Below, piece after piece: positions 1 through 44,808 of a stretch of DNA of 44,808 nt. The translations under genes and the position numbers were made by a program. How positions within the stretch are numbered: position 1 is the stretch's first letter; every line of letters starts with the position of its first letter. This DNA is from Actinomycetota bacterium (GTDB lineage Bacteria > Actinomycetota > Acidimicrobiia > Acidimicrobiales > AC-35), in the NCBI GenBank assembly GCA_005884125.1, contig VAXP01000008.1:1-44808 (forward strand), given 5' to 3'. The notes under the pieces were generated by a model. It was given only the letters and a program-made list of their open reading frames with translations. It ran no database searches and had not been told where the DNA came from.

Positions 1-972
1 CGTCTTTACGGGGGGATCGAGCTCGTGGTCGACCTCCTGGCCAGGGGCTACGCCGCCGCCGGCCACGACGTCGTGCTCTACACGACCGGTGACTCGACCT
101 GCCCGGTGGAGCGGCGCTGGCAGGTCCCCCAGGCCGAGCACAACCGCATCGGGTCAGCCGTGCCCGAGCTGCGCCACGTGATCTGGGCCTTCGACGACGC
201 CCGCGACTTCGATGTGATCCACGACCACACCGTGGCCGGACCCATCTACGCGGCCCGCTACCCCGATCCGCCCATGGTGACGACCATCCACGGCGAGCTC
301 ACCGACGAGCTCGTCGACATCTATCAGCACTCGGCCCGCCGGGCCGGGATCATCGCCATCTCCCACCACCAGCGTCGGGTGGCACCACAGGTTCCCATCG
401 CCCGGGTCATCCACCACGGCATCGAGGCCAGCCAGTTCCCGGTGGGCAGGGGCGACGGCGGCTACGTCCTCTTCCTGGGGCGCATGGCACCGGACAAGGG
501 AGCCCACCGGGCCATGGAGGCCGCCTTCAAGGCCGACGTCCCCCTCATCATGGCGGCCAAGATGCGGGAAGCGGCCGAGGTCTCCTACTACGAGAGCCAC
601 GTGCTCCCCTACCTCAACGACCGCCTCATGTACGAGGGTGAGGTGGACCACGCCCTCAAGCTCGAGCTCCTGGCCGGGGCCCGGGCCCTGTTGTTCCCCA
701 TCCGCTGGAACGAGCCCTTCGGGCTGGTGATGCTGGAGGCGCTGGCCTGCGGGACGCCAGTCCTCGCCTTCCCGGAGGGGGCCGCCCCCGAGGTCATCGA
801 GGACGGGCGCACCGGGTTCTTGTGCCACGACGAGGCCGACATGGCCGACGCCATCGGTCGCGTGGGGAGCATCGACCGGGCCGAGTGCCGGGCCGCGGTT
901 GAGGGCTACTTCTCGGCCGAGCGCATGGTCGCCGACCACCTGACCCTGTTCGAGGAGCTCCTCGCCCGCTAG
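1..972 (+). CDS. Glycosyltransferase family 4 (GT1/GT4-type), 5' truncated by window edge
   Basis: The open frame continues to base 1 (RLYGGIELVVDLL..., typical GT4 N-terminal YGG-E motif). C-terminal half has FLGRMAPDKGAHRAMEAA and EPFGLVMLEALACGTPVLAFPEGAAPEVIEDGRTGFL. Confidence 0.9.
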   Translation, partial: RLYGGIELVVDLLARGYAAAGHDVVLYTTGDSTCPVERRWQVPQAEHNRIGSAVPELRHVIWAFDDARDFDVIHDHTVAGPIYAARYPDPPMVTTIHGELTDELVDIYQHSARRAGIIAISHHQRRVAPQVPIARVIHHGIEASQFPVGRGDGGYVLFLGRMAPDKGAHRAMEAAFKADVPLIMAAKMREAAEVSYYESHVLPYLNDRLMYEGEVDHALKLELLAGARALLFPIRWNEPFGLVMLEALACGTPVLAFPEGAAPEVIEDGRTGFLCHDEADMADAIGRVGSIDRAECRAAVEGYFSAERMVADHLTLFEELLAR

Positions 973-985
973 CACCGGGCGCTCT

Positions 986-2386
986 TCAGTCGATCGGTGC
1001 CACCGGGTCGAGGCCCAGCGCCTCCTCCAGGGCCACGGCGGCCCGCAGGGCGACCAGATCGCCGTGCTGGGGACCGATGAGCTGCAGGCCGACGGGCAAC
1101 CCGCCCTGGGTGAATCCGACGCAGACGGTGGCCGCGGGCGACCGGGTCATGTTGAAGGGGTACGTGAACCGGACCCAGTTGACGTCGGGCGTCCCGTTGA
1201 TCAGGCCCGGCTCACCGCTGCGGGGCGGGGCCGCGGCGCAGGTGGGCGTCACCAACAGGCGCACGTCGTGGAACAGCTCCACCAGCTTCAGGTTGAGCTC
1301 GTGGCAGCGGTCCTCGGCCCGCACCAGCTCCACCGTGCTCGTGCCCCGGGCCATGTCCAGCTGGGCCCGCAGCAGAGGGTCGATGCGCTCCCAGGACTCG
1401 GTCCCCTCCAGGTGGGCCAGGGTGCGCAGGTTGTAGCTGGCGGCCAGCGTCAGCCAGGGCCTGATGGGGTCCTCGGGGAACACGCAGGGGACCTCGTCCA
1501 CCTGGGCGCCCATCGCCTCCATGGCCCGCACACCACGCTCGCAGACGGAGCGGACCTCGTCGTCGAGCGGGGCATAGCCGAGGGTGGGCGACCAGGCGAT
1601 GCGCATCGGGACATGAGCGCCGTCCACCGCGCCCATCCAGGAGGGCTCGGGCATGGGCAGGGAGCGCAGGTCGGTGGGATCGGGCCCGATCACCGCGTCC
1701 AGAGCGAACACGACGTCGGGCATGCGGCGGGCCATGGGTCCCCGGGTGCTGAGGTGGTGCCAGTCGGGGGCGTGGGGCCCACCGGACGGGATGCGCCCGA
1801 GCGAGGGCTTGAAGCCGGACAGGCCGCAGGCCGACGACGGGATGCGGATGGAGCCTCCCCCGTCGGACCCGGTGGCCAGGGGGACCATGCCCGCGGCGAT
1901 GGCCGCCGCGCTCCCTCCCGAGGACCCGCCCGGGCTGTGGGCCAGGTCCCACGGGTTGAGGGTGGAGCCGAACAGGGCATTCACCGTGTCGGCGTAGTGG
2001 CCCAGCTCGGGGGTGTTGGTCTTGCCCACGACCACGCACCCCTGGGCCCGGAGCCGGGCGACCAGGATCGAGTCACGGGGAGCCGGGCCCGTGTGGGGAA
2101 GGGCGGTCGAGCCGTGACTGGTGGCCAGCCCGGCCGCGTCCTCCAGGTCCTTGACCCCGATGGGGATCCCGGCCAGGGTCCCCACCTCCTCGCCCCGGGC
2201 GACGCGTTCGTCGAGGGCCCGGGCCGCGGTCATCGCCCCCTCCGGGTCCAGGGCCACGAAGGCGTTCAGCCTGTCGTTGACCTTGGTGATCCGGTCGAGC
2301 GCGTGCTGCACCAGCTCCCGGGCGCCGAGGGCGCCCGAGCGCACCCGGGCGGCCAGGCCCGCCACGGTCTCCTGGCGGAAGTCCAC
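986..2386 (-). CDS. Amidase signature family protein
   Basis: ORF 466 aa with the amidase signature GSSGGSAAAIAAGMVPLATGSDGGGSIRIPSSACGLSGFKPS and catalytic Lys in GIPIGVKDL. Confidence 0.93.
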   Translation of the reverse strand: MDFRQETVAGLAARVRSGALGARELVQHALDRITKVNDRLNAFVALDPEGAMTAARALDERVARGEEVGTLAGIPIGVKDLEDAAGLATSHGSTALPHTGPAPRDSILVARLRAQGCVVVGKTNTPELGHYADTVNALFGSTLNPWDLAHSPGGSSGGSAAAIAAGMVPLATGSDGGGSIRIPSSACGLSGFKPSLGRIPSGGPHAPDWHHLSTRGPMARRMPDVVFALDAVIGPDPTDLRSLPMPEPSWMGAVDGAHVPMRIAWSPTLGYAPLDDEVRSVCERGVRAMEAMGAQVDEVPCVFPEDPIRPWLTLAASYNLRTLAHLEGTESWERIDPLLRAQLDMARGTSTVELVRAEDRCHELNLKLVELFHDVRLLVTPTCAAAPPRSGEPGLINGTPDVNWVRFTYPFNMTRSPAATVCVGFTQGGLPVGLQLIGPQHGDLVALRAAVALEEALGLDPVAPID

Positions 2387-2413
2387 GATTGGGCAGCGTA
2401 TCGGCGGGGGGCC

Positions 2414-3742
2414 TCACCGGCTCCGGCGCACGGCCCACACCGTGCCGCCGGCCAGGAGGAAGAGAGCGGGGACGACCCCGGCCGTCACATAGCGCAGGTA
2501 CCGGGTCCGCGCCTCGGTCAGGGAGAGGGGGCGCAGGGCGGGGATGTTGGTCGACACCGAGACCAGGTCCTCCTGCAGGGTGAGCCAGTCCAGGGCCTGC
2601 ACCAGGAGGCGGGCGTTGCCGCCCTCCCCCACCAGGGCGTTGGTGGCGAAGTCGGAGTCGCCCAGGGCGACGACCCGGGTGCGGCGCACGTGGCCGCCCA
2701 GGTTGGCCACCAGGTCGGCCGCTCCTCCGACGTTGATGGGCCCCCTCACGTCCACGGCCGGGTCGAAGCGGGTTCCCGTGTCGCGGGGCCGGCGGGAGAG
2801 GAACGAGAGCCGGGAGGTCGAGGCGAGGGGTGCGACGCTGAGGCCCCGGCCCGGATCGGACGCCGTGAGCACCGCCTCGCAGGTGGGGAGCACGACCGGG
2901 GCCAGGTGGCGCACGACCGGACTGGACGAGGTGAAGTCGTGCACCACGGGGCTGAGGGGGTCGTCGGGCAGCCGGGCCCCGTCGTCGCCCTCGAGCACGA
3001 GGCCGTGCACAACGGTCATGCCGTAGAGCTGGACCAGGGGGCTGAGGTCGACGGTCGAGGCGGGGTCGTTGAGCACCAGGGCCCGTCCCCCGCCGGCGAG
3101 GTAGTCGGCGATGGCGCTCTGGGCCGGCCCCAGCGGGGCGGTCGGGTTGACCAGCACCAGCCCGTCACAGCCCGGGGGCACGGCGGGGCGGACGAGGAGG
3201 TCGAGGGGCTGGAGGCGGTATCCGTTGGTCACCAGCAGCCCGGCCAGCGTGGAGAGCCCGGGGCCGGCGCCATCCTCCACCGAGGGCTCGCCGTGCCCTC
3301 CCGCGATGCACAGCGTCGCCGGGTGGTGGCGCAGAAGGCGGGCGATGCCCGCGGTGAGGTCGGACTCGGTGACCGTGGGCGCCCGCTCCACCTGCCCGCG
3401 CGACGACAGGGCCACGCCGCCTTCGGTCGGGTCGATGTCCAGCCGGGCCGCCTCCCCCGGGGTGTCGGTGGGATCCAGCACCCGGTAGGCGATCCAGTGG
3501 TTGCGCCGCCGGTAGCGGGCCAGGAGCGAGGCGGCCTGGGCCCGGGAAGGGTCGCCTCGCAGCAGGAAGGCGGTGACCTTCACCTCGCGGTGTACCTGGC
3601 CCAGGACGTCCTTGGTCTGTCGGGACAGGCTGAGCGAGTGCCCGGCGGTGAGGTCGACCTCGCCGTGCACCCGGTCGCTGAGGAACCCGAGCACGGCTAT
3701 GGCGGCCAGGGCGGCGGCGAGCAGGAGACCTCGTCGCCTCAT
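2414..3742 (-). CDS. GldG-like ABC transporter auxiliary (ABC_transp_aux-type) membrane-anchored protein
   Basis: Starts MRRRGLLLAAALAAIAVLGFLSDR (N-terminal TM), then DLTAGHSLSLSRQTKDVL... and a C-terminal TM. ATG at 3742 overlaps the stop of the upstream permease (ATGA). The longer ORF start at 4399 is out-of-frame read-through of the neighbour. Confidence 0.78.
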   Translation of the reverse strand: MRRRGLLLAAALAAIAVLGFLSDRVHGEVDLTAGHSLSLSRQTKDVLGQVHREVKVTAFLLRGDPSRAQAASLLARYRRRNHWIAYRVLDPTDTPGEAARLDIDPTEGGVALSSRGQVERAPTVTESDLTAGIARLLRHHPATLCIAGGHGEPSVEDGAGPGLSTLAGLLVTNGYRLQPLDLLVRPAVPPGCDGLVLVNPTAPLGPAQSAIADYLAGGGRALVLNDPASTVDLSPLVQLYGMTVVHGLVLEGDDGARLPDDPLSPVVHDFTSSSPVVRHLAPVVLPTCEAVLTASDPGRGLSVAPLASTSRLSFLSRRPRDTGTRFDPAVDVRGPINVGGAADLVANLGGHVRRTRVVALGDSDFATNALVGEGGNARLLVQALDWLTLQEDLVSVSTNIPALRPLSLTEARTRYLRYVTAGVVPALFLLAGGTVWAVRRSR

Positions 3743-4437
3743 CGGAGGCGACGGCCGTCGACCGCGGCTGCGGCCAGGGTCAGCGCCGCGGCTGCGAGCA
3801 GAACGAAGAAGGCGACGTCGGAGGTGTCGACCACGCCGCCGGCGAAGCCGCGCAGGCGCTCGCTGATGGAGAGCCGGTCCATGACCCCGCCCACCGACAG
3901 GGCCTCGGCCCGGACGTGGGCGAACCACAGGAGAAGGGACACGAAGAAGGCGGTCATGGCCGCCACCGGTTGGGTCGAGGTCAGCGACGAGGCCAGCACC
4001 CCCAGTGCAGCCAGAGCCCCGGCCAGGAGGGCCAGGCCCACCAGCCCGGACAGCACGGGACCGAGGTCGGGGTTGCCGAACCACTCGAGCAGGAGCACGA
4101 AGAGCACCACCGGGGCCAGCACGACCAGGACCGTGATCCAGGCCGCCAGCCACTTCCCCACCACCAGGGGGCGTCCGGCCACGGGGACGGCCAGGAGGAG
4201 CTCGAGCGTTCCCGACCGCGCCTCCTCGGCCACGGCGCGCATGCAGACGAGGGGCGTCAGGGCCAGAAGGAGGAAGCCGGCGATGGGCACGGCCGGCTGG
4301 AAGAGGGCTTGACGCCGCGCCGCCAGCTGGTCGACGTAGAGGAGGCCGAGCACGAGCTGCAGCAGGGCGCCCACCACGTAGGGCACGGGCGAGGCCCACA
4401 GCACCCGCAGCTCCTTGCCCACCACGGCCCTGGTCAC
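3739..4437 (-). CDS. ABC-2 type permease (GldF-like)
   Basis: Multiple hydrophobic TM segments; MRAVAEEARSGTLELLLAVPVAGRPLVVGKWLAAW motif typical of ABC-2 permeases; GTGA/ATGA overlaps with both neighbours. Confidence 0.85.
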   Translation of the reverse strand: MTRAVVGKELRVLWASPVPYVVGALLQLVLGLLYVDQLAARRQALFQPAVPIAGFLLLALTPLVCMRAVAEEARSGTLELLLAVPVAGRPLVVGKWLAAWITVLVVLAPVVLFVLLLEWFGNPDLGPVLSGLVGLALLAGALAALGVLASSLTSTQPVAAMTAFFVSLLLWFAHVRAEALSVGGVMDRLSISERLRGFAGGVVDTSDVAFFVLLAAAALTLAAAAVDGRRLR

Positions 4438-5096
4438 GTCAGCTCGCCCCTGCCCACCAGCTCGAGGAAGCGACGCTCGAGGTCACCCGCCTCTCCCGGC
4501 CGCTCCTCGGCCACGACCCGGCCCCGCACGATGACGACGACGCGGTCGGCCACGGCGGCGGCCTCGGCCAGCAGATGGGTGGAGATGAGCACGGCCGCCC
4601 CATCCGAGGCCAGGGACCGCAGCAGGGTGCGCGCCTCCACGACCTGGGCCGGGTCGAGGCCCTGGGTGGGCTCGTCCAGCACGTAGGACGGGGGCCGGCC
4701 CAGCAGGGCCTGGGCCAGCCCCACCCGCTGGCGCTGGCCCTTCGACAGCCGCCCCACCGGCCGCCCGGCCAGGTCGGCCGCCCCTGCCGCGCCCAGGGAG
4801 GGCTCCACCTCGGCCCGGGGCACTCTCTTCATGCGGGCGAGGAAGCCCAAGTAGGAGGACACGGCCAGGGCGTCGTAGCCCGCGAAGAGCTCGGGTACGT
4901 ATCCCACGGGCCTGGTCACGTCGGCCCGACCGGCGGCGGGGCGCAGCAGGCCCAGAAGCAGGCGGATGGTGGTCGTCTTGCCCGCCCCGTTGGGGCCCAG
5001 GAAGGCGACGACCTCTCCCGGGGCGACCGAGAAGCTCACCTCCCGGACCGCCTCGCGTCCCCCGAAGTCCCGCGAGAGGCGGACTGCCTCGATCAC
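4434..5096 (-). CDS. ABC transporter ATP-binding protein (GldA-like)
   Basis: Walker A GPNGAGKTT, signature LSKGQRQRVGLAQALLG, Walker B YVLDEPTQGLDPAQ, H-loop STHLL. Confidence 0.92.
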   Translation of the reverse strand: MIEAVRLSRDFGGREAVREVSFSVAPGEVVAFLGPNGAGKTTTIRLLLGLLRPAAGRADVTRPVGYVPELFAGYDALAVSSYLGFLARMKRVPRAEVEPSLGAAGAADLAGRPVGRLSKGQRQRVGLAQALLGRPPSYVLDEPTQGLDPAQVVEARTLLRSLASDGAAVLISTHLLAEAAAVADRVVVIVRGRVVAEERPGEAGDLERRFLELVGRGELT

Positions 5097-5112
5097 CAGC
5101 TGTACGGCTCGG

Positions 5113-7122
5113 TCAAGCCCCTCCGCCGCCTCCCGTGGGCGCGGTGGCGGCCGGGGGCGGGGTGGCCAGCTCGTCGAGGCCCCGGACCAGCCGCTCCCGT
5201 AGCCCCTGGACGACCCCGGCCACTCCCCCCCGGGCCCGGACGATGACGATCAGGAGCAGAGCGCCGGTGCCGGTGGGGACGATCCAGCCGTTGGAGAAGT
5301 GCACCAGGTTGGGCAGCCCGAACACGAGGAAGGCGCCGAACACCGAGCCGGAGAGCGATCCGAGGCCGCCGATCATCACCAGGGCCACCAGGGCGAGGGA
5401 CAGCTCGGTCGGGTACTGCTCGGACTGGGCCAGCCCGAAGTAGGTCACGTTCACCGCACCAGCCAGGGCGGCGATGCCCCCGGACACGGCGAAGGCCAGG
5501 AGCTTGTAGCGGGTGAGGCCCACGCCCAGGGTGGCGGCCGCCTTCTCGTTCTCCCGCAAGGCGAAGAAGCCACGCCCCGTTCTCGAGCGGGCCAGGTTGC
5601 GGGCCACGACCATGGACAGGCCGAGCATGACCACGGCGAAGTAGAAGAGCGGCCGGTAGGTCGGGGTGCTCAGGTGCAGGGGCCCGATGCCGGGCTGGCG
5701 CAGGCTCACGCCCGCCGAGCCCCCGACCACGCGGCTGCGGAAGATGAAGAACTCGGCGGCCAGGTTGAAGGCCAGGGTGGCCACGGCCAGGTAGAGCCCG
5801 CGTATGCGCAGGGCGGGAAGCCCGATCACCAGGCTCACGGCCATCCCCACGACCACGGTCAGGGGCAGGGCCAGCAGGTAGGGCATCCCCACGCGCGTCA
5901 CCAGGCTGGCCAGGGAGAAGGCGCCCACCCCGACCAGGCCCCAGTGCCCCAGGGAGACCTGTCCCGCGTAGCCCATGAGCACGGTCAGGCTCACGGCCAC
6001 GATGGAGAACACGACCACGGTGACCAGGATCCCGTTGGTCTTGGATCCCGTGAACAGCGGAACCAGCAGGAGGAGGGCCACCACCGCGGAGGCGATGACC
6101 CGCACGCCCTGGGCCGCGGCCGTGTCCCTGAGCCGGGCCGGGAGCTCCTTCATGGTGGGCACGAAGGCCACCTTGTCCTCGGTCTGCTCCGTCTGTCCGA
6201 ACAGGCCCCGGGGCCGGAACACCAGAAAGCCCAGCACCAGCAGCAGCAGCACCGTCTCGGGCACGCCCCTGACGTTGCTGAAGCCCTCGATCATGAGGCT
6301 CTCCGCCACTCCCACCAGGAGCCCGCCGACCATGGCGCCGGGCAGGCTGGTGAGCCCGCCCACCAAAGCCGCGGCCAGGCCCCGGACGAGGAAGCCGGTC
6401 GACAGGGTGCCGATGTCGAGCGTGCCCCTGACCTCGGTGATGAGGATCCCGGCCACCGCGGCCAGCAGAGCCCCCACCACCCAGGTGAAGACCGAGACCC
6501 GGTCGGCGGATATCCCTAGGAGGCGGGCCGCCTCGCTGTTCTCGGCCGCGGCCCGGATGCCGACGCCGAACTTGGAGCGGGTGAAGAACAGGGCCAGGGC
6601 CACGCAGACGAGGGGGGCCACGATGAGCACCTGGATGTCGGCCGCGGTGACGGTGCGCGCCCCCAGGTGAAAGCGGGTGGTCACGGGCAGGAGCACGGGG
6701 AGGCGGCGGAAGGTCTCGCCCTGCACCTTGGTCCGGAGGAACAGCAGCTGCACGGCTCCCACCGATCCCTGGGCCAGGGCGATGGTCGCCACCAGCACGA
6801 CCAGCCGGGGCGCCTGGCGCAGGCGCCGGATGATCTGGCGCTCGATGAACTGGCCGTTGGCCGCGGCGGCCAAGAGAGCCAGGACGACGGCGATGACGAA
6901 GCGGGCGTTGCTGTCGTTCTTGAAGGGCAGCAGGGTGAAGGGGAAGAAGTCGGCCTTCGACGTCAGCCACCAGCAGTTGAAGGCGGCCACCAACCCGAAG
7001 TAGGGGTGGGCCAGGTTCAGGGTGCGGCTCCCCTTGTAGATCATCACGATGCCCAGGGCCAGCAGGCCATACACCAGCCCGTTGGAGATGCCGATCTCCA
7101 GGTAGCTGAGGAACTGGCTCAC
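5113..7122 (-). CDS. Fused branched-chain amino acid ABC transporter permease (LivH-LivM fusion)
   Basis: 669 aa; LivH-like N half (SNGLVYGLLALGIVMIYKGSRTLNLAHPYFG) and LivM-like C half (GYAGQVSLGHWGLVGVGAFS, GLYLAVATLAF, ENEKAAATLGV). Confidence 0.93.
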   Translation of the reverse strand: MSQFLSYLEIGISNGLVYGLLALGIVMIYKGSRTLNLAHPYFGLVAAFNCWWLTSKADFFPFTLLPFKNDSNARFVIAVVLALLAAAANGQFIERQIIRRLRQAPRLVVLVATIALAQGSVGAVQLLFLRTKVQGETFRRLPVLLPVTTRFHLGARTVTAADIQVLIVAPLVCVALALFFTRSKFGVGIRAAAENSEAARLLGISADRVSVFTWVVGALLAAVAGILITEVRGTLDIGTLSTGFLVRGLAAALVGGLTSLPGAMVGGLLVGVAESLMIEGFSNVRGVPETVLLLLVLGFLVFRPRGLFGQTEQTEDKVAFVPTMKELPARLRDTAAAQGVRVIASAVVALLLLVPLFTGSKTNGILVTVVVFSIVAVSLTVLMGYAGQVSLGHWGLVGVGAFSLASLVTRVGMPYLLALPLTVVVGMAVSLVIGLPALRIRGLYLAVATLAFNLAAEFFIFRSRVVGGSAGVSLRQPGIGPLHLSTPTYRPLFYFAVVMLGLSMVVARNLARSRTGRGFFALRENEKAAATLGVGLTRYKLLAFAVSGGIAALAGAVNVTYFGLAQSEQYPTELSLALVALVMIGGLGSLSGSVFGAFLVFGLPNLVHFSNGWIVPTGTGALLLIVIVRARGGVAGVVQGLRERLVRGLDELATPPPAATAPTGGGGGA

Positions 7123-8912
7123 CGGTCGCCCCGCGATCCGGCGAAGCCGGCCGCCGCCCCGGCCAGGAACACCGACCGCAGCAGGTCGGGACGGTCGCTG
7201 AGCCCGCCCGCGGGTCCCTCGTAGCGCACCTCGCCCTTCTCCAGGAAGTAGGCCCGGTCCGTGTAGCCCAGGGCGAAGCTGGCCTGCTGCTCGACGATGA
7301 GGACGGTCAGGCCCTCCTCGTCGTGCAGGCGCTGGACCGTCTCCATGAGGCGCTCGATGACGACGGGCGCCAGTCCCAGCGACAGCTCGTCGATCATCAG
7401 AAGCTCGGGCCTGGCCATGAGAGCCCTGGCCGTGGCCAGCTGCTGCTGCTCGCCTCCCGAGAGCGTCCCGGCCGGCTGTTCGAGCCGATCGCCGATCCAG
7501 GGGAAGTAGTGGATGGCCCGGCGGACCTCCTTGTCCACCTCGGCCGGGTCGTCGTAGATGTATCCGCCCATGCGCAGGTTCTCGCCCACGCTCAAGGTGG
7601 GGAAGAGGCCCCGCCCGCCGGGGACATGGCCCAGGCCGTGACGCACCAGCGACTCGGCCGGGAGCTTGGAGGCGTCCTCGCCCTTCCAGCGCACCCCGCC
7701 GGCCGTGGGACGGATGAGGCCCGACGCCGCCTTGAGGATGGTCGACTTGCCCGCGCCGTTGGTGCCGAGCAGCGCCACCCGCTCGCCCCTGCGGACGGTG
7801 ACGTCGACGCCGTACAGGACCTGGACCCGGTCGTAGTGGACGTCCACGCCGGCCAGCTCGAGCAGCACCTCACCCGCTCCTGCGTCCGGGCCTTCCTGGG
7901 CCTCGACGCCGGCCGCGTCCTCGCTTCGCCGGGCGCTGAGGGGACGACGGCCACCGCGGCCACCACTCCCCCGGGCGCCGCGGGGTTGCTCTCCGGCGCC
8001 GTGGGGCTGGGCCGCCACCAGCTGCTGCTCGCGGGGCGTTCCCAGGTAGGCCTCGATCACGGCCGGGTTGGCCTGCACGACCTCAGGCGTGCCCGCGGCC
8101 AGGTTGCGCCCCGCGTCCAGGCAGTGGATCCAGTCGGCCAGCCCCATGATCAGGGGCATGTCGTGCTCGATCATGATGATGGTGGCGTCGGTCTCCTTCT
8201 TGACCCGCAGCAGGAGCGGGCCCAGGGCCTCCGTCTCCTTCTGGCTGATTCCGGAGGAGGGCTCGTCCAGCAGGAGGAGCGACGGTCGCAGGGCCAGCAT
8301 GCAGCCGAGCTCGACCAGGCGGAGGGTGCCGTAGGAAAGCTCGGAGGCGTAGGACTCGGCGAAGGCGTCCAGCCCCAGCAGATCGATCAGCCCCTGGGCG
8401 TCGGCCAGGATCCTGCGCTCCTCGTCCCTGGCCTGGGGCAGGGCCAGGGCGTTGGCCAGCGCCCCCGAGCGCATGTGGCGGTGCAGGGCGACGCGGAGGT
8501 TGTCGGTGACGGTCAGGTACGGGAACAGGCGCACGTTCTGCAGGGTGCGGCCGATGCCGATGCCGGCCCGGTCCCCGGGGGCCAGGCGCAGGAGGTCCTG
8601 CTCCACCCCCGTCTGGGGGTGGAGATAGGTGATGCGGCCCCCGGCCACGGGCTGGAAGCCCGAGATGCACTCCATGAGGGTGGTCTTGCCCGCGCCGTTG
8701 GGGCCGATGAGGCCCACGATCTCGCCCTTGCGGGCCTCCAGCTCGACGTCGTCCAGGGCGTGAAGGCCTCCGAAGCGGACGGTGACATGCCTGCAGCCGA
8801 GGACGACGGGAGCCTCGACGCGCTCGTTGCCCACATCCTCGGCGCGTCCCTTGCCCCGCAACGGACGGGCTCGGAGGGGGCGGGCTCGCAGGGGACGAGC
8901 GGCCCTGGCCAT
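7119..8912 (-). CDS. Fused branched-chain amino acid ABC transporter ATPase (LivG-LivF fusion)
   Basis: Two nucleotide-binding domains in one frame: GPNGAGKTTLMECISGFQP and GTNGAGKSTILKAASGLIRP; second domain has canonical LSGGEQQQLATARALM. Start chosen at ATG 8912 (MARAARPLRARPLRAR...). Confidence 0.9.
   Translation of the reverse strand: MARAARPLRARPLRARPLRGKGRAEDVGNERVEAPVVLGCRHVTVRFGGLHALDDVELEARKGEIVGLIGPNGAGKTTLMECISGFQPVAGGRITYLHPQTGVEQDLLRLAPGDRAGIGIGRTLQNVRLFPYLTVTDNLRVALHRHMRSGALANALALPQARDEERRILADAQGLIDLLGLDAFAESYASELSYGTLRLVELGCMLALRPSLLLLDEPSSGISQKETEALGPLLLRVKKETDATIIMIEHDMPLIMGLADWIHCLDAGRNLAAGTPEVVQANPAVIEAYLGTPREQQLVAAQPHGAGEQPRGARGSGGRGGRRPLSARRSEDAAGVEAQEGPDAGAGEVLLELAGVDVHYDRVQVLYGVDVTVRRGERVALLGTNGAGKSTILKAASGLIRPTAGGVRWKGEDASKLPAESLVRHGLGHVPGGRGLFPTLSVGENLRMGGYIYDDPAEVDKEVRRAIHYFPWIGDRLEQPAGTLSGGEQQQLATARALMARPELLMIDELSLGLAPVVIERLMETVQRLHDEEGLTVLIVEQQASFALGYTDRAYFLEKGEVRYEGPAGGLSDRPDLLRSVFLAGAAAGFAGSRGDR
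8853..8897 (-). repeat. Three 15-bp in-frame tandem repeats at the N-terminus of the LivGF fusion
   Basis: CGTCCCCTGCGAGCC / CGCCCCCTCCGAGCC / CGTCCGTTGCGGGGC encode RPLRA-RPLRA-RPLRG. Confidence 0.8.
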
Positions 8913-8955
8913 CAGGTGGGGCCCTGGCCGCAACCTCCCGTTGCGGTGGTACGCA

Positions 8956-10503
8956 TCAGAACTGGTCGACGAGCCCAGGCGTGATCTGGTTGTAGTGCCC
9001 CACCCCGGCTTGGAGCACGACCATCTCGCTGACACCGTGCATGTGGTCGGGCTGGTTGAGCGAGAGGGGGCCGGTTACGAGATCGTCGTAGCCCTTGTAG
9101 GCGTTGAGGGAGGCGAGGAACTTCTCGCGCGTGGGATCGGTCCCCATGTCCTTCAGGGCCTTGAGGAAGAAGTGGTCGACCTGATAGCCGGCCGAGCCGC
9201 CCGAGCCGTGCTGCTGCCAATCGACCTCGCCCTTCTGCCCGCCCCCATGCTGCTGGATCCAGATCTGGTGGGCCGATCCCATGGCTGCGCAGAACTTGGG
9301 ATCGTTGGCGTTCTGGGAGTTGTAGTAGCAGGCGGAGGACAGTCCCTCGACCTGCAGGCGGGTGAACTCTCCCTGCATGAGGGCGAGGTCGGGGTCGCCG
9401 TCGTGGGCGAAGTCGGAGAAGCTGTAGGTCCAGCTGCAGCCCTGGGTGCGGCACTCGGCCACCTCCCGGCTGGTGGTGATGGGGTCCTGCATGGGAACGA
9501 AGATCTGGGTGCCCGCGTCCCGTAGCTGCTGGATCTGGGTCCCGTAGCTCGTCTGGTCGGTCGGCTTCTCGATGGTGACGGACTTCACCAGGCTCAGCCC
9601 GTTGCGGGCCAGGGCGTCGCTGAACGGTTTCACCGAGGGCAGGATGTAGGGAGAGTTGAGGACGCTGACCCCCACCTTGGTCTTCCCGAAGTAGGGCGAG
9701 CCGACCCGCTTCGTCTCCTTCCCCAGGAAGTCGGCCAGCTTGGACAGGTGCATGTCGTAGGTCCCGGCGATCTCGTACATGCCCAGGTTCCTGAAGATGT
9801 CGCTGGCCTGGTCGGGCCCGCCGGCGGCCATGTAGGGGATCCCGGCGCCGTGGGCCGCGCTGGCCACCTGGAAGATCTGGTCGATGCCCAGGGTGCCGCT
9901 GATGAGGAAGGGCTTGTAGTCGTTCACCAGCTGGTTGGCGGCCTGTTTGCCGCCGTCGACGGTGTAGCGGTCGTCGGCGATCTGGTAGTCGAGGGTCCGC
10001 CCGTTCACGCCGCCCGCCTGGTTGATGGCGGCGATGTAGCTCTTGATCCCCTCGATGGCGTCCGCCGCGATGGACAGGGGCGCGCCGTTGAGGGTGACTG
10101 GGGCGTGGATGCCCACCTTGATGGTGGCCTGGCTCACACCCAGGCGGGTGGCGCCCGGAGTGGACGGCAGGGTGCCCTTGGTCGTGGAGCCGGGATTCGC
10201 TCCTCCACCGCCGGGGGCCGCGGTGCCCACAGAGCCGGCCGCCGCGCCGGGCGCTGGGGTGGCGGCCCGGGCCGCCGCCGCGGTGGAGCTGGTGGACGGC
10301 GCGGCCTGACCGGGCTGTATGCCGGAGTTCACCTGCGTGGCGCCGGCGGCCGCCTTGGTCGCCGTCTTGGAGCCGCCGTGGTCGTTGCTCACCTTCACTG
10401 CGCCGATGACGGCCAGCACGAGCAGGAGTGCGGCCCCGCCTCCCAGTCCCAGGACGGCCTGGAGGCCGATCCTGCCCCGCAGACGCTGCAATAGAGCTGA
10501 CAT
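8956..10503 (-). CDS. ABC transporter substrate-binding protein (LivJ/periplasmic binding protein family), membrane-anchored
   Basis: Starts MSALLQRLRGRIGLQAVLGLGGGAALLLVLAVIGAVKV (TM anchor), Ala/Thr/Pro/Gly linker, then IKVGIHAPVTLNGAPLSIAADAIEGIKSYIAAINQAGGVNGRTLDYQIADD (type-I PBP start). Confidence 0.88.
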   Translation of the reverse strand: MSALLQRLRGRIGLQAVLGLGGGAALLLVLAVIGAVKVSNDHGGSKTATKAAAGATQVNSGIQPGQAAPSTSSTAAAARAATPAPGAAAGSVGTAAPGGGGANPGSTTKGTLPSTPGATRLGVSQATIKVGIHAPVTLNGAPLSIAADAIEGIKSYIAAINQAGGVNGRTLDYQIADDRYTVDGGKQAANQLVNDYKPFLISGTLGIDQIFQVASAAHGAGIPYMAAGGPDQASDIFRNLGMYEIAGTYDMHLSKLADFLGKETKRVGSPYFGKTKVGVSVLNSPYILPSVKPFSDALARNGLSLVKSVTIEKPTDQTSYGTQIQQLRDAGTQIFVPMQDPITTSREVAECRTQGCSWTYSFSDFAHDGDPDLALMQGEFTRLQVEGLSSACYYNSQNANDPKFCAAMGSAHQIWIQQHGGGQKGEVDWQQHGSGGSAGYQVDHFFLKALKDMGTDPTREKFLASLNAYKGYDDLVTGPLSLNQPDHMHGVSEMVVLQAGVGHYNQITPGLVDQF

Positions 10504-10522
10504 GGCACCCCCAACTGCTCGA

Positions 10523-10560
10523 CCTCGGGTAAGGGACCGCGGCCTCGGGTAGGACCGCGG
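10523..10560. repeat. Tandem direct repeat in the leader of the substrate-binding protein gene
   Basis: CCTCGGGTAAGGGACCGCGG (10523-10542) followed immediately by CCTCGGGTAGGACCGCGG (10543-10560). Confidence 0.8.
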
Positions 10561-10671
10561 CCCGCCACGGCGGGGGAATGACCGTATCACCCGAGGTGCC
10601 CGAATAGTCCGCGCCCCCCGGCCTCCCCCAATTCCGGCCAGACCGGGCCGGACGTGCCAGCATGCCCGCTC

Positions 10672-11844
10672 GTGGCCACAAGACGCCGGTCCTTCTGGGG
10701 CTGGGGATGGGAGGACGCGGCGCTGGCCCCCGACCAGCAGGCGGCTCTGGCCGCGGCGCTTTCGGCACGCTTCGGCCGCGACGTCACCGCGGCGCCGCCA
10801 CCCCGGCTCGAGGACCTGGCGATGCCACCCCCCCGCCTCGATCCTCCGGCCTCGCTGGCCCCGATCTGCTCGCAGCGGCCCTACGACAGAGCCAGTCACA
10901 CCTACGGCAAGGGGTACCGCGACGTGGTCCGGGGCTTCCGAGGCGAGTTCGGCCACCCTCCCGACGTGGTCGCCTTCCCGGCCGCGGAGGCCGATGTGGC
11001 CGCCGTGCTGGACTGGTGCTCGTCGGCGGGAGCGGCGGCCGTCCCCTACGGCGGGGGGTCCTCGGTGGTCGGAGGGGTTGAGTTCACGGGCGACGGCTAC
11101 GCCGGGGTGGTCTCGGTCGACACGAGCAGGCTGGCGACCGTGCTGGAGATCGACCGCACCTCGCGCGCCGCCCGCATCCAGGCCGGCATCTACGGCCCCG
11201 CCCTGGAGGACGACCTGCGCCCCCACGGCCTCACCTTGCGCCACTTCCCCCAGTCGTTCGAGTTCTCCACCCTCGGAGGCTGGCTGGCCACCCGCTCGGG
11301 CGGCCACTACGCCACGAACACCACCCACATCGACGATTTCGTCGAGAGCCTCAAGGTGGTCACGCCTTCGGGCGTGTGCGAGTCGCGCCGGCTCCCGGGG
11401 TCGGGTGCGGGACCCTCTCCCGACCGCATGTTCCTGGGCTCGGAGGGCACGCTCGGGATCATCACCGAGGCCTGGCTCCGCCTGCAGGACCGGCCCCGGT
11501 GGCGGGCGTCGGCCGGCGTGCGCTTCCAGTCGTTCGAGTCCGGGGTGGAGGCGGCTCGGGCCGTGGCCCAGGCCGGCCTCTACCCGGCCAACTGCCGCCT
11601 GCTGGACGCGGGGGAGGCGGCCACGTCGGCGGGTGTGGGCGACGGCAGCGCCCTGCTCGTGCTCGGCTTCGAGTCGGCCGACCACGCCGTGGAGGCGTGG
11701 ATGGCCCGGGGTCTGGAGTGCTGCGCCGATCACGGAGGAGCCGTGCCAGAAGGCGTGCGCTCCACGGTCCCGGCCCGGGACGAGGACAAGGGCGGGCAGG
11801 GGGGAGGCGCCGTCGACACCTGGCGCAGGTGTCGATGGCCATGA
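10672..11844 (+). CDS. FAD-binding oxidase, alkyldihydroxyacetonephosphate synthase (AGPS)-like, N-terminal fragment of a disrupted gene
   Basis: RRRSFWGWGWED..., HFPQSFEFSTLGGWLATRSGGHYATNTTHIDDFVESLKVVTPSG and GSEGTLGIITEAWLRL are AGPS-family motifs; frame stops at 11844 inside the C-terminal domain. Confidence 0.85.
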   Translation: MATRRRSFWGWGWEDAALAPDQQAALAAALSARFGRDVTAAPPPRLEDLAMPPPRLDPPASLAPICSQRPYDRASHTYGKGYRDVVRGFRGEFGHPPDVVAFPAAEADVAAVLDWCSSAGAAAVPYGGGSSVVGGVEFTGDGYAGVVSVDTSRLATVLEIDRTSRAARIQAGIYGPALEDDLRPHGLTLRHFPQSFEFSTLGGWLATRSGGHYATNTTHIDDFVESLKVVTPSGVCESRRLPGSGAGPSPDRMFLGSEGTLGIITEAWLRLQDRPRWRASAGVRFQSFESGVEAARAVAQAGLYPANCRLLDAGEAATSAGVGDGSALLVLGFESADHAVEAWMARGLECCADHGGAVPEGVRSTVPARDEDKGGQGGGAVDTWRRCRWP

Positions 11845-12260
11845 TGGCCGAGACCTTCGAGACGGCCACGACCTGGTCGGGCTTTCCCACGTTGCACGCG
11901 GGCGTGCGCGACACGGTGGAGAAGGCCCTGGTGGAGGTGTGCGGCGGGGGCACGGTGACGTGCCGCTTCACCCATCTGTATCCCGACGGACCGGCGCCGT
12001 ACTTCACCATCGTCGCCCCCGGGCGCCGGGGATCCGAGCTGGCCCAGTGGGACGAGATCAAGGCGGCGGCGTCCGACGCCGTGATCGCCAACGGGGGCAC
12101 GATCACCCATCACCACGCCGTGGGGCGCGACCACCGCCCCTGGTACGACCGTCAGCGGCCGGCGCCCTTCGCCGAGGCCCTGCGGGCGGCCAAGCGAGCC
12201 CTCGACCCCGCCGGCGTCCTCAACCCGGGCGTGCTGGTCGATCCGCTCCCCCGGGCGTGA
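11835..12260 (+). CDS. AGPS-like FAD-linked oxidase, C-terminal fragment in a different frame
   Basis: MMAETFETATTWSGFPTLHAGVRDTVEKAL...GTITHHHAVGRDHRPWY...LDPAGVLNPGVL (AGPS His-cluster and FAD-oxidase C-terminal motifs), in the +3 frame relative to the upstream fragment. Confidence 0.82.
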   Translation: MAMMAETFETATTWSGFPTLHAGVRDTVEKALVEVCGGGTVTCRFTHLYPDGPAPYFTIVAPGRRGSELAQWDEIKAAASDAVIANGGTITHHHAVGRDHRPWYDRQRPAPFAEALRAAKRALDPAGVLNPGVLVDPLPRA

Positions 12261-13330
12261 CCGCGCTGCGGGCCGCCGCCGCCCTCCTGGGCGCGCTGAC
12301 CGTCGGGCTGACCGTCGGCTCGGCCGTGCGCACGGTGGTGGTTCCGAGAGCCCTGGTCGCTCGGATCGGCCGCGTGGTCTTCCTGACCGTCCGCATGGCG
12401 TTCCGCCTTCGCATCGGGCCGTCGGCGTCATACCCGCGCCGCGACCGCGTTCTGGCCCTCTACGCCCCGACCGCCCTCCTGGTGCTGCTGGCCACCTGGC
12501 TCGTGCTGGTCGTGGCCGGAGGTACGGCCATGTTCTGGGGGCTGGGACAGGGTCGTCGCGGCCTGCGGGCCTCCTTCGACATGGCCGGATCCTCCGTGCT
12601 CACACTGGGCTTCGCCCGTCCGTCCGACCTGCCCTCGACCGTGGTCGCCTTCGGCGAAGCGGCCACGGGTCTGCTCCTCCTGGCCCTGCTCATCACCTAC
12701 CTGCCCAGCATGTACAGCGCCTTCTCGCGGCGGGAGGCCCTGGTGGCGAGCCTCGAGACACCGGCGGGGTCTCCGCCGTCGCCCGTCAACTTCCTGGTGC
12801 GGCTGCGCAGGATCCGGGGCCTGGACGACCTCGTCGACACCTGGAAGGAGTGGGAGCGCTGGTTCGTCGAGCTGCAGGAGACCCACGTCTCGTTTCCCGC
12901 GCTCGTGTTCTTCCGTTCCCCGCTGCCCGAGCAGTCGTGGGTCACGGCTGCGGGGGTGGTCCTCGACACCGCGGCCCTGGCCGCCTCGACGCTCGATCGC
13001 CCCAACGACCCCGCGGCGCAGCTCATGCTCCGATCGGGCTGGCTGGCCCTGAGGCGTGTGGCCGCCTACTTCAGGTTGGCCCACGCCGTCGACCCCAATC
13101 CCACCGACCCCATCAGCATCACTAGGGAGGAGTACGACGAGGTCTACAACCGCCTCCGAGCCGAGGAGGTGCCACTGCGGTCCGACCGCGATCAGGCCTG
13201 GCGCGACTTCGCCGGATGGCGGGTCAACTACGACCAGGCCCTCGTCGAGCTGGCCCGCCTGACGACCGCTCCCCCAGCTCCCTGGTCGTCCGACCGTGCC
13301 TACCCGCGGGCCCCCTGGTGGCGGTCCTGA
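12257..13330 (+). CDS. Membrane protein with a K+/ion-channel-like pore region
   Basis: GTG start overlaps the upstream TGA (GTGA). TM segments ALYAPTALLVLLATWLVLVV and a pore-like SSVLTLGFARPSDLPSTVVAFGEAATGLLLLALLITYLPSMYSAFSRRE, then a soluble C-terminal domain. Confidence 0.65.
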   Translation: MTALRAAAALLGALTVGLTVGSAVRTVVVPRALVARIGRVVFLTVRMAFRLRIGPSASYPRRDRVLALYAPTALLVLLATWLVLVVAGGTAMFWGLGQGRRGLRASFDMAGSSVLTLGFARPSDLPSTVVAFGEAATGLLLLALLITYLPSMYSAFSRREALVASLETPAGSPPSPVNFLVRLRRIRGLDDLVDTWKEWERWFVELQETHVSFPALVFFRSPLPEQSWVTAAGVVLDTAALAASTLDRPNDPAAQLMLRSGWLALRRVAAYFRLAHAVDPNPTDPISITREEYDEVYNRLRAEEVPLRSDRDQAWRDFAGWRVNYDQALVELARLTTAPPAPWSSDRAYPRAPWWRS

Positions 13331-13400
13331 CACCAACCCCAAGCCGGGCCGTGACCCGAGCTGGCCGTGGCCCGCGGCCATGACATGGTAGAGAGGGCGG

Positions 13401-15734
13401 GTGATCCGGGAAGCGCTGGCCGGCACGCGGATCGGGGTGACCGGGGCGACCGGGTTCCTTGGCACCGCGGTGGTCGAACGGCTCATGCGCTCGGTTCCCG
13501 GCTGCGAGGTCCTGGTGATCGTGCGACCGGGACGCCGCGGCGCCCAGGAGCGCGCCAGGCGCGACATCCTCAACAACGACTGCTTCGACCGCCTGCGTGA
13601 CGAGCGCGGCGCCGAGTTCGATCAGGTGGTCGGCTCCAGGCTGATCGCGGTGGCGGGTGATGTGGGCGTCGACGGGCTGGGGCTCGATGACGCGGGACGC
13701 GAGCTCCTCGCCGGATGCCGCGCCGTCATCCACGCCGCGGCCACCGTGAGCTTCGACGCTCCCCTGGACGCGGCCGCCGAGGTCAACCTCATGGGGCCGG
13801 CGAGGGTGGCCAGGACCTTGGCCGAGGCCGCGGCCGCGTCGGGGCGTCCCGTTCCCCATCTCGTCGCCGTCTCCACGGCCTACGTCGCCGGAACCCGCCG
13901 AGGGGAGGTGGCCGAGACCCTCCTACCGGAGACAACCTTCGCCACCGAGGTCGATTGGCGGGAGGAGGTGCGCGCCGCCCGGCGGGCGCGCCACGACTCC
14001 GACGCCGTCAGCCGCGAGCCGGCCCGCCTGGCCCGCTTCACGAAGCAGGCCCGGCGCGAGCTGGGCGCGGCGGGAACACCCCTTCTGGCCGAGCGGGCCG
14101 AGCGCATCCGTCAGGGCTGGGTGCAGGAGCGCCTGGTGGAGGCGGGACGGGCCAGGGCCCAGGGCCTGGGCTGGCCCGACTCCTACGCCTACACCAAGGC
14201 CCTGGGGGAAAGGGCCCTCCTCGACGAGCGGGGGGACGTGCCGCTCACGATCGTGCGTCCATCCATCGTGGAGTCGGCCCTGTCCGAGCCCTATCCGGGC
14301 TGGATCCGGGGCTTCCGCATGGCCGAGCCCGTGATCATCGGCTACGGACGGGGCCTGCTGCGCGAGTTCCCCGGCATCCCCGAGGGGATCGTGGACGTCA
14401 TCCCCGTCGACCTGGTGGCCGCCGCTCTCCTGGCTGCCGTGGCCAAGGGTCCCGATCCCGCCGGCCCCGTCGTCTATCACGTGGCCTCGGGCGCGAAGAA
14501 CCCCCTGCGCTACCGCCAGCTCGTCGACCTGGTGCGGGCCTACTTCACCGAGCACCCCGTGTACGACGCCGACGGGCAGCCCATCGTCGTGCCCCAGTGG
14601 TCCTTCCCGGGCCGGGGTCGGGTACAGGGCCAGCTCCAGCGGGCCCGGCGCACGCTGGGCGCGGCCGAGCGGGTGCTCAGCGCCCTCCCCGTGCGGGGCC
14701 GGCAAGCGGCGCTGTCGGCCAGGCTGGAGGAGCAGCGCAACCAGGCCGACCGGGCTCTGGGCTACGTCCAGCTCTACGGCGCCTACACCGAGACCGAGGC
14801 CCTCTTCCGCGTCGATCGCCTCCTCGAGCTGTGGTCCCAGATGGACAGGAGCGACCGCTACGACTTCTGGTTCGACCCGGGCGCCATCGACTGGACCACC
14901 TACATACAGGCCGTCCACCTCCCCGCCATCGTCATCCAAGCCCGGGTGCGCTCCAGCGGAGGTCGGCGCGAGGGCCCGTCACGGGCCGAGCGGGGCCGGC
15001 GGGCCGTCCTCTCCCCCCAGCGCCAGCTGGCCGCCTTCGACCTGGAGAACACCCTGATCGCGTCCAACGTGGTCGAGTCCTACGCCTGGCTGGCCACCCG
15101 GCGCATGGGCGACGGCGAGCGCCTCCGCTTCACGCTGCGCACACTGCGGGAGGCGCCCGCCCTCCTGGCCCTCGACCGCAAGGACAGGGGCGACTTCCTG
15201 CGCCACTTCTACCGCCGCTATCAGGACGCGCCCGCGGGCCAGCTGCGAGAGGACGCGTGGGAGCTGTTCAGCTGGCTCATGCTGACCAAGGCCTTCCCGG
15301 CCGGCATCCGCCGGGTGCGCGAGCACAGAGCGGCCGGGCACCGCACCGTGCTCGTCACCGGCGCCCTCGACTTCGTCATCGAGCCCCTCCGCCCGCTGTT
15401 CGACGACGTCGTGTGCGCGTCGTTGGGCGAGGCGCACGGCCGTCTGACGGGCGAGCTCGTCCACCCTCCACCGACGGGCGAGGCCCGAGCCATGTTGCTG
15501 GGCGCCTACGCGGACGGAGAGGGCATCTCCCTCGACCAGTCGGTGGCCTACGCCGACTCGGCCAGCGACCTCCCTCTGCTCGAGGCGGTCGGCCACCCGG
15601 TGGCGGTCAACCCCGAGGTCAAGCTGGCGGCCATAGCCCGCCGGCGGGGGTGGCACGTCGAGCACTGGTCCCGGGCCCCGGGCGGCCCCCGCCCCCTCCT
15701 CCCCCTGGCCCCCAGGGTCAGGAGCAGCGCGTGA
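13401..15734 (+). CDS. Fatty acyl-CoA reductase-like SDR (male-sterility/NAD_binding_4 type) fused to a HAD-IB family hydrolase domain
   Basis: 777 aa. N-term GVTGATGFLGTAVVERL, AAATVSFD, STAYVAG, SYAYTKALGER. C-term FDLENTLIASNVVESYAWLATRRM, VLVTGALDFVIEPL, AYADSASDLPLLEAVGHPVAVNPE (HAD-IB motifs I, II, IV). Confidence 0.88.
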   Translation: MIREALAGTRIGVTGATGFLGTAVVERLMRSVPGCEVLVIVRPGRRGAQERARRDILNNDCFDRLRDERGAEFDQVVGSRLIAVAGDVGVDGLGLDDAGRELLAGCRAVIHAAATVSFDAPLDAAAEVNLMGPARVARTLAEAAAASGRPVPHLVAVSTAYVAGTRRGEVAETLLPETTFATEVDWREEVRAARRARHDSDAVSREPARLARFTKQARRELGAAGTPLLAERAERIRQGWVQERLVEAGRARAQGLGWPDSYAYTKALGERALLDERGDVPLTIVRPSIVESALSEPYPGWIRGFRMAEPVIIGYGRGLLREFPGIPEGIVDVIPVDLVAAALLAAVAKGPDPAGPVVYHVASGAKNPLRYRQLVDLVRAYFTEHPVYDADGQPIVVPQWSFPGRGRVQGQLQRARRTLGAAERVLSALPVRGRQAALSARLEEQRNQADRALGYVQLYGAYTETEALFRVDRLLELWSQMDRSDRYDFWFDPGAIDWTTYIQAVHLPAIVIQARVRSSGGRREGPSRAERGRRAVLSPQRQLAAFDLENTLIASNVVESYAWLATRRMGDGERLRFTLRTLREAPALLALDRKDRGDFLRHFYRRYQDAPAGQLREDAWELFSWLMLTKAFPAGIRRVREHRAAGHRTVLVTGALDFVIEPLRPLFDDVVCASLGEAHGRLTGELVHPPPTGEARAMLLGAYADGEGISLDQSVAYADSASDLPLLEAVGHPVAVNPEVKLAAIARRRGWHVEHWSRAPGGPRPLLPLAPRVRSSA

Positions 15735-16939
15735 GGGCGCTCCTCTTCGAACGCTCCCTGGCGAAGGTCGCGGCCTCGCGCCTGGCGGGCTCGGTCGTGC
15801 CCGGGCGGGGCGCCCGCTTCGGTCCCCTGCGCCTGGCGTCGCTCTCCGAGCCCGAGCCCCCCGGGCCCGACTGGATGAGGGTGAGGCCCAAGCTGGCGGG
15901 CATCTGCGGCTCGGACCTGGCCACCCTGGACGGCCACGGCTCGCGCTACTTCGAGCCCCTGGTCTCGTTCCCGTTCGTGCCCGGCCACGAGGTGGTGGGC
16001 GAGCTCGACGACGGGGCCAGGGTCGTGCTCGAACCCGTCCTCGGCTGTCAGGCCCGAGGGGTCCACCCACCCTGCCCGGCCTGCGCCCAGGGAGACACGG
16101 GCGACTGCGAACGCGTCGCCTTCGGGCATCTGCGCCCGGGCCTGCAGACGGGCTACTGCGCCGACACGGGCGGGGGCTGGTCCACCGCCTTCGTCGCCCA
16201 CCGCAGCCAGCTCCACCCCGTGCCCGATTCCTTCAGCGACCGGGACGCGGTGATGGTCGAGCCCACCGCCTGTGCCGTGCACGGCGCCCTCAGGGTTCCC
16301 ACCGAGGGCGCCCTGGTCGTGGTCATCGGCGCGGGGACCCTCGGGCTGTGCACGGTCGCGGCCGTACGCCGCCTGGGCCTGCCGGGGACGCTCGTGGTCG
16401 TGGCCAAGCACCCGGAGCAGCGCCGCTTGGCCACCGAGCTGGGCGCCGACCTGGTCGTCGAGCCCCAGGGGGCGCGCCGGGCCGTGCGCCTGCAGACGCG
16501 GTCGCTGGCCGTGGACGGGCGCCTCACCGGCGGGGCCGACGTGGTCATCGACTGCGTGGGAAGCGCCCGGTCCCTGGCCGACGCCCTGGCCGTGGTGCGG
16601 CCCCGGGGTCAGGTCGTGCTGCTGGGCATGCCCGAGCCCTTCCGCACCGACCTCACGCCCCTCTGGCACCGGGAGGTGGCCCTGGTGGGCGCCTACGCCT
16701 ACGGCTCCGAGCCCCCCGCCGCGGGCCGGGCCCGGGCCCGCACCTTCGCCCTGGCGTTCGAGCTCGTCGCCGACGCCGGCCTGGGCCGGCTGGTGAGCGC
16801 CACCTACCCGCTCGAGCGCTACCGGGAGGCGGTCGAGCACGCCGCCTCCGCCGGGCGCCAGGGCGGGGTGAAGGTGGCCTTCGACCTGCGGGGCCAGCGG
16901 GCAACAGGCGAGCGCAGGGCCCGAGGGGCCGGCGCGTGA
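15731..16939 (+). CDS. Zinc-binding alcohol dehydrogenase family (MDR) protein
   Basis: GTG overlaps the upstream TGA. CGSDLATLDGHGS, PFVPGHEVVGE, structural-zinc-like CQARGVHPPCPACAQGDTGDC, VVVIGAGTLGLCTVAAV, GGADVVIDCVG. Confidence 0.9.
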   Translation: MRALLFERSLAKVAASRLAGSVVPGRGARFGPLRLASLSEPEPPGPDWMRVRPKLAGICGSDLATLDGHGSRYFEPLVSFPFVPGHEVVGELDDGARVVLEPVLGCQARGVHPPCPACAQGDTGDCERVAFGHLRPGLQTGYCADTGGGWSTAFVAHRSQLHPVPDSFSDRDAVMVEPTACAVHGALRVPTEGALVVVIGAGTLGLCTVAAVRRLGLPGTLVVVAKHPEQRRLATELGADLVVEPQGARRAVRLQTRSLAVDGRLTGGADVVIDCVGSARSLADALAVVRPRGQVVLLGMPEPFRTDLTPLWHREVALVGAYAYGSEPPAAGRARARTFALAFELVADAGLGRLVSATYPLERYREAVEHAASAGRQGGVKVAFDLRGQRATGERRARGAGA

Positions 16940-18525
16940 GCCCCCGCCCCGGCTTCGTCCTGGAGACCGACCGGGCCACGCCGCCCACCCTGTTCTGGCA
17001 CGGCGAGGGATGGCGCCTGGAGCGCCTGCCCCCCGGCAGCAGAATCGTGTATCCCCCCGAGCCCATGGAGGCCGTGGCCGACCCCGACGAGGCCGTGCGC
17101 CAGGCCCTGGCCCACCCCCTGGGCGACTCCGAGCCCCTCGCCGACCTGCTCAGGCCGGGCATGCGCCTGACCATCGCCTTCGACGATGTCTCCCTGCCCC
17201 TGCCGCCCATGCGTCCCCCCGACGTGCGCCAGCGGGTGATCGAGGCCGTGCTCGAGCTGGCCGCGGCCGCCGGCGTGGACGACGTCGTCCTCATGGCCGC
17301 GCTCTCTCTGCACCGGCGCATGACCGAGGCCGAGCTGCGCCACGCCCTGGGCCATCGCGTCTACGAGGCCTTCGCCCCCCACGGCCTGCTCCTACAGCAC
17401 GACGCCGAGGACCCCGACGGCCTCGTCCACCTGGGCTGCACCGACGCGGGCGAGGACGTCGAGATCAACAAGAGGGCCGCCACCAGCGACCTCATCGTGT
17501 ACGTGAACATCAACCTGGTGGCCATGGACGGGGGCCACAAGAGCGTGGCCACGGGCCTGGCGTCGTACCGCAGCCTGCGTCATCACCACAACGTGCGCAC
17601 CCTCCAGCACAGCCGCTCGCTCATGGACGAGCACCGCTCCGAGCTGCACACATCCAACTGGCGCATGGGACGCCACATCGCCGCCTCGGGGATCAAGGTG
17701 TTCCAGATCGAGACGACCCTGAACACCGACACCTTCCCGTCACAGTTCGCCTTCCTCCAGCGCCGGGAGTGGGAGTGGTCGGGGCGCGACCGGGCCACCT
17801 ACCTCGCCACGTCGGCCTCCCTGGCCCGTACGCCGGCCCGCCTGGCCCGGTCCATCTTCCACTCCATCCGCTCTCCCCACGCCCTGACCAGCGTCCAGGC
17901 GGGCGAGGTCGAAGCCGTTCACGCCCGCACCCTGGAGCACGTGCACCGCCAGCACGTCGTCCCCGTGGAGGGACAGACCGACATCCTCACCATGGGGTTG
18001 CCCTACATCTGCCCCTACAACGTGAACTCGATCATGAACCCGGTGCTGGTGATGTGCCTGGGCCTCGGGTACTTCTTCAACCTCTATAGGGGCAAGCCCC
18101 TGGTCCGCGCCGGTGGGGTCGTGATCATGAGCCACCCCACGCCCTGGGAGTTCCACCCCGTCCACCACCCCAGCTACATCGACTTCTTCGACCAGGTCCT
18201 GGCCGAGACCACCGATCCTCTGGAGATCGAGGCCAAGTTCGAGGAGTCCTTCGCCACCGACCCCTGGTACGTGCACCTCTACCGCACCAGCTACGCCTAC
18301 CACGGCGTCCACCCCTTCTACATGTGGTACTGGGGCGCCCACGCCCTGCAGCACCTGGGCGCCGTCATCGTCGTCGGGGGCGACGTGGCCGCCGTGCGGC
18401 GCATGGGCTTCAAGCCCGCCTCGACCCTCCGCGACGCCCTGGAGATGGCCGCCGACGTGGTGGGCCCCGACCCCTCCGTCACCCACATCCACGCCCCTCC
18501 CCTACTGCTGGCCGACGTGGAGTGA
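16936..18525 (+). CDS. LarA-like (lactate racemase N-terminal domain, DUF2088) protein
   Basis: GTG overlaps the upstream TGA. RLTIAFDDVSLPLPPMRPPDVRQRVIEAVLELAAAAGVDDVVLMAALSLHRRMTEAELRHALG matches the LarA N-terminal pattern; later INLVAMDGGHKSVATG in the LarA Lys region. Confidence 0.72.
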   Translation: MSPRPGFVLETDRATPPTLFWHGEGWRLERLPPGSRIVYPPEPMEAVADPDEAVRQALAHPLGDSEPLADLLRPGMRLTIAFDDVSLPLPPMRPPDVRQRVIEAVLELAAAAGVDDVVLMAALSLHRRMTEAELRHALGHRVYEAFAPHGLLLQHDAEDPDGLVHLGCTDAGEDVEINKRAATSDLIVYVNINLVAMDGGHKSVATGLASYRSLRHHHNVRTLQHSRSLMDEHRSELHTSNWRMGRHIAASGIKVFQIETTLNTDTFPSQFAFLQRREWEWSGRDRATYLATSASLARTPARLARSIFHSIRSPHALTSVQAGEVEAVHARTLEHVHRQHVVPVEGQTDILTMGLPYICPYNVNSIMNPVLVMCLGLGYFFNLYRGKPLVRAGGVVIMSHPTPWEFHPVHHPSYIDFFDQVLAETTDPLEIEAKFEESFATDPWYVHLYRTSYAYHGVHPFYMWYWGAHALQHLGAVIVVGGDVAAVRRMGFKPASTLRDALEMAADVVGPDPSVTHIHAPPLLLADVE

Positions 18526-18529
18526 CGGG

Positions 18530-19441
18530 GTGAACCGCCTCCTGCGCCGGGCGGTGCAACCCGGGTTCCCGTGGACGGCCCCGCAGTGGCCCCCCTCCCT
18601 GCCCCGGCCCCTGCCGCCGTCATCGCTGGGGGCCGGGTACGACACGGAGTGGGCCAGGCGGGAGCCGGTGCGCGTGGCGCGCGCCGTGCTCATGGACTCG
18701 GTTGCCAGGGGGGCGGTGAAGGTCCTGGCCTCACCCCGGGTCTCCGGCCTCGACCGCATCGCCGGCCTCGAGGCGCCGGCCATCTTCGCGGCCAACCACG
18801 CCAGCCACGTGGACACGCCCCTGCTCCTGACCGCGCTGCCGGCGCGGTTCCGCCACCGCAGCGCGGTGGCCGCGGCGGCCGACTACTTCTTCGACCGCCG
18901 GTGGAAGGCGGCCCTGTGGGCCTTCGCCATCAACGCCATCCCCGTCGAGCGGGCCCGGGTCACCCGCCGCTCGATCGGCCAGGCCGTGGGGCTGCTGAAC
19001 GAGGGCTGGAGCCTTCTCATCTACCCCGAGGGGGGGCGCAGCCCCGACGGTTGGGCCCAGGCCTTCCGGGGAGGGGCCGCCTACCTCTCCGTGCACACCG
19101 GGCTCCCCGTCGTTCCCGTGCACGTCGAGGGCACGCACCGGATCCTCCCGAGGCAGGGGCGCCGCATCCGCCCCGGCCACACCCGGGTGACGTTCGGCGC
19201 TCCCATCCGTGCCCATCAGGGTGAGGACACGCGCGCCTTCGCCTCCCGAATCGAGACCGCGGTCGCGGTGCTGGCCGACGAGGGCGCCACCGACTGGTGG
19301 GCGGCTCGGCGCCGGGCCGCCCAGGGCACGACGCCCCGTCTCACCGGGCCCCGAGCCGGGAGCTGGCGCCGGGCGTGGGAGCTCGAGGACCGGTCCCCGG
19401 GCCGGCGCGCTCAGGAGAGGCCGGGGAGCTGGGCGTTGTAG
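18530..19441 (+). CDS. 1-acyl-sn-glycerol-3-phosphate acyltransferase family (PlsC-like)
   Basis: NHASHVDTP (HX4D motif), YPEGGRSPDGW, FRGGAAYLSVHTGLPVVPVHVEGTHRILP. Confidence 0.9.
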   Translation: MNRLLRRAVQPGFPWTAPQWPPSLPRPLPPSSLGAGYDTEWARREPVRVARAVLMDSVARGAVKVLASPRVSGLDRIAGLEAPAIFAANHASHVDTPLLLTALPARFRHRSAVAAAADYFFDRRWKAALWAFAINAIPVERARVTRRSIGQAVGLLNEGWSLLIYPEGGRSPDGWAQAFRGGAAYLSVHTGLPVVPVHVEGTHRILPRQGRRIRPGHTRVTFGAPIRAHQGEDTRAFASRIETAVAVLADEGATDWWAARRRAAQGTTPRLTGPRAGSWRRAWELEDRSPGRRAQERPGSWAL

Positions 19442-20118
19442 CGCCCCACCCCCTGGGCGTCGCGCACCACGACGCTCCCCACCCTGTCCATCTCGGCCCG
19501 CGCCGGCCAGCCCAGGTAGCCCGATCCGTTGCGCATGGCGAACCCGTCACTGGCCACCGGCGCCCCGTCGCGACCCTGGAGCTCGAGCCGGTAGCCGCCT
19601 GAAGGCGCGGCTGGATCCGACAGGTCCATGAACACCCATGAGGGGTGGCCCCGGTACACGAACACCTCACCCACGTCGCGCCCACCCGGGTCGTGCAGGC
19701 GGGCCGCCCGCAGCGACGTCCCCCCCAGGGTGCGCAGGGCGGCGATGTACTGGCGCTCGAACCTGGGGTCGCGCTCCGTAGACCGGCCCACCACCAGCCC
19801 CGTGACCAGGGCGGCGGCAACGGCGGCGGCCGCCGCGGCCGGCACCAGCGCCCTGCGCCAGCGGGGCCGGGCAGGCTGCGGTGGCCGCCCCTCCCGCTCG
19901 AGGCGGTCGAGCACCCTGGCCTCGAAGCCGACCGGGGGCTCGGCTTCGGGTCCGAGGAGCAGCAGGGCCTCGGCCACCCGCACCAGCTCCTCGACCGTGG
20001 TCCGGCAGGCCGGGCACGACGCCAGGTGGCCCAGAGCCCCGGCCCGCTCCCCGCCCGCCAGCAGGCCCAGGGCGAGCTCGGGTGCCAGCTCCTCGATCTC
20101 GGAGCAGCCCGGAGTCAC
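19411..20118 (-). CDS. Anti-sigma factor (zinc-finger ZAS type, RskA-like C-terminus)
   Basis: GTG start overlaps the sigma stop; HLASCPACRTTVEELVRVAEAL (HxxxCxxC), single TM RALVPAAAAAAVAAALVTGLVVG, extracytoplasmic domain. Confidence 0.85.
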   Translation of the reverse strand: MTPGCSEIEELAPELALGLLAGGERAGALGHLASCPACRTTVEELVRVAEALLLLGPEAEPPVGFEARVLDRLEREGRPPQPARPRWRRALVPAAAAAAVAAALVTGLVVGRSTERDPRFERQYIAALRTLGGTSLRAARLHDPGGRDVGEVFVYRGHPSWVFMDLSDPAAPSGGYRLELQGRDGAPVASDGFAMRNGSGYLGWPARAEMDRVGSVVVRDAQGVGRYNAQLPGLS

Positions 20119-20783
20119 CTGTCCGTCTCCTCTTGCCCTTGGGACTCGAGGTCGACCCGAAGCTTGATCATGGCGGCGCGGATCCTGGTCTTGGCCGTCC
20201 CCAGGGGTACTCCTTCGGTCTCGCATATCTCCTTGGCCGTACGCCCGCCGATGGCGGCCAGCACCAGGGCCCGGCGCTGCTCGGCGGGAAGCCGGGCCAG
20301 CGCCCCCTGGACCCGGCTCCGTTCGCTCTCGCGCACGGCCTGATCGGCCGGGTCCTGGGCCCGGTCGGCCAGCGAGAGGGCGGCCAGGGCCTCAGGGTTG
20401 AGGGGTTCGGGGCGGCGCAGGCGCACGGCGTCGATGCTGAGGTTGCGGGCGATGGTCAACAGCCAGGTGGCGACCGAGGCTCGCCTGGCGTCGTAGGCGG
20501 CGGCGTGGCGCCAGGCCCGGGCGAAGGTCTCCTGAGCCACGTCCTCGGCCGTCACCGGGTCCCCCACGATCGTCAGCGCCAAGCCGTAGATGCGCCGCTG
20601 GAAGCGGCGGACCAGGGCCACGGCCGCGTCCGCGTCCCCGGCACCCAGGCCGGCGACCAGCGCGTCGTCGGGGGCGTCCCACACGGTGGATCTACGGGCC
20701 GGCGCCGGTGGCGGATTGGAACCAGGGCCGCGACCGGCCGGGATGGGATCGGGTAGCGTATGGCGAGCGGCACCGGGCGGCAA
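20115..20783 (-). CDS. RNA polymerase sigma factor, ECF/sigma-70 family
   Basis: Region 2 VRRFQRRIYGLALTIVGDPVTAEDVAQETFARAWRHA; region 4 LARLPAEQRRALVLAAIGGRTAKEICETEGVPLGTAKTRIRAAMIKLR. Confidence 0.92.
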   Translation of the reverse strand: MPPGAARHTLPDPIPAGRGPGSNPPPAPARRSTVWDAPDDALVAGLGAGDADAAVALVRRFQRRIYGLALTIVGDPVTAEDVAQETFARAWRHAAAYDARRASVATWLLTIARNLSIDAVRLRRPEPLNPEALAALSLADRAQDPADQAVRESERSRVQGALARLPAEQRRALVLAAIGGRTAKEICETEGVPLGTAKTRIRAAMIKLRVDLESQGQEETDR

Positions 20784-20874
20784 CGACGCCTACTTCAACG
20801 GGGAAGGCGTCCCGGTCATCTGAGTTCATACCGGTCCTATCGCGCCTGCGAGGCGCTTGCGAGGTTGCCCCACT

Positions 20875-23260
20875 ATGCGCCCTGAACGCGACGCCTGCGG
20901 CATCGGCTTCGTCGCCGACGCCCAAGGCCGCTCGTCCCGAGCCATCGTCGAGGCCGCCCTGTCCGGCCTGGCCTGCGTTACCCACCGGGGCGCCCTGGCC
21001 GCCGACGCCCGCACCGCCGACGGCTCCGGGCTGCTCCTGCCCATACCCCGGTCCATCTTCGGCACCGGTCCGGGCGACATCCCCCACGGGGTGGCCGCCC
21101 TCTTCGTCAGGGGCGACGATCCCCGGACGGCCCTGGAGGAGGCGGCCCGGACGGAGGGCATCACGGTGGTGGACTGGCGCGTCCCGCCCACCGACGAGGC
21201 CCACCTGGGAGACCAGGCCCGGGCCACCGTGCCCCGCATGCTGCAGGCGGTACTGGAGACGGACCACCCCGACGAGCGGGCCGCCTACCGGCTCCGGCGC
21301 CGGGTGGAGCGGGCCACCTCCGGCACCTACGTGGCCAGCTGCTCGTTCCGCACCGTGCTCTACAAGGGGCTGGTCAACGCCAACGCCCTCTCCGGCTTCT
21401 ACCCCGACCTGGCCGACGAGAGCGTGGCCGCCCCCTTCGCCGTGTTCCACCAGCGCTTCTCGACCAACACCCTGCCGACATGGGAGCGGGCCCAGCCCTT
21501 TCGCATGCTGTGCCACAACGGCGAGATCAACGCCCTGGCCGGCAACGAGAACCGCATGCGGGCCCGGGCCCGGCTGGGGACCGAAGAGGTGGGGCTGGGG
21601 CCCGAGGAGCTGTTCCGCCCCGTGCTGGCCGAGGAGGAGTCCGACTCGGGGAAGATCGACGCGGCCGTGGAGCTCCTGGTTCGGGGCGGGCGCGACATCC
21701 GCCACGCCGTGGCCATGCTCGTGCCCGAGGCCTGGGAGGGGGCGCGCGACCTCGACCCCGAGGTGCGCGGCTTCTACCGCTATCACGCCTGCCTGGTCGA
21801 ACCGTGGGACGGACCCGCGGGCCTGGTGTTCACCGATGGCCTGGGTGTGGGCGCGGCCCTCGACCGCAACGGCCTCAGGCCCCTGCGCTACGCCATCTGC
21901 GAGGACGACCTGGTGGCCTGCTGCTCCGAAGCCGGGGCGGTCGACGTGTCCGGGCACGGCCGCGTCCGCCGGGGACGGCTGGGGCCGGGCGAGAGACTCT
22001 TCGTCGATCCCACCCGCGGCGTCCTGCTCGACGGGGAGTACAAGGAACGCCTGGCCGCGGCGGCCCCCTACGCCCGCTGGGCCGGCGACGGGCTGCGGCC
22101 CCTGGAGCCGGGCAAGCCCGTGGAGGAGACCCCGGACGCCGCCTCCCTGGAGCGGCGCCAGGTGGCCCACGGCTACACCGTCGAGGAGCTGCGCATGGTG
22201 CTCAAGCCCATGGCCACCGACGCCAAGGAGCCGGTGTTCTCCATGGGCGACGACGCGCCCCTGCCCAACCTGGCCGGCCATCCCCGGCCCATCCACCACT
22301 TCCTGAAGCAGCGCTTCGCCCAGGTCACCAACCCCCCCATCGACCACCTGCGGGAGCGGGTGGTGATGAGCCTGCGCACGCTGGTCGGCCCCCGTCAGCC
22401 CCTCCTCAGCGAGCGCCCCGAGGCGGCCCGCCTGGTCAAGCTGCGCTCCTTCTTCCTGTACCCCTCGGCCCTGGGCGACCTCCTGGACGAGGCCACCCAC
22501 CCCTTCGGCAGCGTCATGCTCGACGCCACCTTCCCCGTGGCCGCCGGGCCCTCCGGCCTGCGGGAGGCGGTGGAGCGCCTGGCCGGCGAGGCGGAGACGG
22601 CGGTGTCGGCCGGCATCGGCGTGGTGGCCATCAGCAACATCGACATCTCGGCCGAGCGCGCCCCCGTCCCCTCCCTGCTGGCCACGGGCGCCGTTCACCA
22701 CCGCCTGGTGCGGGCCGGGCTGCGCTGCGACGCCAGCCTGGTGGTGGAGGCCGACGACGCCCGCGACGTGCACATCGCCGCCTGCCTCCTCGGCTACGGC
22801 GCCGACGCCATCTGCCCCGGCCTGGCCCTGGAGACGGTGGGAGCCGACGCCGACACGGCCGAGGACTCCCCCCTGTCGGGGCCCGAGGCCCAGGACAACT
22901 TCCAGGCCGCCATGGAGGACGGCGTGCTCAAGGTCATGTCCAAGATGGGCATCTCCACCGTCGACTCCTACCGGGGCGCGCAGATCTTCGAGGTCATCGG
23001 GCTGGCCGACGAGGTGGTGGACGTGTGCTTCGCGGGCACGCCCTCGCCCGTGGGGGGCATCGGATGGGAGGCGCTGGGCCAGGACGTGCTGGCCAACCAC
23101 GGGGCGGCCAAGCTCGACAACCCCGGCTACTACCGCGACCTAAAGCGCGGGGGCGAGTACCACACCCACAACTCGGCCGTGGTCGACTCCCTGCAGGCCA
23201 TGTCGGCCGCCCATCTCCTCCAGCGGGCCCTACAGCGACGAGCTCTACGGCCAGTTCTCC
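20875..23260 (+). CDS. gltB: Glutamate synthase large subunit (GltB), N-terminal part; frame disrupted near 23220-23235
   Basis: MRPERDACGIGFVADAQGR (N-terminal amidotransferase Cys), FHQRFSTNTLPTWERAQPFRMLCHNGEINALAGNENRM, EYHTHNSAVVDSLQAMSAAHLLQRA; downstream homology continues in another frame. End coordinate approximate. Confidence 0.9.
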
Positions 23261-23263
23261 TCG

Positions 23264-25243
23264 ATGGTGAACGAGCGGCCCCCGACCGAGCTGCGCGACC
23301 TGCTCGAGCTCGTCCCCGCCGCTCCTCCCGTGCCCGTGGACGAGGTCGAGCCCGCGGCCGACATCGCCCGTCGCTTCTCCACCGGGGCCATGTCCCACGG
23401 CTCGCTGTCGGCCGAGGCCCACGAGACCCTGGCCGAGGCCATGAACCTGGTGGGGGGCAGGTCCAACTGCGGAGAGGGGGGGGAGGACCCCTACCGCTAC
23501 CGGACGCGCGGCCAGGCCAGGGGCGACCGCAACAGCCGCATCAAGCAGATCGCCTCGGGGCGCTTCGGCGTGACCCCGGAGTACTGCGCCTTCGCCGACG
23601 AGCTCAACATCAAGATCGCCCAGGGGTCCAAGCCCGGCGAGGGAGGTCAGCTCCCCGGCCACAAGGTCTCCCCCGAGATCGCCCGCCTGCGCCACACCCA
23701 GCCCGGGGTGGGTCTCATCTCCCCGCCCCCGCACCACGACATCTACTCCATCGAGGACCTGGCCCAGCTGATCTACGACCTCAAGCAGGTCAACGGCTTC
23801 GCCGACGTGTCCGTCAAGCTCGTGGCCTGCGACGGGGTGGGAACGGTCGCGGCCGGGGTGGTGAAGGCCCTGGCCGACGTGGTCCAGGTCAGCGGCTGCA
23901 ACGGAGGCACGGGCGCTTCACCGTTGTCGTCGATCAAGCACGCGGGCATGCCCTGGGAGGTGGGCCTGGCCGAGACCCAGCGCGTGCTCATGGAGAACTC
24001 CCTCAGGGATCGCGTCCGGGTCAGGGTGGACGGCGGCTTCATGACCGGTCGCGACGTGGTCCTGGCCGCCCTGCTGGGCGCGGACGAGTACTCCTTCGGC
24101 ACCGCGGCCATGATCGCCGAGGGCTGCATCATGCTGCGGTCCTGCCATCGCGACACGTGCTCGACGGGGGTGGCCACCCAACGGCCCCACCTTCGGGCCA
24201 AGTTCACGGGCAAGCCCGAGGACGTGGCCGCCTACCTGTTGTTCGTGGCCCAGGAGGCCCGCGAGATCCTGGCCGGCCTGGGCCTGCGCTCCATCGACGA
24301 GGCCGTGGGCCGGGTGGAGTGCCTGCGCCAGCGACGGGTCGGCGATGCCCGGGCCGACGCCCTCGATCTCTCCTGCCTGTTGAGCCCGCCCGAGGACGAC
24401 GGGCCCAGGCACTTCGTCGCGCCCACGCCCCTGCAGCGGCCCCGCTCCCGGCTGGGCGACCAGCTCCAGGCCGATGCCTTCAGGGTGCTGTGGGACGGCG
24501 ACGAGATCGACCTGGCCTACCCCATCGTCAACGCCGACCGCACCGTGGGCGCGTCGCTGGGCGGGGCCGTGGCCCTGGAGTGGGGCTCGACCCCGCCCCG
24601 GGGCGTGGCCCGGGTGCGCTTCGACGGCTCCGCGGGCCAGAGCTTCGGCGCCTTCTTGACCGACGGCCTCCAGCTCGAGCTGGTGGGCGAGGCCAACGAC
24701 TACGTGGGCAAGGGAATGGCCGGGGGGCGCGTCGTCATCCGGCCCCCGGCCGACGACGCCGGCGATCCCGTCCTGGCCGGCAACACCTGCCTGTACGGCG
24801 CCACCGGGGGATCGCTCTTCGTCGCCGGATCGGTGGGAGAGCGCTTCGCGGTGCGGAACTCGGGGGCGGTGGCCGTGGTCGAGGGCGCGGGCCACCACGC
24901 CTGCGAGTACATGACGGGCGGCCGTGTCGTCGTGCTCGGTCCCGTGGGATACAACCTGGGGGCGGGGATGACCGGGGGCGAGTGCTACGTCTGGGATCCC
25001 GACGGCACGGTCCCGGGCCGGCTCAACGCGGCCCTGGTGGAGGCCATGCGACCCGACTCCGAGCACCTGGAGGAGTTCAAGTGGCTGGTCGAGCGCCACC
25101 TCGAGCTCACCGGCTCGCCCCGGGCCTCGGGGCTGCTGGAGGGCTGGCCCCACACCGCCCACCAGGTCTGGCACGTGGCCCCCGTCGACCAGATCCGCCG
25201 CATCGAGGCCCAGCAGGCCGGGCGGGTGGGCGCGCCCACCTAG
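23264..25243 (+). CDS. gltB: Glutamate synthase large subunit (GltB), central/C-terminal part in a shifted frame
   Basis: TGAMSHGSLSAEAHETLAEAMN, GRSNCGEGGEDP, KPGEGGQLPGHKV, GVGLISPPPHHDIYSIEDLAQLI, Cys cluster GCIMLRSCHRDTCSTGVATQ, GXXGXXXG repeats at C-term. Homology starts slightly upstream (YSDELYGQFSSMVNERPP). Confidence 0.92.
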   Translation: MVNERPPTELRDLLELVPAAPPVPVDEVEPAADIARRFSTGAMSHGSLSAEAHETLAEAMNLVGGRSNCGEGGEDPYRYRTRGQARGDRNSRIKQIASGRFGVTPEYCAFADELNIKIAQGSKPGEGGQLPGHKVSPEIARLRHTQPGVGLISPPPHHDIYSIEDLAQLIYDLKQVNGFADVSVKLVACDGVGTVAAGVVKALADVVQVSGCNGGTGASPLSSIKHAGMPWEVGLAETQRVLMENSLRDRVRVRVDGGFMTGRDVVLAALLGADEYSFGTAAMIAEGCIMLRSCHRDTCSTGVATQRPHLRAKFTGKPEDVAAYLLFVAQEAREILAGLGLRSIDEAVGRVECLRQRRVGDARADALDLSCLLSPPEDDGPRHFVAPTPLQRPRSRLGDQLQADAFRVLWDGDEIDLAYPIVNADRTVGASLGGAVALEWGSTPPRGVARVRFDGSAGQSFGAFLTDGLQLELVGEANDYVGKGMAGGRVVIRPPADDAGDPVLAGNTCLYGATGGSLFVAGSVGERFAVRNSGAVAVVEGAGHHACEYMTGGRVVVLGPVGYNLGAGMTGGECYVWDPDGTVPGRLNAALVEAMRPDSEHLEEFKWLVERHLELTGSPRASGLLEGWPHTAHQVWHVAPVDQIRRIEAQQAGRVGAPT

Positions 25244-25249
25244 CCGCCT

Positions 25250-26002
25250 TCACTCGACCAGGCGCAGTCCCGAGGGGGCGATGGAGTCGTTGGCCAGGTT
25301 GGGCAGCTCCACGACGAACTCGGTGCGCAGGGCTGGAAAGACGTGCTCGGCCACCAGCACGGGCGCGCCGGACCGGTCGCACGTGACCCGCTCGCAGCGC
25401 AGCACGGGCGAGCCCACGGGGACGTCGAGGACCCGGGCGTCCTGGGCCCCGGCCGCGGCCGCGCCGATGGTCTGCACCGCGGTGCCCACTCCCCGCCCGC
25501 TGCCGGCCAGGAAGTCGTAGAAGGAGCGGCGCTCGACGTCGTCGCGCGACAGGCCGGCGCCGAACTCCTCCGTGGCCCACACCGTGACCCGGGCGAAGGG
25601 GGCGCCGTCGGCCAGGTTGAGCCGGCGCACCCGCAGCACCGTGCCCCCCTCCTCCAGGCCCAGCAGCCCGGCCACCCGATCGGGCGCCCGCACGAAGCCG
25701 AAGTCGAGGACCCGCCTGTCGGCCCGCACCCCCGAGGCTTCCAGCTGGGCCTCGATGGTGCCCAGGCGCCCCAGGGTCTGGCGCAGGGGGTCCACGGCCA
25801 CGAACCAGCCGTAACCCTGGCGGGACTCGACCAGCCCGTCCCCCCTCAGCTCCTCCAGGGCCTTGCGGACCGTCACCCGGCTGGCGCCGTAGGCTGCCGA
25901 CAGCTCGGCCTCGCTGGACAGCAGGCGGCCGGTGGCGAACTCCTTGGCCTCTATCTGGCGGCGGAGGTCCCCGGCGATGGCCCGGTAGCGCAGCTCTCTC
26001 AC
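25250..26002 (-). CDS. GntR family transcriptional regulator with UTRA effector domain
   Basis: [65 protein letters not shown] (GntR wHTH); C-terminal UTRA-like domain. Confidence 0.92.
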
Positions 26003-26009
26003 TTGTCCT

Positions 26010-26043
26010 ATACTTGTATCATACCGTTGCCAGGACGAGGAGG
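26010..26043. promoter_or_regulatory. Divergent GntR/aconitase control region with GTATCATAC palindrome and overlapping -10-like hexamers
   Basis: Perfect palindrome GTAT-C-ATAC at 26016-26024; TATACT (+, 26010-26015) and TATGAT (-, 26018-26023); RBS-like GAGGAGGG before ATG 26050. Confidence 0.55.
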
Positions 26044-26049
26044 GCCACG

Positions 26050-28335
26050 ATGGCGGTAGCCCCGAACACCCCGGTCGAGGTCATCGACTCGGTCTACGGA
26101 CGGCTCCCGGAGCGGGTCGACACGGGCCGCCGGCGCCTGGGACGGCCCCTCACCCTGTCGGAGAAGATCCTCTTCAACCACCTGGCCCAACCCGACTCGC
26201 AGCCCCTGCAGCGGGGTCGCAGCTACGCCGAGCTCTACCCCGACCGGGTCGCCATGCAGGACGCAACGGCCCAGATGGCGCTCCTGCAGTTCATGACCGC
26301 GGGCCTGCCCGAGGTGGCCGTCCCCACCACCGTGCACTGCGACCACCTCATCCAGGCCCGGGTGGGCGCGGGGCCGGACATGACCGCCGCCCTCGAGGCC
26401 AACGAGGAGGTCTACGAGTTCCTGCGCACGGTTTCGGGCAAGTACGGCATCGGCTTTTGGAAGCCGGGCTCGGGGATCATCCACCAGGTCGTGCTCGAGC
26501 AGTACGCCTTCCCGGGCGGGATGATGATCGGCACCGACAGCCACACCCCCAACGCCGGCGGGCTGGCGACCATCGCCATCGGGGTAGGCGGGGCCGACGC
26601 CGTCGACGTGATGGTGGGAGGCACCTTCGGCGTGCGCTGGCCCAAGCTCATCGGCGTCCACCTCACCGGCCACATGCGGGGCTGGACGGCGCCCAAGGAC
26701 ATCATCCTCAAGGTGGCCGAGATCCTCACCGTCAAGGGCGGCACCGGCGCCATCGTCGAGTACTTCGGGCCCGGGAGCGAGTCCATCAGCGCCACGGGCA
26801 AGGCCACCGTGTGCAACATGGGCGCCGAGATCGGCGCCACCTGCTCGCTGTTCCCCTACGACGAGCACGGCGCCCTCTACCTCAAGGCCACGGGCCGGGA
26901 GGCCTACGCCGACCGGGCCTCGCGGGTCATGGAGCACCTGCGCCCCGACGACGAGGTGGAGGCCGAGCCCCAGCGCTTCTTCGACCGGGTGATCGAGCTC
27001 GACCTCTCCTCGCTCGAGCCCCACATCGTGGGGCCCCACACCCCCGACCTGGCCCGCCCCGTGTCCCGCATGGGCGCCGACGCCCAGGCCAACGGCTGGC
27101 CCGTCGAGCTCACCAACTGCCTGGTGGGCTCGTGCACCAACTCGTCGTACGAGGACATCACCCGGGCGGCCAGCGTGGCCCGGCAGGCCGCGGCCAAGGG
27201 GCTCACGGCCAAGGTGCCCCTGCTCGTCACCCCGGGCTCGGAGCGGGTGCGGGCCACCATCGAGCGCGACGGGCTGCTGGCCGACCTCGAGGCCATCGGC
27301 GCCCGGGTGCTGGCCAACGCCTGCGGCCCCTGCATCGGCCAGTGGAAGCGCGACGACATCGCCGAGGGCGAGGTCAACTCCATCCTCAACTCGTACAACC
27401 GCAACTTCCCCAAGCGCAACGACGGCAGCGCCAGCACCCTGGCTTTCATCGCCTCGCCCGAGATCGTGGTGGCCTACGCCCTGGCCGGGACCCTGGCCTT
27501 CGACCCCCTCCGCGACGAGGTGGACGGGACCATGCTGGAGCCCCCCGTGGGCGAGGAGCTTCCGGCGCGCGGCTTCGAGACGGGCGAGGCCGGCTTCGTC
27601 CCCCCGCCCGAGTCGGGGGCGTCGGTCGAGGTGGTCATCCGCCCCGACAGCGACCGCCTCCAGCGCCTCGAGCCCTTCCCGGCGTGGGACGGCCGCGACT
27701 TCGAGGAGCTGCCCGTGCTGCTCAAGGCCAAGGGCAAGTGCACCACCGACCACATCTCGGCGGCCGGACCCTGGCTCCGTTACCGCGGCCATCTGGAGAA
27801 CATCTGCGGGAACCTGTTCCTCGGCGCGGTCAACGCCTTCACCGGCAAGGCGGGCGAGGGTCGCTGCGTCGTGCACGGCGAGACCGAGCCCTTCCCCGAC
27901 GTGGCCCGCCACTGCCGGGAGGCGGGCCAGCCCTGGGTCGCGGTCGGCGACGAGAACTACGGAGAGGGCTCGTCGCGCGAGCACGCGGCCATGGAGCCCC
28001 GCTTCATGGGCGCCGTGGCCGTCCTGGCCCGGTCCTTCGCCCGCATCCACGAGACCAACCTAAAGAAGCAGGGCATGCTCGCCCTCACCTTCTCCGACTC
28101 CGCCACCTACGACCTCGTCGACGAGCAGGACCGCATCTCGGTCATGGGGCTCGGCAAGCTGGCGCCCGACGAGCCCGTGACCTGCCTGCTGCACAAGCCC
28201 GACGGCTCCCCGGTCGAGTTCACCTGCACCCACACCATGTCCGCCGAGCACATCGAGTGGTTCAAGGCGGGCAGCGCCCTCAACCTCATTCGGGCCCGTC
28301 AGCGCAGCGGGGGCCGCAGCCCGGCCACGCCCTGA
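26050..28335 (+). CDS. Aconitate hydratase
   Basis: VTVHCDHL-like [69 protein letters not shown]. Start set at ATG 26050 behind a GAGGAGG ribosome binding site. Confidence 0.94.
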
Positions 28336-29138
28336 CGCAGCCGTCCCCTCAGCCCTGGGCCCCGGGCGGCCAGGGCCGGGGCCTGGGCCAGGCGCTCCCG
28401 GCGCAACTCATCCACCTCGGCGTCGTCCAGGGGGGCGAGGGCGGGTCCACCTTGGTCGCCGTCACCGGCGCCGCCCAGCACCCAGCCCAGCAGTAGGTCG
28501 GCCAGCGCCGGGTTGCGGGCCAGCACGGGGCCGTGCAGGTAGGTGCCCACCACCCGCCCGCTCACCGCGCCCTCGCTGCCGTCGCCCCCGCCGTTGCCCA
28601 CGCCGACCCGGACGCGGGCCAGCGGGCGCACCCCGGGGCCGAGCTCGGTGACGGCGCCGTGGTTCTCGTATCCGGTCAGGGGCGGGATGCTCCGGTCCGA
28701 CCGGGCCAAGCCGACGGGATCGGCCACCACCTCCCCCACCGCCCGGGGCCCGCTCCCCTTGCGGGTGCGCACGTCGAGCAGACCCAGGCCGGGAAGCGGG
28801 CGTCCGTCGGCCCCGGCGAACTCCTGGCCCACCACCTGGAAGCCGGCGCACACGGCCAGCACCACGGCGCCGTCCTCGACGGCCCGGTTGAGGGGCCGCC
28901 CGTCCAGGAGCTCGAGCGCGGAGCGGGCCTCGGGCCCGTCCTCGCCCCCTCCCAGGCAGTACACGTCGCACGTGGCCGGCACGGGCTCGCCCGAGCGGAT
29001 CTCGACCACCTCGGCAGGGACGCCCCGCCAGCGCAGACGCTCGGCCAGCACGACGCCGTTGCCCCCGTCCCCGTAGGTGCCGAGCAGGTCCGGGTGCACC
29101 ACCGCCACCCTGACGGCCGACTCACGCGGCCGGGGCAC
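28299..29138 (-). CDS. gatD: Type 1 glutamine amidotransferase, GatD-like (lipid II amidation)
   Basis: [51 protein letters not shown] (catalytic Cys), [32 protein letters not shown]; adjacent to MurT. Confidence 0.85.
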
Positions 29139-30408
29139 GGCTCGTCCCTCCCCGTCCGGCCAGGGCCGACCTCAGGTCCTGGAAGGCGGTGTAGTTGCCC
29201 ACGAAGTCCACCTCAGGCACCCCGGAGCGGACGACAGCCTCCCGCATATTCGGCACCCGCACGTGCGCGACCCCGGCATAGCGCAGGCGCACGGCGAGGT
29301 CGGCCGAGCGCTCGCCCGTGGCCACCACCCGCCGGCCCCGGAGCCGTTCGAAGGGAACATCCCACAGCCACGATGGGTCCCGTCCGTCGGCGATGCGGGC
29401 GTTGATGGCGACCACCACGGGCGCCGGCGCGGGGGCGAGCAGGTCGAAGATCCCGACCCACCCCGCCGGGTTCTTGGCCAAGAGGAGGCGGGTGCGCACG
29501 CCGCCCACATCGACCACCTCGTAGCGGCCGAACACTTCGGTCGTCGACCCCATGGCGTCGAGGGCCTGCTGCACGGGCACCCCCATGGCGGCCGCGGCCG
29601 TGGCCGCCATGGCCGCGTTCCCCAGGTTGAACCGCCCCGGCAGCCGCAGTGAGAGGGGAAAGCGGCGGCCGTCGGCCAGGAGCAGCTGCCCGTCCTCCAG
29701 CCACACGTCGGGTCGGGGCCGGCGGAACCCGCAGGCGCAAGCCCACTGCTCACCCTGGTAGGCGATGCGCCCCTCGCACTGGGGGCAACCGCCGGCGTCG
29801 GCCCGCCAGGGCTGGCCCGCGGCAACCCATCGCACCGATCGGGCCGCGGATGCGGCCCAGACCACGATGGGATCGTCGGCGTTGGCCACGACGGCGCCGT
29901 CCAGCCCGGGCAGGGCCCGCCGCCACCGGGCCCCGAGCATGCGCACCTCGCTCACCCGGTCGAGCTGGTCCCGGCTCAGGTTGAGCAGCGTCACCACCGC
30001 GGGACGGGTGGCCGAGGCGACCTGGCCCAGCCAGGCCTCGTCCACCTCCAGGGCCGCGGCGGAACCGGGCCCCGACCCCCGGTTGGCGGACAGGGCCGCC
30101 ACCAGGCCCGACGGGAGGTTGGCCCCGCCAATGTTCGTGCACGCCGGTCCGGCGCTGGAGAGGGCCGCGGCCAGCAACTGGGTGGTCGTGGTCTTGCCGT
30201 TGGTGCCGCTGACCAGGGCGACCCGGCGGCCCCGGGCCAGGCGGGCCAGCGCGTCAGGGTCGAGGACCAGTGTGACCCGCCCGCCTATGACCGTCCCGCT
30301 GCCCGCGCCCAGCCGGCGGGAGAGCGAACCCACCAACCCACCCACCCCCGAGGCCAGACGCGTGCGGACGGGAAGCTGGGCCGTGTCCCCCGGGGTGGGG
30401 GCGCTCAT
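29122..30408 (-). CDS. murT: MurT-like Mur ligase family protein (lipid II isoglutaminyl synthase subunit)
   Basis: SGTNGKTTTTQLLAAAL, LLNLSRDQLDRVSEV, zinc-ribbon CPQCEGRIAYQGEQWACACGFRRP, C-terminal MurT-like domain; paired with GatD. ATG at 30408. Confidence 0.88.
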   Translation of the reverse strand: MSAPTPGDTAQLPVRTRLASGVGGLVGSLSRRLGAGSGTVIGGRVTLVLDPDALARLARGRRVALVSGTNGKTTTTQLLAAALSSAGPACTNIGGANLPSGLVAALSANRGSGPGSAAALEVDEAWLGQVASATRPAVVTLLNLSRDQLDRVSEVRMLGARWRRALPGLDGAVVANADDPIVVWAASAARSVRWVAAGQPWRADAGGCPQCEGRIAYQGEQWACACGFRRPRPDVWLEDGQLLLADGRRFPLSLRLPGRFNLGNAAMAATAAAAMGVPVQQALDAMGSTTEVFGRYEVVDVGGVRTRLLLAKNPAGWVGIFDLLAPAPAPVVVAINARIADGRDPSWLWDVPFERLRGRRVVATGERSADLAVRLRYAGVAHVRVPNMREAVVRSGVPEVDFVGNYTAFQDLRSALAGRGGTSRAPAA

Positions 30409-31811
30409 GCAGGGGCGACCGCGTCGAGGGGGGCGCCGGGCGGCATGGCCCGAGCCACCTCCTCGGCGCTGGGCTGCACCACCTGCCTGGCCTCGGCCGG
30501 CAGCAGGTCGATGATGGCGGCCATGATCGCGTCGGTGTCGGCCACCGCGTCCACGAGGCCCAGGGCCACGGGCCGGCCGACGCGCACGCGCACGGTGGGG
30601 GGGTGGAGCAGGTTGCCGATGCGCGGCACCCGCGCCGAGCGGGGCCAGACGAGCTCGGTGCCCCACAGCCCCACGGGGACGACGGGCGCACCGGTCATGG
30701 CCGCCAGGCGGGCCGCGCCCGTCCTGCCCCTCAGCACCGGGTCGAAGAAGTCGCGACCTCGGGGGATGGTCCCCTGGGGCAGCACGGCCACCAGCTGACC
30801 GCCCTCCAGGGCGCGCGCCGCCTCCCGCAGGGGCTCGTCCGATCCGCTGCCGCGTTCCACGCGGATGCCTCCCATGGCCCGAGCCAGGGCGCCCACCACG
30901 GGAGCGTCGAAGACCTCCTTCTTGCCCAGGAAGCGCAAGGGCCGGCCCCGCCTGGCCGCGGCCAGGCCCAGGGCGGCCACGTCGAAGTAGCTGCGGTGGT
31001 TGGACACCACGATGGCCGGTCCCTGTTCGGGGACGAGGTCGACGCCGGCCATGTCGAAGCGGGCGTAGGGCATGAGCTCTGGGCGGGTCACCACCCGCAC
31101 CAGGTCGTAGGGCTCCAGCCCGAAAAGCTTGGGCACGCCGGGGGGGACGTCCAGGAAGAGCACGGGCCAGCGCCTCACGGTGGCTACCGCCCGCAGCCTG
31201 GGGTCCGGGTTGACGGCGTGGGGATGGCCGACCGCGGCCAGCAGGGGCACGTCATAGAGGCTGTCGGAATAAGCGAAGCTCTGGCTCAGGTCGACGTCGC
31301 GCCCCGCGGCCCACCGCCGCACCGCGCTGAGCTTGCCCAGGGCCCACACGAACTCCCCGACCAGCTTGCCGGTGTACTGGCCCCCGTCCTCGGCGTAGCG
31401 GGTGGCGACGACGTCGTCGAAGCCCAGTCTCTCGGCCAGGGGAAGGACAAGGTCGTACGGGGTGGTGGTGGCGAGCACCGTGGGCCTGCCCGCGCTGCGG
31501 TGCTCGGCCAGGAGGGGACGGGCGAAGGGCGTGACCAGCTTCTCCAGCTTGTCGGCCGCGGCCCGGCCCGCTTCCCGCACCGCCTCCGCCGACCACCCCC
31601 GGGCGAGGAAGGCCGCGCCCCGAGCCAGGGCGATGGACGGCAGCGTCTCGCCCACGGCCTCATAGAACGAGTAGAGGGCGCCCTGGAACGGGAGCTGGCG
31701 CTCGGGGGCGATCCCCGCGGCCACCAGGGCCTCATTGATCAAGGGCCCGCTCGCGCCGCGAAGCAAGGTGCGATCGAGGTCGAAGAAGGCTGCCGCGCCC
31801 ACGCGGTGCAC
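30405..31811 (-). CDS. Bifunctional HAD-IB family hydrolase / PlsC-like acyltransferase fusion
   Basis: AAFFDLDRTLLRGASG and FAYSDSLYDVPLLAAVGHPHAVNPDPRLRAVA (HAD-IB), then VSNHRSYFDVAALGLAA (HX4D) and FPQGTIPRG-like VLPQGTIPRGRDFFDPVLRGRTGAARLAAMTGAPVVPVGLWGTE. Confidence 0.9.
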   Translation of the reverse strand: MHRVGAAAFFDLDRTLLRGASGPLINEALVAAGIAPERQLPFQGALYSFYEAVGETLPSIALARGAAFLARGWSAEAVREAGRAAADKLEKLVTPFARPLLAEHRSAGRPTVLATTTPYDLVLPLAERLGFDDVVATRYAEDGGQYTGKLVGEFVWALGKLSAVRRWAAGRDVDLSQSFAYSDSLYDVPLLAAVGHPHAVNPDPRLRAVATVRRWPVLFLDVPPGVPKLFGLEPYDLVRVVTRPELMPYARFDMAGVDLVPEQGPAIVVSNHRSYFDVAALGLAAARRGRPLRFLGKKEVFDAPVVGALARAMGGIRVERGSGSDEPLREAARALEGGQLVAVLPQGTIPRGRDFFDPVLRGRTGAARLAAMTGAPVVPVGLWGTELVWPRSARVPRIGNLLHPPTVRVRVGRPVALGLVDAVADTDAIMAAIIDLLPAEARQVVQPSAEEVARAMPPGAPLDAVAPA

Positions 31812-31841
31812 GGTACAGCCGCGGGGCCACGCTGCGGCCGG

Positions 31842-31924
31842 GGTCCCGCGGCAGCGCCGTCAAACGCAGGCCGGTGGGGCTGGGGTCCCGCGGCCGCGCC
31901 GGGAACGCAGGCCGCTGGGGCTGG
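31842..31924. repeat. Two imperfect tandem copies (42 bp and 41 bp) in the leader region upstream of the HAD-PlsC gene
   Basis: GGTCCCGCGGCAGCGCCGTCAAACGCAGGCCGGTGGGGCTGG (31842-31883) followed by GGTCCCGCGGCCGCGCCGGGAACGCAGGCCGCTGGGGCTGG (31884-31924). Confidence 0.8.
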
Positions 31925-31974
31925 GGGCCCCGGCGGCACCGCGATGAGCGCTTGCGCGAAGAGCCATGAAAAGA

Positions 31975-32009
31975 GAGAAGGGGCCGGCTGGGGAATCCGG
32001 CCCCTTCTC
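31975..32009 (-). terminator. Perfect 13-bp stem hairpin with a short T-rich run on the minus-strand 3' side; terminator or attenuator-like
   Basis: GAGAAGGGGCCGG-CTGGGGAAT-CCGGCCCCTTCTC; read on the minus strand it is followed by TCTTTTCAT. Confidence 0.6.
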
Positions 32010-32128
32010 GAGACCTAGAGGGGCCTGGGAGGGGGGATTCCCGCCCGCTCGGTCTGCCCGTCCAGTATGACCGGGATGGGCGGCATCTGTCCAACAGTTA
32101 TGGAGGATACGGGCTATCATCGTCGCAG

Positions 32129-33040
32129 ATGGACCTGCGTCAGCTCCATGCCCTGGTGGCCGTGGCCGACAACGGCACCTTCTCGGCTGCCGCCGACGCC
32201 CTCCATACCGTGCAGTCCAACGTGTCGACCCATGTGGCCCGCCTCGAGCGGGAGCTGGGCGCCACCCTGGTGGATCGGGCCGCGGGGCAGCTCACCGCCG
32301 AGGGAGAAGCCGTTGTGGCCCGGGCCCGTCGGGTCGGCGTCGAGCTCGAGGCCCTCGTCTCCGACGTCGCCGCCCTGCGCCACGAGGTGGTGGGCACCAC
32401 CCGCCTGGGGATGATCGGCACCACGGCCCGCTGGCTCATCCCCCCTCTGCTCGAGGTGACGGCCGAACGCCACCCCAAGCTGCGCCTGGTCGTGGTGGAG
32501 GGCATCTCCACGTCGCTCGAGCCCCAACTCGCGGCCGGGAGCCTGGACCTCGCCGTGGTCAACGTGCCCGTGCCCGACGACAACCTGGTCGCCCGGCCTC
32601 TCTTCGCCGAGGACCTGGTCATGGTCGTGCCCATCAGCCATCCGCTGGCCCGAGCCGGCCCCATACCCCTGGCCGGGCTGGGAGAGCTGCCGCTCCTCCT
32701 GCCCATGCCGGGCACGGCCTTCCGCGACGAGCTCGACGCCGCCGTTCGTGCCGCGGGCGTGACCCTGCAGGCCAAGGCCGAGCTCGACGGCACCCCGCTC
32801 ATCGCCGCCCTCACCTTCGAAGGCCTGGGACCGGCCATCCTCCCGGCCACGGCGGTGCCCGCCTACCTGCGCCGGGAGTGGGCCCTGGTCGGGGTGGAGG
32901 GCATTCCCCGCCGGCACATCGGGGTCGCCCAGCGCCGGCGCGGGTTGCTGTCAGGCGCGGCCCGCGCCGTGCTGGAGATGCTGCACGAGCTGATCGCCGA
33001 CGCCGACGCCCGGCCCCCCGGCATCCATCCAGCGCAGTGA
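32129..33040 (+). CDS. LysR family transcriptional regulator
   Basis: MDLRQLHALVAVADNGTFSAAADALHTVQSNVSTHVARLERELGATLVDR (LysR HTH) plus a LysR substrate-binding domain. Confidence 0.95.
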   Translation: MDLRQLHALVAVADNGTFSAAADALHTVQSNVSTHVARLERELGATLVDRAAGQLTAEGEAVVARARRVGVELEALVSDVAALRHEVVGTTRLGMIGTTARWLIPPLLEVTAERHPKLRLVVVEGISTSLEPQLAAGSLDLAVVNVPVPDDNLVARPLFAEDLVMVVPISHPLARAGPIPLAGLGELPLLLPMPGTAFRDELDAAVRAAGVTLQAKAELDGTPLIAALTFEGLGPAILPATAVPAYLRREWALVGVEGIPRRHIGVAQRRRGLLSGAARAVLEMLHELIADADARPPGIHPAQ

Positions 33041-33050
33041 TGGGGCGGCT

Positions 33051-33791
33051 GTGACAGACCGGGCTGCGGGCCCCGGGCCCATCGCCCTGGTCGGCAGCGG
33101 CGAGTTCCTCCCGGTCATGGAGGAGATCGACTCCGACCTGCTTGCCGGGCGTGCGCCCCGCGCCGCGTTCCTGCCCACCGCCGCGGCCGAGGAGGGCCCG
33201 GACCGCCTGCGCTACTGGGTGGACCTGGGCACCGACCACTTCCGGCGCCTGGGCGTCGAACCGGTGCCCGTCCTGGTGCTCGACCGGCCCGGCGCCGACG
33301 ACCCCTCCCTGACCGGGGCCATCGCGGGAGCCGGACTGGTGTACCTGTCGGGCGGGAACCCCGGCTTCCTCGCGGCCACGCTGAGGGACACGGCGGTGTG
33401 GCGGGCCATCGTGGACGCCTGGAGGGCGGGGGCGGCCCTGGCCGGTTGCTCGGCGGGGGCCGCCGCGCTCACGGCCGTGGCCGGCAACGTGCGCGATCCG
33501 AGTCGGGGCGACGGCCGGGGCCTCGGCCTCATCCCCCACATCGGAGTGATCCCCCACTTCGACCGCATCGAGGCCTGGCGGCCCGGGCTCACGGCCAGGA
33601 TCAGAAGCGCGGCACCTCCGGGAACCACGGTCGTGGGCATCGACGAGGAGACGGCGCTGGTGGGCGGCCCCGAGCGGTGGCGGGTGCGGGGCGCCAGGAC
33701 GGTCACCGTCTTGTCGGCCGGCCCCGACGCCGACGGGCGGGCCGTCCACGCCGCCGGCGAAGACCTGGTGATAAGGCCGGCAGCCTCCTGA
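33051..33791 (+). CDS. Peptidase S51 / cyanophycinase-like, class I GATase-fold serine hydrolase
   Basis: GPIALVGSGEFLPVMEEID, LVYLSGGNPGFLAATLRDT, LAGCSAGAAAL (nucleophile elbow). Confidence 0.85.
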   Translation: MTDRAAGPGPIALVGSGEFLPVMEEIDSDLLAGRAPRAAFLPTAAAEEGPDRLRYWVDLGTDHFRRLGVEPVPVLVLDRPGADDPSLTGAIAGAGLVYLSGGNPGFLAATLRDTAVWRAIVDAWRAGAALAGCSAGAAALTAVAGNVRDPSRGDGRGLGLIPHIGVIPHFDRIEAWRPGLTARIRSAAPPGTTVVGIDEETALVGGPERWRVRGARTVTVLSAGPDADGRAVHAAGEDLVIRPAAS

Positions 33792-33796
33792 CCGGA

Positions 33797-34135
33797 TCAG
33801 GCCTCGGCCGTCGCCTCCTCGACCGAAGCGTGGCTGGCAAAGACCTTATTGAGCCCGGTGATCTCGATGACGCGAACCACGTTGGGGCGGGCCGCGGCCA
33901 GACGCAGCTCCCCCTGCTGGCTGCGCAGGGTCTTGAAGACGCCGATGAGGCTGCCCAGGCCGGTGGAGTCGACGAAGCCGACCCCGCCCAGGTCCACCAC
34001 CATGTGGTTGACCCCGCCCTCGGTCACCTCGTTCAGCCTCGTCCGTAGGGCGGGAGCGGAGTAGACGTCGATGTCGCCCTCGACGTGCACGACCGTCCAG
34101 CCGTTGCGTTCCGACACCGTGCAGCTCAGATCCAC
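33797..34135 (-). CDS. STAS-domain anti-sigma factor antagonist
   Basis: VHVEGDIDVYSAPALRTRLNEVTEGGVNHMVVDLGGVGFVDSTGLGSLIGVFKTLRS (phosphorylatable Ser in DSTGLG). GTG start at 34135. Confidence 0.9.
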   Translation of the reverse strand: MDLSCTVSERNGWTVVHVEGDIDVYSAPALRTRLNEVTEGGVNHMVVDLGGVGFVDSTGLGSLIGVFKTLRSQQGELRLAAARPNVVRVIEITGLNKVFASHASVEEATAEA

Positions 34136-34252
34136 GAGACCCCCAGGCCGAGGCCGGATACCCCCCGGCGGCGGCCCAGGCTGCCACACCATCCCAGGGC
34201 CGGCACACCCGGGGCCCACCCCCCCTCGAGGTGAACAGGGCCCGGACGCGTC

Positions 34253-34292
34253 GACGCCGCTCGGTCGCTGGTCAGCGGACCCGAGCGGCGTC
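34253..34292. other. 40-nt imperfect hairpin, 12-bp perfect outer stem with nested inner stem
   Basis: GACGCCGCTCGG-T-CGCTGGTCAGCG-GAC-CCGAGCGGCGTC; the outer arms are exact reverse complements. Confidence 0.7.
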
Positions 34293-34418
34293 TGGGCTCC
34301 CGGGGGGCGGGACCGTGCCAGTGTGCGCCACCAGGTAGCTCCGCGTCAATGACCCGATCGGGGGATCCACGGGCGGTGACTCTCAGCTCGTCCCCAGCCC
34401 GCCGGCTCGACAGGCCCG

Positions 34419-34868
34419 TTGCCGGCGCGCTTGGCTTCTCCGATGCTCCGCAGTATGCAGAAGCTGTTCACCGCCATGCACTCCGCCGTGTACAGCCTGA
34501 GCAAGGGCCGGGTGTTCGGCCGCTTGGGCAAGACCAGGTTCCTGCTGCTACACACCATCGGGCGCAAGTCGGCCAAAGAGCGCGTCACCCCTCTGAACTA
34601 CGTATCCGACGGGCCCGACTTCATCGTCATCGCCTCCAACGGCGGGGCCAGGCTCCACCCGGACTGGTACCTGAACCTCCAAGCCAAGCCCGAGGCCGAG
34701 GTCGAGGTGCAAGGGGCCCGCATCGTCGTGCGGGCCGTCACCGTCGACGACGACCAGCGGGAGCGGCTGTGGAACCTGGCCCGCGACACCTGGCGCTACT
34801 ACGACTCCTACCAGCAGCGCACGGACCGGGCCATCCCGGTCGTGCGCCTCCAGCGGATCGGGGGCTGA
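34419..34868 (+). CDS. Nitroreductase/deazaflavin (F420)-dependent oxidoreductase, Ddn-like
   Basis: FLLLHTIGRKSAKERVTPLNYVSDGPDFIVIASNGGARLHPDWYLNLQAKPEAEVEV. Start could be 34443-34446 (MLRSMQ...). Confidence 0.88.
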   Translation: MPARLASPMLRSMQKLFTAMHSAVYSLSKGRVFGRLGKTRFLLLHTIGRKSAKERVTPLNYVSDGPDFIVIASNGGARLHPDWYLNLQAKPEAEVEVQGARIVVRAVTVDDDQRERLWNLARDTWRYYDSYQQRTDRAIPVVRLQRIGG

Positions 34869-34869
34869 G

Positions 34870-35478
34870 GTGGACGTATTCGAGGCCATGGCCACGACCC
34901 GGGCCATGCGCCGGCTCGACCCCGACCGCGACGTCTCCGACGCCGACCTGCTCAAGGTGGTGGAGGCGGCCACCAAGGCGCCGTCGGGCGGCAACTCCCA
35001 GCCCGTGCGCTGGCTGGTGGTCAGGGACGCGGCCAAACGCAAGCAGCTGGGTGACATCTACCGCGCCTGCTGGGCGCCCGTGCGGGAGATGTACGCCGCG
35101 GCCATGAAGGAGGACGACGGGTCGGTCAACGCCCGGGTCCTGCGGTCGGCTGACTATCTGGGCGATCACATGGGCGATGCGCCGGCCATCGTGCTGCCGT
35201 GCTCCAAGGGCGCGCCCGGACAGGCCGAGTCCTCCGTGTTCGGCGCCGTGCAGAACCTGTTCCTGGCCGCACGGGCCTTGGGACTGGGCACCACCCTGAC
35301 CACGGTGCACCGCATGCGTGAGGGCGAGGTGAAGGCCCTGCTCGAGGTCCCCGACGACGTCACCACGTGGGCCATGATCCCCGTCGGCTACCCCCTTGGC
35401 CGTTGGGGCGAAGCCCAGCGTCGGCCCGTGCGCGAGGTCACCTACTGGGACAGCTGGAGGAGCCCGCCGCCGACCTGA
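34870..35478 (+). CDS. Nitroreductase family (FMN-type) protein
   Basis: MDVFEAMATTRAMRRLDPDRDVSDADLLKVVEAATKAPSGGNSQPVRWLVV; GLGTTLTTVH; IPVGYPLGRWG. Confidence 0.92.
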   Translation: MDVFEAMATTRAMRRLDPDRDVSDADLLKVVEAATKAPSGGNSQPVRWLVVRDAAKRKQLGDIYRACWAPVREMYAAAMKEDDGSVNARVLRSADYLGDHMGDAPAIVLPCSKGAPGQAESSVFGAVQNLFLAARALGLGTTLTTVHRMREGEVKALLEVPDDVTTWAMIPVGYPLGRWGEAQRRPVREVTYWDSWRSPPPT

Positions 35479-35502
35479 GACCGCGCCGCCACCTCCTCGG
35501 CG

Positions 35503-36504
35503 CTACCGGGGCTGAACGGTGACCGGGTCGCCGGGATGCACCTGGCCGGGCTCCCGCACCCAGGCGTACCAGCGGGCCCACTGCGGATTGCGCTCGTGGG
35601 CGATACGGGAGAAGTCGCCGTCGGAGAACCAGCGGGCCTGCTTGCCACAGGGCACGGCGGGAAAGGACACCTCCGCCAGCGCCGTGCCCACCCTCAGGCG
35701 GGCCCCCGGGCGCAGCGAGCACCAGTCGATCCCGCCCAGGGTCAGGTTCTCGCCCGCGCACCCAGGACCGATGGGATGGCCGTCGGCCGCGAGCTCGGCG
35801 ATGACGTCGGCCGACCACAGGCACAGGGCCTGGAAAGGCCTGCCGTGGTGCAGGCCGTCGGCCTGGCGGTCTCCAGCCAGGCCGTCGTGGGCGATGGCAC
35901 CGCAGGCCACCTCCCGCTTGGGGACACCGCCATCCGACGCGTTGACCCGCACGACCCGTCCGGCGTGGGCGGGGGTCCCGGCTCCGACGCCGGCCAGGCC
36001 CCGGCCCACGTCCATCAGGTGGTGGGTGGCGTCGTGCACGGCGTGGAACAGAGCCGCTTCGGCCTGGACGGTGGCGCCCGCAAGGTGCCCGACGTGGGCC
36101 CAGGCGTCGGGAGGGGCGTCGTGAGCGAGGCGGGCCAGGGCTGCACCCTCGCGCTCGAGGTCACCCACCGCCCGGATCGGGTCGAGCCGGGCGGCCTCGT
36201 CGTCCTCTGTGGCCCCGGCACCCGAGGGTGGGGCCGGCAGCGGGACACCGTCGGCGGCAAGGACGGCGGCGACGCCCTCACGCACCACGGCGGTGACGAG
36301 GGCGCTGTGGGTCCCGTACTCGAGCGCCGACCACACCGCGGGTGAGGGGCGGGCGTTCAGCTCGGCGGGGGTCAGGCCCTCGGTGGCCAGCCGCCACCAC
36401 ACGCCCAGGGCGCCGAGCATCGACACCGCATCCCGCACCCGCCAGACCCGGGCGTCGAAGCCACACTCGGAACACGTCTCAGGCCTGACCCCGTCCACGG
36501 CCAC
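35503..36504 (-). CDS. DinB-like N-terminal domain fused to a MOSC domain
   Basis: N-term CSECGFD...ALEYGTHSALV...FHAVHDATHHLMDVGRGL (DinB-like); C-term GRVVRVNASDGGVPKREV, GLAGDRQADGLHHGRPFQALCLW, GENLTLGGIDW, FPAVPCGKQARWF (MOSC). Confidence 0.85.
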   Translation of the reverse strand: MAVDGVRPETCSECGFDARVWRVRDAVSMLGALGVWWRLATEGLTPAELNARPSPAVWSALEYGTHSALVTAVVREGVAAVLAADGVPLPAPPSGAGATEDDEAARLDPIRAVGDLEREGAALARLAHDAPPDAWAHVGHLAGATVQAEAALFHAVHDATHHLMDVGRGLAGVGAGTPAHAGRVVRVNASDGGVPKREVACGAIAHDGLAGDRQADGLHHGRPFQALCLWSADVIAELAADGHPIGPGCAGENLTLGGIDWCSLRPGARLRVGTALAEVSFPAVPCGKQARWFSDGDFSRIAHERNPQWARWYAWVREPGQVHPGDPVTVQPR

Positions 36505-36590
36505 AGCATGCTCGACGGACGCAGGTCGAGCCTACGATTTGGGCCGCCGTTTGCCCCCCGGGCCGCGCCGGAGCGTCGTAGCATCGGGGC

Positions 36591-36692
36591 ATGGGCGAGA
36601 AAGCTCCACCGTCAGGAAACGCCAAGAAGCCGGGCAAGACCCTCAAGGAGAAGCGCGCCGCCAAGAAGGCCAAGAAGGGTCAGCGCGGGTAA
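36591..36692 (+). CDS. Lys-rich micro-protein, 33 aa
   Basis: ATG...TAA: MGEKAPPSGNAKKPGKTLKEKRAAKKAKKGQRG. Below the length cutoff of the supplied ORF track. Confidence 0.6.
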   Translation: MGEKAPPSGNAKKPGKTLKEKRAAKKAKKGQRG

Positions 36693-36909
36693 CGGGCGGG
36701 GCAGCGGGCGAAGGCGACGCCGCCGGCGCCGCCAGGGGCCCGGGCGCCGGCTCGCGCCGTGAGCAGCGCGGCGGGCGGCGGTAGCGCTCGGCGAAGGCCA
36801 GGATGATGGGTCGCATCTCCTCGACGATGGCGGCCACCTCGGTCGGCGTGGGCTCCCACGGCGGCGTCGGGCTTGACTCGTCGGTCTTGAGGCGGGATGT
36901 CTCGGTCAT
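36643..36909 (-). CDS. Small hypothetical protein
   Basis: MTETSRLKTDESSPTPPWEPTPTEVAAIVEEMRPIILAFAERYRRPP...; plausible N-terminal half, low-complexity C-terminus. Confidence 0.35.
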   Translation of the reverse strand: MTETSRLKTDESSPTPPWEPTPTEVAAIVEEMRPIILAFAERYRRPPRCSRREPAPGPLAAPAASPSPAAPPVTRADPSWPSWRRASP

Positions 36910-37128
36910 GGCTGCCCTCCCCCTTTGGAGGTTCTCTGGTGACACCTTCGTCCCTGGGCGTCCGGTTCTCATCCTCACTTTTGATGATTTGTCGAGCTAC
37001 CTGCCGGGATACACCCGTGCGAGGCTCCTGCTCACTGACAGCCACGCAGACCGGTCCCCGTGGCCCATGGCCGCCCCCGCCATCTCTCCCGCCGCTCCCC
37101 TCCCAGTGACTGGGGCTTACCTCCGGCC

Positions 37129-38016
37129 GTGCTCCGTCGCCTGCTGATCGCCCTGGGGTTGGCCGCCGTGGCCGGCGGCGGACTGGGCCTCGTCATCATC
37201 GCGGCCACCAGACAGCCAAACCACCGGACGCTGCGTAGCGCCGGGGCCTCGCCCGCCGGCACCTCGGTCCCCAGCACCCAGGTCAGCTCCGTGCCCACCA
37301 CGACGCAGGTTCCGGGCCCGCCGACGACGGCGCCGGCGCCCGGGGAGAGACGCGCTCTCACCGGAAGAACGATCGTCATCGACCCCGGCCACAACGGTGG
37401 CAACGCCAGCCACCCCGCCGAGATCAACCGGATCGTCGACGCCGTGACCCTTGGCAAGCCGTGTGACACGGGCGGCGCCGAGACGGCGTCGGGCTACGGC
37501 GAGTCGGCCTTCAACCTGGACGTCTCCCTGCGGTTGAGGGCACTCCTGGAGCTGGCCGGGGCCAGGGTCGTGATGACCAGGTCGGACAACAACGGCGTAG
37601 GCCCGTGCATAACCGACAGGGCGGCCATCGGCAACGCCGCCCACGCCGACGCCGCCATATCCATCCACGCCGACGGTGGCCCAGCCGGGGGCCGGGGTTT
37701 CCATGTCATCGAGCCCGTCCTCATCGCCGGTCACACCGAGGCGATCGTGGGCCCCTCCCGGCGGCTCGCCCTTGACGTCCGGGACGGCTACGGCACCGGG
37801 AGCGGGATGCCCCGCTCGACCTATGCCGGCCATGACGGCCTCGACGACCGCAACGATCTCGGCGGGCTGAACCTCTCCACCGTGCCCAAGGTCTTCATCG
37901 AGTGCGGCAACCTTCGCAACCCGACCGACGCGGGCATGCTCGAGAGCCCCGCCTTCCGACAACGAGCGGCCGAAGCGCTGGCCGCGGGGCTCAGCGGGTT
38001 TCTCTCGGGTCGGTGA
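37129..38016 (+). CDS. N-acetylmuramoyl-L-alanine amidase (Amidase_3 family), membrane-anchored or secreted
   Basis: N-terminal TM LLIALGLAAVAGGGLGLVIIAA, then IVIDPGHNGGN, ESAFNLDVSLRLRALLELAGARVVMTRSDN, AISIHADGG, VFIECGNLRNPTDAG. Confidence 0.92.
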   Translation: MLRRLLIALGLAAVAGGGLGLVIIAATRQPNHRTLRSAGASPAGTSVPSTQVSSVPTTTQVPGPPTTAPAPGERRALTGRTIVIDPGHNGGNASHPAEINRIVDAVTLGKPCDTGGAETASGYGESAFNLDVSLRLRALLELAGARVVMTRSDNNGVGPCITDRAAIGNAAHADAAISIHADGGPAGGRGFHVIEPVLIAGHTEAIVGPSRRLALDVRDGYGTGSGMPRSTYAGHDGLDDRNDLGGLNLSTVPKVFIECGNLRNPTDAGMLESPAFRQRAAEALAAGLSGFLSGR

Positions 38017-39183
38017 CTACGCCTGCAGGCGTGGTCCCGCCCGTGAAGGGCGGCGCCGCACACGCCGCAGCGCGGCCAGGCCCAGGCCGGTGGCGACCAC
38101 CACGGCGGCCACGCCGCCCGCGATGGCTCCCGGACCGGGCGATCCTCCGCCCGATGCGGAGGCGATCACCAGCAGCCGCCCCTCCCCGTGCGCGGTGGCG
38201 GGGCCGGTGGCGGCGACCCCGGCCTCGCAGGTGGGGGCGCAGCGGACCCTGACCACGGTGGCCGCGCCCTCCGTCCCCACCAGCAGGTCACCGGGACGGG
38301 CCGAGCCGGCCAGGGCGGAGCCCGTCAGGCGCAGGACGCTGTCCGTGCCCGGGTGGGGGTTGCCGGGCGTGCCCCGGTCGGCCATGTAGGCGACCCTGGT
38401 CCCCGACCCGGGCACGAACCCCGCGCTCTCCACTCCTATGTCGGCCCCCGCGGCCACCCCGGAGGCGGCCACCAGGCTCAGCTGTCCCCCGGGCGACACC
38501 GCGTAGATGGTCCCGTCCAGCTCGTCGGGCGCAACCAGGTGACCGCCGTAGGGGCCGAAGGTGGGGGGCGCCACGGCCACGCCCCCCTCGAGGGGGGCGT
38601 CCACCACGGCCACGGGGCGGACCGCGCCACGGCAGTCGACGGCCGAGACCTGGGTCCTGCCCGGTTGGGTGGGCCCGACGACCAGCAGCCGGTGGCCGAA
38701 GGAGCCGACCGTGTCCAGGGCGATGCCGGTCAGGGTGGACGGGCCGGGGACGTCGGCCAGACGGGTGACGGCTCCGCCGGGGGCGATCCTGGCCACGCCC
38801 GGCGGGGCGCCTCTGAGGTCAAGGGCCAGGATCTCGTCCTTGGCGAACCGGCACCCGGCGCCGTCCACGGCGAGCCCGGGTGAGACGGCGATGTAGGACT
38901 CGGAGCCGTCGGGCGCCGAGTACCCGGAGGCGAAGTCGCTGGTCGCGCCGGACGGGGCGATGAGAACGAGCTTCCCGTGCACGGCCGCGACCAGCCGCCC
39001 GTCGCCACGGGGCCCGGCCACGTCGAACACCCCCGGGAGGTGGATCCACCGCTCCCATGCCGGGGGCGAAGACGTCGGGCCCGCCGCCTTCACCGCGGGA
39101 GCGACGCCCGCCACCGACGCTGCGGCTCCCGCTGCGGCTGCGGCCGCAGCCACCAGGGCGCGAACCCGGCGGCTCCGCAGCAC
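38017..39183 (-). CDS. Secreted or anchored beta-propeller-like (NHL/SMP30-like) protein with C-terminal TM
   Basis: Signal-like VLRSRRVRALVAAAAAAAGAAASVAGVAPAVKA; repeated DGSESYIAVSPGLAVDGAG, GGAVTRLADVPGPSTLTGIALD, DELDGTIYAVSPGG units; C-term IAGGVAAVVVATGLGLAALRRVRRR. Confidence 0.65.
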   Translation of the reverse strand: MLRSRRVRALVAAAAAAAGAAASVAGVAPAVKAAGPTSSPPAWERWIHLPGVFDVAGPRGDGRLVAAVHGKLVLIAPSGATSDFASGYSAPDGSESYIAVSPGLAVDGAGCRFAKDEILALDLRGAPPGVARIAPGGAVTRLADVPGPSTLTGIALDTVGSFGHRLLVVGPTQPGRTQVSAVDCRGAVRPVAVVDAPLEGGVAVAPPTFGPYGGHLVAPDELDGTIYAVSPGGQLSLVAASGVAAGADIGVESAGFVPGSGTRVAYMADRGTPGNPHPGTDSVLRLTGSALAGSARPGDLLVGTEGAATVVRVRCAPTCEAGVAATGPATAHGEGRLLVIASASGGGSPGPGAIAGGVAAVVVATGLGLAALRRVRRRPSRAGPRLQA

Positions 39184-39267
39184 CCCGCCAGTGTAGGAAG
39201 CCGGGGCGCGGGCGACGGCGGCAGGAATTCGGCGGCGGGCCGGCCTCGGGTCCACCAGGCTGGCGGG

Positions 39268-40128
39268 ATGGCCAGGGTCCGCCCCATGACGGGCGACGAC
39301 GTCGCTCCCGCCCAGGAGGTCTGGGACGAGGCCTTCACCACCATGCGCTCTTCCTACGGACTGCCGGCCGCAGTAGGTGCGGGGTCGGCGGAGCGCACGC
39401 GCCAGCGCATCCGCCACCTTCTGACGACCGACGCGGGCGGGTCCTGGGTGGCCGAGGACGACGACGGCAAGGTGATGGGGTTGGCCCAGGCTCTGGTGCG
39501 GGACGACCTCTGGGTGCTCTCCCTGCTGGGAGTTGCGACTCGCGGCCAGGACCGAGGGACGGGCAAGGCACTGCTCGACGCCGCCCTCGGGTACGGCCGG
39601 GAGGTGGCCAACGGCCTCATCCTCTGCTCTCGCGACCCACGCGCCGCCCGGCGCTACGTCAGGGCCGGCTTCCACCTCAATCCCTCCGTCTCGGCCTGGG
39701 GAACCGTCGATCGGCGCCGCCTCCCCGCTGCGCCCGGCGTGCGGCCCGGCACCCCGGACGACCACGACTTCGTCGCCGAGCTCGACCGCAGCCTGCGCCA
39801 CGGAGCCCATGGCCCCGACTTGGACCACCTCCTCACCGAGGGCTGCCGGCTGTGGGTCCTCGAAGGCCGCGGCTATGCGCTGGCTCGGGGGGCCAAGCCC
39901 GTGTTCATGGCCGCCGAGGACGAGGAGGCGGCTCGCGACCTCCTCTGGGCCTGCCTGGCCCAGGCCCGCTCCGACGATGTGGTCGAGGTGAGCTGGATGA
40001 CCGCGCACCAGCAGTGGGCCGCCGACGTGGCCCTGGACGCGGGCCTCGAGCTCCACCCGGCGGGGCCGGTCATGACCCGGGACATGCCCGTGCCCTGCCT
40101 CTACCTTCCCAGTGGCGCCTACGGGTAG
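39268..40128 (+). CDS. GNAT family N-acetyltransferase
   Basis: MARVRPMTGDDVAPAQEVWDEAF, VLSLLGVATRGQDRGTGKALLDAALGYGRE, ARRYVRAGFHL. Confidence 0.85.
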   Translation: MARVRPMTGDDVAPAQEVWDEAFTTMRSSYGLPAAVGAGSAERTRQRIRHLLTTDAGGSWVAEDDDGKVMGLAQALVRDDLWVLSLLGVATRGQDRGTGKALLDAALGYGREVANGLILCSRDPRAARRYVRAGFHLNPSVSAWGTVDRRRLPAAPGVRPGTPDDHDFVAELDRSLRHGAHGPDLDHLLTEGCRLWVLEGRGYALARGAKPVFMAAEDEEAARDLLWACLAQARSDDVVEVSWMTAHQQWAADVALDAGLELHPAGPVMTRDMPVPCLYLPSGAYG

Positions 40129-40129
40129 C

Positions 40130-41344
40130 TCACGCGAGCGACAGGCGCAGCTCCTGTAGGCCCCGCAGCACGACGTGATCGCGGTACGGGGGATGGGGAT
40201 CGGCCAGCGCCAGCCCCGGGAATCTCCGCACCAGCGAGCCCAGGACGACCTGCCCTTCCACCCGGGCCAGGGCCGCGCCCAGGCAGTAGTGCATTCCGCC
40301 CGAGAAGGTGAGGTGGCGGTTGTCGGCCCTGGCCAGGTCGAGGCCGTCGGGGTCCTCGAAGCGGGCCGGGTCGCGGTTGGCCGCGGCGAGAAGAGCCACG
40401 ACCTGGTGGCCCTTGGGCACGTGATGGCCGCCCACCTCCAGGTCCTCGGTGGCGATGCGGGCGGTGAAGTGCACCGGTCCGTCGTAGCGGAGCAGCTCCT
40501 CCACCGCCGAGGCGTCCAGCCCCGGGTCGTCACGCAGGCGCGCCAGCTGATCGGGGTGACGCAGCAGGGCCAGGATGCCGTTGCCGATGAGGTTCATGGT
40601 GGTCTCGTGGCCGGCGATGAACAGCAGCACCACGACGGCCCGCAGGTCGGACTCGGTGAGCTTGTCGCCCTCCTCCTCGGCCGTGATCAGGGCGCTGAGC
40701 AGGTCGTCCCGGGGCCGTCGCCGCCGCTCCTCGATGAGACCGTTGAGGTAGTTGATGAGCTGCATCACGGCCACCACGCCCCGGTTGGCTGTCTCGAGGT
40801 CGACCTCGCCATCCAGCAGCCGCGAGGCGTCCGAGGACCACGGCCCGAACAGGGCCCGGTCCTCGGCGGGGACGCCGAGCAGCTGACAGATGACGATGAC
40901 GGGAAGGGGGTAGGCCAGCGTGGGCATGAGGTCGACCTCTCGCTCACCCGCCAGCTCGTCGAGGATGCCGTCCACCAACTCCTGGATGCGGGGGCGCAGG
41001 CGCTCGATCGAGCGGGGCGTGAAGGCCTGGCTCACCAGGCGCCGCAGGCGGGTGTGGTCGGGCGGGTCGAGGAAGAGAAGGATCCCGGTGTCGAGGTCTC
41101 GCATGGTCGACCGCAGGTCCATGGCCCCCAGCTCGACCCGGCTGGTGAGGTGCTCGGGGTTGCTGCTCCAGCGCGGGTCGCGCAGCACGGCCTCGCAGTC
41201 GGCGTAGCGGGAGAGGACCCACTCCCCGAACTTGTCGTTCCACCACACGGGCGCCCGCTCGAGCAGCTCCCGGTAAGCAGGAAAGGGGTCGGCTCGGTGA
41301 TCGGGGTCGAAGGGATCGAAGCCGGGCTGGACCGCGGTCGTCAT
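40130..41344 (-). CDS. Cytochrome P450
   Basis: I-helix LLFIAGHETTMNLIGNG, ELLRYDGPVHF (ExxR), heme-binding FSGGMHYCLGAALARVEG. Confidence 0.96.
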   Translation of the reverse strand: MTTAVQPGFDPFDPDHRADPFPAYRELLERAPVWWNDKFGEWVLSRYADCEAVLRDPRWSSNPEHLTSRVELGAMDLRSTMRDLDTGILLFLDPPDHTRLRRLVSQAFTPRSIERLRPRIQELVDGILDELAGEREVDLMPTLAYPLPVIVICQLLGVPAEDRALFGPWSSDASRLLDGEVDLETANRGVVAVMQLINYLNGLIEERRRRPRDDLLSALITAEEEGDKLTESDLRAVVVLLFIAGHETTMNLIGNGILALLRHPDQLARLRDDPGLDASAVEELLRYDGPVHFTARIATEDLEVGGHHVPKGHQVVALLAAANRDPARFEDPDGLDLARADNRHLTFSGGMHYCLGAALARVEGQVVLGSLVRRFPGLALADPHPPYRDHVVLRGLQELRLSLA

Positions 41345-41424
41345 CGCTGCCACCTTCCGAGCGCAGCCGGGCGCAACGGCCGCCACCCTAGATGGGCACA
41401 TCGCAGACCTGCGAGTCTCTGGCC

Positions 41425-41898
41425 GTGATCTCAGCGAACGACTACCTCTACTTCGTGGACGAAGCGCTCGACGGGATGATCCAGATCGTGACCGAGCTGG
41501 GTGACGACGTAGCCAACCGCCGGCCCGACGTTCCCGGCGCCAACTCGCCCTACGTCCTGCTGACCCACTGCCTCGGGGTCATGGAGTACTGGGGCGGACA
41601 CCTGGTCGCGGGCCGCGCCATCGAGCGCGACCGGGACGCCGAGTTCCGGGCCTCGGGACCTGTCGCTCCCCTGGTCGATCGGGCCCGCCAGGCCCGGCAC
41701 CAGCTGGAGTCGGACATCGCCGACCTCGAGGCCTATGCCCCTCCCCGAGGCGTCCCGCATCCCCCGGATGCCGAGCTGCCCCTGGCCAGGACCCAGGGCG
41801 GGGCCCTGGTCCACATCCACGAGGAGCTGGCCCAGCACCGGGGCCAGATGGAGGGGTGCCGGGACGTGCTCCGCGCCCCCTGGGCCAGGCTCGCCTGA
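41425..41898 (+). CDS. DinB family (DUF664-like) protein
   Basis: YLYFVDEALDGMIQIVTELGDDVANRRPDVPGANSPYVLLTHCLGVMEYWGGHLVAGR...HIHEELAQHRGQMEGCRDVL. Start uncertain (41392 or 41425). Confidence 0.8.
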   Translation: MISANDYLYFVDEALDGMIQIVTELGDDVANRRPDVPGANSPYVLLTHCLGVMEYWGGHLVAGRAIERDRDAEFRASGPVAPLVDRARQARHQLESDIADLEAYAPPRGVPHPPDAELPLARTQGGALVHIHEELAQHRGQMEGCRDVLRAPWARLA

Positions 41899-41912
41899 AC
41901 GCGGGCGAGGGA

Positions 41913-42449
41913 TCAGCCCAACCTGTACTCCCAGCCCTCCTGCCAGGCGAAGTCGGCACCGATGAGGTCCTCGATCGGGGTACCGCCGAGCACGTGGTCC
42001 AGGGCCCACCGGGTGGCGACGTGGCCGATGATCAGCACCCGGGCACCCTCCCAGCGCAGGGGTAGGTCGTCGAGGACGCGCCCGGCGCGGTGCACGGCCT
42101 GGCGCCAGCTCTCGCCACCGGGGTAGGGCTCGTCGAGGTGGCGGGTGCGGTCGCCGTGCATCTCGGAGGCGGGACCCCCGTTGCGGGCTCCGTAGTCGCA
42201 TTCGCGCAAACGCCAGTCGCACAGGATCGGGACACCCGTGCCCTCGAAGGCGATCGAGGCCGTCTCCACGGCCCGGCCCAGGTCGGACGTGAACACCGCG
42301 GCGATGCCGTCCTCCCGCCGGCGGCGGCCCAGCTCCCGGGCCCCTTGCATCCCCCTCTCACCCAGCCGGCCCGGCAGCCATCCGGTGGCCACTCCCCTGT
42401 CGTTGTCCTCGCTCAAGGCGTGGGTCTCGAAGACGATGTCGACGCTCAC
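41913..42449 (-). CDS. Histidine phosphatase superfamily protein with non-canonical RHG motif
   Basis: IVFETHALSEDND in place of xRHGE; GWLPGRLGERGMQGARELGRRRREDGIAAVFTSDLGRAVETASIAF; LIIGHVATRWALDHVL. Confidence 0.85.
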   Translation of the reverse strand: MSVDIVFETHALSEDNDRGVATGWLPGRLGERGMQGARELGRRRREDGIAAVFTSDLGRAVETASIAFEGTGVPILCDWRLRECDYGARNGGPASEMHGDRTRHLDEPYPGGESWRQAVHRAGRVLDDLPLRWEGARVLIIGHVATRWALDHVLGGTPIEDLIGADFAWQEGWEYRLG

Positions 42450-42528
42450 TCAGGCCCGCCTCCGGCCCACGGTCGGCACCGGGCGAGTCTCCCGCGCCGG
42501 CAAAGTCCCCGTCTACGCTGAGTCGACC

Positions 42529-43419
42529 ATGCCCAGCACCCTCACCTCCACCAACCTGGCGGCCACGGCCAACGGACGACCCGACCATCCTCTGGCCGCG
42601 CTCACCGCCGAGGAGATCGTCCGCGCCGCCGGGGTGGTGCACGCCGCGGGCAGGCTCACGGACGCGGCCCGCTTCGCCAGCATCGTGCTCCACGAGCCCC
42701 CCAAGGCAACCGTCTCGAGCTGGCGGCCGGGGGATCCGGTCGACCGCGAGGTGCGCTGCACCATCGTGCCCGGCCCCGCGGCCGAGCTGGTGGAGGCCGT
42801 CGTGTCCGTCACCAAGGGCGAGCTCAGATCGTGGACCGAGCTGGCCGACACCCGCCCCGCCATCCTGTTCGAAGAGGCGATCACCGCCATCGTGGCCGTG
42901 CAGCAGCACCCCGAGTTCGTCGCCGCCCTGGCCCGGCGGGGGATCACCGACGTGGAGCAGGTGCAGCTCGACCCGTGGCCATCGGGAACGTTCGGCTTGG
43001 CCCACGAGGAAGGCCGGCGCGTCACCCGCTGCATCCCCTACTTCCGGGAGCGACCGACGGACAACGGGTATGCCCGGCCCATCGAGGGCCTCCTCGTCGA
43101 CGTCGACCTGGGTCGGGGCGAGGTGCTGGCCGTCGTCGACCGGGGCGTGGTCCCCATGGCCCCCGAGGCCGGCGCCTACCGGGCCGAGGAGACCACCCCC
43201 CACCGCGCCGGTGGTCGCTGCGGCTGGCCTTCGACCCCTACGAGGGCCTGGTGCTCAACACCGTCACCTACGACGATGGCGGCCGCAGCCGGCGGGTGCT
43301 CCATCGGGCCTCGATCGGCGAGATGGTCGTCCCCTACGGCGATCCCGGCCCCCTCCACGGCTGGAAGAACGCCTTCGACGCAGGCGAATGGGGGCTGGGT
43401 CGCCTGGCCGACTCCCTGA
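42529..43419 (+). CDS. Copper amine oxidase, N-terminal fragment of a disrupted gene; homology ends near 43200
   Basis: HPLAALTAEEIVRAAGVVHAAGRL...RYTIVPGPAAELVEAVVS-like regions and VQLDPWPSGTFGLAHEEGRRVTRCIPYFRERPTDNGYARPIEGLLVDVDLGRGEVLAVVDRGVVPMAPEAGAY match CuAO N2/N3 regions; the frame runs to a stop at 43419 without homology. Confidence 0.85.
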   Translation: MPSTLTSTNLAATANGRPDHPLAALTAEEIVRAAGVVHAAGRLTDAARFASIVLHEPPKATVSSWRPGDPVDREVRCTIVPGPAAELVEAVVSVTKGELRSWTELADTRPAILFEEAITAIVAVQQHPEFVAALARRGITDVEQVQLDPWPSGTFGLAHEEGRRVTRCIPYFRERPTDNGYARPIEGLLVDVDLGRGEVLAVVDRGVVPMAPEAGAYRAEETTPHRAGGRCGWPSTPTRAWCSTPSPTTMAAAAGGCSIGPRSARWSSPTAIPAPSTAGRTPSTQANGGWVAWPTP

Positions 43420-44393
43420 CGCTGGGTTGCGACTGCCTGGGCGCCATCCACTACTTCGACGTGCCCATGGCCGACGAGCGGGGCGGGGCACGGGTGCTGG
43501 AGCGGGGCATCTGTGTTCACGAGGAGGACTACGGCATCCTGTGGAAGCATGTGGACATGCAGGCGGGCACCACCGAGGTGCGCCGCTCCCGCCGCCTGGT
43601 GATCTCGTCGATCTCCACCGTGGGCAACTACGAATACGGCTTCTACTGGTACCTCTACCTCGACGGCACCATCCAGCTCGAGGTCAAGCTGACGGGGATC
43701 ATGTCCACCATGGGAATCGTCCCGGGCGACCAGCCCAGACACGCCACCGTGGTCGCGCCCGGGCTGGCCGCCCCCGTCCACCAGCACCTCTTCTGCGCCC
43801 GGCTCGACCTCGACGTCGACGGGGAGACCAACGAGGTGTACGAGGTGGACACCACCGTCCTGGCCCCGGGCCCCGACAACCCCTGGACCAACGCCTTCGT
43901 CGCCCAGCAGACGCCGCTGCGCTCGGAGCGGGAGGCCCAGCGCCTCGTCGACCCGGGCCGGTCGCGCAGCTGGCTGGTGGTCAACCCCCACGCCCGCAAC
44001 CGCCTGGGCCAGCCCGTGGGCTACCGGCTCCGGCCCGGGGCCACGCCCACCCTGCTGGCCGGACCCGACTCACCGGTGGGGCGCAGGGCCACCTTCGCCA
44101 CCCGCAACCTCTGGGTCACGCCCTACGACCCCGACGAGCGCAGGCCGGCGGGCGACCACCCCAACCAGTCGCAAGGCGGCGACGGCCTGCCCCGCTGGAC
44201 CTCGACCAACCGCTCCCTGGTGGACGCGGACGTGGTGCTGTGGCACACCTTCGGGATCACCCACGTCCCCCGGCCCGAGGACTGGCCGGTCACGCCCGTG
44301 GAGTACTGCGGATTCCACCTCGTGCCCTTCGGGTTCTTCGACGGCAACCCTGCCCTCGACGTTCCCCCGAGCGAGGCGCACTGCACCTCGTGA
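43203..44393 (+). CDS. Copper amine oxidase, catalytic C-terminal fragment in a shifted frame
   Basis: RWSLRLAFDPYEGLVLNTV, MVVPYGDPGPLHGWKNAFDAGEWGLG (catalytic Asp region), SISTVGNYEYGFYWYLYLDGT (topaquinone Tyr), HQHLFCARLDLDVDG, WHTFGITHVPRPEDWPVTPVE. Confidence 0.93.
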   Translation, partial: PRRWSLRLAFDPYEGLVLNTVTYDDGGRSRRVLHRASIGEMVVPYGDPGPLHGWKNAFDAGEWGLGRLADSLTLGCDCLGAIHYFDVPMADERGGARVLERGICVHEEDYGILWKHVDMQAGTTEVRRSRRLVISSISTVGNYEYGFYWYLYLDGTIQLEVKLTGIMSTMGIVPGDQPRHATVVAPGLAAPVHQHLFCARLDLDVDGETNEVYEVDTTVLAPGPDNPWTNAFVAQQTPLRSEREAQRLVDPGRSRSWLVVNPHARNRLGQPVGYRLRPGATPTLLAGPDSPVGRRATFATRNLWVTPYDPDERRPAGDHPNQSQGGDGLPRWTSTNRSLVDADVVLWHTFGITHVPRPEDWPVTPVEYCGFHLVPFGFFDGNPALDVPPSEAHCTS

Positions 44394-44409
44394 TCCCGTC
44401 CCGCTCCCT

Positions 44410-44808
44410 CTAGGTCGGCTTGCGGGCCTCGATGAGGAACCGGCGGGCGTAGGTGACGAAGGAGCCCTCGGCCTCCATGACCTCGTGCAGCGACTCGAGC
44501 TGCCGGCGATGGCGCTCGACGCTGAAGTCGGGGACGATCCACACGACCAGCCTCAGGAAGTAGACCACGGCACCCACGTCGTAGAAGACGGTGCGCAGGG
44601 ACTGCTCCCTCAGGTCGACGACCCGGAGGCCGGCGTCCCGGGCGGCCGCCACCGCACGCTCGGGGCTGCGGGCCGTGCTCGGAGGCAGCGGTCCCCGCAG
44701 GGCTTCGGCCAGCTCCTTCACGCTGCCCGGTCCCACCTGCTGGGAGAGGAAGGCGCCGCCGGGCCGGAGCACCCGAGCGATCTCGTCCCACCAGGTGGTC
44801 ACCGGGTG
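44410..44808 (-). CDS. SAM-dependent methyltransferase, C-terminal part; N-terminus lies beyond the window end
   Basis: MTTWWDEIARVLRPGGAFLSQQVGPG... is the post-motif region of a class I methyltransferase; no glycine-rich motif I lies inside the window. Confidence 0.7.
   Translation of the reverse strand, partial: HPVTTWWDEIARVLRPGGAFLSQQVGPGSVKELAEALRGPLPPSTARSPERAVAAARDAGLRVVDLREQSLRTVFYDVGAVVYFLRLVVWIVPDFSVERHRRQLESLHEVMEAEGSFVTYARRFLIEARKPT

Follow-up and report, generated by a model that had tools for sequence, protein, structure and literature searches.

The locus considered here raises the question of how a gene at the head of an apparently conserved operon came to be divided between two reading frames, and whether the division belongs to the organism or arose in the course of sequencing. 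The gene lies in a window of 44,808 nt (the whole stretch of DNA that was analysed), located on contig 64 of a draft assembly (3.74 Mb, 183 contigs), and it resembles alkylglycerone-phosphate synthase (AGPS). Counted from a GTG codon at 10672, its first fragment spans 391 codons including the stop, within a longest open reading frame at 10654-11844, and matches the PF01565 (FAD_binding_4) profile with an E-value of 3.4e-30. The nearest solved structures are those of AGPS, with the Dictyostelium and guinea-pig enzymes as the top PDB matches of this fragment (2uuu, E 1.7e-48; 4bby, E 2.1e-44). The FAD-oxidase_C, or cap, domain is not complete in one frame, with the first fragment covering only positions 1-92 of the 248 in the profile and the remainder following in another frame past a gap of 37 nt. 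The second fragment contains the His triplet (THHHAVGRDH), which aligns with the HHH of both 2uuu and 4bby. Judged by its sequence, the product is a flavoenzyme of the AGPS family with putative synthase activity. No second intact copy was found in the same genome, where other contigs gave weak, short matches only; a second genome of the same family was sought for comparison and none was found, and the best relative recovered is 82% identical in the C-terminal part.

The break itself can be placed within a few nucleotides. The first frame holds up to a W-R pair (11821-11826), after which the fragment ends out of frame as ...GGGAVDTWRRCRWP (that is, WRRCRWP) at a TGA stop (11842-11844). The family homology restarts as (LAQ)VSMAMMAETFETATTW in the frame of 11820/11829, takes over from V-S-M at 11829 and runs to the TGA at 12258-12260. 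The codons on both flanks are native to the family (A-V-D-T-W-R before the break, V-S-M-A-M-M-A-E-T after it), and the two bases between them, AG, could belong to either side. This change of frame bears out the position that a previous sequence-only reading had assigned to the break. Among 121 matches from relatives, some in the same order and others in different phyla, the W of W-R/K and the E-T within the (E/D)-T-F-E-T motif are 22 residues apart in 118 and 20 residues apart in three. In the window, the Trp codon (11821) and the Glu codon (11850) are separated by 29 nt, where a spacing of 22 residues would give 66 nt, and 37 nt are hence missing, equivalent to 12 codons plus 1 nt and therefore causing a frameshift. 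The family consensus at this point is W-R-(N/S)-(A/S)-F-L-R-A-P-Y-x-R-D-A-L-V, from which (N/S)(A/S)F(L/I)RAPYxRDAL has been deleted. The alignment thus agrees with the earlier proposal that about a dozen residues, including a Tyr-x-Arg, had been lost through a multi-base deletion and not a single-base error, and no relative recovered is either split or short by 37 nt at the junction. The three 20-residue relatives (L019, L020 and L024) carry a variant of the segment, of the WRDAFIGVGPGLDTSLGL type, in a single frame and without R-A-P-Y-x-R-D; this form is a natural variant of the family, in which the Arg515-type residue discussed below may be absent.

The alignment of an intact relative (L005) with guinea-pig AGPS (4bby) places the R-D of the segment on residues 515-516. 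The Arg of Y-x-R-D that aligns with Arg515 is deleted in the window gene and kept in 97 of 112 relatives. We take Arg515 of the guinea-pig enzyme to be a catalytic, active-site residue; a literature search for papers that name it found none. As it stands, the gene would yield a C-terminally truncated protein, and a coupled restart at the ATGA where the stop of the first fragment overlaps an in-frame start of the second could possibly provide a separate C-terminal fragment.

The genomic context points to a putative, conserved ether-lipid operon with the AGPS-like gene at its head (Table 1). The succession of AGPS, fatty acyl-CoA reductase and alcohol dehydrogenase genes is shared with six genomes from other families of the same order, with the exception of the 357-aa protein encoded between the first two, which tblastn did not find between AGPS and the reductase in these six relatives and which is apparently membrane-spanning. 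In those same genomes, the Lar_N and PlsC genes follow wherever the available stretch extends far enough. The Lar_N protein, at about 80% identity across families, is the best conserved member of the cluster at 10672-19441.

Table 1. Coordinates of the AGPS-like gene, the elements at its break and the genes downstream
Feature	Position	Strand	Description
AGPS-like gene, both fragments	10672-12260	+	split over two reading frames
Fragment 1	10672..11844	+	FAD_binding_4 and beginning of FAD-oxidase_C
Inverted repeat, left arm	11809..11822	+	GCCGTCGACACCTG
Hairpin loop	11823-11825	+	GCG, 3 nt
Inverted repeat, right arm	11826..11839	+	CAGGTGTCGATGGC; 13/14 complementary, one G.T
Deletion junction	11826..11829	+	W-R flank joined to V-S-M flank; 37 nt gone
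Fragment 2	11829..12260	+	other frame; VSMAMMAETFET...HHHAVGRDHRPWYDRQRP...LNPGVL
ATGA	11841..11844	+	stop of fragment 1 (TGA) shared in part with an in-frame ATG of fragment 2
357-aa protein	12257..13330	+	next gene; 4-nt overlap with AGPS-like stop; no Pfam match
Fatty acyl-CoA reductase-like (NAD_binding_4)	13401..15734	+	C-terminal HAD domain; conserved neighbour of AGPS
Zinc-type alcohol dehydrogenase	15731..16939	+	conserved in cluster
Lar_N-domain protein	16936..18525	+	conserved in cluster
PlsC-type acyltransferase	18530..19441	+	conserved in cluster

The deletion junction coincides with the apex of a 14-nt inverted repeat, which the sequence-only reading, having proposed a direct repeat instead, had left unmentioned. 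Folded as DNA, the strand bearing this hairpin is more stable than expected (z -2.88), with none of 200 shuffled sequences equally stable, and folding as RNA gives a similar value (z -2.95; 3/200 shuffles equally stable). A screen for perfect stems of at least 10 bp with loops of 3-8 nt, conducted on 322 kb of the genome including the window, returned 13 hairpins, the one at the junction among them. When random excisions of 37 nt were simulated on 322 kb from the source genome (60,000 trials), a stem of at least 10 bp arose at the junction in a fraction of 2.7e-4. The lesion hence lies where a template switch would be expected to leave it, at the apex of an inverted repeat far stronger than chance would provide. 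A complementary run of at least 8 nt across the segment is seen in only two of 112 distinct relatives, and since the arms are absent from most of the family, the repeat would either have arisen by chance in this lineage and then provoked the event, or be in part a product of the event itself. The hairpin has no match in Rfam. Two further hairpins of the window lie within coding sequence in which the frame is intact: one with an 11-bp stem at 29583-29612 (CCATGGCGGCC...GGCCGCCATGG), and one with a 10-bp stem at 8601-8624 (CTCCACCCCC...GGGGGTGGAG), inside a minus-strand ABC-transporter gene.

The reading that we favour, with a probability of roughly 55%, is that a single and recent deletion, associated with the inverted repeat, took place in the organism and inactivated the AGPS-like gene of the putative ether-lipid operon. 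The intact gene would very probably have carried arms of about 12 nt (GCCGTCGACACC and GGTGTCGATGGC) on either side of a loop of about 44 nt; these arms are deduced from the codons native to the family. One event would then have excised 37 nt of cap-domain coding sequence, that is, the greater part of the loop, so that the arms remained as a hairpin with a loop of 3 nt. Under a template switch, the growing strand would have folded back, copied a few bases of the left arm and re-annealed downstream on the right arm; alternatively, the tip of the hairpin could have been cut and the ends re-joined, a route that would lead to the same product and that the data fit equally. Mutations by template switching at inverted repeats have been described in bacteria as well as in other organisms, and one survey notes that sizeable deletions can in principle result from them (PMC7954356). 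The gene would thereby have been frameshifted, deprived of its W-R...R-A-P-Y-x-R-D segment and divided in two, presumably with loss of activity.

Other routes to the same junction, and other roles for it, fit the evidence less well. The sequence-only reading had attributed the deletion to a direct repeat, CTGGCGC, read once as the end of the first part (W-R) and once as the start of the second (L-A-Q). This motif is present as one copy only, and a reading in two frames is possible for every 9-mer. As a 7-nt repeat, it would also require L-A-Q to be native at family positions 12-14, yet none of the 112 distinct relatives has Leu at position 12 (D in 94, E in 10, N in six, P in one and S in one; D, E or N hence in 110/112), and just three have Gln at position 14. 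Since TGG-CGC and GTG-TCG-ATG are the codons native to the family on either side, the former has been assigned to the left flank and the latter to the right, which probably leaves 0-2 nt of homology at the break. With some codon choices a match of 4-6 nt, GCGC(AG), is possible, and some relatives (L117, L118 and L005) do have GAC-GCG-CTG at this point, which would allow a 4-nt GCGC homology with TGG-CGC. Even so, slippage between direct repeats of either length would leave the inverted repeat as a coincidence, one that chance would supply with a frequency of about 3e-4, and we regard it as improbable. Less probably, a plain deletion that needed hardly any homology, or none, could have fallen on the hairpin by chance. 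A functional role for the break appears far less credible. Translational bypassing or frameshifting was rejected as an explanation, given that residues are lacking and not in surplus. A run of G residues suited to -1 slippage (G_GGG_GGA, 11799-11805) does lie in phase, 3 nt upstream of a stem that is stable as RNA, and the stop-start overlap at ATGA could serve for a restart. Neither device, however, would bring back the 12 lost residues, which nearly all relatives conserve and to which the Arg515-aligned one belongs, and on this ground any product is regarded as inactive. With the split form seen in no relative recovered and no Rfam match at the stem, a recoded or two-part working enzyme is the least probable of all the readings weighed here. 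Scarcely more plausible is a recurrent switch, in which the hairpin would drive repeated deletion of the loop in part of the population and turn ether-lipid synthesis off in some strains; the species would then be polymorphic at the AGPS hairpin.

The rival that deserves most attention is that the deletion was made in vitro and that the organism's gene is intact. The arms would have paired while the DNA was fragmented, end-repaired or amplified, and a consensus built at low coverage would, as a further step, have adopted the faulty molecule. The condition of the gene fits such an origin. It retains 131 of 132 near-invariant family residues (96/97 in the first part and 35/35 in the second), no additional stop or frameshift is present in its remainder, and no relaxation of selection was detected on the second fragment, which ranks 22 of 45 in divergence, an average place within the family. 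A gene otherwise sound, in a conserved and complete operon, implies that the lesion is either very recent or absent from the organism. Furthermore, the genome was assembled to draft level only, in many contigs, and chimeric reads have been documented at natural inverted repeats and palindromes (PMC10908179). The documented cases, however, are reads that turn back onto the opposite strand, mostly at low frequency, and not clean deletions of a loop followed by correct continuation. Nor was assembly-wide trouble at hairpins found in the 322 kb searched: none of the 12 other hairpins with stems of at least 10 bp shows a same-strand frame break, eight of them being located within or next to coding sequence whose best frame is the same before and after the stem, and the remaining four at gene edges or in intergenic regions. 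Elsewhere, five overlaps that had looked suspicious turned out to be genuine adjacent genes, with no further split gene among them. Lastly, a graph assembler would presumably need reads bearing the junction itself, for which repeats of 12 nt would not suffice. On balance, the artefact is a serious yet rather unlikely reading, and a real lesion is somewhat favoured over it.

In either case, nothing about the break is out of the ordinary: as a recent mutation or as a library error it would not surprise specialists, and it does not point to a new system. What changes is the proposed mechanism, with an inverted repeat in place of the direct repeat previously proposed. The practical consequence is that one small lesion would lead an annotation pipeline to score AGPS as missing from a putative ether-lipid operon that is complete in all other respects. 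Should the deletion be real, the lineage may very recently have lost the AGPS route to ether lipids; if it arose in the library, the locus provides a useful case of hairpin-linked errors in draft genomes.

The locus can be compared with known systems at the levels of enzyme, operon and mutation. The intact relative L005 aligns with Dictyostelium (2uuu) and guinea-pig (4bby) AGPS in both halves, with the HHH motif and FET region in the C-terminal half, whereas the window gene is in two frames and lacks the W-R...R-A-P-Y-x-R-D segment, which reaches up to guinea-pig Arg515-Asp516. The MXAN_1676-1674 operon of Myxococcus xanthus likewise combines an AGPS homologue with fatty acyl-CoA reductase and acyltransferase functions (PMC9131029); in the window, by contrast, the reductase includes a HAD domain, the acyltransferase has a gene of its own, and genes for an alcohol dehydrogenase and a Lar_N-domain protein are present in addition. 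Disruption of MXAN_1676, the AGPS homologue, lowers ether lipids only slightly (PMC9131029), suggesting that the loss of such a gene can be tolerated. As regards the mutation, the near-perfect inverted repeat with a lesion at its apex resembles the quasipalindrome and template-switch mutations described elsewhere (PMC7954356, PMC7202029), although typical quasipalindrome events are small changes that perfect the arms, and the event proposed here is a net deletion of 37 nt.
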